Part shown: one piece after another, positions 1 to 64,000 of the stretch
How the letters are laid out: the number at the start of each line of letters is the position of its first letter
How positions within the stretch are numbered: the first letter of the stretch is position 1
Assembly: GCF_024349785.1 (NCBI RefSeq)
Contig: NZ_AP018817.1
Location: forward strand, 2,325,501 to 2,389,500
Length of the DNA stretch: 64,000 nucleotides
Origin: Sphingomonas bisphenolicum
Lineage (GTDB): Bacteria; Pseudomonadota; Alphaproteobacteria; Sphingomonadales; Sphingomonadaceae
Direction: 5' to 3'
Notes under the pieces: generated by a model
Databases searched by the model: none
Seen by the model: the letters and a program-made list of their open reading frames with translations, nothing else
What the model was told of the DNA's origin: nothing
Program-made: the position numbers and the translations under genes

Positions 1-336
1 CTGACCGGCTATGTCGAGCTGCGCTATTCCGAAGAGGATAAGCGCGTCGTCTATGAGCCGGTGAAGCTGGCCCAGGATTTCCGCAGCTTCGACTTCATGA
101 GCCCGTGGGAAGGCGCGCAATATGTGCTGCCCGGCGACGAAAAGGCCGCTGCGCCTGTTGCTCCGGCTGCAACCGCCGCTGCTCCGACGCCCAAGGTGAC
201 GGAGAAGAAGGGCGAGAGCGGGGCGGGTGAGCCGACCGATAGCAAGGCGAAGGAAAAGTCGGCGGATGCGCCGGCCAAGCCCGCTGCGGCCACCGATGAA
301 GGCAAAGGTGCAGCCAAGCCGGAGGACAAGGCATAA
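1..336 (+). CDS. nuoC: NADH-quinone oxidoreductase subunit C (C-terminal part)
   Basis: The reading frame is open from base 1, so the gene begins outside the window and only its last 111 codons are here. The first residues ([20 protein letters not shown], then [12 protein letters not shown]) match the C-terminal end of the 30-kDa subunit of complex I, which sits in the peripheral arm next to NuoD. After about residue 50 of this fragment the protein becomes a low-complexity Ala/Lys/Pro/Glu tail of about 60 residues, a lineage-type extension rather than a catalytic part. The stop TAA shares its last A with the ATG of nuoD (TAATG), so the two are translationally coupled. Confidence 0.93.
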
Positions 337-1571
337 TGTCCGATTATCTGGAAAAGCTGGATCATCAGATCAACGCGGACGATCCGTCCTACGGCGATAC
401 CGAAATCCAGAATTACACGATCAACTTCGGTCCGCAGCATCCTGCAGCCCACGGTGTGCTGCGTCTGGTCATGGAACTGGACGGTGAAATCGTCGAGCGC
501 TGCGACCCGCATGTCGGCCTGCTGCATCGCGGCACCGAAAAGCTGATCGAATATAAGACCTATATGCAGGCGCTGCCCTATTTCGACCGGCTGGACTATT
601 GTTCGCCGCTCGGCATGGAGCATAGCTATGTTCTGGCGGTCGAAAAGCTGCTGAACCTGGAAGTGCCGCTGCGTGCGCAATATCTGCGTGTGTTTTTCGC
701 GGAACTGACCCGCATCTGCAATCACATGCTGAACCTCGGATCGCATGTGATGGACGTCGGTGCGATGACGCCGAACCTGTGGCTGTTCGAAATCCGCGAG
801 GATTGCCTCAACTTCTTCGAACGCGCGTCGGGCGCCCGTATGCATTCGGCCTATTTCCGGCCAGGCGGCGTGCACCAGGACGTGCCGCTCAAGCTGCTGA
901 CCGATATCGCCGACTGGCTCGACGGTCGCTTGCCACGCCTGTTCGAGGATGCGATCAGCCTGGTGGCCGACAACCGCATCTTCAAGCAGCGCAATGTCGA
1001 CATCGCGATCGTGTCGAAGGAAGACGCGCTGAAATGGGGCTTTTCCGGTCCCATGATCCGCGGGTCGGGCATCCCTTGGGATATCCGCAAGTCGCAGCCT
1101 TATGACGTGTATGATCGGATGGAATTCGACGTGCCTGTTGGCACAGCCTTCGACTGCTACGACCGGTTCATGGTCCGCGTCGAGGAAGTCCGCCAGTCCG
1201 CCCGCATCATGAAGCAGTGCCTGAACGAAATGCCCGAAGGCCCGATCGCCAGCTTCGACCGCAAGGTGTCGCCGCCCAAGCGCGGCGAGATGAAGCGCTC
1301 GATGGAAGCGCTGATCCATCATTTCAAGCTCTATACCGAGGGCTTCCATGTGCCCGCAGGCGAAGTCTATGTGGCGACCGAAAGCCCCAAGGGCGAATTC
1401 GGCGTCTATCTGGTCAGCGACGGCAGCAACAAGCCCTATCGCTGCAAGATACGCCCGACCGCCTTCAGCCACCTGCAGGCGATGGATTTCATGATGAAGG
1501 GCCACATGCTGGCCGACACCACCGCTGTCCTCGGCGCCATGGACATCGTGTTTGGAGAGTGTGACCGCTAA
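336..1571 (+). CDS. nuoD: NADH-quinone oxidoreductase subunit D (49-kDa)
   Basis: A 411-residue protein of the usual length for the 49-kDa subunit of complex I. With NuoB it forms the quinone-reduction chamber at the base of the peripheral arm. The motif [13 protein letters not shown] near residues 31–43, containing the quinone-site histidines, is intact, as is the C-terminal [12 protein letters not shown] typical of the family and its [NiFe]-hydrogenase relatives. The ATG overlaps the nuoC stop by one base and the gene ends on a TAATG overlap with nuoE, so it belongs to one coupled operon. I see no frameshift or missing conserved segment. Confidence 0.98.
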
Positions 1572-2239
1572 TGGCTGACGCAGTGCATATCCCGGACGAG
1601 GCCGAAACCCGTGCGCGCTGGGGCGCGTTCGAGTGGACCGCTGAAAATGCCGAACAGGCCAAAAAGGTCATTGCGCGCTACCCCGCCGGGCGCCAGCAGT
1701 CGGCGGTGATGCCGCTACTCGACCTGGCCCAGCGTCAGGTTGGTGCGGAAACGCAGACCAACGGCTGGCTGCCCGTGCCGGTGATGGAGTATATCGGGCG
1801 TCAGCTCGATATGCCCTATATGCGCGTCTATGAGGTCGCGACCTTCTACACCATGTATAATCTGGCCCCGGTCGGCCGCTATCATGTGCAGGTGTGCGGT
1901 ACGACGCCGTGCATGTTGCGTGGATCTGACGACGTGTTTTCGGCGTGCAAGAACAAGGGTCTGGTCAAGGGCGGCACGACCCCCGACGGCCTGTTCACTC
2001 TTAATGAAGTCGAATGCCTGGGCGCTTGCGCCAACGCGCCGATGGTCCAGATCAATGACGATAACTACGAAGATCTGACCTATGACAGCATGAGCGCGAT
2101 CCTGGAGACGCTGGCCTCTGGCGGCCAGCCCAAGATCGGTCCGCAGATCGACCGGCAGACCAGCGCGCCCGAAGGCGGCCCGACGACCCTCAAAGAGATG
2201 GTCACCGAAAATCACGATTATCGGGGTGAATGGGCATGA
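1571..2239 (+). CDS. nuoE: NADH-quinone oxidoreductase subunit E (24-kDa, [2Fe-2S])
   Basis: A 222-residue thioredoxin-like iron–sulfur subunit of the NADH-dehydrogenase module. The four ligands of the [2Fe-2S] cluster N1a are visible as C109 and C114 (VCGTTPCML) and C149 and C153 (ECLGACANAP), the standard spacing. The C-terminal 40 residues are an extra tail common in alphaproteobacterial versions. The stop (TGA at 2237–2239) overlaps the ATG of a small membrane ORF rather than nuoF, which is the only unusual point of its context. Confidence 0.98.
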   Translation: MADAVHIPDEAETRARWGAFEWTAENAEQAKKVIARYPAGRQQSAVMPLLDLAQRQVGAETQTNGWLPVPVMEYIGRQLDMPYMRVYEVATFYTMYNLAPVGRYHVQVCGTTPCMLRGSDDVFSACKNKGLVKGGTTPDGLFTLNEVECLGACANAPMVQINDDNYEDLTYDSMSAILETLASGGQPKIGPQIDRQTSAPEGGPTTLKEMVTENHDYRGEWA

Positions 2240-2385
2240 GCGCGCTGATCGCCATCATCCTGGGCATCATCGTGTTCGTGATCGCGCTCAAGATCATCGG
2301 CGCGGTGCTGGGCCTGGTCATAGGGCTGGCGCTGGCTGTCTTTGCCTATTTCGTGGCTGAAAAACTGATCGGAAAGGGCCGGTAA
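2236..2385 (+). CDS. small membrane protein between nuoE and nuoF (49 aa)
   Basis: A 49-codon ORF starting with ATG at 2236 (ATGA overlap with the nuoE stop) and ending on TAATG shared with the nuoF start at 2385. Coupling at both ends in an operon where nearly every junction is built this way argues that it is translated. The product starts [19 protein letters not shown] and is almost entirely Ile/Leu/Val/Gly/Ala, enough for one long or two short membrane helices, ending in a basic ELIGKGR tail. I do not recognise a named family. A role as an accessory or assembly peptide of complex I is inference from position only. Confidence 0.72.
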
Positions 2386-3728
2386 TGGCCGACGACACCG
2401 CACCTCCCGCGCCGCCTCCCTTCGTGGGGCCGCTGTCCGACAAGGACCGCATCTTCACCAATGTCCATGGCTTCCAGGATTGGGGCATCGACGCGGCGAT
2501 GAAGCGCGGCGATTGGGACGATACCAAGAAGCTGATGGAAATCGGCCAGGACGCGATCATCGACATCGTCAAGGCGTCGAACCTGCGCGGCCGTGGCGGC
2601 GCTGGCTTCCCGACCGGCATGAAGTGGAGCTTCATGCCCAAGGAAAGCAAGGATGGCCGTCCGAGTTTCCTGGTCATCAACGCCGACGAATCCGAGCCGG
2701 GGTCTTGCAAGGACCGTGAGATCATCCGCCACGATCCGCACAAGCTGATCGAAGGCGCGCTGATCGCCGGTTTTGCGATGCGGGCGCGCGCCGCTTATAT
2801 CTACATCCGTGGCGAGTTCATCTACGAAGCGAAGGTGCTCTTCGCCGCGGTCGAGCAGGCCTATGAAAAGGGCTTCATCGGTAAGAATGCCTGCGGGTCT
2901 GGCTATGATTTCGACGTCTTCGTCCATCGTGGCGCTGGCGCTTACATCTGCGGCGAAGAAACCGCGCAGATCGAAAGCCTGGAAGGCAAGAAGGGCCAGC
3001 CCCGTCTGAAACCGCCTTTCCCGGCGGGCGCGGGCCTCTATGGCTGCCCGACCACGGTGAACAACGTCGAGAGCATCGCGGTCAGCCCGACGATCCTGCG
3101 GCGCGGCGCGGCTTGGTTCAACGGCTTTGGCCGCGAGAATAATCGCGGCACCAAGCTGTTCCAGATCAGCGGCCATGTGAACAAGCCCTGCGTCGTCGAG
3201 GAATCGATGTCGATCCCGTTCCGCGAATTGATCGATCGCCATTGCGGCGGTATCCGGGGCGGCTGGGACAATCTGCTCGCGGTCATTCCCGGTGGATCGT
3301 CGGTGCCGCTGGTCCCCGCCAGGGAAATCATGGACGCGCCGATGGACTTTGACGGGCTGCGTGCGCTCGGCTCGGGCCTTGGCACCGCCGCCGTCATCGT
3401 CATGGACAAGTCGACCGACATCGTCCGCGCGATTTCGCGTCTTTCCTACTTCTACAAGCATGAGAGCTGCGGCCAGTGCACGCCCTGCCGCGAAGGCACC
3501 GGTTGGATGTGGCGCGTGATGGAACGGTTGCGCACCGGCGACGCCGACCAGAGCGAAATCGATATGCTGTATCAGGTGACCAAGCAGGTCGAAGGCCACA
3601 CCATCTGCGCGCTCGGCGACGCGGCGGCGTGGCCGATCCAGGGGCTCATCAAGCATTTCCGCCCGGAAATCGAGCGCCGCATCAATGAAAACAAGGGTAG
3701 CGCCCCCGTCATGGAGGCAGCGGAGTAA
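2385..3728 (+). CDS. nuoF: NADH-quinone oxidoreductase subunit F (51-kDa, FMN)
   Basis: A 447-residue subunit that oxidises NADH, carries FMN and passes electrons to cluster N3. The glycine-rich nucleotide/FMN segment [13 protein letters not shown] is at about residues 68–80. The [4Fe-4S] ligands appear as [13 protein letters not shown] near residue 360, with the fourth cysteine in [13 protein letters not shown] further on. Length and motifs are standard. The start ATG shares its A with the stop of the small membrane ORF, and two bases separate its stop from nuoG. Confidence 0.98.
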
Positions 3729-3730
3729 CC

Positions 3731-5737
3731 ATGCCGAAGGTCAAAGTTGACGGCGTAGAACTCGAAGTTCCGGCGGGCGCCACAGTCCTCCAGGCTTGCG
3801 AGATGGCGGGGAAGGAAATTCCGCGCTTCTGCTATCATGAGCGGCTGTCCATCGCGGGCAATTGCCGCATGTGCCTGGTCGAAGTGAAGCCCGGACCGCC
3901 CAAGCCGCAGGCGTCCTGTGCGCTCCCCGCGGCCGAAGGTCAGGACATCCGCACCGACAGCGAAATGGTCAAGAAGGCCCGCGAAGGTGTGATGGAGTTT
4001 CTGCTCATCAACCACCCGCTCGATTGCCCGATCTGCGATCAGGGCGGCGAGTGCGACCTTCAGGACCAGTCGGTGGCCTATGGTCGTGGCGCGTCGCGCT
4101 ATGACGAAAATAAGCGCGCGGTGACCGAGAAGAATATGGGGCCGATCGTCAAGACGGTCATGACCCGCTGCATCCAGTGCACCCGCTGCGTGCGCTTCGC
4201 CGAAGAAGTCGCGGGCGTGCCGGAAATCGGCGCCATCTATCGCGGCGAAAATATGCAGATCACCACCTATCTCGAACATGCCGCCAAGAGCGAGCTGTCG
4301 GGCAATGTGGTCGACCTGTGCCCGGTCGGCGCGCTGACCGCCAAGCCCTACGCCTTTGAAGCGCGTCCGTGGGAACTCAAGAAGACCCATGCCATCGACG
4401 TGATGGACGCGCTCGGCACCAACATCCGCCTCGACAGCCGTGGTCGTCAGGTGCTGCGCGCCGTGCCGCGTATCAATGACGACGTGAACGAGGAGTGGGC
4501 GTCCGACAAGACCCGGCACAATGTCGACGGTCTGGTCCGCAAGCGCCTCGACAAGCCCTATGTCCGCAAGGACGGCAAGCTGGTTCCGGCGACTTGGGCG
4601 GAGGCCTTCGCGGCCGTCGCTGCGATCCAGCATGGCGGCAGCGTCGCGGCGATCGCCGGCGACCTGCTCGATTGCGAAACCATGTTCGCTGGCAAGGCGC
4701 TGGTCGAAAAGCTGGGCGGCACGATGCTGGAAGGTCGCCAGACCGGCCTGTCCTACGATGTGTCGAGCCTGTCGTCGGTCGTGTTCAACACGCCGCTGGC
4801 AGACCTTGAAACCGCGGACGTCATCTTGCTGGTCGGCACCAATCTGCGCTGGGAAGCGCCGCTGGTGAACACGCGCATCCGCAAGGCGATCAAGAAGGGC
4901 GCGAAGGTCTTCGTTGTGGGGCCGGAGTTCGATCTGACCTACAAGGTCGAATGGCTGGGCAATGATGCCTCGCTACTGGCGAATCTCCCCGAAGCCTTAC
5001 TGGAAGCGTTCAAGGGCGCGGCCCGTCCGGCGATGATCGTTGGTGGCGGCGTGCTGGCCAAGGACGGTGCGCATGGCGACACGCTGGCGCTGGTCGAGAC
5101 GCTGGGCCTCGTGAAGGATGGCTGGAACGGTTACAATGTCCTGCACTTCGCGGCGGCCCGCATGGGCGGCCTGATGCTGGGCTATGCGACCAAGGGCGGC
5201 ATCAAGGCTGTGGCGCAGGCCGCACCCAAGCTGCTCTTCTCGCTGGGGGCCGATGAAGTCGACTATTCGGCCTTCGGCAGCAGCTTCAAAGTCTATGTCG
5301 GCCACCATGGCGACAAGGGCGCACATGCGGCGGATGTGATCCTGCCGGGCGCAAGCTATGCCGAAAAGGCCGGCACCTACGTCAATCTGGAAGGCCGCGT
5401 GCAGTTCGGTGAGAAGGCCGTGTTCGCGCCGGGCGACGCCCGCGAGGACTGGTCGATCCTGCGTGCGCTGTCCGAAGCGCTGGGCGCGAAGCTGTCGTTC
5501 GACAGCTTTGGGGAGCTCCGCGCCGAGATGGCGAAGGCGGTTCCGGCGCTGGGCGTCGAAGGTCTGGCCGACTATGGCTGGTCCTTGCCGTCGTTGCCCA
5601 CCGGCGCGACCGGTGAATTCGCTTCGCCGATCGAGGATTTCTACCTGACCAACGCCATCTGCCGCGCCAGCCCGACGATGCAGCAATGTTCGTCCGAGCT
5701 GATCCACGGTGTGACCTTCGCGGAGGCCGCAGAGTGA
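3731..5737 (+). CDS. nuoG: NADH-quinone oxidoreductase subunit G (75-kDa iron–sulfur)
   Basis: A 668-residue iron–sulfur subunit forming part of the electron wire between NuoF and the NuoI/NuoB clusters. The N-terminal ferredoxin-type [2Fe-2S] site is seen as C34, C45, C48 and C63. It is followed by the His-Cys3 [4Fe-4S] site ([17 protein letters not shown]) and the four-cysteine site beginning [10 protein letters not shown]. The C-terminal half is the molybdopterin-oxidoreductase-like scaffold without cofactor. At about 670 residues it is the short mitochondrial/alphaproteobacterial form, not the ~900-residue enterobacterial form. The stop overlaps the GTG of nuoH. Confidence 0.98.
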
Positions 5738-6783
5738 CCGCTTTTTTCCAAAATCTGGGCGTGCCGTTCGAAGGCGCCTGGTTCCTGTCGACCATCATCG
5801 GCATCCTGCTGATCGCATTGCCGGTCATGCTGGCGGTTGCGATGATCATCTATGCCGACCGCAAGATCTGGGCGGCGATGGCGCTGCGCCGTGGTCCCAA
5901 CGTCGTCGGTCCCTTCGGCCTGCTCCAGTCCTTCGCGGACGGCCTCAAGGTCTTCCTGCAGGAAACCATCGTCCCGTCGGCATCGAACAAGGCGCTGTTC
6001 CTGATCGCGCCGATCATCACCTTCACCGTGGCGCTGATGGCCTGGGCCGTGGTCCCGTTCCAGCTTGGCGTGGTGCTGGCCGACGTCAATGTGGGCTTGC
6101 TCTACATTCTCGCGATTTCGTCGCTCGGTGTCTACGGCATCGTGCTGGCAGGCTGGGCATCCAACTCCAAATATCCCTTCTACTCCGCGATCCGCGCCAG
6201 TGCGCAGATGATCTCCTATGAAGTCTCGATCGGTTTCATCATCATCACCGTGGTGCTATGGGCGGGCAGCTTCAACCTGACCGCGATCGTGGAGAGCCAG
6301 AAGGGCTATTATGGCTTCCTGAACGGCAACGGCTTCAACCCACTGCTCTTCCCGATGGCGATCATGTTCCTGATCTCGGCCCTGGCCGAAACGGCGCGCG
6401 CGCCCTTCGATCTGACCGAAGCGGAAAGCGAACTGGTCGCGGGTTACCAGACCGAATATTCGTCCATGGCCTTCGCGCTCTACTGGCTGGGCGAATATGC
6501 CAACGTGATCCTGATGTGCGCGCTCAACGCGATCCTGTTCTGGGGCGGTTACCTGCCGCCGTTGGATTGGGCGCCGCTCTATTATGTGCCGGGCATCCTC
6601 TGGCTGTTCGCCAAGATCCTGTTCTTCTTCTTCGTCTTCTCCTGGGTGAAGGCGACGGTGCCCCGCTACCGCTACGACCAGTTGATGCGACTGGGCTGGA
6701 AGATTTTCCTGCCGACCTCGCTCTTCTTCGTCTTTCTGGTATCGGGCTTCCTCATGCTGACGCGCTATGGAGGCGCACAATGA
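5734..6783 (+). CDS. nuoH: NADH-quinone oxidoreductase subunit H (membrane, quinone site)
   Basis: A 349-residue polytopic membrane subunit that completes the quinone tunnel and links the peripheral and membrane arms. Conserved signatures include [23 protein letters not shown] near the N-terminus and the charged loop [19 protein letters not shown] in the middle. I place the start at GTG 5734, giving a GTGA overlap with the nuoG stop. An upstream in-frame ATG at 5686 would add 16 hydrophilic residues inside nuoG and is less likely. Confidence 0.96.
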
Positions 6784-7265
6784 GCCTCGGTTACTACGTC
6801 AAGAGCTTCACCCTCTGGGAGTTCGTGAAGGCGCACTGGCTGACCTTGAAATATTTTTTCAAAGCCAAGGCGACGATCAACTACCCTTACGAGAAGAACC
6901 CAATTTCGCCGCGATTCCGGGGTGAACATGCGCTGCGCCGCTATCCCAATGGGGAAGAGCGCTGCATCGCGTGCAAGCTGTGCGAGGCCATCTGTCCGGC
7001 GCAGGCGATCACCATCGAGGCGCAGCCGCGCGCCGATGGTTCGCGCCGCACCACGCGCTATGACATCGACATGACCAAGTGCATCTATTGCGGTTTTTGT
7101 CAGGAAGCCTGCCCGGTGGATGCGATCGTGGAAGGGCCGAACTTCGAGTTCGCGACCGAAACCCGCGAGGAGTTGATCTACGACAAGGCCAAGCTCCTGG
7201 AAAACGGTGACAAGTGGGAACGCGCGATCGCCGCGAACCTTGCCGCCGATGCCCCCTATCGTTAA
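6780..7265 (+). CDS. nuoI: NADH-quinone oxidoreductase subunit I (two [4Fe-4S])
   Basis: A 161-residue ferredoxin-like subunit with two [4Fe-4S] clusters (N6a, N6b). The ligands are C62, C65, C68, C72 ([12 protein letters not shown]) and C101, C104, C107, C111 ([12 protein letters not shown]). The start ATG at 6780 overlaps the nuoH stop (ATGA). Length fits the TYKY subunit of alphaproteobacteria and mitochondria. The following gene is 29 bases downstream, one of the few true gaps in the operon. Confidence 0.98.
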
Positions 7266-7294
7266 GCCGCGCGCGTCAAAGGGAATATGAACCT

Positions 7295-7906
7295 GTGATC
7301 CACGTCCTCGCCTTCTACCTGTTCGCCATTTTGGTGGTGAGCAGCGGCGCGCTCACGATATTGTCGCGCAACCCGGTCCATTCGGTCCTCTGGCTGATCC
7401 TGGCTTTCTTTAACGCCGCCGGCTTGATGATTCTCGTCGGCGCCGAATTCATCGCGATGCTTCTCGTCATTGTCTATGTCGGCGCGGTCGCGGTGCTGTT
7501 CCTGTTCGTCGTCATGATGCTCGACATCGACTTCGCTGAGCTGCGCGCCGGTTTCGTCGATTATCTGCCCTTCGGGCTGCTGATCGCATTGGTGCTGCTG
7601 GCTGAAATCGTGCTCGGCATCGGCCTGTGGAGCGCTGGTCCCATCGAACTGGCACAGCGCGCCGCGCCGGTGAACCCGGAACTCAGCAACATCCAGGCGA
7701 TCGGCGGGCTGCTTTACACCCGCTATATCTTCCTGTTCGAGGCGGCGGGCATCGTCCTGCTGGTCGCGATGATCGGCGCGATCGTCCTGACCCATCGCGC
7801 ACGCGGCGGCGTGAAGGGCCAGAATATCGCCAAGCAGAACCGCCGCCGTCCGCAGGATGCGGTCCGCAATATCAATCAGCCCGTGGGGCAGGGGGTGGAG
7901 CTGTGA
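7295..7906 (+). CDS. nuoJ: NADH-quinone oxidoreductase subunit J
   Basis: A 203-residue membrane subunit with five predicted helices, corresponding to mitochondrial ND6, in the proton-pumping arm. The segment [18 protein letters not shown] contains the characteristic pi-bulge helix region. I choose GTG at 7295 because the downstream protein aligns from [15 protein letters not shown] and an AAAGGGAA ribosome-binding site lies about 9 bases upstream; the nearby ATG at 7287 is out of frame. The stop overlaps the GTG of nuoK. Confidence 0.95.
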
Positions 7907-8208
7907 TCGGCCTTCAACATTATATGGTAGTCAGCGCCATCCTCTTCGTGATGGGGGTGCTGGGCATCTTCATCAACCGCAAGAATGTCATCATCATCCT
8001 GATGGCGATCGAGCTGATCCTTTTGAGCGTGAACATCAACCTCGTCGCTTTCAGCGCCTTCCTGGGCGATCTGGTGGGCCAGGTCTTCAGCATGTTCGTG
8101 CTGACCGTCGCAGCGGGTGAGGCGGCCATCGGCCTCGCCATCCTCGTCATTTACTTCCGTGGTCGCGGCACCATCGCCGTCGACGATGTCAACCGGATGA
8201 AGGGCTGA
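7903..8208 (+). CDS. nuoK: NADH-quinone oxidoreductase subunit K
   Basis: A 101-residue, three-helix antiporter-like subunit (ND4L). The two functionally important membrane glutamates are present in [15 protein letters not shown] and [17 protein letters not shown]. Its start is GTG at 7903 within a GTGA overlap with nuoJ. Length is standard. Confidence 0.97.
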
Positions 8209-8218
8209 GCCTCCTGAC

Positions 8219-10309
8219 ATGATCCAGCTTATCGTCCTTCTTCCGCTCCTCGCTGCAGCGATTGCCGGCCTTGGCAACAAGGCGCTGGGCAAGCTGCCGG
8301 CGAAGATCGTCACGACCGGCGCGCTCTTTGCCTCCTGCGCAATGAGCTGGCCGATCTTCATCAGCTTCCTGACCGGCAGCGCCGAAGCGCATGTCACGCC
8401 GCTCTTTACCTGGATCGAAAGCGGCAGCTTCGACGCCCAGTGGGCGCTGCGGGTCGACGCGATGACCGCGGTCATGCTGGTGGTCATCACCAGCGTATCG
8501 AGCTTGGTCCACCTCTATAGCTGGGGCTATATGGATGAGGAGCCGGATCAGCCGCGCTTCTTCGCCTATCTCTCGCTCTTCACATTCGCGATGCTGATGC
8601 TCGTGACCGCGAACAATCTGCTCCAGATGTTCTTCGGCTGGGAAGGCGTGGGTCTGGCTTCGTACCTGCTCATCGGCTTCTGGTTCCGCAAGCCCAGCGC
8701 CAATGCGGCTGCGATCAAGGCGTTCGTCGTCAACCGCGTCGGCGACCTTGGCTTCATGATGGGCATTTTCGGCACCTATCTGGTGTTCAATACCATTTCG
8801 ATCCCAGAAATTCTGGAAATGGCCCCGTCGATGGCCGGGTCGACCATTGGCTTCCTCGGCCATCGCTTCGACACCATGACGGTCCTCTGCCTGCTGCTGT
8901 TCGTCGGCGCGATGGGCAAATCGGCGCAGTTGGGCCTGCACACCTGGTTGCCGGACGCGATGGAAGGCCCGACACCCGTGTCGGCGCTGATCCACGCGGC
9001 GACCATGGTCACCGCGGGCGTCTTCATGGTGTGCCGCCTGTCGCCGATGTTCGAAACCTCGGCCACGGCGCTGACGGTGGTCACCTATGTGGGGGCCGCG
9101 ACCTGCCTGTTCGCCGCGACCGTCGGCACGGTGCAGACCGACATCAAGCGCGTCATCGCCTATTCGACCTGCTCGCAGCTTGGCTATATGTTCTTCGCGG
9201 CGGGCGTCGGCGCTTATGGCGCGGCGATGTTCCATCTGTTCACCCACGCCTTCTTCAAGGCGCTGCTGTTCCTGGGTGCCGGTTCGGTCATCCATGCGAT
9301 GCACCATGAGCAGGACATGCGCTATTATGGCGGCCTGCGGAAAAGCATCCCGATCACCTTCTGGACGATGACGCTGGGCACGCTCGCCATCACCGGCGTC
9401 GGCCTGCCGCTCGTCGGCGTGGGTTTTGCCGGCTTCTATTCGAAGGACGGCATCCTGGAAGCGGCCTATGCCGCGGGTGGAGCGGGGACCGGCGCGTTCC
9501 TGGTCGGCGTGTTCGCCGCGCTGCTCACCAGTTTCTATAGCTGGCGCCTGGTCTTCCTGACCTTCTTCGGCAAGCCGCGCTGGACCCCGTCCGAGCATAT
9601 CCAGCATGCGCTGCATGATGCCCACGGGCATGACGATCATGCCGCCCATGCGCATGACGATCATGCCGCCCATGCGCATGACGATCACACCCATGCGGTG
9701 GACGGTCATGACGATCATCACGCTCATGATGCTGTCGACGGTACGGGTGGCTATCACCCGCACGAAAGTCCGCTGGTGATGCTGGTCCCGTTGATCGTGC
9801 TGAGCCTGGGCGCGGTGTTCGCCGGCTTCCTGTTCCACGACCAGTTCATCGGCCCCGAAGGCGGCATCGCATTCTGGAAGGGCGCGCTCGCGTTCGACAG
9901 CCATTTGATGCACGCGGCGCATGAAGTGCCGACCTGGGTCAAGTTCGCCCCGTTCACGGTGATGCTGACCGGTCTGTTCGTCGCCTGGTTGAGCTATATC
10001 AAGAACACCGACTGGCCGCAGCGTTTCGTCGCGACCTTCACCGGACTGTACACCTTCCTGCTCAACAAATGGTATTTCGACGAGCTGTATCACTTCCTGT
10101 TCGTCAAGCCTGCCTTTGCCATCGGCCGCTTCTTCTGGAAGTTCGGTGACGTCGGCTTCATCGACCGCTTCGGGCCGAATGGCCTTGCCGCGCTGGTCGT
10201 GCAGGGCAACAAGATCACCCGTCGGCTTCAGTCCGGCTACCTCTACACCTACGCGCTGGTGATGCTCATCGGGCTTGCCGCGGCCGCAACCTGGGCGATG
10301 ACACGATAA
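8219..10309 (+). CDS. nuoL: NADH-quinone oxidoreductase subunit L (ND5 antiporter-like)
   Basis: A 696-residue distal antiporter-like subunit with the long lateral helix expected of ND5. The conserved pump core is visible in [23 protein letters not shown], in [28 protein letters not shown] (broken here only by normal family variation) and in the [19 protein letters not shown] region. An unusual feature is a His/Asp-rich cytoplasmic insertion at about residues 460–512 built from tandem HDDHAAHA units. The ORF ends with a TAATG overlap with nuoM. Confidence 0.97.
9629..9697 (+). repeat. 24-bp tandem repeat encoding HDDHAAHA in nuoL
   Basis: Two perfect 24-base copies (9629–9652, 9653–9676) and a third degenerate 21-base copy (to 9697), in frame within nuoL. 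Each full copy encodes eight residues rich in histidine and aspartate. The surrounding 50 codons are also His/Asp-rich, so the tract probably grew by slippage from such sequence. Confidence 0.9.
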
Positions 10310-11856
10310 TGGACGGCTTCCCCATCCTTTCCCTGATGATGGCAGTGCCGATGGCCGGGGCCATCGCCTGCCTGTTCGCGGGCGCGAATAATGCGCGCTG
10401 GATCGCGTTGATCGCGACGCTGGTCGATTTCGTCCTGGGCATCGTCCTGTGGATGAATTTCGACCAGGGCGGGCTGCAATGGCAGTTCCAGGAATATGCG
10501 CCGATCTTCGGTCGCTTCGCCTGGGCGCTGGGTATCGACGGGATCGCGCTGATGCTGATCGCGTTGACCGTATTCCTGATGCCGATCTGCATCGGCGCTA
10601 GCTGGAACGCGATCAACAAGCGCGTCGGCGAATATATGGCGGCCTTCCTGTTCATGGAGGTGCTGATGATCGGCGTCTTCACGGCGCAGGATCTCTACCT
10701 CTTCTACATCATGTTCGAAGCCGGCCTGATCCCGATGTATCTCATCATCGGCATCTGGGGTGGCGCGGACCGCATCTACGCTTCGTATAAATTCTTCCTC
10801 TACACGCTGCTCGGCTCGGTTTTGATGCTGATCGCGATGATGTGGATGGTGCATGAAGCGGGCACGACCGAAATTCCGGCGCTGATGGCCTATAATTTCG
10901 ACCCGCATGTCCAGACCTGGCTGTTCCTCGCCTTCTTCGCCAGCTTTGCGGTGAAGATGCCGATGTGGCCGGTCCATACCTGGCTGCCCGACGCGCACGT
11001 GCAGGCGCCGACCGCCGGTTCGGTCATTCTGGCTGGCGTGCTGCTGAAGATGGGTGGTTACGGCTTCATCCGCTTCTCGCTGCCGATGTTCCCCGAAGCC
11101 TCGGCGCAGCTTGCGCCGCTGGTCTGGGGCCTGTCGATGGTCGCGGTGGTCTACACCTCGCTGGTCGCGCTGGTGCAGTCGGATATGAAGAAGCTGATCG
11201 CCTATTCGTCGGTCGCGCATATGGCGATCGTCACGATCGGTCTGTTCGCCTTCAATCAGGCGGGTATCGAGGGCGCGATGATGGTCATGCTGGGCCATGG
11301 CCTGGTCGCAGGCGCGCTGTTCCTGTGCGTCGGGGTGGTCTACGACCGCCTGCATACCCGTGAGATCAATCGCTATGGCGGCTTGAGCATCAACATGCCG
11401 CGCTATGCCGTGCTGTTCCTGTTCTTCACCATGGCGTCGGTCGGCCTGCCCGGCACGTCCAACTTCGTCGGTGAATTCCTGTCCTTGATGGGCGTGTATC
11501 AGGCGTCGAGCTGGGTGGCGCTGGTCTGCACGACGGGCATCATCCTGGGCGCAGCCTATATGCTCTACCTCTATCGCCGCATCTGCTACGGCGATCAGGT
11601 CAATGCCGATGCCGCCGCCATGCCCGATCTGTCGATCCGGGAGTTCTGGTTGATGGCGCCGATCGCGGCCGTTGTGCTGTGGATGGGCGTCTATCCCGAA
11701 AGCTTCCTGGCGCCCATGCGGTCCGACATCCGCGCGCTCGAGGCGCGTCTCGCCCCTGCGGCTCCCGCAGGAGATTCCAAGATCAAGATGGGTGCGCCCA
11801 AGCCAGCAAGCGAGGGCCATCATGAAGAAGCACCGGCGCACGGGGAGGCGCACTAA
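10309..11856 (+). CDS. nuoM: NADH-quinone oxidoreductase subunit M (ND4 antiporter-like)
   Basis: A 515-residue membrane subunit with the antiporter fold. Recognisable segments are [19 protein letters not shown] (membrane glutamate), [20 protein letters not shown] and [13 protein letters not shown]-like sequence near the C-terminus ([18 protein letters not shown]). A hydrophilic tail with several histidines follows the last helix. Translationally coupled to nuoL and nuoN by one-base TAATG overlaps. Confidence 0.98.
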
Positions 11857-13292
11857 TGGTTGACTCCGCTTCCCTTCTGGCGGTCCTGCCGGAACTCATT
11901 CTGACGGCGGGCGGCCTTGTGCTGATGCTGGTCGCGGCCTTTGGCGGCGATGGCTCGGCCCGTGTCGTCAACTGGCTGTCGGTGATCACCCTGGCGATCG
12001 CGGGCCTGGCTTTGTCCTGTTCGCTCGCCCATGGTCCGGACGCCTTTGACGGCCTGTACCGCGCCGACGCCTTCTCCGTCTTCGCCAAGGCGCTGATCTA
12101 TGGCGCTGCCGCTGCGGCCATCCTGCTCGCCCCGCGCTTCTTCTCGGTCGATGGTGCGCCGCGTCCCGAATATCCGGTTCTGATCCTGTTCGCCGCTATC
12201 GGCATGGGCATGATGGTGTCGGCGGGCGACATGTTGACGCTCTATGTCGGCCTGGAGATGAACAGCCTGGCCTCCTATGTGCTGGCCAGCTTCATGCGGC
12301 AGGATGAACGCTCTTCGGAGGCGGGCCTCAAATATTTCGTGCTGGGTTCGCTTGCCAGTGGCATCCTGCTCTACGGCATCTCGCTGCTCTATGGCTTCAC
12401 CGGCAGCACCGGGTTCGACGGCATCGCCGTGGCGCTCGGTGATGGCGTGTCGAAGGGCGAGTTGTTCGGCCTGGTGTTCGTGCTGGCAGGCCTCGCCTTC
12501 AAGATCAGCGCCGTGCCGTTCCATATGTGGACGCCCGACGTCTATGAAGGTGCGCCGACCCCGGTCACGACCTTCTTCGCCAGTGCGCCCAAGGTCGCCG
12601 CGATGGGTCTGACCGTTCGCGTCGCGATCGAGGCATTGGGACCGGCTGGCCTCGACTGGCAGCAGATCGTGATCTTTGTCGCCCTCGCCTCGATCCTCTT
12701 CGGCGCTGTCGCGGCGATCGGCCAGACCAACATCAAGCGTCTGATGGCCTATTCGTCGATCAACAATGTCGGCTTCGCGCTGATTGGCCTGGCTGCGGGC
12801 ACGCCTGCCGGTGTCGCCGGCACGATGAGCTATATGGCCATTTACGTGCTGATGACGATCGGTGCTTTCGCCTGCATCCTGCAAATGCGCGATGCCGACG
12901 GCAAGCCGATCGAAACCATCGCCAGCCTTGCGGGCCTGTCGCAGTCGCGCAAGGGTCTGGCCGCCGCGCTCGCCATCTTCATGTTCTCGATGGCTGGCAT
13001 CCCGCCGCTCTTCGGCTTCTGGGCGAAGTTCCTGGTCTTCGACGCCGCGGTCGCCGCGGGCCTGACCGCACTGGCCGCCTTCGGCATCGCCGCCTCGGTG
13101 ATCGGCGCCTTCTATTATCTCAAGATCATCAAAACGATGTATTTCGACGAACCGACCGTCGCCTATGAGGCCAAGGGCGGCCCGGTCGAGAATATCGTCT
13201 TGACGGCCTGCGCCGTGGTGATCGTGCTGGGCTATCTGCTCAACCCCGTACTGGATCAGGCGAGCGCTGCCGCGGCAGCGTCGCTCTTCTGA
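11856..13292 (+). CDS. nuoN: NADH-quinone oxidoreductase subunit N (ND2 antiporter-like)
   Basis: A 478-residue membrane subunit, the antiporter-like unit nearest NuoK. Conserved segments include TLYVGLEMNSLASYVLASF with the pump glutamate, AVPFHMWTPDVYEGAPTPVT and FMFSMAGIPPLFGFWAKF. It is the last nuo gene; its stop TGA (13290–13292) overlaps the apparent start of birA, so the transcript probably continues into the birA–coaX–rnj set. Confidence 0.98.
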   Translation: MVDSASLLAVLPELILTAGGLVLMLVAAFGGDGSARVVNWLSVITLAIAGLALSCSLAHGPDAFDGLYRADAFSVFAKALIYGAAAAAILLAPRFFSVDGAPRPEYPVLILFAAIGMGMMVSAGDMLTLYVGLEMNSLASYVLASFMRQDERSSEAGLKYFVLGSLASGILLYGISLLYGFTGSTGFDGIAVALGDGVSKGELFGLVFVLAGLAFKISAVPFHMWTPDVYEGAPTPVTTFFASAPKVAAMGLTVRVAIEALGPAGLDWQQIVIFVALASILFGAVAAIGQTNIKRLMAYSSINNVGFALIGLAAGTPAGVAGTMSYMAIYVLMTIGAFACILQMRDADGKPIETIASLAGLSQSRKGLAAALAIFMFSMAGIPPLFGFWAKFLVFDAAVAAGLTALAAFGIAASVIGAFYYLKIIKTMYFDEPTVAYEAKGGPVENIVLTACAVVIVLGYLLNPVLDQASAAAAASLF

Positions 13293-13996
13293 CGCTGCTG
13301 CGCTTCGTCGAGGAAACCGGCTCCACCAACGCCGACATGCTGGCGTTGGCGGGGCAGGGGGCGGCTGACGGCATGTGGCTGCGTGCGGGTCGCCAGACCG
13401 GGGGCAGGGGCCGCATGGGACGTGCCTGGGAAAGCCCGGACGGCAATCTCTATTGCTCCACGCTGGTCCGGTTGCAGTCGAACGATCCGTTGCCCCATAC
13501 GCTGGCGCTGGTCGCCGCCAATGCAGTGCACGCGCTGGTTGCGCCACTCTGCCATGGGCAGGCGCGGATCAAATGGCCCAACGACATATTGGTCGACGGC
13601 GCCAAGATCGCCGGCATCCTGCTGGAGCGTGCAGGGGACGCGATCGTGGTGGGCATCGGCATCAACGTCACCGACCATCCCGAAGGACTGGATCGCCCCG
13701 TTACCAGCCTGACAGCACAAGGCGCGGCGAATGTGCAGGCACACGCGCTTCTCGATCGACTGGCGCAGCTATTCAGCCATTGGCTCTCCATCTGGCGCGC
13801 GCAGGGCATTGATCCGATCCGCACCCACTGGCTGCTCAACGCTCACCCGACCGGCACGGCGATGCGCGTCGTGCAACCCGATGGCGGGGCGATCGAAGGT
13901 ACGTTCGACACGCTCGACCGCCACGGCATGTTGATCCTGCGCTTGGCGAATGGGCAGAGCCATGCCATTCACGCGGGCGACATCATTCTCAACTGA
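13289..13996 (+). CDS. birA: biotin–[acetyl-CoA-carboxylase] ligase
   Basis: A biotin protein ligase of about 235 residues without the N-terminal repressor helix-turn-helix, so a class I enzyme that activates biotin and attaches it to biotin-carboxyl-carrier protein. Diagnostic motifs are ETGSTN, then [18 protein letters not shown] (adenylate-binding loop) and [19 protein letters not shown]. No in-frame ATG, GTG or TTG exists before ETGSTN: the first ATG (13337) lies beyond it and would delete this binding motif. The only plausible start is CTG at 13289, overlapping the nuoN stop as CTGA, analogous to the ATGA and GTGA junctions elsewhere in this operon. The assignment is firm; the start codon is inferred. 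Confidence 0.9.
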
Positions 13997-14006
13997 AGGA
14001 CGAGCC

Positions 14007-14786
14007 ATGCTTCTCGCGATCGACGCGGGTAACACCAATGTCGTTTTCGCGCTGCTCGACGGGCGCGAAATCCGGGCACGCTGGCGGATCGCCACCGATC
14101 CGCGGCGCACCGCCGATGAATATGCCGTCTGGTTGAACCAGTTGCTGCAACTGGAAGGCTATGCCATCGCCGATGTCGATGCCGTCATCATCGCCACGGT
14201 GGTGCCGCGCGCGCTGCATAATCTGCAAGTGCTGGCCGATAAATATTTCAAGACGCCGGCGCTGATTGCGGGTCAAGGCTCCGTCGAATGGGGCATCGAA
14301 CTGGACGTTGCCGAGCCGGCGTCGGTGGGCGCCGACCGGGTTGTAAACGCGATCGCCGCGCACCATCTTTACGCAGGCGACCTGATCGTCATCGATTTCG
14401 GTACGGCGACGACCTTCGACGTGGTGGATTATCGTGGCGCGTATAAGGGCGGCATCATCGCGCCGGGGATCAACCTTTCGCTCGATGCGCTGGTAGCGGC
14501 CGCGGCGAAGCTGCCAAAGATCGCGATTACCGCGCCTGAAGATCGATCGGTTATCGGCCGAACGACCGAAGCGCAGATGCATATCGGCGTCTTCTGGGGC
14601 TATGTGGCGATGATGGAGGGGCTGGTCGCCCGCATGAGGGCCGAGATCGGCCGACCGACCAGAGTGATTTCGACGGGGGGGCTGGCGGTCCTCTTCAATG
14701 ACAATAGCGATATTTTCGATGCGATCGCGCCGGACCTGACGGTTCAGGGCCTCGCGCTGATGCACGAACGGAGTTTGAAAACATAA
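14007..14786 (+). CDS. coaX: type III pantothenate kinase
   Basis: A 259-residue ASKHA-fold kinase catalysing the first step of coenzyme A synthesis. The N-terminal phosphate loop [19 protein letters not shown] carries the family DxGNT signature, and the second motif is [27 protein letters not shown] use ATG 14007, preceded by AAGGA, rather than an upstream in-frame ATG inside birA. The stop shares its last base with the start of the RNase J gene. Confidence 0.97.
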
Positions 14787-16423
14787 TGACACCCAAGGAT
14801 GAACTGATCTTCCTGGCCCTCGGCGGGTCGGGCGAGATCGGCATGAATGTCAATCTCTACGGTTGCCAGGGCAAATGGGTCATGGTCGACCTCGGCATGA
14901 CCTTCGGTGACCCTAGCTATCCCGGCATCGAACTGGTGCTGCCGGATTTGAGCTTCATCGAGGAGCGCCGCGACGACCTGCTCGGCATCGTCCTGACGCA
15001 CGGGCATGAGGATCATATCGGTGCGATTCCCTATCTCGCCGCCGATCTCGGCGTTCCGCTCTATGCCACGCCGTTCACGGCGGGCCTCATTCGCCTTAAG
15101 CTGGAAGAAGAAGGCCTCTCGAAGGAGGTCAAGCTGCATGTCATCCCGAATGAAGGCAGCTTCAATCTCGGCCCGTTCGGCTTCCGCTACGTGCCGCTCG
15201 CTCATTCGATTCCCGAAGGCAATGCCGTGCTGATCGATACGCCCTATGGTCGTATCTTTCACACCGGCGACTGGAAGCTGGACGAACAGCCCCTGCTGGG
15301 CCAGCCCTCCACCCCGGCCGAACTGACCGCCATCGGCGACGAAGGCGTGCTGGCGCTGGTGTGCGACAGCACCAACGTCTTCAATGACAAGGCCAGCGGC
15401 TCCGAAGGCGATGTGCGCGAAGGGTTGATGAAGACCGTGGCGGACGCCAAGGGGCGCGTGCTGGTCACGACCTTCGCTTCCAACGCGGCGCGCGTGCAGA
15501 CGCTGGGCGAGGTTGCCGCGGCGACCGGGCGCAAAGTGTGCGTGGCGGGCCGTTCGCTCGATCGCATCATCAGCACCGCCAAGGCGGCGGGCTATCTCAA
15601 GGATTTTCCGCCGACCGTCGACTGGGACGATGTGATGCATCTGCCGCGCAGCGAGGTGATGATTATCGCCACCGGCGGCCAGGGCGAAGTGCGGGCGGCG
15701 CTCGCCCGCATCGCGTTCGACAGCCATCCGATCAAGCTGGCGGAAGGCGACACGGTCGTCTTCTCCTCCAAGCAGATACCCGGCAACGAGATCGCCATCG
15801 GCCGCATCCAGAATGCGCTGGCGCAGAAGAATATCCTGATGGTCACCGACCGCCAGGCCGAAGTGCATGTGTCCGGCCATCCCGGCCGCCCCGAGCTCGA
15901 AGCCATGTATCGCTGGATACGCCCGGAAATCCTGCTGCCGGTCCATGGCGAGCGTCGCCATATGGCGGAACAGGCCCGGCTCGGCATCACCAGCGGCATC
16001 CGCCATGCGGTGGTTCAGTCGAACGGCGATGTGCTGCGCCTGGCGCCCGGTGCGCCGACGATCATCGGCCATCAGGATACCGGCCGCCTGGTGTTGGACG
16101 GCGACGTCATCCTGCCCGCCGACGGCGCGACGATCAATGAAAGACGCAAGCTGGGTCTCCATGGGCAGATCAGCGTCGCGGTAGCGATCGACCGCAAAGG
16201 CAAGCTGATCGGCCAGCCCGCATTGCGCACGCAAGGCGTACCCGTGGAGGAGGACAAGGCGGCATTCCTGGCCGAAGCGGCCGATGAAGCCGCCGCCGCC
16301 GTGCCCAAGGGATCGCTGGAGGAAGAGGCGTTGCGCGAACGCGTGCGTCTGGCCGTACGTCGCACCGCAACCCGCTGGACCGGCAAGAAGCCGATAGTGG
16401 ACGTGCTGCTGGTTCGGGCCTAG
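14786..16423 (+). CDS. rnj: ribonuclease J
   Basis: A 545-residue metallo-beta-lactamase/beta-CASP nuclease for RNA maturation and 5'-3' decay. The zinc-binding motif HGHEDH is at residues 72–77, and GDWKLDEQP supplies a later aspartate. The beta-CASP part includes CDSTNVF and ATGGQGE. The position downstream of birA and coaX is a known alphaproteobacterial arrangement. The gene starts on a TAATG overlap and is of normal length. Confidence 0.96.
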   Translation: MTPKDELIFLALGGSGEIGMNVNLYGCQGKWVMVDLGMTFGDPSYPGIELVLPDLSFIEERRDDLLGIVLTHGHEDHIGAIPYLAADLGVPLYATPFTAGLIRLKLEEEGLSKEVKLHVIPNEGSFNLGPFGFRYVPLAHSIPEGNAVLIDTPYGRIFHTGDWKLDEQPLLGQPSTPAELTAIGDEGVLALVCDSTNVFNDKASGSEGDVREGLMKTVADAKGRVLVTTFASNAARVQTLGEVAAATGRKVCVAGRSLDRIISTAKAAGYLKDFPPTVDWDDVMHLPRSEVMIIATGGQGEVRAALARIAFDSHPIKLAEGDTVVFSSKQIPGNEIAIGRIQNALAQKNILMVTDRQAEVHVSGHPGRPELEAMYRWIRPEILLPVHGERRHMAEQARLGITSGIRHAVVQSNGDVLRLAPGAPTIIGHQDTGRLVLDGDVILPADGATINERRKLGLHGQISVAVAIDRKGKLIGQPALRTQGVPVEEDKAAFLAEAADEAAAAVPKGSLEEEALRERVRLAVRRTATRWTGKKPIVDVLLVRA

Positions 16424-16432
16424 TTACGTTCC

Positions 16433-16702
16433 ATGAACCTATACGCCATCTTCGCTATCTATTTCCTGATGTGGGTGATCAGCGCCTTCATCATGCTCCC
16501 CTTCGGCATTCGCACGCCCGATGAAACCGGCGAAGTGCTGCTGAAGGGGCAGGCGGACAGCGCGCCCAGCAACTTCCGGCCCGGTCTGGTCATGCTGCGC
16601 GCGACCATATTGGCGACGATTCTGTTCGGTCTCTATTACGCCAACTATGTGCAGGGTTGGGTGACGCTGGACATGCTGCCAGGTTACCGCAGCGCCCGAT
16701 GA
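16433..16702 (+). CDS. DUF1467 family membrane protein
   Basis: An 89-residue protein with two predicted helices (about residues 5–25 and 54–72) separated by a short loop containing FGIRTPDETGEVLLKGQADSAP, the core signature I associate with DUF1467. Function is not known. It starts 9 bases after the RNase J gene and overlaps the next gene by four bases (ATGA at 16699), so it is part of the same operon. Confidence 0.85.
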   Translation: MNLYAIFAIYFLMWVISAFIMLPFGIRTPDETGEVLLKGQADSAPSNFRPGLVMLRATILATILFGLYYANYVQGWVTLDMLPGYRSAR

Positions 16703-17160
16703 GCGGGCAGGCGGCGCAGATTATACGCGCTGCTGCCGGTCACGCACCGTTCTGGGCGCGGATGCGCGCCGCGCTCTGGCCGGATGCGTCCGTCGCCGAT
16801 CATCATGACGACATTGCCGATATGATGGCGAACGGAGGCGATCTTGTTGCCTTCGTCGCTCTTGATGATCGGGGTGACGCGATCGCCTTTGTCGAGGCAT
16901 CGCTGCGCCGCGATTATGTAAACGGTTGCGACACCAGTCCGGTCGTTTTTGTCGAAGGTCTTTATGTGACGCCTGCGGTGCGGCACGAAGGCATAGCGAA
17001 AGCCCTGATCGATGCCGTCGCGATCTGGGGACAGGCCATGGGCTGCACGGAAATGGCGTCGGACGCGGACATTGGCAATCTGGCCAGCCACGCCTTTCAT
17101 CGGGCCGCCTGCTTCGTCGAAACAGAGCGGGTCGTCTACTTCCGCAAAGCGCTCGATTAA
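16699..17160 (+). CDS. GNAT acetyltransferase resembling AAC(6') aminoglycoside acetyltransferases
   Basis: A 153-residue GNAT-fold protein. The acetyl-CoA-binding motif is in VEGLYVTPAVRHEGIAKALI. More specific similarity to chromosomal AAC(6')-I enzymes of Acinetobacter and Serratia type is seen from memory: LEASIR/YVNG/TSPVGFLEG-like sequence (here EASLRRDYVNGCDTSPVVF), CTEMASDADIGNLASHAFHR, and the ending ETERVVYFRKAL. The start is ATG 16699 overlapping the DUF1467 stop. Whether it acetylates aminoglycosides in this host is not shown by sequence; the operon context with housekeeping genes suggests an old chromosomal gene rather than acquired resistance. Confidence 0.8.
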   Translation: MSGQAAQIIRAAAGHAPFWARMRAALWPDASVADHHDDIADMMANGGDLVAFVALDDRGDAIAFVEASLRRDYVNGCDTSPVVFVEGLYVTPAVRHEGIAKALIDAVAIWGQAMGCTEMASDADIGNLASHAFHRAACFVETERVVYFRKALD

Positions 17161-17170
17161 ACGGCAGAAG

Positions 17171-19843
17171 TTACTGCCGCAGTCGTTCGATCGCCTGTGC
17201 GAGAGCGACATAGAGCTTGCCCATGTCGGACGAAAGCACCGCAACGCCCAGTGCATTGCCGTCGCGCGCCGACAGGATGATCCGCAACATCGCCTCGAAA
17301 TCATGGATATAGCGATTCACATGATCGCGAAACTCGGCGTCATTGTCATAATGGAGCGCGATTTCCCGCGATTCGCCCGCATCCAGCAACTTCACCGCGC
17401 GGCGGGTAAAGACACCGCGATCGCCCTTCAAATAAGCCGACCAGGCCGAGTCGGTGACATCGTTGGACAGGATCTTGGCGACGTCGATCGCCGTGCTATT
17501 GAGCGATTCGATCAGCAAGGCGGATCGCCGGGCGAAATGATCGCGATCGCGGCTTTCCGATGCGCGTTCTGCTTCCCCAATCCGCTGTTCGACGCTGGCA
17601 CTGGTATCGGCGATCGTCAGCAACTGGCGGGTGAGGCGTTCGGATGCCTGATGCGCTGCCTTGACCGCTTCTTCCGCGACCCGCGCAACCTGTTCGATCT
17701 GCGCCGTCACCTTTTCGCCGATCACGGCCTGTAGAGCTTCGTCGCTGGCCTGCGCCAATTGCTGCGCGGCATCGGGGATGGCGCGGCCCAGCGCCTGACG
17801 CGCGCGTTCCGCCGCCTGATCGGCCGTATCCTTGACCCGCAGCAGCGCTGTCACCAGCAATGGCCCGGCGCCTTCGGTAATGCGTGTCGCGTCCTGATGC
17901 GCGGCGTCGAGCGTCGTGCGCAGGCGCTCCACCAGCCCGCGATTCGCTTCCAGTCCGCCTTGCGTACTCTCCAGCCACTCGGTCAGGCGGCTGCCCTGGC
18001 CACGCAACATTTCCTCGGCTTCCGCGGTGCGGCCCACCAGCGCTTCGGAAATCGCCTCCAGCCGCTCCATTTCGGGTGCGGTGCTGCCCAGCAGGGTTCT
18101 GCTCTGCTCCAGTCGGGCATCGAATCGTTCGAGCGCGGCGGGATAGGTTTCGTCCAGCTCCCGCACACTCGAATCGAGCGCGACCAGCAAGGTTTCGGCG
18201 CATCCGATCAGCTTTTCCGCGGTCATGCCGCCCGCCGACAGCGCCTTGTCGATTCGCAGCGTTTCTTCGGTCATGCGGACGAGCGCGCCGGTCAGGCGTT
18301 CACCGCGCGCCAGGGCGCTGTCCTCCAGTGCGGCGAAGCGGCCTTCGGTCGAAGCGATGGTGTCGTGCAGGCTGCTATGCAGGCTCGACATCAGGCTACG
18401 CTGGCCTTCGATCATGTCGTTGACCTGATGCAGGCGGCTTTCGACGTCGCCGATCGAATCGCTGAGGCCGGCGACGGTGTCGTCTCCAATCGCGGTCAGG
18501 CTTTCGCGCGAGCGGGCGATCAAGGCGTCGAGTGTCGCCGCCTGGCTGGTCAGGCCGCCGTCGGTGACAGCGAGCGTTTCCTGCGCCTGCTGCAACGCAA
18601 CGTCGAGGCGACGACGCAGGTCCGTTTCCATCGACTCCATGTCGCGCTCGAATAGGGTAAGCGCCTCCTCGCTTGCCCCGCTGATGCCGGTCCGGGCCGC
18701 AGCCACCAGCGCTTCCAACGCTTCGGTACGACGGGACAAGGCCTCGTCGGTGGACGCCATGGCGTCCTTCATTCTACTCAGTGCGCTGTCCGTGCGTTCG
18801 CGCAGATCATGTTCGGTGCTATCGAGATCATGGGTCAGCGTCTGGCGGACCTGCGCGCTGGTTTCGGCCATGCCGGTCTGCGCTGCTTCGACCAGCGTGT
18901 TCAGAGCCGTGGCATGGGCTTCCAGATCCTGGCGACTGCGATCCATCGCCTGTCGCGCGCTCTGGGCGGTAGCGTCGATCCGGCCTGCGGCGATCTCGGC
19001 CATGCCAGTGACCTCCTCGGTCGCTGTTCGGGTCGTTTCCTGCAATTGCGTCAACTGGCTGGACAGGCTCTTGGTAGCGGAAAGTGTCCGCGCGCGCGCG
19101 TCATCGGACAGTTCGGCAAGGGCGTGGAGGCGGGCCTCCAGCGTGTCGATCCGTTCGGCCAGCGCATGGCCATTGTCCATCATCTGCGCCGTCATGCGGC
19201 CGGTGCGGTCCTCCAGTTCGGGGATCGATCCGATCAGCATGTCCATCCGCGCCACCAGCGCCATCGCGGCGCGCTCGGCCGTTTCCGCCCGCTCGGCCGT
19301 GGTGTGGGCGCGCGCGGCGATCAGTTCGGCGGATGCTTCCATATTGCTGCTGGCGGCCGCGCCATAGCTGTCGAGCAATTCCGCCTGGTCCTGCATCGCC
19401 TGCCGCGCGGTCTCCAACTGACTGCTGATACGGCCCAGGCGCAGTTCCAGCAGGTCGGCCTCGGTACGTAGCGCACGCGCGGTGTCGAGATAGCGACGCG
19501 ATTCGGCGCGGCTGTTGCGGACCAGCAGCATATAGCCCACGCCCAGGAGGATCAGGGGAATGGCGAGCGTGACGATGGCGTTGGCCCAGGCGAACGGACC
19601 TGCGGCCAGATCGCCGGAGGTTGCGATCGCCCAGCCAGCAAAGCCGATCCAGCCGACCGCCAGAACCAGCAGACCCCAGCGAATGCGCTTTATCGTGCCG
19701 TCGCCGGCATCTTCCGCCGCATCATTCTCGTCAATATCGAGAACGGCTTGTTTCAAAAGCAAAATGTCGTCCGTCTGCGACTCGTTGCCGGTCGCGGTTT
19801 GTTCGTCTCGCCAGAACTCGACGATGGTGCTGCCCCCTGTCAT
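17171..19843 (-). CDS. large coiled-coil inner-membrane protein, function unknown
   Basis: An 890-residue protein with an acidic N-terminal cytoplasmic segment, two predicted transmembrane helices (about residues 52–72 and 84–107) and then some 600 residues of Ala/Glu/Arg/Leu-rich, heptad-like helical sequence resembling methyl-accepting or apolipoprotein-type coiled coils. No MCP signalling tip, HAMP or kinase motif is visible. The last about 120 residues (from DRDHFARRSALLIESLNS to the end) look globular and are the likely conserved domain. It is convergent with the acetyltransferase gene and divergent from the Hpt-like gene. I do not assign a function; a role in envelope or polar organisation would be speculation. 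Confidence 0.85.
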   Translation of the reverse strand: MTGGSTIVEFWRDEQTATGNESQTDDILLLKQAVLDIDENDAAEDAGDGTIKRIRWGLLVLAVGWIGFAGWAIATSGDLAAGPFAWANAIVTLAIPLILLGVGYMLLVRNSRAESRRYLDTARALRTEADLLELRLGRISSQLETARQAMQDQAELLDSYGAAASSNMEASAELIAARAHTTAERAETAERAAMALVARMDMLIGSIPELEDRTGRMTAQMMDNGHALAERIDTLEARLHALAELSDDARARTLSATKSLSSQLTQLQETTRTATEEVTGMAEIAAGRIDATAQSARQAMDRSRQDLEAHATALNTLVEAAQTGMAETSAQVRQTLTHDLDSTEHDLRERTDSALSRMKDAMASTDEALSRRTEALEALVAAARTGISGASEEALTLFERDMESMETDLRRRLDVALQQAQETLAVTDGGLTSQAATLDALIARSRESLTAIGDDTVAGLSDSIGDVESRLHQVNDMIEGQRSLMSSLHSSLHDTIASTEGRFAALEDSALARGERLTGALVRMTEETLRIDKALSAGGMTAEKLIGCAETLLVALDSSVRELDETYPAALERFDARLEQSRTLLGSTAPEMERLEAISEALVGRTAEAEEMLRGQGSRLTEWLESTQGGLEANRGLVERLRTTLDAAHQDATRITEGAGPLLVTALLRVKDTADQAAERARQALGRAIPDAAQQLAQASDEALQAVIGEKVTAQIEQVARVAEEAVKAAHQASERLTRQLLTIADTSASVEQRIGEAERASESRDRDHFARRSALLIESLNSTAIDVAKILSNDVTDSAWSAYLKGDRGVFTRRAVKLLDAGESREIALHYDNDAEFRDHVNRYIHDFEAMLRIILSARDGNALGVAVLSSDMGKLYVALAQAIERLRQ

Positions 19844-19923
19844 GTCATCATCCTAGCATCTTTTCCGCCGACGCAAATGCCCTGTTACCAAAACTTAACG
19901 CAAGCCCGATAGCGTCTGTCGCC

Positions 19924-20226
19924 ATGTCCTATGATCCTGGCGCCCTTCATGCCGCATTGGCCGCCGCCGTCGGCGAAGACAGCGCGCTGATCGCAGACCT
20001 GCGGGTCGCTTTCCTGGAAAGTGCTGCGCGACAGCTCGACCTGCTGGGCCGGGCACGCTGCGACGCCAATTGGGAGCTCGCCGCCTGGCGGCTCAAGGGA
20101 TTAGCGGCCAGCTTCGGCCTCACCGCATTGATGGCGCTGGCCGACGAGGCGGCCGCCGCTGCGCCTGGCGATCCGCGCGTGCTTCGTCGTCTCCAAGCGG
20201 CGCTGGCGGGGCTCGATCAAACTTGA
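19924..20226 (+). CDS. Hpt-domain-like protein lacking the phosphoacceptor histidine
   Basis: A 100-residue all-helical protein with the layout of a histidine phosphotransfer domain. The signature normally reading AHxLKG is here AAWRLKGLAASFGL (about residues 57–70): the phospho-histidine position is tryptophan (codon TGG). The rest of the helix and the following LMALADEAAAAAPG fit the family. It is the first gene of a (+) block with the DUF2336 protein and the kinase-like protein. Without the histidine it cannot relay phosphate in the usual way and may act by binding. The family call is moderate because the protein is short. Confidence 0.7.
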   Translation: MSYDPGALHAALAAAVGEDSALIADLRVAFLESAARQLDLLGRARCDANWELAAWRLKGLAASFGLTALMALADEAAAAAPGDPRVLRRLQAALAGLDQT

Positions 20227-20315
20227 TCGGCCGCCGCTGAAAGCCTTGCTTGCGCGAAGCGCTCCGCCTTGCGAAAAGGTCGCCGCACAACAATCGGGTC
20301 CACAAGCGTAACGAC

Positions 20316-21482
20316 ATGAGTTTCGCCGCTATTCTGAGCGCCAGTCGCGCATCGGGCGATTCGCCCGCGGGTTTGCGCGCGAGCCTGTATTTTGCCGGTC
20401 AGACGCTGGTCGAGTATCAGGCGCGGCAGGCGGCCCATGCAGGCGCCGATCGAATCATGATCCTGGTGAGTGTCATCACCCCGGCCCTGTCGCAGGCCGT
20501 TGACCGTCTGAGCGCCGACGGCATCGCCGTGGCGCTGGTGCGGGATATGGTGTCGATGGTACGAGATGCGCCACGCGATAGCGACGTGCTGCTGGTGGCG
20601 GATGGTGCAATAGTATCACAGTCGCATTTCGACGGCATCGGTGCGGCCCAGGGCAACGCCATGCTGGTGACGGACGACAGCCGCGCCAGTGCGCCGTTCG
20701 AACGGATCGACGCGGGGCAACGCTGGGCGGGCCTGGCGCGGATCAGTCCGGACTTGCTTTTCGGCACGCTCGACATGATCGGGGACTGGGATCTGGCGCT
20801 GACTTTGGTGCGCACGGCGGTGCAAAAGGGCGCCAGACGGATCACCGTGCCGCAGGACGATCTGCTGGAAGGGCGGGTCGCCCTGGTCGAGAGCCAGGCG
20901 CAGGCCGACCTGGTCGCGCAGGCTGTGACCGCAGCCGGATCATCGCGCGCTCATTCGCGTGGTGGCATCGAACATTATCTGCTGGCGCCGTTGGCCCGAA
21001 TCGTCAGCCCGACGCTGATGCGGATGCAGGTCCCGGCGCTGCAGGTGCGGATCGCTGCCATCGCGCTGGGCGCCGTGGCGCTGGTGCCGATCGAACTGGG
21101 CTGGGCGCTGACTGGATTCTGCCTGTTGATGGGTGCTTTGCTACTGTCGGAAATCAGCGACCGGCTGGGCGATCTGGCGCTGCGGACGCCGCTCATGGGA
21201 TGGTTCGCCTTCTGCGCGCCGGCGACCGTGCTGGCAGGGATGGTCTTTGCCGGTGGCACGACCTTGGCCGCCGATCTGGCGCTGCTGCTCGGCATCCTGA
21301 TGGTGGCCGATCGCTGGGGGCGAACCGCGGCGGCGCGGTCGTGGATGATCTTCACGCCCGGTACGGCGCTGCTGTTGCTGATCCTGACGGGCTTTGTCGG
21401 CCTGATGGCGGAAGGCTTCCGTGTCGCCATTTTGCTAGCGATCGCGTCGGTCGGCGCCATTCTGCTGCGCAAGAGCGACTGA
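20316..21482 (+). CDS. membrane protein with degenerate nucleotidyltransferase-like N-terminal domain
   Basis: A 388-residue protein. The first about 220 residues (LRASLYFAGQTLVEYQARQA, AGADRIMILV, RITVPQDDLLEGRVALV) recall NTP-transferase folds of the sugar or inositol-phosphate type, but the N-terminal GGxGTR phosphate-binding signature is absent. The C-terminal about 150 residues contain several predicted membrane helices; I see no intact CDP-alcohol phosphotransferase motif. Start chosen at ATG 20316 (MSFAAILSASRASG), since the longer in-frame option adds a basic, unlikely N-terminus. Exact role unknown; an inactive relative of bifunctional lipid-headgroup enzymes is one possibility. Confidence 0.65.
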   Translation: MSFAAILSASRASGDSPAGLRASLYFAGQTLVEYQARQAAHAGADRIMILVSVITPALSQAVDRLSADGIAVALVRDMVSMVRDAPRDSDVLLVADGAIVSQSHFDGIGAAQGNAMLVTDDSRASAPFERIDAGQRWAGLARISPDLLFGTLDMIGDWDLALTLVRTAVQKGARRITVPQDDLLEGRVALVESQAQADLVAQAVTAAGSSRAHSRGGIEHYLLAPLARIVSPTLMRMQVPALQVRIAAIALGAVALVPIELGWALTGFCLLMGALLLSEISDRLGDLALRTPLMGWFAFCAPATVLAGMVFAGGTTLAADLALLLGILMVADRWGRTAAARSWMIFTPGTALLLLILTGFVGLMAEGFRVAILLAIASVGAILLRKSD

Positions 21483-21528
21483 GCAATTTTCCCCGGCACG
21501 GTTTAGTGCATTTTAAGGACGTGCGATT

Positions 21529-22629
21529 ATGCTGACCGGCATGAACGCCTATTCGTCCCTTACCGGTACGGCCATGGCGGGCAGCTGGCCAATGGCGCGG
21601 GTCATGGCCGGCTTGTCCGCCGTGCCGGTCGGCCATGCCATCGATCTGGCGATTTTCTTTCCCGAAGAAGGACACACGCGCCACGACGCCCTGATCGCCG
21701 AGACGCGTCGCCATGTCGGCGGATGCATCACCGCGATCGAGATGGCCCTGCGCCTGTCGCTGGCACATGCGCCCGATGTCGCCGCGGCGCTGGACCGGTG
21801 GCCGGCTCCGGTAGCCTGGTCGATGGTGCGTGCGCATCCCAGCCTGCTCGGGCCCGGACTGCTGGCGCATATGCAGATGCGCGCTGGCGTCACGATGATG
21901 CTTCGCCAGTTTGGACAGGCCGATGTCGAACAACTGGAAGAAATCGATGGGGCCTCGGCGCTTTCGATCGACGATCCTTTGCTGGGCGACGCCTTGTCGG
22001 GGCTGACGCTGGCCGAGGCACGGTGGGTTGCCGCCGGCGGGGAAGACGCGCCGATGAAGCCCGACCTTCCCGCCGAACATTTCGCCGAACTGATGTGGAT
22101 GGTCGCTGCGTGCCTGACCGTCGTGGCGCAGCGGACCATGGTCGATGGCGACGATCGGCTGCTGGCGGCCTTCGACCGGTCCGGCTGGGCATTGATGGCC
22201 GATCATGACGAGGCAGCATGTCCGATCGTTCAGGCGGATCGATTAGTGCGTCGCATGGGGGAAGAGGCCGACGCGCCCGACCTGTTGGGCCATTTGCTGG
22301 AACGACGACGGTTCCTGCTGTTTGCTGCGGTCATCGCGCGGCAGCTCCGGCTGGAGAGCGTCCAGGTGGTCGAAATGCTGGTGATGGGATCACTGTCGCA
22401 GGTCGCTATCTTGTGCCGGGCGCTGGGCGGGTCGGGTGCCGATTATCGGCATTTGCTGCTGGCGTTGCGCCCGGTGCGTCCGTCGCTGTCCGATGTGGCG
22501 ATCGTGACCGAGGCGGATCGCTATCACGCGTTGAGTCAGGAACAGGCCGACAATGTGGTCGCCGCCCTGCGGACATCGGCCGCCTTGCGTGCGAAACTGG
22601 ACCATCTGCGCGCAGTGGCCCCCCTATGA
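21529..22629 (+). CDS. DUF2336 domain protein
   Basis: A 366-residue, mostly helical soluble protein with the HEAT-like organisation I associate with DUF2336 proteins of alphaproteobacteria (segments VRAHPSLLGPGLLAHMQMRAG, DDPLLGDALSGLTLAEARWV, LLERRRFLLFAAVIARQL). Such proteins are often encoded beside sensor kinases, as here: its stop overlaps the start of the kinase-like gene (ATGA at 22626). No catalytic motif is seen. The start at 21529 follows GGACGTGCGATT; a second ATG lies four codons later. Confidence 0.75.
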   Translation: MLTGMNAYSSLTGTAMAGSWPMARVMAGLSAVPVGHAIDLAIFFPEEGHTRHDALIAETRRHVGGCITAIEMALRLSLAHAPDVAAALDRWPAPVAWSMVRAHPSLLGPGLLAHMQMRAGVTMMLRQFGQADVEQLEEIDGASALSIDDPLLGDALSGLTLAEARWVAAGGEDAPMKPDLPAEHFAELMWMVAACLTVVAQRTMVDGDDRLLAAFDRSGWALMADHDEAACPIVQADRLVRRMGEEADAPDLLGHLLERRRFLLFAAVIARQLRLESVQVVEMLVMGSLSQVAILCRALGGSGADYRHLLLALRPVRPSLSDVAIVTEADRYHALSQEQADNVVAALRTSAALRAKLDHLRAVAPL

Positions 22630-24008
22630 ACATGCCGTCCCGTCCCGGCATTCTTCGCGCGGCCCTGTCGGCCGACGGCCGTTTGCTGAGCGCAGACGCG
22701 CCGCTGCTGGCGCTGCAAAGAGAGGCCGGCGCGGATCTTGGTGCGCCGTTCGCGGTGCCGCAATTGATGGCGATCGCCAGACTGGCGGCGCGGCTGGGCG
22801 TTCTGGTGTCGCGGCCGGTCGTGGCGGCGGCGCAGCGCGGCGACATCGATATGTGGGTGCGGGCCAAGCCGGAAAGCGACAAGGGCGTCAGTCTGTCGGT
22901 CGTGGACTGGCGTGAACGGCCAGCCGCGCCGCTACCACCCGACGATGGCCGACGCGAAGCCGATATGGCGGCGTTGGCCGATGGCTGGACCTGGCAGATC
23001 GACACCCAATTGCGGTTCCAGATGGTGTTGGCGGGGAATGGCGACAGCGGTGCGCTGCCGACCAACCCGCCCGTGCCGGGAGCGCGCTTTTCCAGCTACT
23101 TCCAGCTGGAAGCGGATAGCGACGGCGACATGGCCATGCTTCGCGGCTTTGCCCAGCGATGCGCGTTTCGCGATCAGCGGGCGGTGATGGCGAGCGATAT
23201 GGCGCGCCGTTTTCGACTGTCGGCTTTTCCGATGTTCGATCATGGCGGACAATTGACCGGCTATCGTGGCACCGCCTTCCCACTGGAAAGAGCGGTGGTC
23301 GCGCCCGTGGCGGAAGATGCGCCGCTGACCTTGTATCCTGTCGAGTTCGGGCGACGGCTCGATCGCTCGCTGCGACAGCCTCTGGGCCGCATCATCGCAA
23401 ACGCCGATACGATCAGCGCGCAACTCGAAGGGCCGCTCCGCCCTGATTATGCCGGCTATGCCAACGACATTGCGGCCGCGGGCCGGCATCTTATGGCGCT
23501 GGTCGACGATCTGGCTGATTTGCAGGCAATCGATCGCCCGGATTTCAGCGTCGTCGCCGAAGAAGTCGACCTGGCCGATCTGGGGCGCCGGGCCGCGGGC
23601 TTGCTGGCGGTCAAGGCGCTGGATCGACGGATCACCATCGTCGCGCCAGCCCCTGATGCGAGCTTGCTGGCGATGGGGGAATTTCGCCGGATACTCCAGA
23701 TATTGGTCAATCTGATCGGCAATGCCGTGCGCTATTCGCCGGAAGGAACGCAGGTGCGCATCGCGACCGAATGGGAAAGCGGTCAGGCGCGCATCGCTGT
23801 GATCGACCAGGGCGCGGGCGTCGCACCGGCCGATCGCGAGCGCATTTTCGAGAAATTCGAGCGGCTGGGGCGCGACGATGCCGGGGGCAGCGGGCTTGGC
23901 CTCTATATCTCCCGCCGCCTCGCCCGGGCGATGAATGGCGACATTCGCATTGGCGGAGCGCCGGGTGAGGGCGCGCGCTTCATCCTGTCGCTGCCGGTCG
24001 GGGGCTGA
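22626..24008 (+). CDS. histidine-kinase-like protein lacking the phosphoacceptor histidine
   Basis: A 460-residue soluble protein: an N-terminal and central PAS-like region (about residues 1–235), a HisKA-like helix pair (about 240–310) and a C-terminal HATPase_c domain. The ATP-binding boxes are intact: N box ILVNLIGNAVRYSPEG, G1 DQGAGVAP, F box FEKFERLG, G2 GGSGLGLYISRRLARAM. The H box, normally SHELRTPL, reads DRSLRQPLGRII: arginine replaces histidine. It can probably bind ATP but not autophosphorylate classically. Coupled by a 4-bp overlap to the DUF2336 gene. Likely a regulatory pseudokinase working with the neighbouring Hpt-like protein; this is inference. Confidence 0.82.
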   Translation: MNMPSRPGILRAALSADGRLLSADAPLLALQREAGADLGAPFAVPQLMAIARLAARLGVLVSRPVVAAAQRGDIDMWVRAKPESDKGVSLSVVDWRERPAAPLPPDDGRREADMAALADGWTWQIDTQLRFQMVLAGNGDSGALPTNPPVPGARFSSYFQLEADSDGDMAMLRGFAQRCAFRDQRAVMASDMARRFRLSAFPMFDHGGQLTGYRGTAFPLERAVVAPVAEDAPLTLYPVEFGRRLDRSLRQPLGRIIANADTISAQLEGPLRPDYAGYANDIAAAGRHLMALVDDLADLQAIDRPDFSVVAEEVDLADLGRRAAGLLAVKALDRRITIVAPAPDASLLAMGEFRRILQILVNLIGNAVRYSPEGTQVRIATEWESGQARIAVIDQGAGVAPADRERIFEKFERLGRDDAGGSGLGLYISRRLARAMNGDIRIGGAPGEGARFILSLPVGG

Positions 24009-24045
24009 TCTGGCGGCCGCACGGTTTCAAGGCGGGGCATCGCCA

Positions 24046-24073
24046 TAAAAAACGGCGCCCAATGAGCGCCGTT
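24046..24073 (-). terminator. intrinsic terminator downstream of gltA
   Basis: An 8-bp perfect GC-rich stem (AACGGCGC 24051–24058 pairing with GCGCCGTT 24066–24073, 7-base loop). Read on the minus strand it is followed by a run of six T, the form of a Rho-independent terminator for gltA. It also lies after the (+) kinase-like gene but lacks a T-run in that direction. Confidence 0.85.
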
Positions 24074-24101
24074 CTTCATAACAATATTGGTCCGCTGGCG
24101 A

Positions 24102-25388
24102 TCAGCGCTTGTCGACCGCGACATAGTCGCGCTGCGTCGGGCCGGTATAGAGCTGACGCGGACGACCGATCTTCTGCGCCGGGTCGGAAATCATTTCGTT
24201 CCACTGCGCGACCCAGCCGACGGTACGGGCGAGCGCGAAGAGCACGGTGAACATTTCGGTCGGGAAGCCGATTGCCGACAGGATCACGCCCGAATAGAAA
24301 TCGACATTCGGGTAGAGCTTCTTTTCGACGAAATAGGGATCGTTGAGCGCGATCTGCTCCAGTTCCTTGGCGACGTCGAAAACGGGGTCGTTGACGCCCA
24401 GCTTCTCCAGCACGTCCTTCGCGGTCTTCTGCATCACGGTCGCGCGGGGATCGTAATTTTTGTAGACGCGGTGGCCAAAGCCCATCAGGCGGAACGGATC
24501 GTCCTTGTTCTTGGCGCGGGCGATATATTCGGGGATGCGATCGACAGTGCCGATTTCGCGCAGCATGTTGAGCGCGGCTTCGTTGGCGCCGCCATGCGCC
24601 GGGCCCCAGAGGCAGGCTATGCCGGCCGCGATGCAGGCGAACGGGTTGGCGCCCGACGAACCGGCAAGACGCACGGTCGAGGTCGATGCATTCTGCTCAT
24701 GATCGGCGTGCAGGATGAAGATCTTGTCCATCGCGTCCACGATCACCGGATCGGGGATATAATCCTCCGCCGGGACCGAGAAGGTCATGCGCAGGAAATT
24801 GGCGGTGTAGCTCAGGTCGTTACGCGGATAGACGAAAGGCTGACCGACCGAATATTTATACGCCATGGCGGCGATCGTCGGCATCTTGGCGATCAGGCGG
24901 TGGCTCGCGATGCGGCGCTGTTCCGGATCGTTGATGTCGGTCGAGTCATGATAGAAGGCCGACAGGGCGCCGACCACGCCGACCATGATCGCCATCGGGT
25001 GCGCATCGCGACGGAAGCCGCGGAAAAATGCCGACAACTGTTCATGCACCATGGTGTGGCGCGTAATCGTGGTGGTGAAGTCTTCCAGCTCCTTCTGCGA
25101 CGGCAGTTCGCCGTTCAGCAGCAGGTAGCAGACTTCCATGAAGCTGGATTCTTCGGCCAGTTGGCCGATCGGATAGCCGCGATGGAGCAAAATACCTGCG
25201 TCACCGTCGATATAGGTCAGGCCGGATTCGCAGCTTGCGGTAGAAGTGAAGCCCGGATCATAGGTGAACATGCCGGTGTTGGCATAGAGCTTGCGAACGT
25301 CGATGACCTGGGGGCCGACCGTGCCGTCCATGACGGCATAGTCCTTGCTGTCTCCCCCAACGGTCAAATTGGCTGTGTTATCCGACAT
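24102..25388 (-). CDS. gltA: citrate synthase
   Basis: A 428-residue type II citrate synthase condensing oxaloacetate and acetyl-CoA at the entry of the citric acid cycle. Conserved sequence includes [19 protein letters not shown] (catalytic His region), [12 protein letters not shown] and [14 protein letters not shown], followed by PNVDFYSGV with the catalytic aspartate. The start is ATG 25388 with an AAGGAG site 6–12 bases upstream; a longer in-frame start would include that site. Downstream lies an intrinsic terminator. It may be co-transcribed with gltX, which ends 20 bases upstream. Confidence 0.98.
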
Positions 25389-25408
25389 GTTTTTCTCCTT
25401 GTACGTCA

Positions 25409-26851
25409 TCAACCGGCTGCTGCGTGCCCTGCGTCAGCCAATCGTTCCAAGCTCCCCTCTTTCCCCAGCAGGAAGAGGACATCAAAAATGCCCGGCGAGG
25501 TCGTGCGACCGGTGAGTGCCGCACGAAGCGGTTGCGCCACCTTGCCCAGTCCCAGGTCGGCATCCTCTGCCACGCGGCGTATCACGTCTTCGATCGCTTC
25601 AACCGTCCAGGACTGGACGGACTGGAGAGCGTCGGCTGTCTTGTCGAGCAGCGCGCGCGCGGAGTCGTCTAGCAGAGCGGTAGCCTTCTCGTCAAAATCG
25701 AGCGGGCAACTTTTGAACAGAAATTCTGCTCCCTCCGCAATTTCATTAAGGTTCTTCGCCCGCGGCTTCAGCGAAGCCATAGCTTCCGTCAGCAGTGACA
25801 GATTGGTATCCGATATAGCGATTTCAAGCCGCTTTTCGATCCGTGGAGCCACCAGCGCGGCGAGGCGCGCGTCGTCGGCTTCGCGGATATAATGGCCGTT
25901 GAGATTTTCCAGCTTCTTGATATCGAAGCGCGACGGCGAGCGGCCGACGCCGCCGATATCGAACAGGTCGATGGCGCGGGCGATCGGGATGATCTCCTCG
26001 TCACCATGGCCCCAACCCAGCCGCAGAAGATAGTTGAGCACCGCTTCGGGCAGCATGCCCATTTCGTCGCGATAGGCGTCCACACCCAGCGCGCCGTGAC
26101 GCTTCGACAGCTTCGCGCCATCCGATCCGTGGATCAGCGGGATATGGGCGTAGATCGGCTCTTCCCAACCCATCGCCTTGATGATGCTGAGCTGGCGGAA
26201 GGCGTTGTTGAGATGATCGTCGCCGCGGATGACGTGGGTGACGCCCATGTCATGATCGTCGACGACGACGGCCAGCATATAGGTAGGCGTACCGTCGGAG
26301 CGAAGCAGGATCATGTCGTCCAGCTCGGCATTCTGCACGACCACGCGCCCCTGCACCGCGTCCTCGATCACGGTCTCGCCTTGGCGCGGCGCCTTGATGC
26401 GGATCACGAAGGGCGCACCTTCCGGCGCATCTTCGGGCGCGCGGTCGCGCCAGCGGCCGTCATAGCGCATGGGTTGCTTGGCGGCGCGCTGCTGTTCGCG
26501 CAGTTCGGCCAGTTCCTCGGGCGTCGCATAGCAGCGATAGGCGTGGCCAGCTTCCAGAAGCTGGTTGGCGACTTCTGCATGGCGCGGCGTGCGTTCGAAC
26601 TGGAAGACAGCGGGTTCGTCGCCGCTCACGCCCAGCCATTCCAGACCGTCGAAAATCGCGGCCACGGCTTCTTCTGTAGAGCGGGCGCGATCGGTATCCT
26701 CGATCCGCAGCAGGAACTTGCCGCCATGGTGGCGCGCGAACAGCCAGTTGAACAGCGCGGTGCGCGCGCCGCCGATATGCAGGAACCCGGTTGGGGACGG
26801 GGCGAAACGGGTCACCACCGGCTTGTTCATTCCCGTTGCACTTGCCGTCAT
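25409..26851 (-). CDS. gltX: glutamyl-tRNA synthetase
   Basis: A class I aminoacyl-tRNA synthetase of about 480 residues. The HIGH-type motif is in [23 protein letters not shown] and the KMSKS-type motif is [13 protein letters not shown]. The N-terminus is uncertain: ATG codons at 26863, 26851 and 26830 are all in frame, and the conserved domain begins at [15 protein letters not shown] (26830). I give the middle one. It is divergent from comEC, with only about 30 bases between them. Confidence 0.96.
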
Positions 26852-26878
26852 ATTCCCTGACATTCGCCTAGCTGACCC

Positions 26879-27883
26879 ATGGATGCTGCGCCCCCTAGCA
26901 TGGCTTTTGAGCCACGACAAACCTCCCTTGGTGGGAGGCTGGCGGCGTTGGCGCGTGTGCGGCTGGACCGGCTCGAACGCTGGCTGGAACGCGAGCGCGA
27001 ACAGATCGGATTATGGGTGCCGATCGCGCTGGGTGGCGGGATCGCCGCCTGGTTCATCCTGCCCCATGCCATGGCCTGGCTCGCCTTTTGCTGCGGCACG
27101 CTGGCGATGGCCTGTATCGGGGCGATGTTGCCGGTGGGCGGGCGGTTGCGGCGGATGATGGTCGGGGGTGCAATCCTGGCTTGCATGGGGTGCCTGCTGG
27201 TCTGGGGGAAGGCGATGCTGTGGGGCCAGCCGCCGCTTGTCCGGGCGACCTTCGTGCAACTGACGGGCGATGTTGCCGCGATCCGCCCCGTTCCGGCGCA
27301 GGCGATGGTGCGCGTCATGCTGCGCCCGGTCGACGCGCCCGATCTGCCGGCCGTCATACGGGTGAATATCGCCGACGCGGATGTGCCGGCGGGGCTGGGT
27401 GAGGGCGCGCGGCTACGCTTTCGCGTGCGCTTGATGCCGCCCGCGCCGCCGAGCGTTCCGGGCGGCTATGATTTTGCGGCGCGCGCCTATTTCCAGGGGA
27501 TCGGCGCGACGGGCAAGGCGCTGAAGCCGGTCGAGATAGTGATCCCATCCACTGCCTCGCCGCCGCTGCGGGCGCAGTTGTTCGGCCATATTTTGGAGCA
27601 AGTGGACGGTCCCGCCGAAGGGATCGCCGCCGCTCTTGCGACCGGGGACCAGGGCGCGATTCCCGAAGCCGATGCGGAGGCGATGCGGCGCAGCGGACTG
27701 GCGCATCTTCTGTCGATCAGCGGATTGCATGTGACGGCGCTGATCGGCGCGGTCATCTTCCTGCTGATGCGGGTGATGGCCCTGAGCCAGTGGGCGGCGC
27801 TGGGTTGGCCACTCATGTTGATCGCGGCGGCTGGCGGGGCGCTGGCCGGGATCGGCTATACGCTGCTGACCCGTGCGTTATAG
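26879..27883 (+). pseudogene. comEC: comEC, 5' fragment interrupted by an integrated element
   Basis: The first 331 codons of a ComEC/Rec2 DNA-uptake channel protein, followed by three foreign codons (R-A-L) and a TAG inside the attachment-site arm of the element. Present are the N-terminal helices, the DUF4131/OB-like part (residues about 110–220) and the start of the competence domain (GLAHLLSISGLHVTALIGA). The break comes directly after GYTLLT. In intact homologues this continues GAEVPTVRS, which is exactly how the 3' fragment at 35668 begins. Joining the parts at the shared TGACC restores one 720-codon frame. In its present state the channel should be non-functional. Confidence 0.95.
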
Positions 27884-27887
27884 GAGT
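27867..27887. other. attL: attachment site, left junction (attL)
   Basis: comEC sequence ends at the 5-base core TGACC (27867–27871), followed by CGTGC and the inverted arm GTTATAGGAGT. The core is identical to the one at the right junction. Relative to the dinucleotide AC at 27869–27870, six bases separate the crossover from the arm. Confidence 0.85.
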
Positions 27888-27937
27888 CAAACCCTGAATT
27901 GACCCCGGCCCGGCGCGCCCTGCCGGGGTAGCGTGGA

Positions 27938-28276
27938 TCAAGCAGCCTTGGGGATCGGCTCTTTGTTGGCCAGCTTGCCGTCTTTGAAATGCCAGACCTT
28001 CGCGTGGCTCCGAGCGCCGCGACCGGACAGTTCCAGCCAGTAGTTTTCATCAAGCGGCTCATCCTCGTCCACGGGAACGAGCAGGTAGATGAGGGTCAGT
28101 TTACCCTCGCCATGGCCCATCGAAAGAACCTGATGAATGTCGCTGCCGTCAGAGAGGTCTTCCATTTCCATGCCAAGGTCTTTGGCCACTTCCACGAACC
28201 CATTGAACGGGCCTTTCGGAGCATGAAGGTCGATGTGCGCGGCGAGCGCGGTGAAGGCTTCTTCCAGCTTGTCCAT
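27938..28276 (-). CDS. hypothetical protein of the SOS cassette (112 aa)
   Basis: An acidic 112-residue protein starting MDKLEEAFTALAAHIDLHAPKGP. I place the start at ATG 28276, preceded by AAAAGGATTCAGG; the longer frame upstream runs across the promoter region and SOS box and is unlikely to be coding. No signal peptide, membrane helix or recognisable motif. It is transcribed divergently from the 28397 gene, and a GAAC-N7-GAAC box lies 39 bases upstream of its start, so DNA-damage induction is likely. Function unknown. Confidence 0.7.
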   Translation of the reverse strand: MDKLEEAFTALAAHIDLHAPKGPFNGFVEVAKDLGMEMEDLSDGSDIHQVLSMGHGEGKLTLIYLLVPVDEDEPLDENYWLELSGRGARSHAKVWHFKDGKLANKEPIPKAA

Positions 28277-28314
28277 GACCTGAATCCTTTTCGAGTCGTC
28301 CTGATCGGCAATGA

Positions 28315-28329
28315 GAACAAAGAAGGAAC
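28315..28329. promoter_or_regulatory. LexA (SOS) box in the divergent promoter
   Basis: Perfect GAAC-N7-GAAC (spacer AAAGAAG), the alphaproteobacterial LexA operator (also written GTTC-N7-GTTC). It lies between the divergent genes at 28276 (-) and 28397 (+) and can repress both. The box upstream of the host lexA in this window has the same form. Confidence 0.88.
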
Positions 28330-28396
28330 AAATAGGCAAGGGGCTTGCGACAGAATGCTGGTGCGATAGGCTCACATCAGAACAGGGAGATCGGTG

Positions 28397-28759
28397 ATGC
28401 CAGCATTTTTCATTCCGTCGGTTGATCCTGACGATCTGGAAGCGGAATACGCTCGGCTGGCGCAGAAAGTGGACTCTGCGCCGCAGGCACATGACAAACG
28501 CATCTATTCGATTTCGTGGAAGCGCGAAGGTGCGGAATGGACTGCCACAGTCGGTGAACAACTTACGAGCCACGAATATGTGACAGTAGGAAAAGGCATC
28601 AACGCCTCACTGCGCGACAAGAGGGGAGGCACGAATGATACCGTGACGGCCATCTTTCCGGGCCCAACGTTCCTTGTCACACACGATGGCAAGAGCAAAG
28701 TGTGGAACTGGCCGATCCTGACAGGAGAGCCAACCCGCGTGGTCTATTTCGATGTGTAA
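28397..28759 (+). CDS. hypothetical protein upstream of SRAP (120 aa)
   Basis: A 120-residue soluble protein (MPAFFIPSVDPDDLEAEYAR at the start, ending PTRVVYFDV). ATG 28397 has a good ribosome-binding site (ACAGGGAGA) 8 bases upstream; an in-frame GTG directly before it is a weaker option. The last eight bases overlap the start of the SRAP gene, so the two are one operon behind the SOS box at 28315. I do not recognise a family. The central region (KREGAEWTATVGEQLTSHE) is beta-rich by eye. Confidence 0.72.
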   Translation: MPAFFIPSVDPDDLEAEYARLAQKVDSAPQAHDKRIYSISWKREGAEWTATVGEQLTSHEYVTVGKGINASLRDKRGGTNDTVTAIFPGPTFLVTHDGKSKVWNWPILTGEPTRVVYFDV

Positions 28760-29360
28760 TCACTATCGGAATAATCCCGACCTAATCCCGACATGGCGCG
28801 AATATGCGGGTTATGACCTTCGCCAGCCCAATCAGGAGTTCGCATCGGACGTTTACCCGAAGCGGGCAGGTATGATCGTCCGCAAGGATGACGGGGTGGT
28901 GAAGTCCGACGTTATGGCCTGGGGCGTTCCAACCATGGTCAAAGGCGCAACCAAGATGCTGGAGAAGCGCGTCACGAACGTCAGGAACCTCAGCAGTAAC
29001 TTCTGGAAGTCCATGCTGTCGAAGCCAGAGCAGCGATGCCTTGTGCCGTTCTCGACATTCGCAGAGCCGAAAGCAGGGCAGGGCCGCGAAGAGTGGTGGT
29101 TCACGATCAAGGATCAGCCCTTAGCGGCGTTCGCGGGCATCTGGCGGCAAAGCGAACATGGAGCGGTCTATGCCTTCCTGACCTGCGAACCGAATGAACT
29201 GGTCGCGCCACTCCACCCGAAAGCCATGCCGGTGATCCTCGATCCGTCGCAATATGAGGAATGGCTATCGACCGATTATGCGGGCGCTTGCGCGATGGCG
29301 CAGCCGTTTCCCACTGATCGGATGGCCGTCGAATTGAAAGAACATAAAAAGAACAAATGA
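28752..29360 (+). CDS. SOS response-associated peptidase (SRAP, YedK/HMCES family)
   Basis: A 202-residue SRAP protein. This family forms a stable thiazolidine cross-link with abasic sites in single-stranded DNA through the N-terminal cysteine. C2 becomes N-terminal after Met removal (MCNHYRNNPD). Other active-site residues are visible: N76 or N79 in RVTNVRNLSS, E105 in FSTFAEPK (the position equals E. coli YedK E105) and H155 in PLHPKAMPVIL. It overlaps the preceding small gene by eight bases and precedes umuDC. The SOS box for umuD lies over its own 3' end. Likely a damage-tolerance partner of the polymerase genes. Confidence 0.93.
   Translation: MCNHYRNNPDLIPTWREYAGYDLRQPNQEFASDVYPKRAGMIVRKDDGVVKSDVMAWGVPTMVKGATKMLEKRVTNVRNLSSNFWKSMLSKPEQRCLVPFSTFAEPKAGQGREEWWFTIKDQPLAAFAGIWRQSEHGAVYAFLTCEPNELVAPLHPKAMPVILDPSQYEEWLSTDYAGACAMAQPFPTDRMAVELKEHKKNK
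29340..29354. promoter_or_regulatory. LexA (SOS) box upstream of umuDC
   Basis: Perfect GAAC-N7-GAAC (spacer ATAAAAA), beginning inside the last codons of the SRAP gene and 62 bases before the umuD ATG. It gives umuDC its own SOS promoter in addition to read-through from the upstream operon. Confidence 0.87.
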
Positions 29361-29416
29361 CCGATGGGGTCGGTTAGGGCTATGCTGGGTCGGGTATCTG
29401 ATTCGTGGCTTAACCG

Positions 29417-29830
29417 ATGTTTGAACCCATACCTATTTGCCTATCCATGCCCGATTTGCCGTTGCTGCTGGTCAGCACTCCGGCTGGCTTTCCGTCGCCC
29501 GCTCAGGACGACATGGAAGAACCCATCAATCTGGCCGATTGGCTCGTTGAGCATCCGGCCGCCAGTTACATCATGCGGGTCGATGGTTATTCCATGACCG
29601 GCGCTGGCATCACTGATGGTGATCTCATCATCGTGAGCCGGGCCAAGAAGCCGGTTGCTGGTCATATCGTTGTCGCACTTGTCCATGGTGATCGGACGTT
29701 GAAGCGCCTGCGACGGCGCGAGGGCCGTCATTGGCTGGTGCCGGAAGCGGAGGGCTTTCCAGAAACGATAGTGGACGAGCATGTCGAGATATGGGGCGTG
29801 GTCGTCGGGCTGGCCCGCAAATACGTATGA
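29417..29830 (+). CDS. umuD: UmuD-like translesion polymerase subunit (self-cleaving)
   Basis: A 137-residue S24-family protein. On RecA* contact UmuD cleaves itself and the product associates with UmuC as DNA polymerase V. The cleavage bond is predicted at A23–G24 (STPAGFPSP), the catalytic serine at S59 (DGYSMTGAG) and the lysine at K96 (DRTLKRL), matching the E. coli positions C24–G25, S60 and K97 within one residue. The serine motif reads GYSM instead of the usual GDSM. The ATG at 29417 follows the SOS box by 62 bases; its stop overlaps the umuC start (ATGA). Confidence 0.94.
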
Positions 29831-31098
29831 GCGCCCCGGTCGCTCTGATCGACTGTAACAATTACTATGTGTCCTGCGAGCGAGCGTTCGACGCAAGCCT
29901 GTGCGGTGTGCCGGTCATTGTCCTGTCCAATAACGATGGCTGCGCGATTGCCCGGTCAGCAGAGGCCAAGGCTCTCGGCATCCGCATGGGTGAGCCGGTC
30001 CACCTGATCCGTGATAAAATCCAGAAGCACGGCATCCGGGTCATGTCTTCCAACTATGCGCTCTATGGGGACATTCAGCGCCGGGTGGTGGCGGCAATCG
30101 AACCCTTTGCCCGTGATTTCGAGATATACTCGATTGACGAAACGTTCGTGGACTTCGCAGGGTTTGAGCATCTGGATTTGGTGGCTCATTCCCGTGCGAT
30201 GCGCGAACAGGTCAAGCAATGGACGACGATCCCGACATGCGTAGGCATCGCGCCGACGAAGACGCTGGCCAAGCTGGCCAATGCTGCCGCGAAGAAGAAC
30301 CCGATCTTTGATGGCGTGGCCGATCTTCGCAGCGAAGAGATTCGCCGCTGGGTCTTGGACCAGTTTGAGGTCGGGGACGTGTGGGGGATCGGCAGAGCGA
30401 CGACAGAGAAGCTGGCCGCGCTCGAAATCAAGACGGCTGGCCAGCTTCGCGATATGGCATTGAAGCATTCACGCGGCGTCGGTGGTGTTGTGCTGGAAAG
30501 AGTTGTCGCTGAACTGCGCGGCGTTCCGTCCAGCGTGATCGAAACGATAGAGCCGCAACGGAAGGGCATGGCTGTCACCTGGTCATTCGGCTCCCCGATC
30601 ACCGACATAGACATGCTGATGGGGGCTGTGACGCAATATGCGATGAGGGCAGGGGAGAAGCTGCGCCAGCATGGCCTAGTGGCCGGTCGGCTGACGGTCT
30701 TCTTTCACACAAATCGACACAAGCAGGACCGGCCGCAATATAGCGCCACGCGGACGCTCAGCCTTCAACCGATGACCAATGATGGCCTGACCTTGCTGGC
30801 CTACGCCAGACGTGGGATCGAAAGCGCATGGCGCGAGGGGTATGGCATCACGAAAGCCGGTGTGATGCTGGAGGATTTGATGGAAGCTGACCGGCGACCG
30901 CGCACGCTGTTTGAAGAGGACAACGAGCGGCGCAGTCGGCTGATGGTGGCCATGGATGAGGTCAACGGTCGGTTCGGCAAATTCGCGATTGTCCCGGCCA
31001 GCCAAGGCTTCAAGCGCCAATGGAAGGCCCGGTCAGACGCAAAGTCGCCGAACTACACGACCCGGATTGCTGAGGTGCCAGCGGTTAAAGCGCGATAG
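29827..31098 (+). CDS. umuC: UmuC, DNA polymerase V catalytic subunit
   Basis: A 423-residue Y-family polymerase. The palm begins [18 protein letters not shown] with the first catalytic aspartate; the second acidic cluster is [12 protein letters not shown]. The little-finger region follows ([18 protein letters not shown]). The start ATG 29827 overlaps the umuD stop, as in standard umuDC operons. The last 14 bases overlap the 3' end of the convergent gene at 31085. Frame and motifs are intact, so it is expected to be active in error-prone bypass. Confidence 0.96.
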
Positions 31099-31726
31099 GG
31101 TCTTTCGGCAGGCTCACGCCGATGGATGCCAGAACGGCGTCTGCCGTCATCTGGGCCTTTTCGACGCCGGAGGGTGCCCATTCGAACATTCCGTCATGGC
31201 TCGTCACTACTGGTGGTGCGATATGGACGGCAGCAGCAGGTCCACCAGCGCAGAAGTAGTTGGGGTCCATGTTCTGGTAGAGGCGTTCGGTTTCCTTGAT
31301 TTTGGCGCGAGGAACGATCACCGCGCCATCAACCACAGCCTGCTGGCATGTCTCATCGACATGGATCAGATGCGTCATCGCGCAGTTGCCATCAGCAGCA
31401 TGGAAAACGTTCAACTCGGACATCAGCACTTTTGCCAGTCGGGCATACTGCTCTTTGTTCACGCGCTCGGTCAGCGGAAAAACGATGGTCGCCGTCCTCT
31501 CACCTTTGCGGCTCAGGCTGTCCATTAGGATATGCGCGTAGCCCAAGGCCGATGCCTTTTCGTGGAGCGTTTCGCCGATTTGGGCTAGATCCTTGCTGCG
31601 GTATTCCAGCACGATCGCGGTTGCGGCCAGCCAGTATTCTGAGGTGTTGTTCGTCGCCTTGAGGTTCTTCCATTCGCTGAACGACCATGCGGCTGGCTCA
31701 TTCGTGAAATTGGCCATCTGCTTCAT
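31085..31726 (-). CDS. hypothetical protein formerly coupled to the recombinase gene (213 aa)
   Basis: The frame can be read from 31792, but the bases above 31787 belong to the IS. The natural start is ATG 31726, overlapping the original recombinase stop as TGATG, so in the ancestral element it was translationally coupled to the recombinase. The product contains [20 protein letters not shown] and [15 protein letters not shown], which distantly recall the N-terminal part of phage or plasmid primase-polymerases; this is a weak impression. No Walker or zinc motif is visible. The IS insertion has cut it from its upstream promoter. Confidence 0.6.
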
Positions 31727-31791
31727 CAGGCCATCCATGTAACCCTGAATGCCGGGGCAGTTCTCTTCGCCAGTGATTTTCCAACATGTCA

Positions 31792-31837
31792 ATCGGCGTG
31801 CAAACGGGACCCCCTATCGGCGCGCAAAAGGGACCCC
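31792..31837 (+). repeat. IS left-end transposase-binding repeats
   Basis: Two 22-base near-identical units (31792–31813 and 31816–31837), each of the form ATCGGCG(T/C)GCAAA followed by (C/A)GGGACCCC. They mirror two units at the right end (34245–34266 and 34279–34300, opposite strand). Multiple terminal repeats of this kind are typical of IS21-family transposase binding. Between them and istB (31838–31963) no gene is seen. Confidence 0.8.
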
Positions 31838-31963
31838 ATTTCAAGATGGCGCAAGGTTGATCTGACGCGCTCTCCTGCGCTGCGCGCGGCGTAGGGAGGG
31901 CGTAGCCCGACCGAAGGCGCGCGCAGCGCAAAGCATCTTTTAATTGAGGGCCGATGGGGAGGA

Positions 31964-32692
31964 TCAGCTCCGGTTTTTGAAGCGCCAGCTGTCATTGCCG
32001 GTCTCGACTATGTCGCAATGATGGGTGACGCGATCCAGGAGCGCGGTGGTCATCTTGGGATCACCGAACACGGTGGGCCACTCCCCGAAGGCGAGGTTGG
32101 TGGTGATGATGACACTGGTTTGCTCGTAGAGCTTGCTGATCAGATGGAACAGCAACTGGCCGCCCGATCGGGCGAACGGCAGATACCCCAGTTCATCGAG
32201 CACGATGAGATCGAGGCGGGATAGCTGGGCGGCGAGTGTGCCGCTTTTGCCGATCCTGGCCTCCTCTTCGAGACGGGTCACAAGATCAACGGTGTTGAAG
32301 TAGCGGCCCCGCGCACCCGAGCGCACGACATTAGCGGTGATGGCGATGGCCAGATGGGTCTTTCCGGTGCCTGTACCGCCGACCAGGACGATATTGCGCC
32401 GCGCGGGCAGGAACGCGCCGCTGTGCAATGAACGCACCAGTCCTTCGTTGATCGGGGTGCCCTCGAACCGGAAGGCGTCGATGTCCTTCACGATCGGCAG
32501 CCTCGCGGCCGCCATCCGGTATCGGATCGACGCGGCGTGGCGATGCGTCGCTTCCGCCCTCAGAAGATCGGTCAATATCTCCATCGTGGTGCGCTGGCGC
32601 TGAAGGCCGGTGGTGACCGCATCGTCGAACGCGCCTGCCATGCCTTTGAGCCCGAGCCCGCGCATGGCCTCGATCATGTCATGCCGCTGCAT
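31964..32692 (-). CDS. istB: IS21-family helper ATPase IstB
   Basis: A 242-residue DnaC/DnaA-like AAA+ ATPase that acts with IstA in transposition and target selection. Walker A is [12 protein letters not shown] and Walker [13 protein letters not shown]; the sensor region [27 protein letters not shown] is typical of IstB. Its start overlaps the istA stop by 14 bases, the usual coupled arrangement. Intact. Confidence 0.97.
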
Positions 32693-34193
32693 CGAAGGTC
32701 CTCAGCTGGTCGTAACGGGCACAGTCGGCGATCGGAGGATGGCGCAGCGCGCTGTCCTCGGAGGTGATGATCGTGAGTGGACGCGGCGGTTCCCGGCGTC
32801 GCGCCAGGATGTTCAGGATCAGGTCGTCGCTTGCCGTGCCCGTCGCCAGTGCCTCGCGCACCGCCGCTTCGACAGGCTCCAGGCCATCGGTCAACACAGC
32901 CGACAGCACACGGACGAACCGGCGATCAGCATCGTCGCCATTACCCAGCTTGCGGCGCAGGCGGGCAAGCGCCGGTGGCAGATCCCAGCCCTGGAAGGGG
33001 GCGCCGTTCCGCAGCGCGCCGGGCTTGCGGGCCAGCACCGGCAGATAATGCCAGGGATCATAGATCGTGCGGTTGCGCCCGAAGTAGCGAGGATGTTCGG
33101 CGACAACCTCCTCGCCGCAGCGAACGACGATACGATCGGCATAGGCGCGGACCTGCACAGTGCGCCGTGCCACCGTCGAGAGCACCGAGTAACGGTTGCG
33201 GTCGAAGCTGATCAGGCAGGTGCCCGTCACGGCATGCTCGCTCTCATTGAAGCCGTCGAACGGCCCCAGCATCGGCTGCAGCGCGGATCGTTCGATCTCC
33301 AGCACCTGCGCCACGGTCAGCTCTCCCTGTTCGGGATGGGCCTGCCGTTCCGCCCAGCGCCGACACTCGGCCTCCAGCCAGCCATTAAGCTCTTCGAGGC
33401 TGGCGAACCGCAGCCGGGGCTGGAAGAAGCGGCCACGGATCGTCTGCACCTGGTTCTCGACCTGGCCCTTCTCCCATCCCGCCGCAGGCGAGCAGGCCGT
33501 GGGCTCGACCATATAATGGTCGGTCATGATCAGGAACCGCCGGTTGAAGACTCGTTCCTTGCCGGTGAACACGCTCGTCACCGCCGTCTTCATATTATCG
33601 TAGATGCCGCGCTCCGGCACGCCGCCAAAGAAGGCAAAGCCGCGCGCATGCGCGTCGAACAGCATCTCCTGGCTCTCGCGAGGATAGGCTCGGACATAGA
33701 CCCCGCGTGACGCGCACAGTCGCATATGCGCGACCTTCACCCGCATCGGCTTGCCGGCGATCTCGACATCCTCATGGCTCCAGTCGAACTGGTAGGCCTC
33801 GCCTGGCCTGAACATCAACGGGATAAAGGCGGTGACGCCATCGCCGGCATCCTTGCGCCGTTCGATCTTCCATCGCGCCGCGTAGCGCCGCACGGCATCG
33901 TAGGAACCCTCAAAGCCTTCGCGCACCAGCAGGTCATGGATCCGCGTCATCCGCAGCCGTTCACGCCTGCCGCGCACCTCGTTCTCTTCCAGCAGCGTGT
34001 TCAGACGATCCTGAAACGGACCGATCCTGGGCAGTGGCTGAATCTTGCGCTGATAGTCGAATGCGCCCTCCGGCGCTCGGATCGCCTTACGGATGACCTT
34101 CCGCGACACATGCAGATCCCGCGCGATCGCCTTGATCGCCTTGCCCCCGGCATACTCGCGCCGGATCCGAACAACTGTCTCCAAAACCAACAT
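32679..34193 (-). CDS. istA: IS21-family transposase IstA
   Basis: A 504-residue DDE transposase. The N-terminal helix-turn-helix is [21 protein letters not shown]. The catalytic core has [12 protein letters not shown] (first D), [10 protein letters not shown] (second D region) and [14 protein letters not shown] (E). The C-terminal beta-barrel follows. No frameshift or stop is seen, so the element looks capable of transposition. Confidence 0.97.
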
Positions 34194-34244
34194 CCCGATC
34201 TCGCCGCCTGAAAATCCAGGCAGCTGTTTAAACCATCGAAATGA

Positions 34245-34300
34245 GGGGTCCCTTTTAGACGCCGATCACCCCGCTAACGGGGTCCTTTTTGCACGCCGAT
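34245..34300 (-). repeat. IS right-end transposase-binding repeats
   Basis: Two 22-base units on the minus strand (34300–34279 and 34266–34245) matching the left-end units in inverted orientation. The outer unit also supplies the new C-terminal codons of the recombinase. Confidence 0.8.
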
Positions 34301-35609
34301 CCACATCCTCGATGAACCGTTGGCGGTCGGCAATGTCGATCCGAAGCGCCTCATTGCGGCTATCGGCAGCAACGTCCTTGCGGATCACAACGAACTTCAA
34401 AGCGACATTCAACAGCGCCTTTTCCAGCGTCTCGTATCTGACCCAGCTTCGGTTTGAGCAGCGAGGCACCTGTCGATCTTCATCCCATACCTTGTTCAAG
34501 GCATTGTGGCATTTGAGGTAGCTGAAAGTCTGGCCTGCTGGATAGCGGCCGCTTTTATGGTTCCTCATCTGCCCTTTGCGAACAGTCACTTCCTGCTTCA
34601 TCCGACCACCGCAATGGGCGCATTTCGCGATGCCGCTCAAAACATTGTTGTGGGTTATCTGCCAAGCGCCGCTGGCTCCCTTACGGGATTGTCGTGCAGC
34701 ATGGGCCTTCGCGAACATCACAGGGTCTATGGCTTGGGGAAAGTGGTTGAGAACCGCTATGCCCTTGCTGGTTTCCTTTCCGCTGCGAGGGCGGTTCATC
34801 GGGTGATATTCACCCATAACCGCACGGTTCAGGACCAGCTTAGTGAGATAGCCGACTGTCCAGCCATTGTTGCTTTGCCGATCTAAGTGGTTCCAGACTG
34901 GTTCCCCGCGACCATTGAGCATCTTCGCTATCGCTGGTGTTCCGTAGCCGTCGATTGTCCACTGGAAAATCTCTCTTAGGACTTCGACGCGTTGATCGTT
35001 CAAGGTCATCTGATAGCGGGGTCGGTCGCTCGGCTTGCTAACACGCTCAACGTCGATCCATCCTGGCACTGTCCTAGTGTGGCTGACGTGCTGGCCAACT
35101 GCGGCACTCTCCTGAGCGGCCTTGATCCGATCATTCTGAGCAGCTTTCAGGCGCTTGCTTTTGTTCTCGCTTTCCTGACGCGCAAGCTCTGCTGCGACGA
35201 CCGCCTCGATGACGGCACCGAGTTCGACACGTTCATATGCTTTGTAGATGCGGCGTGTGGCAGCAACAGCGACAGTAACACCGGCTTGGGTCATCTTTTT
35301 GACCCAAGGCAGCACCTCGTCATGCCCTTGCCGACTAATGCGGTCGATATGCTCGACTACGAGGACATGGCCGTTTCGATATTGGCCAGCTTCGACCTCT
35401 TGCTCAAACTGGTGGAGCAAACCACCGGCAGCGCGATTCGCCCCACTAAATGCGGAAAGCCCCTGATCTATGAGAACCCTGTCTTCGGTGAGCTGCCATT
35501 TCTCATCGGCAATCATGTCGCGACAGAGTTTTAACTGACGGGCTTTACTGCTTCCGCGTGCCTGCTCCTGATTTGAAAAGCGGGCGTAAATTGTAGCTGG
35601 TAACGTCAT
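34266..35609 (-). CDS. large serine recombinase of the comEC element, C-terminus replaced by IS sequence
   Basis: A 447-residue serine recombinase. The N-terminal resolvase domain has the nucleophile S12 in IYARFSNQEQARGSS and the family arginines in HIDRISRQGHDEV; a recombinase domain and a zinc-ribbon (CAHCGGRMK at about residue 330, later cysteines in YLKCHN and VPRCSNR) follow. The last 11 residues come from the IS end. Before insertion the frame would have run V436-GKSLAKRTAPAFRVTWMA-stop, i.e. 454 residues, ending at 31726. The loss is small and after the zinc-ribbon domain, so activity may persist. It lies at the element's right end, starting 58 bases from the crossover. Confidence 0.93.
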   Translation of the reverse strand: MTLPATIYARFSNQEQARGSSKARQLKLCRDMIADEKWQLTEDRVLIDQGLSAFSGANRAAGGLLHQFEQEVEAGQYRNGHVLVVEHIDRISRQGHDEVLPWVKKMTQAGVTVAVAATRRIYKAYERVELGAVIEAVVAAELARQESENKSKRLKAAQNDRIKAAQESAAVGQHVSHTRTVPGWIDVERVSKPSDRPRYQMTLNDQRVEVLREIFQWTIDGYGTPAIAKMLNGRGEPVWNHLDRQSNNGWTVGYLTKLVLNRAVMGEYHPMNRPRSGKETSKGIAVLNHFPQAIDPVMFAKAHAARQSRKGASGAWQITHNNVLSGIAKCAHCGGRMKQEVTVRKGQMRNHKSGRYPAGQTFSYLKCHNALNKVWDEDRQVPRCSNRSWVRYETLEKALLNVALKFVVIRKDVAADSRNEALRIDIADRQRFIEDVDRRAKRTPLAG

Positions 35610-35647
35610 CTTCCCCCTGTGCCCCGGCCGGGCCTAAAAAGTTCCTA

Positions 35648-35667
35648 ACTCCTATAACAGTATGACC
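35648..35667. other. attR: attachment site, right junction (attR)
   Basis: The arm ACTCCTATAAC (35648–35658) is followed by AGTA and the core TGACC (35663–35667), after which comEC resumes. Six bases separate this arm from the dinucleotide AC at 35665–35666, the same distance as on the left, so the rejoined attP would be a symmetric 11-6-2-6-11 site, as serine recombinases use. Confidence 0.85.
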
Positions 35668-36837
35668 GGGGCGGAGGTGCCGACGGTGCGGTCCTGCGTC
35701 GCCGCCCTGCTGGTGCTGGGCGGGCTGGCCATGGGGCGGGACGCGGTGACCTTGCGTCTGGTGGCGACCGGCGCGCTGGTGGTGTTATTTCTGTGGCCCG
35801 AAGCACTGGTCGGGCCGAGCTTTCAGATGAGCTTCGCAGCTGTGACGGCGCTGGTGGCGCTGGCCGAGCATCCCCGTTTCCGAACCTTTGCCGCCGCGCG
35901 AGACGAGGGTGCGTTTCGTCGGATTGCACGCGGCCTGGCGGTTACGCTGGCGACTGGCATCGCTGTCGAACTGGTGCTGATGCCGATCGCGCTGTTCCAT
36001 TTTCACAAGGCGGGGCTGCTCGGCGCCTTCGCCAATCTGATCGCGATTCCGCTCACCACCTTCGTCGTCATGCCGCTGGAGGCGCTGGCGCTCGTGCTGG
36101 ATGTCGCGGGCTTGGGCGCGCCTTTCTGGTGGTTGACGCAGCAGGCGCTGAACCTGTTGCTGTTACTGGCCCATGGCGTGGCGGCCAGTCCGATGGCGAC
36201 ATTGCTGGCGCCGACGATGGGCATGGGGCTATTCGGTATCACGGTCGTCGGGCTGCTCTGGTGCCTGTTGTGGCGGACGGGGTGGCGATGGCTGGGACTT
36301 GCGCCGGTGCTGATCGGCGTGGCGGTCACCTTTACCGCCGCGCCGCCCGATATCCTGATTACCGGCGACGGGCGGCATGTCGCCGTGCGGACGGGAAAGG
36401 GCATGGCGATATTGCGCGATCGGGCGGGGGATTATGTGCGGGACGTGCTGTCGGAAAGTGCAGGTTATGACGGCGAACTGGCGGCGATCGCGGATTTGCC
36501 GGACGCACGCTGTTCGCGCGATCTGTGCGCTGTCGGCGTGAAGGACGGCAATGGCCGTAGCTGGCGGCTGCTCTTCACCCGCAGCACAGTGCTGATCGAA
36601 CGGTCCGACTTCGCCCGCGATTGCGCCGCGGCGGACATCGTCGTCAGCGATCGGGGGCTACCGCGCTGGTGCCATCCGCGCTGGATGAAGATCGACCGCC
36701 GGTTGCTGGCACGGACCGGCGGCCTGTCCATCACCCTGGCGAAGGGCGAAGTTCACACCGTCCATCGAGTCGGCGACGCACATCCCTGGATCGTTCGCCC
36801 ACCCCGTGGATCAGGACGACCCAAATCTCAATTATAG
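35662..36837 (+). pseudogene. comEC: comEC, 3' fragment
   Basis: The remaining 389 codons of comEC from GAEVPTVRSCVAALLVLGG (base 35668 on): the rest of the competence channel domain with its helices and a C-terminal remnant of the metallo-beta-lactamase-like domain (DILITGDGRHVAVRTGKG, ending PKSQL). The frame is intact. An ATG at 35662 created by the element end (M-T-G-A-E) could allow separate translation, but no good ribosome-binding site precedes it. It converges with lexA, overlapping by ten bases. Confidence 0.94.
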
Positions 36838-37505
36838 CGGCGCAGCAGCCCTGCCAGCTTGCCCTGGATGCGGACCTGCCGCGGGTCGTAAATCTGCGGT
36901 TCATAAGCGGAATTGGCCGGATCGAGCCGGACGCGGCTGCCTTCGCGGCGGAAATATTTGAGCGTGGCTTCCGCTTCGTCGATCAACGCCACGACGATCT
37001 GGCCTTCGCGCGCGACGTCGGTGCGCTGGATCAGGGCGAAGTCACCGTCGAGAATGCCCGCCTCCATCATCGAATCGCCCGACACTTCCAGCGCATAATG
37101 GTCGCCCGCACCCAACAGCGCGGCCGGCACGGAGAGCATGGTCTGCCCCTCCATCGCCTCGATCGGCACGCCGGCCGCGATCCGGCCGTGCATCGGGATT
37201 TCGATCACGTCATTGGCGGCGATCGGAACAGGCGCCGCGACCTTGGGTTTGAGCGCAACGACTGGCGCGGGCACCGGCGCACGATGCATCGCGTCGGGCA
37301 GCTTCAGCACTTCCAGCGCACGGGCGCGATTGGGCAGGCGGCGGATGAACCCGCGCTCCTCCAGGGCATTGATAAGCCGGTGGATGCCGGACTTGGACCG
37401 CAGGTCCAGCGCGTCCTTCATTTCCTCGAACGAGGGCGAAACGCCGCCTTCGTCCAATCGGGTCTGAATGAAGCTCAGCAATTCCTGCTGCTTGGGCGTC
37501 AACAT
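36828..37505 (-). CDS. lexA: LexA repressor
   Basis: A 225-residue SOS repressor and self-cleaving protease. The N-terminal winged helix begins [21 protein letters not shown]. The cleavage bond is A111–G112 ([11 protein letters not shown]), the catalytic serine S145 (SGDSMMEAG) and the lysine K183 (EATLKYF). I start at ATG 37505; the longer in-frame option would read through its own operator. The SOS box at 37520–37534 indicates autoregulation. It lies downstream of moeA and convergent with comEC. Confidence 0.97.
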
Positions 37506-37519
37506 CGCGGTCCTCCGTG

Positions 37520-37534
37520 GAACGTATGAGGAAC
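37520..37534. promoter_or_regulatory. LexA (SOS) box upstream of lexA
   Basis: Perfect GAAC-N7-GAAC (spacer GTATGAG), 14 bases upstream of the lexA start codon. It serves as the internal reference showing that the host LexA recognises the same motif carried twice by the comEC element. Confidence 0.88.
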
Positions 37535-37574
37535 GCATAGGAAACAGATGAAGGTTAGTCAAGCACCGAACATG

Positions 37575-38756
37575 TCAGGGCAGCGGCAGGATCACCACCC
37601 GATCGCCCGGTGCGGCCGGTGGCGATCCGGCCGGGCGCAGGATCAGGCAGTCGGCTTTCGCCATGGCGGCGGTGGCGGCGCTGTCCTGCGACGTCACCGA
37701 CACGATGCCGTCCTGCCCGCGCCATGCGCGGAGATAATCGTCGCGATCGCCGGTGGCCGGGAGAGGAGAGGCGAGTGGCGCGTCGCTCATGGGCGGAAAC
37801 GGATCGCGCGCGCCGCCCAGATGCCGGACCAGCGGGAGCAGGAACAGCGTCGCCGTGACGAAAGCCGAAACGGGATTGCCCGGAAGGCCCAGGAACAGCG
37901 TATCGCCGATGCGACCGGCCATCAGCGGTTTGCCCGGCCGCATTTTGATCTTCCAGAAATCGAGCGCACCGCCCGCCTTGATGAAGGCGGGCCGCACCAG
38001 ATCATGGTCGCCGACGGAGGCGCCCCCGGTCGAGACAATGATGTCCGCCGTCCGCGCCCGATCGAGCGCGGACGCCATGGCGTCGAGATCGTCCGGTACG
38101 ATGCCGAGGTCGATGACGTCGCAGGGCAGGGCGGCGAGCAGGGCGGCAAGCATCGGCGCGTTGGAGGAAGGCAGGAAACCCGGCGGCGTCGGGGCGCCGG
38201 GCGGCACCAGTTCATTGCCGGTGGAGAGCAAAGCGACCGTCGGCCGCTCACCCACCGGCACGGCGCCATGACCGCCCAGCACCGCCAGCGCGATCTGCGC
38301 CGGACCGAGGCGGCTGCCTGCCTCCAGCAACAGGGCGTCCTGCGCGAAGTCGGAGGCGGCGCTACGGACATGGCGGCCGGCGGGCAGCGGATCGGCGCTG
38401 GCGGTCAGCCGATCGCCGTCGCGGGCCGCATTTTCCTGGATCAATATGGCGTCGGCACCGGGCGGCAGCGGTGCGCCGGTGAAGATGCGGCTGGCCTCGC
38501 CGGGCGGCAAGAGCGGAAGGTTAGCCGTTCCGGCTGCGCTTTCGCCGGTGACGCGCCAGGGACCGGGCGCCTCCGCCGCGCGCACGGCATAGCCGTCCAT
38601 CGCCGAAAGGTCGGTCCAGGGCTGGTTGCGCAGCGCCGCCAGATCCTGCGCCAGCCAGCGGCCGACGGCGGCGGTTATCGGCACGGTTTCGGTCGCCAGT
38701 CGCGGGGCGAGCGCGAACAGGCGCGCCTGCGCTTGGGCCACCGGCAGCAGACTCAT
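37575..38756 (-). CDS. moeA: molybdopterin molybdenumtransferase
   Basis: A 393-residue MoeA, which inserts molybdate into adenylylated molybdopterin. Conserved parts: [15 protein letters not shown] (N-terminal), [15 protein letters not shown], and the MPT-binding [14 protein letters not shown] followed by [26 protein letters not shown]. The start overlaps the moaC stop (ATGA). Normal length. Confidence 0.97.
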
Positions 38757-39226
38757 GGCGTGCGCCGCCAGTCGCCGGATTTGCCGCCGGTCTTGGCGAT
38801 CAGGCAGACGCCGCCGATTATCATGGACTTATCCAGCGCCTTGGCCATGTCGTAGACGGTAAGCAGCGCGACGGAGGCCGCGGTCAGCGCCTCCATCTCC
38901 ACGCCGGTTTGGCCGGCTGTGCGGGCGGTGGCGGTCACGGTGACGCCGCTGTCGTCAAGGGAGAAATCGACTGTCACGGCGCTCAGCGCGATCGGGTGGC
39001 AGAGCGGGATAAGGTCGGCGGTGCGCTTGGCGGCCATGATGCCCGCCACGCGCGCCACGGCGAGCACGTCGCCCTTTTTCACCAGGCCGTCGGCGATGGC
39101 TCTGGCTGCCGTCACGCTCATGTCGATCCGGCCGGAGGCTATGGCCTCGCGTGCCGTGACCGCCTTGGCCCCGACATCGACCATCCGGGCCGCGCCGTCG
39201 TCGTCCAGATGGGTGAGTCCGGTCAT
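38753..39226 (-). CDS. moaC: cyclic pyranopterin monophosphate synthase
   Basis: A 157-residue MoaC catalysing formation of cyclic pyranopterin monophosphate in molybdenum cofactor synthesis. Motifs: [41 protein letters not shown] and [11 protein letters not shown], all typical. Coupled to trpC upstream and moeA downstream by 4-bp overlaps. Confidence 0.97.
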
Positions 39227-40014
39227 GCGCCCGTCAGCAGATTGTGCGTCGCCGCCTCGACATCGGCCTGGCGCATCAGCGTTTCACCGACCAGGAAGCA
39301 GCGCACGCCATGATCGGCCATGGCGACGAGATCGGCATGGCCGGTCAGGCCGCTTTCTGCGACAAAGGTGCAGCCTTCGGGCGCCTTGCCCACCAGTTCA
39401 TAGGTGCGAGCGAAATCGACGCTGAAATCGCGCAGGTCGCGATTGTTCACGCCGATCAGGCGCGAGCGGAGCTTCAGTGCGCGTTCCAGTTCGGCTTCGT
39501 CATGCACCTCGATCAGGGCGTCCATGCCGAGGCCCAGGGCGGCGTCTTCTATTTCCTGCATCTGGCCATCGTCCAGCGCGGCGACGATGATGAGGATCGC
39601 GTCGGCGCCGAGCGACCGGCTTTCCAGCACCTGCCAGGGATCGACCAGGAAATCCTTGCGCAACACCGGCACCGCGCAGGCCGATCGGGCGGCCATCAGA
39701 TAATCGTCATGACCCTGAAAATAGGGTTCGTCGGTCAGGACGGAGAGGCAGGCGGCGCCACCGGCCGCATAGGCCCGCGCATGGGCGGGCGGATCGAAAT
39801 CGGCGCGGATCAGCCCTTTGGAGGGACTGGCCTTCTTCACTTCCGCGATCAGGCCGAAACCCGTGCGGGCGGCATTGTCCAGCGCCTGGCGGAAGCCGCG
39901 CGGGGGCGTCTGCTCGCTGGCGCGGGCGTGGAGCGCCGACACGCTGGTCGCGGCCCGGCGGCGGGCGACGTCTTCACGTTTGAAATCGCAGATTTCGATC
40001 AGCTTGTTGGTCAT
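39223..40014 (-). CDS. trpC: indole-3-glycerol phosphate synthase
   Basis: A 263-residue TIM-barrel enzyme of tryptophan synthesis. Catalytic segments [52 protein letters not shown] and FVAESGL are all present. The start is ATG 40014 in an ATGA overlap with trpD; an upstream in-frame start would lie inside trpD. Monofunctional (no TrpF domain). Confidence 0.97.
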
Positions 40015-41003
40015 GTATAGGCAATCCAGCAATTGAGGAGCGCGTTGGCAAGGCCGCGGTCGATGGTTTCGGCGGCCTCCTCCACGCCTTCGCGCAGATC
40101 GGGGACGGCGTCGGCGACGACAAGCGCCGCGGCCGCGTTGAGCAGCACGGCGTCGCGATAGGCGCCCGGTTCGCCTTGCAGCAGGGCACGGAGCGCAGCG
40201 GCGTTATGGGCGGCATCGCCGCCACGGATCGCCTCGACCGGCTGGGTGGAAAGGCCCAGTTCGGCGGCGGTCAGGCGGTGCATGGCGACGAGGTCATGGC
40301 CCTTCACTTCCGCCATGTCGTTGCCGCTGGCGAGCGAGAGTTCATCCAGTCCTTCGTCGCCGGAGATGATCATGGCATGATCGACGCCCAGGTCGGCAAG
40401 CGCCTGCGCATAGATGGGGACATAGGCCGGCCGAGCGATGCCGATGAGCTGGCGTCGAACCCTGGCCGGATTGGCGAGCGGCCCCATCAGGTTGAAGATG
40501 GTGCGTTCGCCGATCGCCTTGCGGATCGGGCCGAGCCGCTTGAGCGCGGGATGATAATTCTGGGCGAAGAGGAAGCAGATGCCGAGATCGGCCAGCGTCG
40601 CTTCGGCGGTGGCGGCGGCCCGATCGAGGTCGAGGCCCAGCGCCTCCAGCGTATCGGCCGCGCCAGCCTTGGAAGAGGCGGCGCGGTTGCCATGTTTGGC
40701 GACGGGCACGCCCGCCGCCGCGACAACGAGCGAGACGGCTGTGGAGACGTTCAGCGTATGATGGCCGTCGCCGCCGGTGCCGCAGACGTCGATCGCGCCG
40801 TCGGGCGCGCCGACCGTTATCATGCGCGCCCGCATGGCGCGGGCGGCGGCGGCGATCTCCACCGCGCTTTCGCCCCGGCGCGCCATGGTGACGAGGAAGG
40901 CGGCAATGTCCGCTTCGGGAAGGTCGGCGTCGAACAGCAGGTCGAAGGCCTGGGCTGCGGCGTCGGGTGCGAGCGGTAGGGAAGGATCGGGCAGGCGTGT
41001 CAT
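40011..41003 (-). CDS. trpD: anthranilate phosphoribosyltransferase
   Basis: A 330-residue enzyme joining anthranilate and PRPP. The PRPP-binding [17 protein letters not shown] is present, as are [21 protein letters not shown] and the downstream [15 protein letters not shown]. It is separated from trpG by 157 bases in which no gene is seen, and its stop overlaps trpC. Confidence 0.97.
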
Positions 41004-41160
41004 CGCCCCTGCCTTAGTCGGCGGGAGGGCGCGGAGTCGAGAGGGCGTGCGTGCCTAGCTTCGCACTTTTCCCGCAGATTTTGAAATTGCGTTTCCTATT
41101 ATGGCAACATTCGAAAAGCGATCCGCCTATGATAAACCGATCGCCGCCGATAGGAAGGGG

Positions 41161-41751
41161 TCAGGCCGCTTCGCGCTGACGCACAGGGATGCCTGCAATC
41201 TCCATGAAATTGGCCAGCATGTCATGGCCATGTTCGGTGGCGATGCTTTCGGGATGGAACTGCACCGAATGGATCGGCAGGGTCGCGTGGCGGAAGCCCA
41301 TGACCGATCCGTCTTCGCTGGTCGCGTTCACCACCAGGCTGTCGGGAATATCCTCCACGATCAGCGAGTGATAGCGGGTCGCGGTGAAGGGCGAGGGCAG
41401 ACCTGCGAACAGGCCGGTGCCGTCATGGGTGACGGGCGAGGTCTTGCCGTGCATCAGCCCGCCGCGCACCACCTTGCCGCCGAAATGCTGGCCGATCGAC
41501 TGGTGACCCAGGCACACGCCCAGCAGCGGCGCGCCCGCGTCGGCGCAGGCCGCGACGAGGTCCAGGCTGACGCCTGCTTCATTGGGGGTGCAGGGACCGG
41601 GCGAAAGCAGGAATGCCTTTGCGCCGCTGGACAGGGCCTGGCCCGCCGAAATGGCGTCGTTGCGGACGACCTCCACCTGCGCGCCCAGTTCCATCAGATA
41701 ATGGACCAGGTTCCAGGTGAAGCTGTCATAATTGTCGATGACGAGGATCAT
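41161..41751 (-). CDS. trpG: anthranilate synthase glutamine amidotransferase component
   Basis: A 196-residue class I glutamine amidotransferase. The nucleophile cysteine is in [17 protein letters not shown] and the His-Glu pair in [15 protein letters not shown]. The oxyanion segment [13 protein letters not shown] is present. Proximity to trpD and trpC supports TrpG, although such subunits often also serve aminodeoxychorismate synthase (PabA). No trpE lies in the window. Confidence 0.95.
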
Positions 41752-41808
41752 GGGCAGAACCTTAGCGCGGGATGAGGGCGGGGGGAAGTGGGGAGGGACG
41801 GTTAGCCA

Positions 41809-42564
41809 TCACCAGCGGAAGCCGAGCCGGGTTTCGCCCGTATCGCCGCCGTCGCGGTCGAAGCGGCGTTCCACGATCTGGCCCCGACCGTCGCGATCGA
41901 CGGCGATGACGGTGCTGCAGCGCGTGCCATAGAGCGGGTTGCGGATGAAGATGGGGGAGGCGGCGGCTTCGTCGGGAGCGTCTGAGGGCGTGGCGGGGGC
42001 GATGCCGGCGTCGGGCAGGTTTTTCCGGCGCAGTGCCTCGAACAGGGCGGCCGGGTCATCGGCATCTTCGGTCAGCCAACCGAGCAGGGCGGTTTTGAGC
42101 GCCAGCGTCTTGGGCCATGGCGCGTCGAGCGCGCCGTTGGACAGGCCGTACAGGCCCGGCGTCAGCCGCGTGCGCAGCGGTTGCGGACGATTGGTGAGAA
42201 AATCGGCGCGATCGGCTTCGACCAGAATCAGGTTGAACGGGTTGAAATCCTCCAGCCGCGCCTGTGCGACATCGACATAGGCGCCGTCGCCCGCCAGCAG
42301 GTCCGTCACGAGCGCGCCGCGGGAGGCGCGGTCCGGCTGCGGGCCGCCATAGCCGCGCAAATTGGTGACGATCGCGGTCCGGCCCGCTTCCGATACGCCA
42401 AGCCATGTGCCGCCCGATTGCAGGTCGCGCCCGGCGATCAGGCCCTTGCGGTCGCCCCAGCGGGCGAGCGGGGCGGCGGGGCGCGCATGATATTCATCGC
42501 GATTGCCGATCAGGATGAGGCGCCAGCGCGGATGCGCCGCCCAGGCCATGGCCATGATGCACAT
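41809..42564 (-). CDS. NRDE family protein (TANGO2-like)
   Basis: A 251-residue protein with the family name motif at LILIGNRDEYHARPAAPLARW. The likely N-terminus is MCIMAMAWAAHPRW from ATG 42564, placing a cysteine second, the expected nucleophile-like position for this Ntn-hydrolase-type fold; a longer in-frame start adds residues without conservation. Other conserved segments are GGTWLGVSEAGRTAIVTNLR and GTRCSTVIAVDRDG. Biochemical role unclear; eukaryotic TANGO2 is linked to haem or lipid handling. Confidence 0.88.
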   Translation of the reverse strand: MCIMAMAWAAHPRWRLILIGNRDEYHARPAAPLARWGDRKGLIAGRDLQSGGTWLGVSEAGRTAIVTNLRGYGGPQPDRASRGALVTDLLAGDGAYVDVAQARLEDFNPFNLILVEADRADFLTNRPQPLRTRLTPGLYGLSNGALDAPWPKTLALKTALLGWLTEDADDPAALFEALRRKNLPDAGIAPATPSDAPDEAAASPIFIRNPLYGTRCSTVIAVDRDGRGQIVERRFDRDGGDTGETRLGFRW

Positions 42565-42649
42565 GGGGCCGATGTATCGTCCCGGCCGCATCCCGCAAGT
42601 CCATGACTTGAAAAACCCGTCGCGTGGGGCCATATGGGTCGCGCCGGGT

Positions 42650-42725
42650 TCGCCCGGCTATGGTGATAAATTGTGTCGTATAATAGATGCAGCGGACCCG
42701 GGGGCAGTACCCGGCGGTTCCACCA
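42650..42725 (+). ncRNA. ssrA: two-piece tmRNA, acceptor RNA
   Basis: 3' half of a permuted transfer-messenger RNA. The piece ends with a T-arm (CCGGG, 7-base loop, CCCGG at 42710–42714), the 3' acceptor strand CGGTTCC (42715–42721) and an encoded ACCA (42722–42725). The acceptor strand pairs with GGGGCCG at the start of the coding piece (two G·U pairs). In permuted alphaproteobacterial ssrA genes this piece precedes the coding piece, as here. The 5' boundary is approximate. Confidence 0.82.
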
Positions 42726-42762
42726 GAAGGCCCGATGGCTTAACGCTTTGGGGTTTCCTGAC

Positions 42763-42962
42763 GGGGCCGAACTAGGATCGACGTGTGTTCAAAGGCGATA
42801 TTTTTACCCGGCCCGTGTAAGCCGTTAAACTGTGCAAAACTCACAAGTGCCAACGATAACGAAGCACTCGCCATTGCAGCGTAACTGAGGGCCTCACGGC
42901 CTGACGTTACTCTAAAATAGCGCGGTTGAACCCACCGGGCAACAGAAGGGAATTCAGCGGCC
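42763..42962 (+). ncRNA. ssrA: two-piece tmRNA, coding RNA with proteolysis tag
   Basis: 5' half of tmRNA, beginning GGGGCCGAACTAGGATCGAC at 42763, the conserved start of tmRNAs. The tag frame at 42849–42884 encodes ANDNEALAIAA followed by TAA, a typical alphaproteobacterial degradation tag. The intervening segment 42726–42762 would be removed. The 3' boundary is approximate. It rescues stalled ribosomes with SmpB (not in this window). Confidence 0.87.
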
Positions 42963-42963
42963 C

Positions 42964-42993
42964 CCGGAGGCGCCGGGCAACAGAAGCCTCCGG
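42964..42993 (+). terminator. stem-loop at the end of ssrA
   Basis: Perfect 8-bp stem CCGGAGGC (42964–42971) with GCCTCCGG (42986–42993), loop of 14 bases, followed by ACCTTTCC. It may be the transcription terminator or part of the 3' structure of the coding RNA; the weak T-run leaves this open. Confidence 0.5.
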
Positions 42994-43310
42994 ACCTTTC
43001 CACGATCGTCATGGCATATGCGATGCGCATTCCGCATCGTCCGACAGGAGTCGCTGTGGCGGATGCCCGCGATGATGGGCAAGCGGCGTCCGCCGCGTGC
43101 GAGCGATTGTATGATGTCGATGATTCGAATCATCTTCAATCTGCGACGATTTTCGATTACGCTTTTATGACAGTCTTGCGTAAAATTCATAAATTATTGA
43201 TATTAAAGCAAAGAAAATAGTTTTTGCTGGTTCGATGCGCCCTTGTCCTGATGTCATCTAAATGAAATACTTCTGGCTATAGTAAGAGGTTTTTTCTGGA
43301 GGCATGAGAG
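42994..43310. other. 317-base intergenic region without a supported gene
   Basis: Between ssrA and the gene at 43311. The second half (about 43130–43300) is markedly AT-rich for this genome, consistent with a promoter region for the 43311 gene, but I cannot fix -35/-10 boxes with confidence. Short ORFs here lack conserved features and ribosome-binding sites. Confidence 0.5.
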
Positions 43311-43700
43311 ATGAAGAAGGTCGCTGTAATCATGGGTCTGGCGCTGGCGGCGATGACGCCGAACATGGCCCAGGCGGCGGCCGAAGGGCAGGACGTCGTG
43401 GTCGTGGGTGGTCCCGAAGGCAGCCTGGCCGCCAAGGCGCTGGCCAGCGGCCGCTTCGATGCGGCGCTGCGCAAGCTGCAGCCTATGCAGGTCTATGGCG
43501 AGAATGACCCGGCCCGCCTCATCAATCTTGGCAACGCCTATGCGGGCGTCGGCCGCATGGCCCAGGCGCGTGAAGCCTATCGTTCCGCTCGCTTCGCGCC
43601 GGAAACGACGCTCGTGCTGGCCAATGGCACGGAAGAATCCTCGCGCTCGGTCGCGCTGCGGGCGCTCAGCCGTCTCAATCCCAGCTACGCGATGCGTTGA
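43311..43700 (+). CDS. secreted TPR-like hypothetical protein (129 aa)
   Basis: A 129-residue exported protein: signal peptide MKKVAVIMGLALAAMTPNMAQA with cleavage expected after AQA. The mature part has a helical repeat pattern (DPARLINLGNAYAGVGRMAQAREAYRSA) of tetratricopeptide type, one clear unit plus degenerate flanks. ATG 43311 follows TCTGGAGGC. Monocistronic: AT-rich region upstream, terminator downstream. Similar small TPR proteins occur widely in sphingomonads; function unknown. Confidence 0.8.
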   Translation: MKKVAVIMGLALAAMTPNMAQAAAEGQDVVVVGGPEGSLAAKALASGRFDAALRKLQPMQVYGENDPARLINLGNAYAGVGRMAQAREAYRSARFAPETTLVLANGTEESSRSVALRALSRLNPSYAMR

Positions 43701-43771
43701 TCGCACGGCATAAGCCGTAGGGAGCGGAGGCGCCGTCCTCGCGCACGGCGCCGCCTCGCATATTGCCCATG

Positions 43772-43808
43772 AAAAAGGCCGACCGGGTTGCCCCGGCCGG
43801 CCTTTTTC
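43772..43808. terminator. bidirectional intrinsic terminator
   Basis: A long stem (AAAAAGGCCGACCGGG with the complementary arm ending CCGGCCTTTTT, 3-base loop) with A-run and T-run on either side. It can serve both the (+) gene at 43311 and the (-) TonB-dependent receptor gene ending at 43827. Confidence 0.88.
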
Positions 43809-43826
43809 ATGCGGTCGATCGTCGGA

Positions 43827-46526
43827 TCAGAAGGCCACGGTGAGCGAGGCCGCGATCGTGGTGCCGATCTTGTAGCGGTTATAATAGACCTTGTTGCCGT
43901 CCTGCTCCTGGAACTCCTGGAACTTGCGGCCCAAAATGTTGCGCGCTTCGAACTTGACTTCGCTGTTGATGCCGCCGGGCAGCTTCACACCCTGCCGCGC
44001 GACGAAGTCGAGCTGAACGCCCGGCTTTTCCTTGATGTCGGGCTGCAGATTGGGACCGCGGCTGGTGACGCGCGGGCTGGCATAGGTCAGCAACAGCGTC
44101 TGCTGCGACAGTTTTTCGGTGTCTTCCAGGCCCAGTTGCAGGTTGACCAGATGGTCCGACTGGCCCGTCAGCGGCGCGCCGTCGACGAAATAGTCCGACG
44201 CAGCAGGCAGGTCGCCGGTGGTGTAGGTATAGGGGATGGTGGTGTCCCCGTCGCTCACCTTCAGCTTGGACTGGGTGTAGGTATAGTTGGCGATCAGCGC
44301 GACCCGGCGGCTCTGGAAGAAGGCCGAATCCATCCCGTCGAGCGGGATATATTTCTGCGCTTCGAACTCGGCGCCGTAGAGCGTGGCTTCCGGCGCGTTG
44401 GCGAAGCTGGTCGTCACCGCATAGGTGTCGCTGATGGTGGTGTAGGTTTCGATCGGATTCTTGATCTTCTTGTAGAAGGCCGATGCGGTGAGGCGTTCCT
44501 CGCGACCCATATACCATTCGGCGCGGATGTCCGCATTCCACAGCTCGCTGTCCTGCAGGAACGGATTGCCGCGGTAGAAGCGGTTGGAGTCGGTGTCGAT
44601 GAACGGCTGGGCGATCAGTTCGCGGAACTGCGGGCGGGCGAGCGTCTTGGAACCCGATGCGCGGAATTGCAGGCCGCCACCCGCGTCGAAGGTCAGTGTG
44701 ACCGCGGGCAACCAATAGTCGTTCTTGATCTGGTTGAAGGGCGTCACGCCGGTCGCATAGACGTCCACGCCCGTCACCGACTGGCGGCCGCTTTCGTAGC
44801 GGACACCCGCGTCGATGCTGAAGCCGGGGAAGAGTTCGGCCTTCACCTGACCATAGCCGGCATGGACGCGCATGGCGGCGTCATAGACCGGATAGTTGCC
44901 GGAGAAGTCGAGCAGACCCAGATCATAGAGCTGGATCGTCGCGTCCGACAGCAGATAGTCGGGACGAAGTTGCTGCACCGGGATCGGCAGGTTGACTGCG
45001 TCGAAATGCAGTTCGTAGCGCGACGAGGTCCGCTTCGTATCGGTATAGGCGTAGCCGCCCGTCACGACGAATTTGGGTGCGATCTTGAAGCTCAGGTCCG
45101 CGCCGCCCGACCAGAGATCTTCGTTCAGATCGCTGAAGGTGACCGAAGCGTCGCCGCGCTGGCGGTTGAGCGCGTTGACGAAGCGATCGCCGACCGGATC
45201 GGTCGCCAGATCGCGATTGGTGCGGACATAGACGAATTCCCGCTCATAGGGCGCTTCGCGTTGCGAATTGGCATAGCCGCCGCGCAGGTCGAGGCTGATC
45301 ATGTCGTTGAACTTGAATTCGCCGGTGAACTGGGTGTCGATCAGCTGCCGCTCATACCAGGCGGTCTGTTGCGTGAGATAATCGGCGCCCTGGATCTGGC
45401 CGTCATTCTGGCCGACCGCGAGCGACGCGCGCTTCAACGTGTCGCGAATATAGAGGTTGGTCCAGCGAACCTTCTGGTCGCCCCATTCCAGGCCGAAGCC
45501 CAGCAGGCCGTTGACCGTCACCTGATTGTCGGTGACGACCTGATGGGCGCTCTTGCCCGCGCCTTCCGACACGGTCAGCGACGCCTGCTGCAGGTTGTCG
45601 CGGGTGCGCCACTTGTTGCTGTAGCCCGCCGTGGCGATGACGCCCAGGCGCGCATCGCCGATATCGAACGCGGTGCCGGCATTCAGCGTGCCGGAGAAGT
45701 TGAAGGGCAGGCTGTTCGTCCGTTGCACGACCGAGGTCTTGCTGTTGAGGAACTGCATCGCGATCGCCTGCTGGTCGGCGCGTTCGATATTCGCGAAGGG
45801 CACGCCGGCGCCGAAGGCCTGCTTGAGCAGCGGCGGCACGTCGCGCGAGCTGTCGTCGAAGCCGGTCCAGTCGGACTTGGCGCCATAATAGGTGTAGCCG
45901 AGCTGGCCCGAGGTTTCGGTGTTGGCCGAGCTGCCGACGCCGAATTCCAGATAGGATTCGGTCGGGATCGCCTTGGTCGTCAGGTTGATGACGCCACCGC
46001 CGAATTCACCGGGGAAGTTGGCCGAAAAGCTCTTCTGCACCAGGGTCGATGCGATCACGCTGGTGGGGAAGAGGTCGAGCGGCACCACGCGCTTGAGCGG
46101 TTCGGGGCTGGGCAGCGGCGAACCGTTCAGCAGGGCGAGCGAATAGCGATCGCCCAGGCCGCGGACATAGACATAGCCGCCCGATACGACCGACAGGCCG
46201 GTGACGCGCTGCAACGAACCGGCGATGTCGCCTTCGCCCGTACGCTTGATGTCGGCGGCGGACAGGACGTTGACCACCTGCGGCGCGGACTGCGAGATGT
46301 TGCTGTTGCGACGGCCGGTGACGATGATGTCGGAGCCGGGGATCGACACGTCGACATTGCCCGACTGCGCATCGGCTTCGTCGGCGGCGCTGGGCGTGCT
46401 CGACATGCCGGCATCGCCGGTGGTCGCCCCGCCAGCTTGGCTGGCATCGGTCTGCGCCATCGCCATGGGAGCGACCAGCGCGGTGGAAATCAGGAGCAGG
46501 CGCGCCAGACTGAGCGGCTTCGACAT
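43827..46526 (-). CDS. TonB-dependent receptor
   Basis: An 899-residue outer-membrane receptor. Signal peptide to about residue 24 (…STALVAPMAMAQ), then the TonB box region near DIIVTGRRNSN, a plug domain (VVNVLSAADIKRTGEGDIAGSL, GGYVYVRGLGDRYSLALLNG) and a large beta-barrel ending in the typical aromatic terminus SLTVAF. A strong ribosome-binding site (AAGGGGGA) precedes ATG 46526. It follows the lipoprotein gene by 91 bases holding a GC-rich stem-loop (about 46564–46596). Substrate is not given by sequence; the Pho-type operator upstream of the pair points to a phosphorus compound. Confidence 0.95.
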   Translation of the reverse strand: MSKPLSLARLLLISTALVAPMAMAQTDASQAGGATTGDAGMSSTPSAADEADAQSGNVDVSIPGSDIIVTGRRNSNISQSAPQVVNVLSAADIKRTGEGDIAGSLQRVTGLSVVSGGYVYVRGLGDRYSLALLNGSPLPSPEPLKRVVPLDLFPTSVIASTLVQKSFSANFPGEFGGGVINLTTKAIPTESYLEFGVGSSANTETSGQLGYTYYGAKSDWTGFDDSSRDVPPLLKQAFGAGVPFANIERADQQAIAMQFLNSKTSVVQRTNSLPFNFSGTLNAGTAFDIGDARLGVIATAGYSNKWRTRDNLQQASLTVSEGAGKSAHQVVTDNQVTVNGLLGFGLEWGDQKVRWTNLYIRDTLKRASLAVGQNDGQIQGADYLTQQTAWYERQLIDTQFTGEFKFNDMISLDLRGGYANSQREAPYEREFVYVRTNRDLATDPVGDRFVNALNRQRGDASVTFSDLNEDLWSGGADLSFKIAPKFVVTGGYAYTDTKRTSSRYELHFDAVNLPIPVQQLRPDYLLSDATIQLYDLGLLDFSGNYPVYDAAMRVHAGYGQVKAELFPGFSIDAGVRYESGRQSVTGVDVYATGVTPFNQIKNDYWLPAVTLTFDAGGGLQFRASGSKTLARPQFRELIAQPFIDTDSNRFYRGNPFLQDSELWNADIRAEWYMGREERLTASAFYKKIKNPIETYTTISDTYAVTTSFANAPEATLYGAEFEAQKYIPLDGMDSAFFQSRRVALIANYTYTQSKLKVSDGDTTIPYTYTTGDLPAASDYFVDGAPLTGQSDHLVNLQLGLEDTEKLSQQTLLLTYASPRVTSRGPNLQPDIKEKPGVQLDFVARQGVKLPGGINSEVKFEARNILGRKFQEFQEQDGNKVYYNRYKIGTTIAASLTVAF

Positions 46527-46617
46527 GCTATATATCCCCCTTGGGAAAATTTAGTGCAAAGAAGGCGGGGAAGCGCGGTTGCACGCTCCCCCGCCCCTGT
46601 TGAGGTCGTGGGTCCGA

Positions 46618-48216
46618 TCAGGTCGTCGGAATGGCGGTGCAGTTGCCGCTGGTGCTGCCGAAGCTGGCGGTCACCGAGTTGCAGGTCCAGCCGGCATACC
46701 AGGTGTCGCTGCTGTCCTTGACCGCACCGATATAGTTGGTGGTGGTGAAGGCGGCGTCTATCGTCTTGGGGTCGATCGCGGTGCGGGCCGTCTCGGTCGC
46801 GCCGTTGATGAACAGGTTGGTCAGCGACGGGGTGTAGCTGATCGTGCTGTTCGCACCGGCTTCGAAGATCGACTGGACCAGGGCGGCGTCAACGCCGGTG
46901 CCGGTGCCCTTATAGGGCGTGCTGTTGCACTGCATCACCACCGACAGGTAGCGCGGCTTGCCCGCATCCTGCAGCGTGGTGTCGGCGTCACGGACCGCAG
47001 CGGCGCCGTTGATGCGCAGGCAGCTCTGGTTGGGGCTGACGATGATGCCGTTGACCAGGGCCAGGTCGGCACCGCCGCGCAGCAGCATTGCCGCGCCGTC
47101 GTCACCGGTGTTCGAACGCTGGATATGCGTGAAGTTGGCGACCTTCAGATACTGGCGGGGCAGGGCGTCCTCGCTGGCGTTGCTGTTGGTGGCCGAACCG
47201 TTCGAGTCGGTTTCGAGGAAGGTGTCACCGACATTATTGCCCTCGCGCTGGGCGGCGATGACGAACTGGGCGGTGCCGCGGAAGCCGACGTCGGTGTCGA
47301 GATTGTCGTCTTCGTTGCCGGTCAGCACCAGATATTTCATGTTGAAGCTGCCGCCGAACGCTTCGATGCCGTCGTCAGAGCTGTTGTGGACCTGGATATG
47401 GTCGATCACGGTGCCGCTGCCGACGCCCGACGGGGTCAGGCCCTGCAGTTCCTTGCCGTCGGCGAGGACGAAGCCCGAATAGCGGATCTGGACATAGCTG
47501 AGGCGACCCGAATTGTCGGTGTCGGTCGCGCCGCCGTACAGGGCGTTGCTGGTGCCTTCGGTGTCGCGTTCGCAGGCGGTGGTGCCCGGTGCGGCGGCCG
47601 GTGCCTGGCAATCGGTGATCTTCGCACGGCCGAGCAGCACGATGCCGCCCCACTGGCCCGACGACTGGTCGGTCGCAGCGCCGGTGACGTTTTCACGGCT
47701 GGTGAAGATGATCGGCGCGGTGGCGCTGCCGACGGCGCTGATCTTGTTGCCGCGGTTGACCGCCAGATAGGCGTTGCCGGTGCTGGCGAACACGATCACG
47801 CCCGGATCGATGCTGAGCGTCACGTCGGTATTGGTGCTGGCGGCGCCCTGGTCGGTGCCGACATCGACGCGGCCGGGCAGCGAGTAGATCACGCCGGTGG
47901 TCTTGGCGATCGCCGTGGTCGCGGTGAAGCGCGCCGGGAAGGCGCAGTTGCGCCAGGTGTTGGTGCCGTCCGTGATGGTGCCAAGATCGCTCAGCTGGTT
48001 CGGGCCGGCGATGGTCGGGCAGTTGGCCGCTGGCGTCACCGCAGTCGGCGTGGGGGTCGGCGTGGGCGTGGGGGTCGGCGTGGGGGTCGGCGTCGGCGTC
48101 GGGATGACGATGGTGCCTTCGCCCGGCGAAGCGATGTCGTCGGCGCCGCAGGCGCTCAGGCCCACGCAGGCGCAGCTCGCCATCAGGATCGTTTGGATAC
48201 GGTTAATCTTGGCCAT
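46618..48216 (-). CDS. outer-surface lipoprotein with Pro-Thr repeat linker
   Basis: A 532-residue lipoprotein. The lipobox LSAC is at about residues 16–19 of the protein starting at ATG 48216; an upstream in-frame start would hide the signal. After a short spacer comes a run of about nine Pro-Thr pairs, then a large Gly/Asn/Asp-rich domain with beta-helix character (for example GIVLLGRAKITDCQ, GTVIDHIQVHNSSDDGIEAFGG, FTHIQRSNTGDDGAAMLLRGG), resembling parallel right-handed beta-helix surface proteins. First gene of an operon with the TonB receptor and thus probably its surface partner. No catalytic motif identified. Confidence 0.85.
   Translation of the reverse strand: MAKINRIQTILMASCACVGLSACGADDIASPGEGTIVIPTPTPTPTPTPTPTPTPTPTAVTPAANCPTIAGPNQLSDLGTITDGTNTWRNCAFPARFTATTAIAKTTGVIYSLPGRVDVGTDQGAASTNTDVTLSIDPGVIVFASTGNAYLAVNRGNKISAVGSATAPIIFTSRENVTGAATDQSSGQWGGIVLLGRAKITDCQAPAAAPGTTACERDTEGTSNALYGGATDTDNSGRLSYVQIRYSGFVLADGKELQGLTPSGVGSGTVIDHIQVHNSSDDGIEAFGGSFNMKYLVLTGNEDDNLDTDVGFRGTAQFVIAAQREGNNVGDTFLETDSNGSATNSNASEDALPRQYLKVANFTHIQRSNTGDDGAAMLLRGGADLALVNGIIVSPNQSCLRINGAAAVRDADTTLQDAGKPRYLSVVMQCNSTPYKGTGTGVDAALVQSIFEAGANSTISYTPSLTNLFINGATETARTAIDPKTIDAAFTTTNYIGAVKDSSDTWYAGWTCNSVTASFGSTSGNCTAIPTT
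48044..48103. repeat. short tandem repeat encoding the Pro-Thr linker
   Basis: Imperfect 6- and 12-base units (GTGGGGGTCGGC and GTCGGC types on the plus strand) repeated over about 60 bases in the lipoprotein gene; each 6 bases add one Pro-Thr pair. In frame, and likely variable in length between strains through slippage. Confidence 0.8.
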
Positions 48217-48327
48217 GTCGTCTCCGCTCCGGCCTGTTGCCGGGATTGTTGAAGTGCGGAGCGCAGGGGAATTTCGACTCGGACAACGCCCCCTGTCGCC
48301 CTCAGAACGGGCAGTTAGGCGCGGCAC

Positions 48328-48378
48328 ATGACAGGCTGATGCTGCTTCTATGACAATAACGCGTCTTTAAAATGACAG
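48328..48378 (-). promoter_or_regulatory. Pho-box-like array upstream of the lipoprotein–receptor operon
   Basis: Read on the minus strand: CTGTCAT (48378–48372), TTGTCAT (48356–48350) and CTGTCAT (48334–48328), starting exactly 22 bases apart, i.e. every second 11-bp step of a PhoB repeat array. Weaker units fill the steps between. The 7+4 architecture matches the classical PhoB operator. It lies 112–162 bases before the lipoprotein start. Confidence 0.68.
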
Positions 48379-48455
48379 TTTGGAGACGGTGGCGACGTTT
48401 CCATGGTTAAGGCCGTTCATGCTAAGGCGCGAGGCGGGCGGGACGCTGGCAGGAG

Positions 48456-49895
48456 ATGGGCTTGCAACCGGAAATCGAACTGAAGCTGGACCTGGCGCCG
48501 GAAGCGGCGGACATGTTCGCGCAATGGCCGTCGCTGCCGGCCGATAGTCAGACGGCTGCGTTGCACGCCACCTATTTCGACACGCCCGATCATCAGCTCG
48601 GCAAACGGGGCATGAGCCTGCGCATCCGGCGGTCGGGCCGGCGGCGCGTCCAGACGGTGAAGGCCGATGGCCGCGATGGCGCGGGCCTGTTCGCGCGCGA
48701 CGAATGGGAGATGCCGGTGCGCGGCGCCAAGCCGGTGCTGGACGCGCGCACGCCGGTCGTTGCGCTGCTGGGGGAAGCGGTGGCGGAAGTGGATAAGCTC
48801 TTTACCGTCGATGTGCAGCGCCGGACCTGGGCGGTGACGCAGGACAATGCGACGATCGAGCTGGTGCTGGATCGCGGGGCCATAATGGTGGCCGGGCGGG
48901 AACAGGCGATCTGCGAGATCGAGCTGGAACTGAAGGCGGGCGAACCGGCGGCGCTGTTCGCGCTGGCGCGGCGGATCGATGCAGACATCGCCGTGCGACC
49001 CGGCGTCCTGAGCAAGGCGGAGCGCGGCTATCGACTGACCGAGGCGCTGCCAGCCGCGATCAAGGCGGAGCCGGTGGCGCTCGATCCTTCCATGACGATT
49101 CGCCAGGTCTTCCTGCGGATCGGTGCGGCCTGCCTGCGTCATTATCGGCTGAACGAAGCGCTGCTGCTGGACCATTATACGCCCGGAGCGCTGCATCAGG
49201 CGCGAGTCGCGATCCGACGGCTGCGATCCGCGCTGAAATTGTTCGCGCCGCTGTTGCCGACGGCGGATCTTGCCCGCTTTCAGGGCGAATTGCGCTGGCT
49301 GGCCGCTGTGCTGGGCGAGGCGCGCGACCTGGACGTGCTGATGCCGCGGATCGCCGACGGCGCGATGCGCGTGCCGCTGGAAGAGGCGCAGGCGGCGGCG
49401 CACGATCATGTCCTGCAATGGCTGGCGTCTGCGCGGGTGCGGATGCTGCTGCTCGATCTTGTCGAATGGCTGGCGCTGGGCGCGGGCATGGGCGCGAAAG
49501 CCAGTCGGTCGGCCGCCCCTTTCGCCGCGACGCGCCTGCGCAGGCTGCGCAAGCGTATCGCCAAGGAGGGCAAGTCTATGGTGCGGCTGAGCGACGGAGC
49601 GCGTCATGAGGTGCGCAAGGATGCCAAGAAGCTGCGCTATGGCGCTGAATTCTTTGCCGGACTGTTCGATGAAAAAAAGAAGCATCGCAGCCGGCAAAAG
49701 GCATTTCTGGGCAAGCTGGAAGCCATGCAGGACGTGCTGGGTGCGCTCAACGATCTGGTCGCCACGCCCGCGATCCTGGCCCGCCATGGACTGCCGGGCG
49801 ATATCGGAGCGGGCGGGGCGGAGAAGGCGGACCTGCTCGCCGCAGCGGCGCGCGCGCATGGCGAACTTGTCGATGCGCGCCGTTTCTGGACCTGA
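48456..49895 (+). CDS. CYTH–CHAD domain protein (polyphosphate/triphosphate related)
   Basis: A 479-residue protein. The N-terminal CYTH domain has the signature EIELKLDL (ExExK, residues 6–10) and further acidic and basic tunnel residues (ATYFDTPDHQLGKRGMSLRIRR, EIELELKAGE). The C-terminal CHAD domain (from about 215) has the conserved histidine-rich helices HQARVAIRRLRSALKLF and HEVRKDAKKLRYGAEFF. CYTH–CHAD proteins such as YgiF hydrolyse inorganic triphosphate, and CHAD binds polyphosphate. Divergent from the lipoprotein gene, it shares the intergenic region with the Pho-box-like array. Confidence 0.93.
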   Translation: MGLQPEIELKLDLAPEAADMFAQWPSLPADSQTAALHATYFDTPDHQLGKRGMSLRIRRSGRRRVQTVKADGRDGAGLFARDEWEMPVRGAKPVLDARTPVVALLGEAVAEVDKLFTVDVQRRTWAVTQDNATIELVLDRGAIMVAGREQAICEIELELKAGEPAALFALARRIDADIAVRPGVLSKAERGYRLTEALPAAIKAEPVALDPSMTIRQVFLRIGAACLRHYRLNEALLLDHYTPGALHQARVAIRRLRSALKLFAPLLPTADLARFQGELRWLAAVLGEARDLDVLMPRIADGAMRVPLEEAQAAAHDHVLQWLASARVRMLLLDLVEWLALGAGMGAKASRSAAPFAATRLRRLRKRIAKEGKSMVRLSDGARHEVRKDAKKLRYGAEFFAGLFDEKKKHRSRQKAFLGKLEAMQDVLGALNDLVATPAILARHGLPGDIGAGGAEKADLLAAAARAHGELVDARRFWT

Positions 49896-49901
49896 GCCGC
49901 G

Positions 49902-50561
49902 TCAGCCCCAGGGGCGCTCGCGATACCATTTGGTGATGACATGCTTCACCCCAGACCGCACCTTCATGCCGTGATGGAGGCTGGCGGGGTTCGGCTCGCC
50001 CGATGCGTTGCGGTTGTTCCAGGCGAGTAATTTGCCGGTTTCCGGCTGGACGGTCTTGCCGATCTTGGTGAAGCGGGTCGCGCCGCCGGCCATGGGTTCG
50101 TTCAGATAGACCATCAACGTCCAGGTGCGATTGCCCGCCACCGAACAATATTTCGCATAGTCCGACCCCTTCGGATCGAAATAGTCGGTATGCGCCTTGA
50201 ATTCCTGGCCCACGTCGTAGCGCTGGCCCTGGATCGGTTCGCCATAGGGCGCGGCTATCCCCGCGAAAGCGTCCAGCCGCGCATTGATCGCGGCGACGAA
50301 AGGATCGGCATGATCGAGGTCGCAGGTCTCGCTGGTGCGAAAATAGCCGTCGCCATTGGCGTCCGCAATGGTGGACGGCCGCCGTTTGGCATCGATTCGC
50401 GCGATCAGCCCGGCGCATTCTTCCGCGTCCAGGAAATGGCGCTGGATGAAGAGCGTCAGTTCACGGTTGGGCACCCGCTGGATGCGCGGATGGGCGGCGA
50501 TCCAGGCCGGGTCGGCATCGGTTGCCGTTGGGGCGGGGGGCGGGGCGGTCAGGTCCGGCAT
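49902..50561 (-). CDS. 2OG-Fe(II) oxygenase, prolyl 4-hydroxylase-like
   Basis: A 219-residue dioxygenase. The iron ligands appear as HTDYF (HxD, about residue 140) and a distal histidine in ASLHHGMKVRSGVKHVITKWY, with the 2-oxoglutarate-binding basic residue nearby, the P4H alpha-subunit pattern. RTSETCDL and QRYDVGQEFKAH are family-typical. I start at ATG 50561; an in-frame TTG seven codons upstream is possible. It converges with the CYTH–CHAD gene (6-base gap). Substrate unknown. Confidence 0.9.
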   Translation of the reverse strand: MPDLTAPPPAPTATDADPAWIAAHPRIQRVPNRELTLFIQRHFLDAEECAGLIARIDAKRRPSTIADANGDGYFRTSETCDLDHADPFVAAINARLDAFAGIAAPYGEPIQGQRYDVGQEFKAHTDYFDPKGSDYAKYCSVAGNRTWTLMVYLNEPMAGGATRFTKIGKTVQPETGKLLAWNNRNASGEPNPASLHHGMKVRSGVKHVITKWYRERPWG

Positions 50562-50643
50562 GGAAAATCCCGAAAGAAGCAAAGATGCGGTAAGACGACG
50601 CCACAGCTATATTCCGGCCCCTAAAATGCAAGGCGCCAGCGCT

Positions 50644-50672
50644 ATGTCATATTACCGCAATATAACTGTCAT
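50644..50672 (+). promoter_or_regulatory. Pho-box-like array upstream of the type II secretion operon
   Basis: On the plus strand: ATGTCAT (50644–50650), spacer ATTA, CCGCAAT, spacer ATAA, CTGTCAT (50666–50672), a 7+4 periodic array with AT-rich spacers like a PhoB operator. A -10-like TAAGAT follows at 50680–50685. The gspC start lies 60 bases downstream. Orientation is correct for the gsp operon. Confidence 0.68.
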
Positions 50673-50732
50673 GCAGCAGTAAGATCATCTGCCTAGCAGG
50701 CTCCCGAATGATTGGGGGCTTGGGGCAGCATC

Positions 50733-51602
50733 ATGCGAGTGCCATTTAGCGACAGGATGCGCGGCTTCGGACGCGGGAAGACGGCGGCCATTCCCACGAT
50801 CGACTGGCTTGGGCTGCTCGAACGGGTGTTGCTCGTCCTGCTGGCTTTGCAACTGGTACGGCTGATCTGGGCGGTCGTGGCGCCGGTCGGCAGCTTCGGA
50901 CCGTGGGAAGGGCGTCAGGCGCAGATATTGTCGCCCAGCGCGCGGCAGGCGCTGTTCGCCAGCTTCGATCCCTTTTTCCGCACGGGCGCGCCGCAACAGG
51001 CGGGTAGTGGCGTCGTCACTTCGCTGGCGCTGACGCTGTATGGCGTGCGGCTGAACGAAGGGTCGGGGCTTGGATCGGCCATCATCGCCGCGCCCGACGG
51101 GGTGCAGAACAGCTTCGCCGTCGGCGATGAGATCCTGCCGGGCGTGGCGCTGAAGGCCGTGGCGTTCGATCATGTGACGATCGACCGGGGCGGCGCGGAA
51201 GAACAGATTTTCATCGACCAGTCGACCCCGGCCCCCGAAGCCGAACCCGCCGCTGCGGTCGCCTCGGTTCAGGGCGCTGGCTGGCAGAGCGCCGCCCCAC
51301 CGCCACCCGCCGCACCCGGCGCCGGTCCGACCGTGGACAGCCTGAAGCGCGACATCGGTTTTGCCCCGCGGTTGCAGAACGGCCGTGTCACCGGCCTTGC
51401 GGTCATGGCTAAGGGGCCGACCTTCGCGGGCGCGGGCTTCCGGCCCGGCGACATCATCAGCCAGATCAATGGCCAGCCGATCGGATCGGCCGGCGACCTC
51501 CAGTCTCTCCAGAACCAGATCGCGCCCGGCGCGCGCCTTTCCCTCACCGTCGAGCGCGGCGCCGCCGTGGCATCGGTCAACATCATAGTGCAAGGCCAAT
51601 GA
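50733..51602 (+). CDS. gspC: type II secretion system protein C
   Basis: A 289-residue inner-membrane clamp linking GspD to the inner-membrane platform. One N-terminal helix (LERVLLVLLALQLVRLIWAVV), the homology-region domain (LTLYGVRLNEGSGLGSAIIA…), a Pro/Ala linker, then a C-terminal PDZ-type domain (GFAPRLQNGRVTGLAV, FRPGDIISQINGQPIGSAGDL). Start at ATG 50733; an ATG eight codons later is possible. First gene of a coupled operon gspC–O. Confidence 0.93.
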   Translation: MRVPFSDRMRGFGRGKTAAIPTIDWLGLLERVLLVLLALQLVRLIWAVVAPVGSFGPWEGRQAQILSPSARQALFASFDPFFRTGAPQQAGSGVVTSLALTLYGVRLNEGSGLGSAIIAAPDGVQNSFAVGDEILPGVALKAVAFDHVTIDRGGAEEQIFIDQSTPAPEAEPAAAVASVQGAGWQSAAPPPPAAPGAGPTVDSLKRDIGFAPRLQNGRVTGLAVMAKGPTFAGAGFRPGDIISQINGQPIGSAGDLQSLQNQIAPGARLSLTVERGAAVASVNIIVQGQ

Positions 51603-53806
51603 CCCGCAAATTCCTCCTTACCGCCGCCACCGCGCTCGCGCTCGCCACGCCCATCGCCGCGCCGCTCCTGGCGCAGCAGACGCTCAATGTGCGCGACGCC
51701 GATATCCGCGCCTTCATCCAGGATGCTGCGCGGGTCACCGGCCGGACCTTCATCATCGACAACAAGGTGCAGGGGAAGGTTTCGGTCGTGACCGACCGGC
51801 CGCTGTCGCGATCCGAATATTTCGAGATCGTGCTGTCCACGCTGCGCGCCAACGGCCTGGTGGCGGTCCCGGCGCCCGGCGGGGCCTATCGCATCCAGCC
51901 GGCCGATGGCGCTGCGGGCCAGCCGAGTAGCGTCGGACGCGCCGCCAATCGCAACAGCTTCGTGACGGAGGTGTTTCGCCTGCGCTCCATCGACGCGGCG
52001 AGCGCGCTGGAAACGCTGCGCCCGCTGGTCAGCAAGGAAGGCTCCGTCACCGCCAACCGCGCGGGCAACAGCGTGGTCGTGGCCGACTATGCCGACAATA
52101 TCGCCCGCATCCGGCAGGTGATCGCCCGTATCGACCGCGATACGTCGTCGACGCAGATGGTGATGCTGAAAAATGCCGGCGCGCGCGAAATCGCGACCTC
52201 GCTCCAGGCGCTGGTGGCGAGCGGGGGGGGCGGGGAGAACGCCGCGCCGTCGGCCGCGACCGTGGTGCCGATCGACAGCAGCAACGCCGTCGCGATCCGC
52301 GGCGACGCCAATACTGTTGCGCGACTCGCCGCCATGGCGCGCCAGCTCGACCAGCAGGCGGCGAGCGGCACCGAAATCCGCGTCTACTGGCTGGAACATG
52401 CCGACGCCGAAAAGCTGCTGCCGGTATTGCAGCAGCTTGTGGGCCAATCGACCAGCCAACCGGTGACGGCTTCCACCCCGGCCGCCGGCGGGCAGGGCGG
52501 TGCGCCCGCAGCGCAGGCGGCTGCGCCGGTCGCGGCGGCATCCTCGTCCGCATCGAGCGGCGGCGGCATTTCCACCCGCGGCCCGGCGATCGTCACCCGT
52601 TACGAAGGCGCCAATGCGATCATCGTCGCGGCGAACAGCGACGTGCAGCGGATGCTGGGCGAAACCATCCGCCAGGTCGACACCCGGCGCGAACAGGTGC
52701 TGGTGGAGGCGATCATCGTCGAGATCAGCGACGCGGCCGCCAAGAAGCTGGGCGTGCAGTTCCTGCTCGGCAGCACATCGACCGGCTTCGCCGCGAGCAA
52801 CTATTCCAACGCCTCGCCCAATCTGCTGACATTGGCGGGGGCCTATGGCGCGACGCAGCTCGGTACGACGACGACGACCGTGGTGGCGCCGGACGGTACT
52901 AAAACGACGACCGAGGTCCAGAATAGCGGCGACCTCGCGAGCAGCTTGCAGGAAGCGGCGATCAGCAGCCTGACCAGCGCAACCGGCGCGATTGCGGGGC
53001 TGGGCGGCAGCATCGGCAAGAACGGCATTTTCGGTGCGATCATCAATGCGGTCAAATCCGACACCGAAAGCAACCTGCTTTCCACGCCGTCCGTGATGAC
53101 GCTGGACAATCAGAAGGCGTCGATCCTGGTCGGGCAGCAGGTGCCCGTTACCACCGGCGAGGCGCTGAGCCAGAATTTCGACAATCAGTTCCGTACCGTC
53201 CAGCGTCAGGATGTCGGCATCAAGCTGGAAGTGAAGCCGCAGATCAACACCGGCGGCGCGATCAAGCTGTTCCTGAAGCAGGAAGTGTCGAGCGTGGCCG
53301 GGCCGGTCAGCAACTCCAGCAGCGACCTCATCATCAACAAGCGCGAAATCGAGACGACCGTGACCGTCGATGACGGCGAGATACTGGCGCTGGGCGGCCT
53401 GCTGGACGATAATGAGCGCAAGACGATCGAACGCATCCCGCTGCTGTCTGATATTCCGGGGTTGGGCGAATTGTTCAAATCGCGCAGCAAGAGCCGGACC
53501 AAGACCAATTTGATGGTCTTCATCCGGCCGACCATTCTGCGGTCGAAGGAGGATGCGCAGCGGCTGACGCAGCAGCGCTACGGCTATGTCCGGGGTATGC
53601 AATTGCAGCGCAATCCCGATGTCGAACCGACGATAGACGAACTGGTGCGCGACTATATGGGCGCGACCCCGCCGGTCGCGGCGCAGCCGGGCGATGCGGT
53701 GGTGCAGCCCGATGCGGCGCCCGCGCAGGTCATCGAACCCACCGTCCGCCAGTCGAGCGGCGTGGTGCGGCCGGTCGAAATACCGGCAAGCGGAGGGCGC
53801 AAGTGA
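51599..53806 (+). CDS. gspD: type II secretion secretin
   Basis: A 735-residue outer-membrane secretin with signal peptide (MTRKFLLTAATALALATPIA). N0 to N3 domains precede a Ser/Ala/Gly-rich segment, then the secretin core (VLVEAIIVEISDAAAKKLGVQF, VPVTTGEALSQNFDNQF, LALGGLLDDNERKTIERIPLLSDIPGLGELF). The C-terminal S-domain-like tail is Pro/Ala-rich. Start overlaps gspC by four bases. Confidence 0.97.
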   Translation: MTRKFLLTAATALALATPIAAPLLAQQTLNVRDADIRAFIQDAARVTGRTFIIDNKVQGKVSVVTDRPLSRSEYFEIVLSTLRANGLVAVPAPGGAYRIQPADGAAGQPSSVGRAANRNSFVTEVFRLRSIDAASALETLRPLVSKEGSVTANRAGNSVVVADYADNIARIRQVIARIDRDTSSTQMVMLKNAGAREIATSLQALVASGGGGENAAPSAATVVPIDSSNAVAIRGDANTVARLAAMARQLDQQAASGTEIRVYWLEHADAEKLLPVLQQLVGQSTSQPVTASTPAAGGQGGAPAAQAAAPVAAASSSASSGGGISTRGPAIVTRYEGANAIIVAANSDVQRMLGETIRQVDTRREQVLVEAIIVEISDAAAKKLGVQFLLGSTSTGFAASNYSNASPNLLTLAGAYGATQLGTTTTTVVAPDGTKTTTEVQNSGDLASSLQEAAISSLTSATGAIAGLGGSIGKNGIFGAIINAVKSDTESNLLSTPSVMTLDNQKASILVGQQVPVTTGEALSQNFDNQFRTVQRQDVGIKLEVKPQINTGGAIKLFLKQEVSSVAGPVSNSSSDLIINKREIETTVTVDDGEILALGGLLDDNERKTIERIPLLSDIPGLGELFKSRSKSRTKTNLMVFIRPTILRSKEDAQRLTQQRYGYVRGMQLQRNPDVEPTIDELVRDYMGATPPVAAQPGDAVVQPDAAPAQVIEPTVRQSSGVVRPVEIPASGGRK

Positions 53807-55344
53807 GCGAACAGGCGCACACCGATATCAGCCCGCCCGCGCAGCCGCCGCGGGCGATCGACATACCTTATGTCTTCGCGCGCAGGCATGGCGTGGTCAT
53901 GCTGCCGGTCGAGGGCGAGCGGCTGACCATAGCGGTGCGCGCGGGGAGCGATCCGCGCGTGCTGCTAGAGGTGCGGCGGCATCTGGCCCGCAGCTTCGAC
54001 GTCATTTTCGTTGAACCGGCAGAGTTCGACCGGCACTTGTCGAACCATTATGCGATGGAGGGCAGCGCGGCGGCCATGGCCGGATCGCTGGAGGTCGGCG
54101 CGGACGAACTGGACATTTTGGCCGCCGACATTCCGACCGCCGACGACCTGCTCGACAGCGCCGACGATGCGCCCGCGATCCGGCTGATCAACGGCATCAT
54201 CGCCGAAGCGGCGCGACAGGGCGTGTCGGACATCCATATCGAACCCTATGAAACCGGCCTGATCGTGCGGATGCGCGTGGACGGCGTGCTGCGCGAGACG
54301 CTGCGGATGCCGCCGCATGTCGCGCCGGTCGTCGTCAGCCGCATCAAGGTGATGGCGCGGCTCGACATCGCCGAACGGCGCGTGCCGCAGGACGGGCGCA
54401 TCGGCCTGACGCTGGGCGGCAAGCTGCTCGATGTGCGCGTCTCCACCCTGCCCAGTCGGGCGGGCGAGCGGGTCGTGCTGCGTATCCTGGACAAGGAAAA
54501 TGCCGGGATCACGCTCGACCTGCTGGGCATGAACGGGGTGCCTGACCGCATCTTCCGCGAAGGATTGAGCGAACCCAACGGCATCATTCTGGTCACCGGG
54601 CCGACCGGGTCGGGCAAGACGACGACGCTCTATGCCGGCCTGCGCCAGCTCAACGACGGATCGCGCAATATTCTGACCGTCGAAGACCCGGTCGAATATG
54701 CGATGGAGGGCGTGGGCCAGACCCAGGTGAATGCCAAGGTCGGCCTGACCTTCGCGGCGGGCCTGCGCGCGATCCTGCGGCAAGATCCCGACGTCGTCAT
54801 GGTCGGCGAAATCCGCGACCGGGAAACGGCGGAAATCGCCGTGCAGGCGTCGCTGACGGGGCATCTCGTCCTGTCCACCGTCCACACCAATGATGCGGTC
54901 GGCGCGATAACCCGGATGCGCGATATGCGGGTAGAACCCTTTCTGCTCGCCTCTACGCTGCGCGCGGTCATCGCCCAGCGGCTGGTTCGGCGGTTGTGCC
55001 AGAATTGCCGTGAACCGGTGCAGGCCGACAAATCGGCCAGCGCATTGCTGGGCTTCGACCCCGGTACGATCATCTATCGGGCGAAGGGCTGCGACGAATG
55101 CGGCGGCAGCGGCTATAAGGGCCGCATCGGCGTGTTCGAGGCGATCCGTGTGGACGACACTATCCGTCGCCTGATCAACGACGGCGGCGACGAATCGCTG
55201 ATCGCGCGCCATGCCTTCCTGAATGCCCCCAATCTGGGATCGGCGGCGCGGGCGCTGGTGCGCGACGGCCAGACCACGGCGGAGGAAGCCATACGCGTGT
55301 CGCGCCGCGACGCGATCGAGGCGGAAACCATAGTCGATGGCTGA
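53803..55344 (+). CDS. gspE: type II secretion ATPase
   Basis: A 513-residue secretion ATPase. Walker A GPTGSGKTTTLYAGL (about residue 266), Asp box LTVEDPVEYAMEGVGQ, Walker B VVMVGEIRDRETAEIA and His box HLVLSTVHTND are intact. The four-cysteine zinc site CQNCREPV … CDECGGSGYKGRIGVFE marks the GspE type. Starts with GTG in an overlap with gspD; ends overlapping gspF by eight bases. Confidence 0.98.
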   Translation: MSEQAHTDISPPAQPPRAIDIPYVFARRHGVVMLPVEGERLTIAVRAGSDPRVLLEVRRHLARSFDVIFVEPAEFDRHLSNHYAMEGSAAAMAGSLEVGADELDILAADIPTADDLLDSADDAPAIRLINGIIAEAARQGVSDIHIEPYETGLIVRMRVDGVLRETLRMPPHVAPVVVSRIKVMARLDIAERRVPQDGRIGLTLGGKLLDVRVSTLPSRAGERVVLRILDKENAGITLDLLGMNGVPDRIFREGLSEPNGIILVTGPTGSGKTTTLYAGLRQLNDGSRNILTVEDPVEYAMEGVGQTQVNAKVGLTFAAGLRAILRQDPDVVMVGEIRDRETAEIAVQASLTGHLVLSTVHTNDAVGAITRMRDMRVEPFLLASTLRAVIAQRLVRRLCQNCREPVQADKSASALLGFDPGTIIYRAKGCDECGGSGYKGRIGVFEAIRVDDTIRRLINDGGDESLIARHAFLNAPNLGSAARALVRDGQTTAEEAIRVSRRDAIEAETIVDG

Positions 55345-56554
55345 TTTCGACTATAGCGCGATCGACCCGGCGGGCCGGGAGCGCAGCGGCAGCATCAAGG
55401 CCGGGACGATCGAGGATGCGCGCGCCAAGCTGGATGCGCGCAAGATGTTCATCGTGCGGATCGAACCCGGCGCGGTGGAGACGGCGCGCAAGCGGGCGAG
55501 CCTGTCTCTGCGCACGCCGCGCCTCAGCCCCAAGGAACTGACGCTCTTCACGCGCCAATTAGCGACGCTGACCCAGGTCAGCCCGCTGGAGGAATCGCTG
55601 CGCACCATCGGCCGCCAGAGCGAGCAGGACCATGTCCGCGCGATCGTGGGGAAGGTCCATGGCGGGGTGATGGAAGGGCGGCGGCTGGCCGATGCGCTGG
55701 GCGCGGAGCCGAAAAGCTTCCCGCCGCTCTATCGCGCGATGATCTCGGCCGGTGAAAGCTCCGGCAGCCTGCCCACCATCATGGAGCGCCTGTCCGACCT
55801 GATGGAACGGCAGGCGGTGATGCGCTCGAAGGTGCTGACAGCCATCGCCTATCCGTCGGTGCTGGCAACTTTTGCCGTGTTCGTGGTCGCCGCGCTGATG
55901 ATCTTCGTCGTGCCCAAGGTGGTGGAGCAGTTCGACACGGTCGGACAGGAATTGCCGCTGCTGACCCGGATCGTCATGGCGATATCGGCTTTTCTGGCCG
56001 CCTATTGGTGGCTGCTGCTGATCGCGATGCTGCTGGCCGGCTTCGGTTTCTGGCGCGCGTTGAAGAATGACGGCTTTCGCTATCGCTTTGACGCGATGCT
56101 GCTGGGGCTGCCCGTGCTGGGCAGGTTGATCCGTGACCTGCATGCCGCACGGATGGCGCGCACCCTGTCCACCATGGTCGCCAGCCGGCTGCCGCTGATG
56201 GAGGGGCTGACGCTCACCGCCAACACGGTCCATAATCGCGTGCTGCGCAAGGCGTCGGACGAGATCGTCGAGGCGATCCGGGGCGGCGGCAGCCTGTCCG
56301 CGGCGCTGCGCCGGGCGGGCGTGTTTCCCCCGCTGCTGGTCTATCTGGCGGCGACCGGCGAGAGCGCCGGGCGGCTCGACACCATGCTGGAACGGGCTGC
56401 CGATTATCTGGAACGCGAATTCGACGCCTTCACCTCGACCGCGCTTGCCATGCTGGAGCCGATCATCATCATACTGATGGGGGGCATCGTCGCCGTCATC
56501 ATCCTGTCCATCCTGCTGCCGATCCTGCAGCTGCAAAGCCTCACCGGGGCTTGA
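55337..56554 (+). CDS. gspF: type II secretion inner-membrane platform protein
   Basis: A 405-residue polytopic protein with two repeated GspF cytoplasmic domains (FTRQLATLTQVSPLEESL; MARTLSTMVASRLPLMEGL) and three membrane helices. The motif PPLYRAMISAGESSGSLP and its repeat PPLLVYLAATGESAGRLD are typical. Normal length. Confidence 0.97.
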   Translation: MADFDYSAIDPAGRERSGSIKAGTIEDARAKLDARKMFIVRIEPGAVETARKRASLSLRTPRLSPKELTLFTRQLATLTQVSPLEESLRTIGRQSEQDHVRAIVGKVHGGVMEGRRLADALGAEPKSFPPLYRAMISAGESSGSLPTIMERLSDLMERQAVMRSKVLTAIAYPSVLATFAVFVVAALMIFVVPKVVEQFDTVGQELPLLTRIVMAISAFLAAYWWLLLIAMLLAGFGFWRALKNDGFRYRFDAMLLGLPVLGRLIRDLHAARMARTLSTMVASRLPLMEGLTLTANTVHNRVLRKASDEIVEAIRGGGSLSAALRRAGVFPPLLVYLAATGESAGRLDTMLERAADYLEREFDAFTSTALAMLEPIIIILMGGIVAVIILSILLPILQLQSLTGA

Positions 56555-56565
56555 AGGAGTTGAAT

Positions 56566-57090
56566 ATGTTCAATCTAAAATCCGTTCGGGCTGAGCTTGT
56601 CGAAGCCCTCTCTGGCTTCAAAACAAAAGAAAAGCCCTTCGACAAGCTCAGCGCGAACGGAGACGAGACGTCAGGTGAAGCCGGCTTCACGCTGGTCGAA
56701 CTGATGGTCGTCATCGTCATCATCGGCTTGCTGGCGACGATCGTGGCGATCAACGTCATTCCGGCGACCGATACGGCTCGCGTCGAAAAGGCGAAGGCGG
56801 ACATCGCCACCATCGAACAGGCGCTGGAGCAGTATCGGCTCGATAACCTGACCTATCCGGCGGGATCGGACGGGTTGCAGGCCTTGCTCAACCCGCCCGC
56901 CTCGCTGGCGCAGCCGCAGCGCTATCGCCGCGGCGGCTATATCAAGAAGCTGCCCGACGATCCGTGGGGCCGCGCCTATGTCTACACCGTGCCGGGCCGC
57001 AAGGGCGCGTTCGACATCAGTTCGCTGGGCGCGGACGGCCAGCCGGGCGGCGAGAGTGAAAATGCGGATATTTATTCCAGCGAACTCTGA
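56566..57090 (+). CDS. gspG: type II secretion major pseudopilin with repeat-expanded leader
   Basis: A 174-residue pseudopilin. Prepilin peptidase cleavage is expected at G40–F41 (GEAGFTLVELMVVI) with Glu45 at the +5 position; the C-terminal GspG part (DGLQALLNPP, YIKKLPDDPWGRAYVY) is complete. The leader is 40 residues, against about 6–12 usual, because an inverted pair of REP-like repeats lies in frame in codons 6–32. ATG 56566 has AAGGAG six bases upstream. After cleavage the mature protein is normal. Confidence 0.95.
   Translation: MFNLKSVRAELVEALSGFKTKEKPFDKLSANGDETSGEAGFTLVELMVVIVIIGLLATIVAINVIPATDTARVEKAKADIATIEQALEQYRLDNLTYPAGSDGLQALLNPPASLAQPQRYRRGGYIKKLPDDPWGRAYVYTVPGRKGAFDISSLGADGQPGGESENADIYSSEL
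56582..56660. repeat. REP-like inverted repeat pair inside gspG leader
   Basis: Left arm 56582–56607 (core GCTGAGCTTGTCGAAG) and right arm 56635–56660 (core CTTCGACAAGCTCAGC) are inverted copies, about 27 bases apart, separated by an A-rich loop. This core is a well-known extragenic palindrome in sphingomonads and other proteobacteria. It is unusual to find it inside a coding sequence, here kept in frame. Confidence 0.85.
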
Positions 57091-57526
57091 AGAGAGCGGT
57101 TTCACCCTGCTGGAGCTGATGGTCGTGCTGACGATCATCGGCTTCATTTCGGCTGCCGTCGTGCTCGCCATCCCCGATCCGCGCGGACGCGTGATCGAGG
57201 ATGCCGACCGCTTCGCCGCGCGCGTTGCCGCCGCGCGCGACGAAGCGGTCGTGACCGCGCGCCCGATGGGCCTGTGGGTGTCGGCATCCGGCTATGGCTT
57301 CCAGCGTCGCGAGGGAGGGCAATGGACGCCGCTGGAGGACAAGCCCTTCGTTACCGCCAATTGGAAGAGCGGCACCCGCGCTCTGGTGGGCAAGGATGGC
57401 CGCCAGCAGATCGCCTTCGACGGCACCGGCCTGCCCACCGATCCGCTGACCGTCACCCTGGCGGGCGAAGGCGAACGGGTGTCGGTGACCGTCGACATGG
57501 CGGGGAAGGTCATCGTCGGTGGGTAA
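57062..57526 (+). CDS. gspH: type II secretion minor pseudopilin H
   Basis: A 154-residue minor pseudopilin: cleavage at G13–F14 (SGFTLLELMVVLTIIG) and a beta-rich C-terminal domain (GYGFQRREGGQWTPLED). ATG 57062 lies within the end of gspG (29-base overlap in another frame); GTG 57056 is an alternative. Position and size fit GspH. Confidence 0.9.
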   Translation: MRIFIPANSEESGFTLLELMVVLTIIGFISAAVVLAIPDPRGRVIEDADRFAARVAAARDEAVVTARPMGLWVSASGYGFQRREGGQWTPLEDKPFVTANWKSGTRALVGKDGRQQIAFDGTGLPTDPLTVTLAGEGERVSVTVDMAGKVIVGG

Positions 57527-57890
57527 TGGAAGGCACAATGACGAGGGCTTTACGCTCCTCGAAATGCTGGTCGCGCTGGCGGTGTTCAGCCTCGCTGCGC
57601 TGGCACTGGTGCGGTTGCAGGGCGTAACGCTGCGCACCGCCGCCGATCTCGACAGCAAGGCGCTGGGCCAGATCGTCGCGCGCAACCTGATGGTCGACGT
57701 GCAGACCGATCCGCTCCCACCATCGGTGGGCGAGGAGGCTGGCGATGTCGACAATGGCGGGCGGCGCTGGCACTGGAGCCGGACCGTCAAGCCGACCGAC
57801 GACCGGCGGCTGTTGCAGGTCGACCTGACCGTCGATGGGCAGCCGGGTGCATCGCCGGTGGTGCTCAGCTTCGTGCGGACGGTCGAGTGA
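57519..57890 (+). CDS. gspI: type II secretion minor pseudopilin I
   Basis: A 123-residue minor pseudopilin with cleavage at G10–F11 (DEGFTLLEMLVALAVFSLAALAL) and the GspI-type ARNLMVDVQTDP after the helix. GTG start overlapping gspH. Confidence 0.92.
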   Translation: MGNGRHNDEGFTLLEMLVALAVFSLAALALVRLQGVTLRTAADLDSKALGQIVARNLMVDVQTDPLPPSVGEEAGDVDNGGRRWHWSRTVKPTDDRRLLQVDLTVDGQPGASPVVLSFVRTVE

Positions 57891-58567
57891 TGGCGCGCTT
57901 CCAACCTCCGTTCGAGCGTGAGGACGGCTTCACGCTTTCCTGGCGTTCCGCCGAACACGGCTTCACGCTGATCGAGCTGCTCGTCGCCCTGATGATTTTT
58001 GCCCTGCTGGCGGGGGCGGGTGTGCTGCTGTTGGGCAACAGCGTTTCGGCGCAGGCGCAAATCAAGGCGCGGCTGGACGATATGGCGGCGGTGCAGCGCG
58101 CGGGCGGGGCGCTGGCCGGCGACCTGGGGCAGGCGGTGCCGCGTATCACGCGGACCGAGGCCGGCACCCTGGCGCCCGCCTTCTGGGCCCATCAGGACGG
58201 CGAGAGCCAGCCGGTGATGCAGTTCGTGCGCGGTGGATGGGACAATCTGGGCGAGTTGCCCCGGCCATCCTTGCAGAAGGTCGAATATTGGGTGCGGCAG
58301 GGGCGGCTGGAACGACGCACTTACGCCCAGCTCGACGGCGCGGCGGGCGACGATCCGGCTGCGCTGCTGGAGAATGTCGAGGCGGTCGTGCTGCGCTTTC
58401 GGGACGCGCAGGGCAAATGGCGGGAGGATTGGACCCCGACCCAGCCCGACCTGTTGCCCCGTGCGGTCGAAATGACGGTGACGCGCACCGGCGAACCGCG
58501 GGTCATGCTGCGCTTTATGGTCGCGCCCGGCCCGGTGGAAAAGCTGGAGGTCGCGGCCGGTGCCTGA
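57890..58567 (+). CDS. gspJ: type II secretion minor pseudopilin J
   Basis: A 225-residue minor pseudopilin. The functional cleavage site is G24–F25 (HGFTLIELLVALMIFALLA). A second, incomplete motif GFTLSW at residues 13–18 lies in the leader and lacks the hydrophobic helix and Glu5, evidence of a small duplication. ATG 57890 overlaps the gspI stop; GTG 57887 is also possible. Confidence 0.92.
   Translation: MARFQPPFEREDGFTLSWRSAEHGFTLIELLVALMIFALLAGAGVLLLGNSVSAQAQIKARLDDMAAVQRAGGALAGDLGQAVPRITRTEAGTLAPAFWAHQDGESQPVMQFVRGGWDNLGELPRPSLQKVEYWVRQGRLERRTYAQLDGAAGDDPAALLENVEAVVLRFRDAQGKWREDWTPTQPDLLPRAVEMTVTRTGEPRVMLRFMVAPGPVEKLEVAAGA
57943..57967 (+). repeat. 25-base repeat shared by gspJ and gspK leaders
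   Basis: The 25 bases here and at 58579–58603 (start GCGTTCCGCCG, end ACACGGCTTCACG) differ at one position. In gspJ they encode the GFT of the cleavage motif; in gspK they are read in another frame as VPPYTAS. Confidence 0.75.
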
Positions 58568-59582
58568 TCCTCTTTCGAGCGTTCCGCCGTACACGGCTTC
58601 ACGGGGCACCAAAAACGAACGGGGTGCCGCGTTGCTGACCGTGCTGCTGCTGGTAGCGGTCATGGCCGTGGTCGCCGCGACCGCGCTGGAGCGGGTCGCA
58701 CTGGCGACGCGGATGACCGGCAATGGCGGCGCCGTGGACCAGGGCCGCGCCTATGCCGATGCCGCGACGGAAATGGCCCGGCTGCGCATCGCCGACCTGA
58801 CCGAATCGAACCCGGCCAGGATCACGCTGGCGGGCGGATGGATGGGCACGCCGCAGAGCCTGCCGGTGCCGGGGGGTATCGCGACCGCGCGGGTGACGGA
58901 CGCGGGCAATTGCTTCAACCTCAACAGCGTCGTCAGCGGCGAGAGCGAAACAAGCCTGAAGGTGCGGCCGATCGGCGTCGGCCAGTTTCAGGGTTTGTTG
59001 CAGGCGCTGGGCGTGGATGCGCGACAGGCGCAGGCCGCGGCGGCGAGCCTGGCCGACTGGATCGACACCGACAGTGCGCCCCAACCCGGCGGGGCCGAGG
59101 ATGAGACCTATGCGCGGATGGAGCGGCCCTATCGCGCTGCCAACCGCATGATGGTGGATGCCAGCGAATTGCGCGCAGTCAGCGGGATCAGCCCCGCCAT
59201 CTACGCGCTGGCGCGGCCATGGATTTGCGCCCTGCCGGTCACGACGCTGTCGCCGATCAATATCAATACGCTGTTGCCCGATCAGGCGCCGTTGTTCGCG
59301 ATGCTGATGCCAGGACAATTGAGCGTCGGCCAGGCACGGCAACTGCTGGCGCAGCGGCCAGCGGACGGCTACGGCAGCACGGTGCAATTCTGGGCCTTGC
59401 CTTCGCTTGCCGGGCTTTCGCCGATGACCGAGGTGCAGGAACAGGTGAAATTGACGACGGGATTTTTCGGAGTGGACGTGTCGGTGGATGTCGGGGGAAC
59501 GCAGGTGGTGGAGCGGGCACTGATCGATGCGCGGCAAAGCCCGGCGACGCTGGTGCGTCGCAGCTGGGGAGCGGGGGCATGA
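58560..59582 (+). CDS. gspK: type II secretion minor pseudopilin K
   Basis: A 340-residue pseudopilin that caps the pseudopilus with I and J. Predicted cleavage at G22–A23 (ERGAALLTVLLLVAV); no Glu at +5, as is normal for GspK. The large globular domain has the GspK features NCFNLNSVVSG and PININTLLPDQAPLFA. GTG start overlaps gspJ. The leader DNA shares 24 of 25 bases with the gspJ leader, in another frame. Confidence 0.94.
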   Translation: MPDPLSSVPPYTASRGTKNERGAALLTVLLLVAVMAVVAATALERVALATRMTGNGGAVDQGRAYADAATEMARLRIADLTESNPARITLAGGWMGTPQSLPVPGGIATARVTDAGNCFNLNSVVSGESETSLKVRPIGVGQFQGLLQALGVDARQAQAAAASLADWIDTDSAPQPGGAEDETYARMERPYRAANRMMVDASELRAVSGISPAIYALARPWICALPVTTLSPININTLLPDQAPLFAMLMPGQLSVGQARQLLAQRPADGYGSTVQFWALPSLAGLSPMTEVQEQVKLTTGFFGVDVSVDVGGTQVVERALIDARQSPATLVRRSWGAGA

Positions 59583-60703
59583 GCAGTCGCGACGCCCTGA
59601 TCGTCATCCTGCCCGAAGCGGCGGGCGCGGAACCCCATTGGATGCGGGTGGTGGACGGCGCGCTGATCCAGTCGGGCATGGGCGCCAACTGGCTGGCGGC
59701 TTGCGGCATCGCCGCGCTGCCCGATCAGGCGCGGGTCATGCTGGTGCCGCCGGCGGCGCTGGTGACGTTGTATTGGACGGACTATCCCGACCTGCCGGTG
59801 CGGCAGGGGCGCGCGGCGGCACGGCTGGCGGCACTCGCCGGTGGGCTTGTCCCGTCCGACCAGTTGTTCGCCGCAACCGATGCCAATGAAGACCCCGCCC
59901 GCCCGCATATCGTCGCGGTTGCGAGCCGCGCCGACATGCAGCACTGGCTGCTTTGGGCGCAGCATCACGGGCTGGACCCCGACATCATCGTGCCGGCGCC
60001 GCTGCTGTTGCCGGAGCCGGAACCGGAGTGCGGCTTTACCCGCGGCCTGATAGCCGGCGACATGGTGTTGCGCGGCGTTGACATGGCGCTCACCGGCGAT
60101 ATGGCGTTGCCGGCACTGATCGCCAACGCGCCGATCATCGAGGTGTCGCCGGGGTTGATCGAAGGGCGGGCGATCGCCGCGCTGGACGCGCCGCCGCTTG
60201 ATCTGCGGCAGGGTGATTTCGCCAAGCGCGTCCGCCGCGCGCTGGACCGTCGCATGATCGGCCGCATCGCGCTGTGGAGCGGGCTGATCCTGTTCGTGAG
60301 CCTCGCCATCGCCCTGATCGGCATCGCCAAGCAGCATATGGAAGCGAGCCGACTGGACCGCGAAAGCCTGGCGCTGGCGCAGCAGGTGACGCCCGGCGCC
60401 ACCGACGCGGTGCAGGCACTGACGGAAATGGAGGGCAAGCTGGCTGCGCGGGGCGCGGGCGGGCGCGCTTTCACCGCGCCGGTGGCCGGATTGCTGGCGG
60501 CGATGCAGGATGCGCCGGGCGTCGCGCTGACCAGCCTATCGCGCGATCCCGACGGCATGGTCCGGGCCACCCTGGCCGCGGCCAAGGCGGACGACATCAA
60601 CATCGTGCTGCTGGCGTTGCAGGCGGCCGGTTTCACGATCACAGCGACCCCGTCCCAGGAACCGGGCGGACGAACGCTGGCAGATATCACGGTGCGGTCA
60701 TGA
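59579..60703 (+). CDS. gspL: type II secretion system protein L
   Basis: A 374-residue bitopic protein linking GspE to GspM: an N-terminal cytoplasmic actin-like domain (MSSRDALIVILPEAAGAEP…), one membrane helix (IALWSGLILFVSLAIALIGI, about residues 237–256) and a ferredoxin-like periplasmic domain. ATG overlaps gspK (ATGA). Confidence 0.92.
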   Translation: MSSRDALIVILPEAAGAEPHWMRVVDGALIQSGMGANWLAACGIAALPDQARVMLVPPAALVTLYWTDYPDLPVRQGRAAARLAALAGGLVPSDQLFAATDANEDPARPHIVAVASRADMQHWLLWAQHHGLDPDIIVPAPLLLPEPEPECGFTRGLIAGDMVLRGVDMALTGDMALPALIANAPIIEVSPGLIEGRAIAALDAPPLDLRQGDFAKRVRRALDRRMIGRIALWSGLILFVSLAIALIGIAKQHMEASRLDRESLALAQQVTPGATDAVQALTEMEGKLAARGAGGRAFTAPVAGLLAAMQDAPGVALTSLSRDPDGMVRATLAAAKADDINIVLLALQAAGFTITATPSQEPGGRTLADITVRS

Positions 60704-61188
60704 TGGAACGGTTGGGCACATATTGGGCGGAACGCTCGACCCGCGAGCAATGGATGCTGGGCGTCATGTTCGCGCTGCTGGCGGTCGTGATCCTGTGGTT
60801 TGGCGTCGCCATGCCGCTCGACCGGGCGCAGCGCAGCGCGCGCGATACGCTCAATGAGGCGACTGACCGCAATGCGGCGGTGCGCGTCGCGGTGAAGCAG
60901 CTCAAGGCTTTGCCGCGCAACGCCGTCGTCACAGGACCGGTCGCGCCGGTCGACCAGTTCGTCAGCCAGAGCGCGGGCGAGGCCGGGCTGACGCTGGAAC
61001 GGGCGCAGGCACAGGGCGGCGACCGGATCGACATCGCTATCGCTTCGGTGCGGCCGGTCGCGCTCTTTTCCTGGCTCGCCGCGCTGGAGGCGCAGGGCAT
61101 CCGGGTGGACACGATGAGCGCGCGGCCATCGCCCACGGCGGGCAGCGTCTCGGTACAGGCGGTGTTGGTGCGGGGAGAGGGACAATGA
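60700..61188 (+). CDS. gspM: type II secretion system protein M
   Basis: A 162-residue bitopic protein: short cytoplasmic N-terminus (MMERLGTYWAERSTREQWML), one helix (VMFALLAVVILWFGVAMPL) and a periplasmic ferredoxin-like domain (VALFSWLAALEAQGIRVDTMS). Standard size; overlaps gspL and gspN by four bases. Confidence 0.92.
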   Translation: MMERLGTYWAERSTREQWMLGVMFALLAVVILWFGVAMPLDRAQRSARDTLNEATDRNAAVRVAVKQLKALPRNAVVTGPVAPVDQFVSQSAGEAGLTLERAQAQGGDRIDIAIASVRPVALFSWLAALEAQGIRVDTMSARPSPTAGSVSVQAVLVRGEGQ

Positions 61189-61907
61189 TGGGCCTGTCCC
61201 TGTCACGCCGGATGCGGATCATCCTGGTCGTAACGCTGGCGCTGGGACTGCTGCTGTTCCTGCCGATGCGAGTCGCGCTGGGCCTGGCCGGGCTGGAGCG
61301 GCTGGGCATTGCGGCGCGGGAAGTGCGCGGAACGGTGTGGAGCGGGCGGATCGACCAGCTCATGCTCGGCAATATGCCGCTTGGCAGCGTGCGGGCCGGG
61401 TTGTCGCCCGTCGCCCTGCTCGTGGGGCATGCGCGATTCGATATCGCGCGGACCAAGGGGCTGGCGGATGACGTTCAGGGCGCCTTGACGGTCGGTTTCG
61501 GCCGCATCGGTGTGGACGACGTCACCGGCGCGGTGCCGCTTGGTCGCACCTTCGCGCCGCTGCCGGTCGGCAGCCTGATGCTGGAGGATGTCAGCGCTTA
61601 TTATACGGGCGATCGCTGCGGCCATGCCGAAGGCCGGGTGCGGGCGCGGATGGCGGGGCAATTTCCCGGCCTGAACCTGACGCAAGGCCTGTCGGGCGTC
61701 GTCAGTTGCGACGGCGACGCGCTGCTGCTGCCGCTGGTCAGCCAGTCGGGCTTGGAGAAGATCACTCTGCGTATCTGGCGATCAGGGCGCTATGCGGCCG
61801 AAATGCGCGTCGAAACCGCTGATCCGACGCTGGCGGCGACTTTGGGCCAGGCCGGTTTCGCCGGTGTCGGCAACGCCCAGTTGCTGAAGGTCGAAGGGAC
61901 GTTGTGA
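61185..61907 (+). CDS. gspN: type II secretion system protein N
   Basis: A 240-residue inner-membrane-anchored protein with one N-terminal helix (IILVVTLALGLLLFLPM) and a beta-rich periplasmic domain (VRGTVWSGRIDQLMLGNMPLG, typical of GspN). Present in a subset of T2SS. Coupled to both neighbours. Confidence 0.9.
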   Translation: MMGLSLSRRMRIILVVTLALGLLLFLPMRVALGLAGLERLGIAAREVRGTVWSGRIDQLMLGNMPLGSVRAGLSPVALLVGHARFDIARTKGLADDVQGALTVGFGRIGVDDVTGAVPLGRTFAPLPVGSLMLEDVSAYYTGDRCGHAEGRVRARMAGQFPGLNLTQGLSGVVSCDGDALLLPLVSQSGLEKITLRIWRSGRYAAEMRVETADPTLAATLGQAGFAGVGNAQLLKVEGTL

Positions 61908-62644
61908 TCCAGCCGATCGCGGCGCTGGCCGGCGCGCTGGTCGGCGCAATCCTGGGCAGCTTTCTCGCCACGCTGATCCTGCGCTGGCCGCAGGGGCGGG
62001 GCGTGGTCGGCGGCCGATCGGCCTGCGACGGCTGCGGCCGGACCCTGGCGGTGCGCGACCTGATTCCGTTGTTGAGTGCGCTGGTCCAGCGAGGGCGTTG
62101 TCGTACTTGCGGCGCACATATCGACCCGCTGCATGGGCGGGTGGAGGCGGGATGCGCGATCATCGGCGCACTGGCGACCGGCGGGATGCCGGATTTGGGG
62201 GGCGTAGGCTGGGCGCTGCTCGGCTGGACGCTGCTGACGCTGGCGATCCTGGATTGGCGGCATTTCTGGCTGCCAGATGCGCTAACCCTGACACTGGCCT
62301 TTCTGGGCCTTACCATCGGCATGTGGGCGACTGACGTCATCCTGATGGATCGCGTCATCGGCGCGGCGATCGGCTATGGTATATTGCTGGCCATATCGCT
62401 GGGCTATCGGGCGCTGCGCGGGCGCGATGGCCTGGGCCTGGGCGATGCCAAGCTGCTCGGTGCGCTTGGCGCATGGTTTGGCTGGCAGGCGCTGCCTTTC
62501 ATCCTGCTGATCGCATCGATGCTGGGGCTGGTGGTGATGCTCGTCAGCGGACGGGTGAAGAGCCGGACCGCGCAAGCGCCGCTCGGCACCTTTCTGGCGC
62601 TGGCTGCCTTGCCGGCGTGGATCATCGTCCTGCGACTATTTTAA
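61904..62644 (+). CDS. gspO: prepilin leader peptidase/N-methyltransferase
   Basis: A 246-residue aspartic membrane protease that cleaves and N-methylates the pseudopilins G–K. The cytoplasmic zinc-type loop has CDGCGR and CRTCGA; catalytic aspartates are in LDWRHFWLPD and GLGLGDAKLLGALGAW. GTG start overlapping gspN. As the last gene it completes a full set of 13 T2SS genes. Confidence 0.95.
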   Translation: MIQPIAALAGALVGAILGSFLATLILRWPQGRGVVGGRSACDGCGRTLAVRDLIPLLSALVQRGRCRTCGAHIDPLHGRVEAGCAIIGALATGGMPDLGGVGWALLGWTLLTLAILDWRHFWLPDALTLTLAFLGLTIGMWATDVILMDRVIGAAIGYGILLAISLGYRALRGRDGLGLGDAKLLGALGAWFGWQALPFILLIASMLGLVVMLVSGRVKSRTAQAPLGTFLALAALPAWIIVLRLF

Positions 62645-62649
62645 AGCGG

Positions 62650-62726
<77 letters not shown>

Positions 62727-62782
62727 ACGAGCGGCGGCCTTAGCGGGGAAGCGCGCGTCCCGTCAATCGCCGATCGCGCGGA

Positions 62783-62860
62783 TCAGTGAAAGAACAGCCA
62801 CAATAGCAAAATGATGGGGATAGGCACGCCCAGCAGCCACAATAATATGCCCTTGCCCAT
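62783..62860 (-). CDS. 25-residue hydrophobic membrane peptide
   Basis: ORF of 25 codons starting MGKGILLWLLGVPIPIIL, ending LFFH. It has a strong AAAGGAG site 8 bases before ATG 62860 and consists of one membrane helix. Tiny proteins of this GKG-WLLGVPIPI type recur in alphaproteobacteria as I recall. Function unknown. Confidence 0.7.
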   Translation of the reverse strand: MGKGILLWLLGVPIPIILLLWLFFH

Positions 62861-62945
62861 GTCGATTTCTCCTTTGTCGTCGGGGATAAAACCGGTGGAG
62901 AGCCGCGGATGTTCCGTTGGGCAATTATGCAAAATGTCGGCGCAA

Positions 62946-62978
62946 ACAAAAAGGGCGGGCCGTTAAGGCCCGCCCTTC
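62946..62978 (-). terminator. intrinsic terminator of the small lipoprotein gene
   Basis: An 11-bp stem (AAGGGCGGGCC 62951–62961 with GGCCCGCCCTT 62967–62977, 5-base loop); on the minus strand it is followed by TTTTT. It ends the gene at 63001. Confidence 0.88.
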
Positions 62979-63000
62979 GAGAATCTCGCAAATGCGAAGA

Positions 63001-63204
63001 TTACATCGCGTTCGCGGCGTTGTTCGCAACGTTCGCGGCGTTGTCAGCAGCGTTGGCAGCATTTTCAGCAGCGTTGGCGGCGTTCTCGACAACGTTCTCG
63101 ACGACGGCGTTCGAAGCGTTCGCGGTCTCGTTGGCCGGCTTCTCACCGCAAGCGGCGAGGGCCATCAGGCTGGCCGAAGCGAAAACAGCAGCGATCTTCT
63201 TCAT
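63001..63204 (-). CDS. small entericidin-like lipoprotein
   Basis: A 67-residue lipoprotein: MKKIAAVFASASLMALAAC ends in a lipobox (LAAC), followed by GEKPANETANASN and an Asn/Ala-rich repeat (ENAANAAENAANAADNAAN). I start at ATG 63204; the longer in-frame start would mask the signal peptide. Size and composition resemble entericidin EcnA/B-type proteins, though the long NAA repeats are unusual for them. Own terminator downstream. Confidence 0.78.
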   Translation of the reverse strand: MKKIAAVFASASLMALAACGEKPANETANASNAVVENVVENAANAAENAANAADNAANVANNAANAM

Positions 63205-63361
63205 TGTGTACGGCTCCCATAGCATTATGCCGCGTCTGGCACGTTACAAATGTGACCCTACGCGAGCGACCCGCATTAACGTGTGCGATGCACAAATCAA
63301 TGCTTTTCTGCGCCGGTGAAACGATGGAATCACGCGACAGGGCGTTGTCTACTATAAAAGT

Positions 63362-64000
63362 TCAGTTAACGCCCATGGATTCTGATGCATTGGCCACCGC
63401 ATCGAGCGTCACCGTCCAGGCCGCGACATTCTGCCGCAACTGGTCCGGATCGACCTTGTCCAGCGTATCGTCGGGCGTGTGGTGCAGGTCGAAATAGCGC
63501 GTGCCGTCCTGCTGAAGATCGATCACCGGCACCCCGGCCTTCACCAGCGGCGCGATATCGGCGCCGCCGCCCGCTTCTTGGGTGCTGGCGCCCACGCCAA
63601 GCGGCGCGAGCGCAGTGGCAATGCGCTTCGCCAGCGCCTCATGTCCCTGCGGCAGTTTGAAATCAACGCGCCAGATGCGGTCGGCCCCAAAATCCGATTC
63701 GATCGCGAGCGCATGTTTTTGCTCTCCATGAGCCTTATAATAAGCGCGGGCGCCGTCGCCGCCGACTTCCTCCGCGCCGGCCATCAGCACGCGGATGGTG
63801 CGGCGGGGCTGGCCTGCCTTGGCGACTTGCAATGCCGAGGCCGCTGCGATGCCGCAGCCGGTCGCGTCATCGATCGCGCCCGTGCCCTGGTCCCAGCTAT
63901 CGAGATGACAGGCGGCCACGACCACGCCCGCCGCCGGATCGCTGCCGGGAATTTCGGCGATGACGTTGCCGGACGGCTGATCCTTCAGCATCTTCGACGT
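63362..64000 (-). CDS. M28 family metallopeptidase, C-terminal part
   Basis: The frame is open to base 64000, so the N-terminal part lies outside the window; 212 codons and the stop are here. Zinc ligands of the aminopeptidase/carboxypeptidase-Q type appear as ACHLDSWDQGTGAIDDATG (H and D), GAEEVGGDGARAY (catalytic E and ligand E), AIESDFGADRI (D) and the last histidine in DLHHTPDDTLDKVDP. Probably a secreted or periplasmic exopeptidase; the signal peptide is not in the window. Confidence 0.93.
   Translation of the reverse strand, partial: TSKMLKDQPSGNVIAEIPGSDPAAGVVVAACHLDSWDQGTGAIDDATGCGIAAASALQVAKAGQPRRTIRVLMAGAEEVGGDGARAYYKAHGEQKHALAIESDFGADRIWRVDFKLPQGHEALAKRIATALAPLGVGASTQEAGGGADIAPLVKAGVPVIDLQQDGTRYFDLHHTPDDTLDKVDPDQLRQNVAAWTVTLDAVANASESMGVN

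Follow-up and report, generated by a model that had tools for sequence, protein, structure and literature searches.

A probable prophage remnant in comEC of Sphingomonas bisphenolicum and tandem gene cassettes in comEC of its relatives

The DNA-uptake gene comEC of Sphingomonas bisphenolicum is split by an element of about 7.8 kb, which raises the question of what kind of element this is and whether the gene can be recovered. The locus lies in a stretch of 64,000 nt (GCF_024349785.1, contig NZ_AP018817.1, positions 2,325,501-2,389,500, forward strand), and this whole stretch is referred to below as the window. The parts of comEC and the element junctions, in window coordinates, are as follows.

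26879..27871, plus strand: N-terminal part of comEC (comEC-N), codons 1-331, from the sequence and from PF03772 profile positions 1-72 and DUF4131
27849..27887, plus strand: left junction B.P', with the comEC half, the crossover AC at 27869-27870 and the arm GTTATAGGAGT at 27877-27887
35648..35687, plus strand: right junction P.B', with the arm ACTCCTATAAC at 35648-35658, the crossover AC at 35665-35666 and the comEC half
35665..36837, plus strand: C-terminal part of comEC (comEC-C), in frame with the N-terminal part

An initial annotation had placed the split after codon 331 at TGACC, with an in-frame restart after a second TGACC, and the sequence confirms this. The frame starting at 26879 passes codon 331 (ACC, 27869-27871) and meets a stop at 27883; TGACC stands at 27867-27871 and 35663-35667, and the comEC frame resumes from 35665. 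Both arms, GTTATAGGAGT and ACTCCTATAAC, lie six bases from AC, giving a symmetric rejoined attP of 36 bp, as had been proposed. Because the same arms flank AC in all nine integrase-bearing comEC elements compared, with at most one substitution per arm, their symmetry is not a product of chance. The suggested AC crossover was likewise borne out: in the same nine elements, no other dinucleotide is shared by all four halves (B, P', P and B'). Immediately left of AC, B and P have different bases in three elements; immediately right of it, P' and B' do so in two. A single comEC match was obtained in 87 of the 92 comEC-bearing genomes of the window's genus.

All seven named relatives lie inside comEC at the same codon, which upholds the proposal of a large serine recombinase specific for this site. 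On these comparisons, the window element can be assigned to a family of elements whose large serine integrase targets one comEC codon with an AC crossover and a symmetric 36-bp attP. A search with the integrase matched 35 of 249 family genomes, the best match besides the window's own being 47% identical and located beside comM, and the phage and plasmid records contained only integrases with less than 60% identity to that of the window. The 24-base left-end pattern, allowing three mismatches, was found in one of 397 family genomes, the window's own. The contents of the element are listed next.

27938..28573, minus strand: hypothetical left-end gene, with a homologue (49%) at the left end of the comEC prophage contig L073
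28394..28759, plus strand: 121-aa hypothetical protein, with a 47% homologue in the comEC element of Sphingomonas sp. Leaf242
28752..29360, plus strand: SRAP (SOS response associated peptidase), with an 87% identical homologue in L073
29417..29830, plus strand: UmuD-like S24 peptidase, from domain search
29821..31098, plus strand: UmuC-like Y-family polymerase (IMS, IMS_C, DUF4113)
31085..31786, minus strand: hypothetical gene, 5' end cut by the IS, with homologues in other comEC elements
31787..34305, minus strand: IS21-family element (istB 31964-32692, istA 32679-34193; TGT...ACA ends)
34306..35609, minus strand: large serine recombinase (integrase), truncated, ending after residue 435 of about 589

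The integrase (region 34266-35609) carries the Resolvase, Recombinase and zinc-ribbon domains (PF00239, PF07508, PF13408), and no solved structure similar to it in sequence was matched. It is 81% identical to the 589-aa integrase of G763 up to residue 435, the exact start of the IS21 element, which splits the gene; the last 154 of 589 residues are missing, and the window copy thus lacks the full-length frame with a C-terminal region seen in relatives (open frames of 592-601 aa). No target duplication was seen around the IS21 element, and an IS-linked deletion would have removed the prophage interior. Given the loss of the C-terminal quarter, self-excision and recovery of comEC, as initially foreseen, are unlikely here, as is regulated, precise excision that restores the host gene in the manner of Listeria comK. 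Unable to move with its own integrase, the element would leave comEC broken.

The initial annotation described a small, free-standing serine-recombinase element that carries SOS genes and toggles comEC. The SRAP, UmuD-like and UmuC-like genes of the window speak for this reading, as does a 4.3-kb comEC element of Stakelama pacifica with an open integrase of 590 aa, which indicates that short forms occur. The other three comEC-element relatives sized are 46-50 kb at the same site, and the 44 proteins of one of them (G254) include matches to portal, terminase, major head and tape-measure proteins; two further comEC elements have tail-type matches on their comEC-N sides. The two comEC halves lie on separate contigs in G249, G251, G252 and G253. 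Among the ten window proteins tested, no phage structural genes were found. The viral contig L073 contains comEC-N together with the left end of an element, and it shares left-end genes with the window, including at least one SOS gene (SRAP). The exact left-end pattern occurs in three viral contigs: L073; L074, whose sequence also forms part of the Leaf34 element without any difference; and L072, apparently a chance match. A scan of viral contigs with the integrase found nothing. The gene cut by the IS has a 37% homologue in the Sphingomonas sp. Ag1 comEC element and another in that of Stakelama pacifica, with 61% over 57 aa.

The SOS genes do not appear to be a hallmark of these elements. A search of other comEC elements, several of them incomplete and G763 not among them, gave no match to UmuC or UmuD at E<=1e-4; UmuD matches beyond comEC-C resemble what we take to be the neighbouring lexA. 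Matches to SRAP were confined to L073 (87%) and the element of Sphingomonas sp. Ag1 (35%), and a conserved SOS cargo was rejected as far as the search extended. With the integrase truncated by IS21, same-site relatives of 46-50 kb of which one has structural genes, left-end genes common to a viral contig, and UmuD/UmuC absent from those other elements, a small autonomous element is very unlikely. The element in the window probably derives from a comEC-specific prophage, of which it is a remnant.

The array search found a single such site within the window element, and the window has no cassettes. Four of the nine integrase-bearing comEC elements carry, on the comEC-N side, a tandem array of 0.5-1.8 kb units placed between comEC-N and the remainder of the element. 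The units are mostly single-gene, with at most four cassettes per array and open reading frames on both strands. Each begins with the element's left arm (the P' arm, at a B.P' junction), and most end at AC, the exceptions being G253c3 (AT) and G254c3 (AG). The right end is an attB-like half (Bc) in eight of the ten cassette kinds, each ranking in the best 0.7% when set against 14,540 background sites for resemblance to comEC B halves, although three of these eight are near copies of one another and the count omits G254c4, a second HNH copy with a decayed end (17 bits). The weakly B-like ends are those of G253c3 (background fraction 0.10) and G254c2 (0.05). In G761, the right end of the unit is not B-like (0.25) and is more P-like (top 1.1%); this unit may therefore be an internally deleted element. 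Among six comM-type elements (G044, G095, G114, G189, G229 and G242), none had junction repeats when up to six mismatches in 24 bases were allowed, which indicates that, at this sensitivity, arrays are not general to these integrases.

The cassette examined most closely carries a VOC gene. The unit is 99.1-99.7% identical across four species (G253, G254, G255 and G540) and has a different right neighbour in each; in pairs with G540, the comEC flanks are 65-67% (comEC-N) and 70-73% (comEC-C) identical. It is the leftmost cassette in three arrays, and in G540 it stands alone in comEC with exact AC edges. No integrase relative was found in G540 at E<=1e-3, in an assembly of unstated completeness. 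The full 706-bp unit occurs in four of 295 genomes, and its body (about 56-660) matches VOC genes elsewhere in genomes with up to 92% identity; this body is an ordinary bacterial gene that stands joined between the fixed ends. The cupin-like cassette body matches ordinary genes elsewhere in genomes more weakly. The closest relative of G253c3, at 75%, is found in G475 as the gene that comes first within the left end of a prophage in dprA, so not all cassettes need be captured chromosomal genes. The cassette-like gene in G475 was itself rejected as an array member, being the first gene inside that prophage.

This last relative, and the fact that every unit begins with the element's left end, would also fit arrays made of decay products, in which successive elements leave left ends cut at pseudo-attB sites and no cassette moves. 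We regard this as improbable: by itself it does not account for a VOC unit that is 99% identical, with edges exactly at AC, between comEC flanks of 65-73% identity, and the VOC body, like the cupin-like body at a weaker level, matches ordinary genes elsewhere. A classical integron, with a tyrosine IntI and attC sites, lying in comEC by chance would account for tandem units of 0.5-1.8 kb, mainly with one gene each, whose end sites are conserved. It was rejected and is scarcely credible, as comEC is joined at AC rather than at G^TT, neither boundary of the G540 solo cassette has the attC core GTTRRRY, the left end of the cassettes equals a serine-integrase attP arm, and the reading frames lie in either orientation.

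Cassette movement by the phage integrase, with the cassettes shuttling with the phage, is the most likely explanation. Where a prophage lies right of the cassettes, attL x attR excision at the prophage's own Bc.P' junction would let the cassettes remain as B.P'[gene]Bc.B'. Alternatively, the prophage could excise from the outermost B.P' and take the cassettes with it, or a phage could acquire a solo cassette through attP x attB integration into the cassette's hybrid Bc.B'. All of these steps would need just the two reactions that are standard for large serine integrases. The shuttle model requires the integrase to lie beside comEC-C, and this is its position in all four arrays (in G252 and G253, integrase and array are on different contigs).

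The integrase might instead insert and excise free cassette circles (Bc.P') in the manner of an integron, with no phage carrier. The solo VOC cassette in G540, where no integrase relative was found, could be read in this way, as could the leftmost position of VOC in three arrays. In G252, G253 and G254, but not in G255, the 13-base arm is matched less well the farther a unit lies from comEC-N, a gradient resembling entry of the newest unit next to comEC-N. Over the same distance the site profile score declines in G253 and G254, shows no single trend in G255 and increases in G252, the profile being derived from the scored sites themselves and biased toward comEC junctions. However, such movement depends on recombination of the attL-type x attB or attL x attL kind, which is normally unfavourable for serine integrases. 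Insertion of circles by attL x attR would place cassettes right of the integrase, an arrangement seen in none of the four arrays, and the shuttle model yields the same order through standard reactions. Movement of free circles is therefore possible but rather unlikely. The same doubt attaches to the broader idea of a serine-integrase counterpart of the integron, in which the comEC integrase would move free B.P'-type cassettes built from ordinary genes, with VOC and probably cupin-like genes joined between fixed ends of about 55 bp (left) and 45 bp (right). If it were true, cells would gain cassettes and pay with a DNA-uptake gene. Taken jointly, a prophage remnant in the window and cassettes moved in its relatives by the phage integrase through the shuttle form a reading that we consider likely.

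Several known systems share features with these arrays. Integrons also contain tandem, mostly single-gene cassettes with end sites at one chromosomal point; their cassettes are common to several species with different neighbours, can persist without the recombinase and move as units, as the comEC cassettes, judged by comparison, also seem to do. Unlike integrons, the comEC arrays involve a serine rather than a tyrosine recombinase, sites of the B.P' type that cross over at AC and have no attC core, reading frames in both orientations (integron cassette genes mostly share one, behind a single promoter), at most four cassettes, and a position in comEC beside a phage integrase. Staphylococcal SCC are serine-recombinase elements that occur in tandem, and some members without a recombinase may move with their neighbours. 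The accessible part of one report describes Dehalococcoides ssrA islands (CcrB-like DsiB) as tandem serine-recombinase elements at one site, some of which lack a recombinase and may be moved with adjacent ones (PMC3146451). Both resemble the present arrays in having tandem att-bounded units at one site, some without a recombinase, and differ in that they are islands and our units are 0.5-1.8 kb and mostly single genes, have a prophage as likely carrier and sit in comEC rather than rlmH or ssrA.

Insertions that interrupt competence genes also have precedents, the Listeria comK prophage among them. Site-specific elements interrupting transformation genes are described, in the accessible portions of the sources, for pneumococcal comYC and ssbB and for comM (PMC12637031, PMC4774983); the present elements differ from these in their comEC target and serine integrase, and those portions describe no cassette array. 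According to the available text, the siphovirus-type Variovorax prophage VAI-C_pp_2 likewise lies inside comEC/Rec2 but is listed with an integrase of the tyrosine type and another core site (PMC9658991), and Piscirickettsia comEC is interrupted by transposable elements (PMC12955456). The available portions of the open-licence literature contained no report linking comEC to a serine-integrase prophage, or serine integrases to cassette arrays.

If the arrays are as they seem, cassette-wise gene collection is not limited to integrons with tyrosine integrases, and a phage large serine integrase would support it by its two ordinary reactions. The formation of cassettes, an open question for integrons, may be addressable here because close relatives of one cassette gene are known and its joins can be read. 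Furthermore, comEC elements supply natural variant half-sites of one serine integrase, which are useful for work on site choice. Related serine integrases of sphingomonads sit at comEC, comM and dprA, and the comM and dprA siting is consistent with the hypothesis that a block of transformation benefits the element. The switching-off of transformation by mobile elements is thus testable in this family.

The N-terminal part of comEC starts at 26879 and ends with codon 331 at 27871; the frame meets a stop at 27883 and is picked up again at 35665. The 5.2-Mb genome has a single comEC, in two pieces. The sequence bears out the initial annotation in placing the split after codon 331 with TGACC at either junction. 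It also agrees on the arms, GTTATAGGAGT (27877-27887) and ACTCCTATAAC (35648-35658), which are exact reverse complements and lie six bases from AC, so that the rejoined attP is a symmetric 36-mer. That AC is the crossover dinucleotide had been a guess, which gains support from nine aligned integrase-bearing elements (the window's, those of the seven relatives G249-G255, and a further comEC element, G763). AC is the only dinucleotide common to all four half-sites, namely the comEC (attB) halves B and B' and the element (attP) halves P' and P. To its left B and P differ in G249, G251 and G252, and to its right P' and B' differ in G250 and G252. Since AC alone is shared and the neighbouring bases vary, the exchange falls on AC.

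A single scan of 84,980 named species genomes returned at least seven integrase relatives, at 66-79% identity.

Relatives of the window integrase
Sphingobium sp. 66-54 (metagenome assembly)
Stakelama pacifica DSM 25059
Sphingomonas sp. Ag1
Uncultured Sphingomonas (G252)
Sphingomonas sp. Leaf242 (G253)
Sphingomonas sp. PP-CE-1A-559 (G254)
Sphingomonas sp. Leaf34 (G255)

All seven share the comEC site of the window element: comEC is in two pieces (on different contigs in four), the N piece ends at profile position 72, and about 55 bases separate the integrase start from the start of comEC-C. Intact comEC in related genomes, a check named beforehand, was found widely. Of the 94 genomes in the window's genus, comEC is present in 92, and 87 of these give a single match; four are split at the insertion codon (the window's, 66-54, G763 and G761), and G723 is broken at another place, its insertion site unoccupied. 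In the genus holding Leaf34, 286 of 295 genomes have a match, many of the single ones being counted without coordinates, and 12 have two. Seven of these 12 are split at the insertion codon (six named relatives and G540). Breaks lie at other profile positions in G472, G584 and G615, G643 pairs a full match with a weak second one, and in G595 contig ends cut comEC on both sides of the insertion site. G579 and G629 give weak, partial single matches. An undivided comEC is thus the usual state in these genomes, and the split is due to insertion.

The window integrase has all three domains of large serine recombinases and is 81% identical to the 589-aa G763 integrase up to residue 435, exactly where the IS21-family element starts. 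This IS ends in TGT...ACA, and a search of the sequence around it found no duplicated flanks; the element interior was therefore probably lost in an IS-linked deletion. The comEC halves lie 49.9 kb apart in PP-CE-1A-559, 48.7 kb in Leaf34 and 46.4 kb in G763. The 44 proteins of the PP-CE-1A-559 element include matches to portal, terminase, major head protein, tape measure and tail families, and the 18 proteins on the comEC-N sides of the Ag1 and 66-54 elements include matches to tail and tail-fibre families. Moreover, a predicted viral contig (L073) contains comEC-N with a window-type left end, an SRAP homologue 87% identical to the window's and a gene homologous (49%) to the first one of the window element; it also has a later stretch in common with the Ag1 element. 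Given these long relatives and this left end, loss is the best reading of the small size, and SRAP, at least, is best taken for a gene of the prophage's left end. Of the small serine-recombinase element with SOS cargo first described, the recombinase and the insertion are supported and smallness as the native state is not; SRAP is shared with the viral contig, and neither UmuD nor UmuC was found in the other comEC elements searched. The Stakelama element (L070), just 4.3 kb between comEC halves, looks like a natural short form: its integrase is an open frame of 590 aa, and it has few genes besides. Directly downstream of comEC, adjoining the element with its SOS-type genes, lies a gene (36828-37562) that we take to be lexA; its counterpart in relatives matched a UmuD query.

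Some comEC elements repeat the left-end sequence internally. A profile search, with a profile made from these very sites, counted five copies in G254 (the last decayed), five in G253, four in G255 and three in G252, and one clear copy each in the window, G249, G250, G251 and G763. The copies delimit 13 units, 524-1839 bp long, and most of these have a single main ORF, which may be on either strand (the first G252 unit has two); the integrase adjoins comEC-C in all four arrays.

Cassette products with an assigned description (the remaining units have no assigned family)
VOC protein
Secreted cupin-like protein (read from sequence; no cupin match in Pfam)
HNH nuclease related to type IV restriction enzymes
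DUF7946/7947 protein
Trypsin-like protein

Each cassette begins with the P' arm and a further stretch similar among many units, and ends on the right in a sequence like the attB half found in comEC. For eight of ten unit kinds, this end ranks among the best 0.7% of 14,540 AC-ending background sites, a background that itself contains cassette ends; three of the eight (G253c4, G255c2 and G255c3) are near copies of one another, and the second HNH copy, whose end is decayed (17 bits), was left out of the scoring. Right ends are weaker in G253c3 (background fraction 0.10) and G254c2 (0.05), and AC is replaced by AT in G253c3 and AG in G254c3. The right end of the G761 unit is not B-like (background fraction 0.25) but P-like (top 1.1%), for which reason the unit is treated as a probable deleted element. 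This ~0.67-kb unit at the comEC insertion codon (L109, G761:C2 near 1838300) has one 158-aa ORF and could be either a miniature form or a deletion product. G761 has only distant integrases (35% and less), at other loci. Outside comEC, G508, whose comEC match is in one piece, has a decayed B.P'-like site with a cassette left end (L156, G508:C1 near 3244296).

The VOC unit leads three arrays, with a different unit following in each, and pairwise comparison between species gives 99.1-99.7% identity for the unit and 85-89% for the adjoining comEC-N. In G540, a fourth species, it stands alone between comEC-N and comEC-C, both edges at AC, and a search of this genome found no integrase relatives. 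Identity between G540 and the three array genomes that share the unit is 65-67% for the N side of comEC, 70-73% for the C side and 99.3-99.6% for the unit. Neither vertical descent nor homologous recombination accounts for ~99% identity of the VOC unit between flanks of 65-73%. The HNH unit recurs in two arrays, 85% identical from end to end, and its left neighbour differs between them. Together, these comparisons indicate that array units move. The arrays are known from four genomes plus one solo cassette, covering ten kinds of unit, all read from genome sequences in which several elements are split between contigs.

The full VOC unit occurs in 4 of 295 genomes (G253, G254, G255 and G540). 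Its body, positions ~56-660, has counterparts of up to 92% identity among VOC genes at other genomic loci; one of them is a paralogue in Leaf34 (91%), and a plasmid copy is 82% identical. The middle part of the cupin-like unit has relatives of 66-78%. Because the body matches genes elsewhere, the VOC cassette is an ordinary gene placed between fixed ends. At six loci in six Sphingomonas genomes (L140-L145, inspected by eye), the VOC neighbourhood differs each time and both ends of the match fall on or close to GAATGTCC-type repeats; we guess that these take part in the joining step. Bounded by such repeats and differently placed in each genome, the ~600-bp VOC unit at these loci looks as if mobile by itself.

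Insertions in competence genes, comM among them, are already known (PMC4774983, PMC12637031). A Variovorax prophage with a tyrosine integrase also sits in comEC (PMC9658991). Titles and abstract starts of the open-licence literature yielded no account of serine-integrase cassette arrays. Among 64 loci selected by likeness to the comEC integrase, and hence giving biased shares, ~1.5 kb on either side of the integrase held pieces of comM at 25 (two matches short), comEC at seven and dprA at two; six loci lacked a match to the integrase used as query in one of the comparisons. The comM-adjoining sphingomonad serine integrases include L004, L006-L014, L085 and L091-L095. For six elements the two halves of comM could both be located, with two insertion positions within the gene, and no arrays were seen in six comM-type elements (5-22 kb). 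A tree of 50 integrases places those of comEC in one clade (support 100/100). With the target labels used for it, comM requires at least five changes, a provisional figure because comM was later found at eight loci labelled 'other'. Next to dprA in G475:C3 (L157, L158) and G610:C78 (L081) lie serine integrases that share 36-38% identity with the comEC type; the G475 dprA is split by a ~43.6-kb insertion (about 412.8-456.4 kb).

The best relative of G253c3 (75%) is the first left-end gene inside this G475 dprA prophage. This raised the weight given to an origin of cassettes by decay from element left ends, which nonetheless seems unlikely. Free cassette circles are a possible but less likely vehicle. 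More probably the phage is the carrier; it would leave cassettes behind on excising from the inner junction, carry them along on excising from the outer one, and pick up a solo cassette by integrating into its hybrid of attB-like right end and B' (Bc.B'). Such a carrier predicts an integrase always to the right of the cassettes, as in all four arrays, and solo cassettes without integrase, as in G540. It would also permit decay of inner sites: from comEC-N onward, mismatches in the 13-base arm are 0,1,2 in G252, 0,0,0,2,2 in G253, 0,0,2,1 in G254, whose last site is too decayed to match, and 0,1,0,0 in G255, a rise in three of four arrays. Profile scores show inner-site decay in G253 and G254, give a mixed picture in G255 and run the other way in G252. 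With the phage as carrier, standard serine-integrase reactions would be enough for both gain and loss of cassettes.
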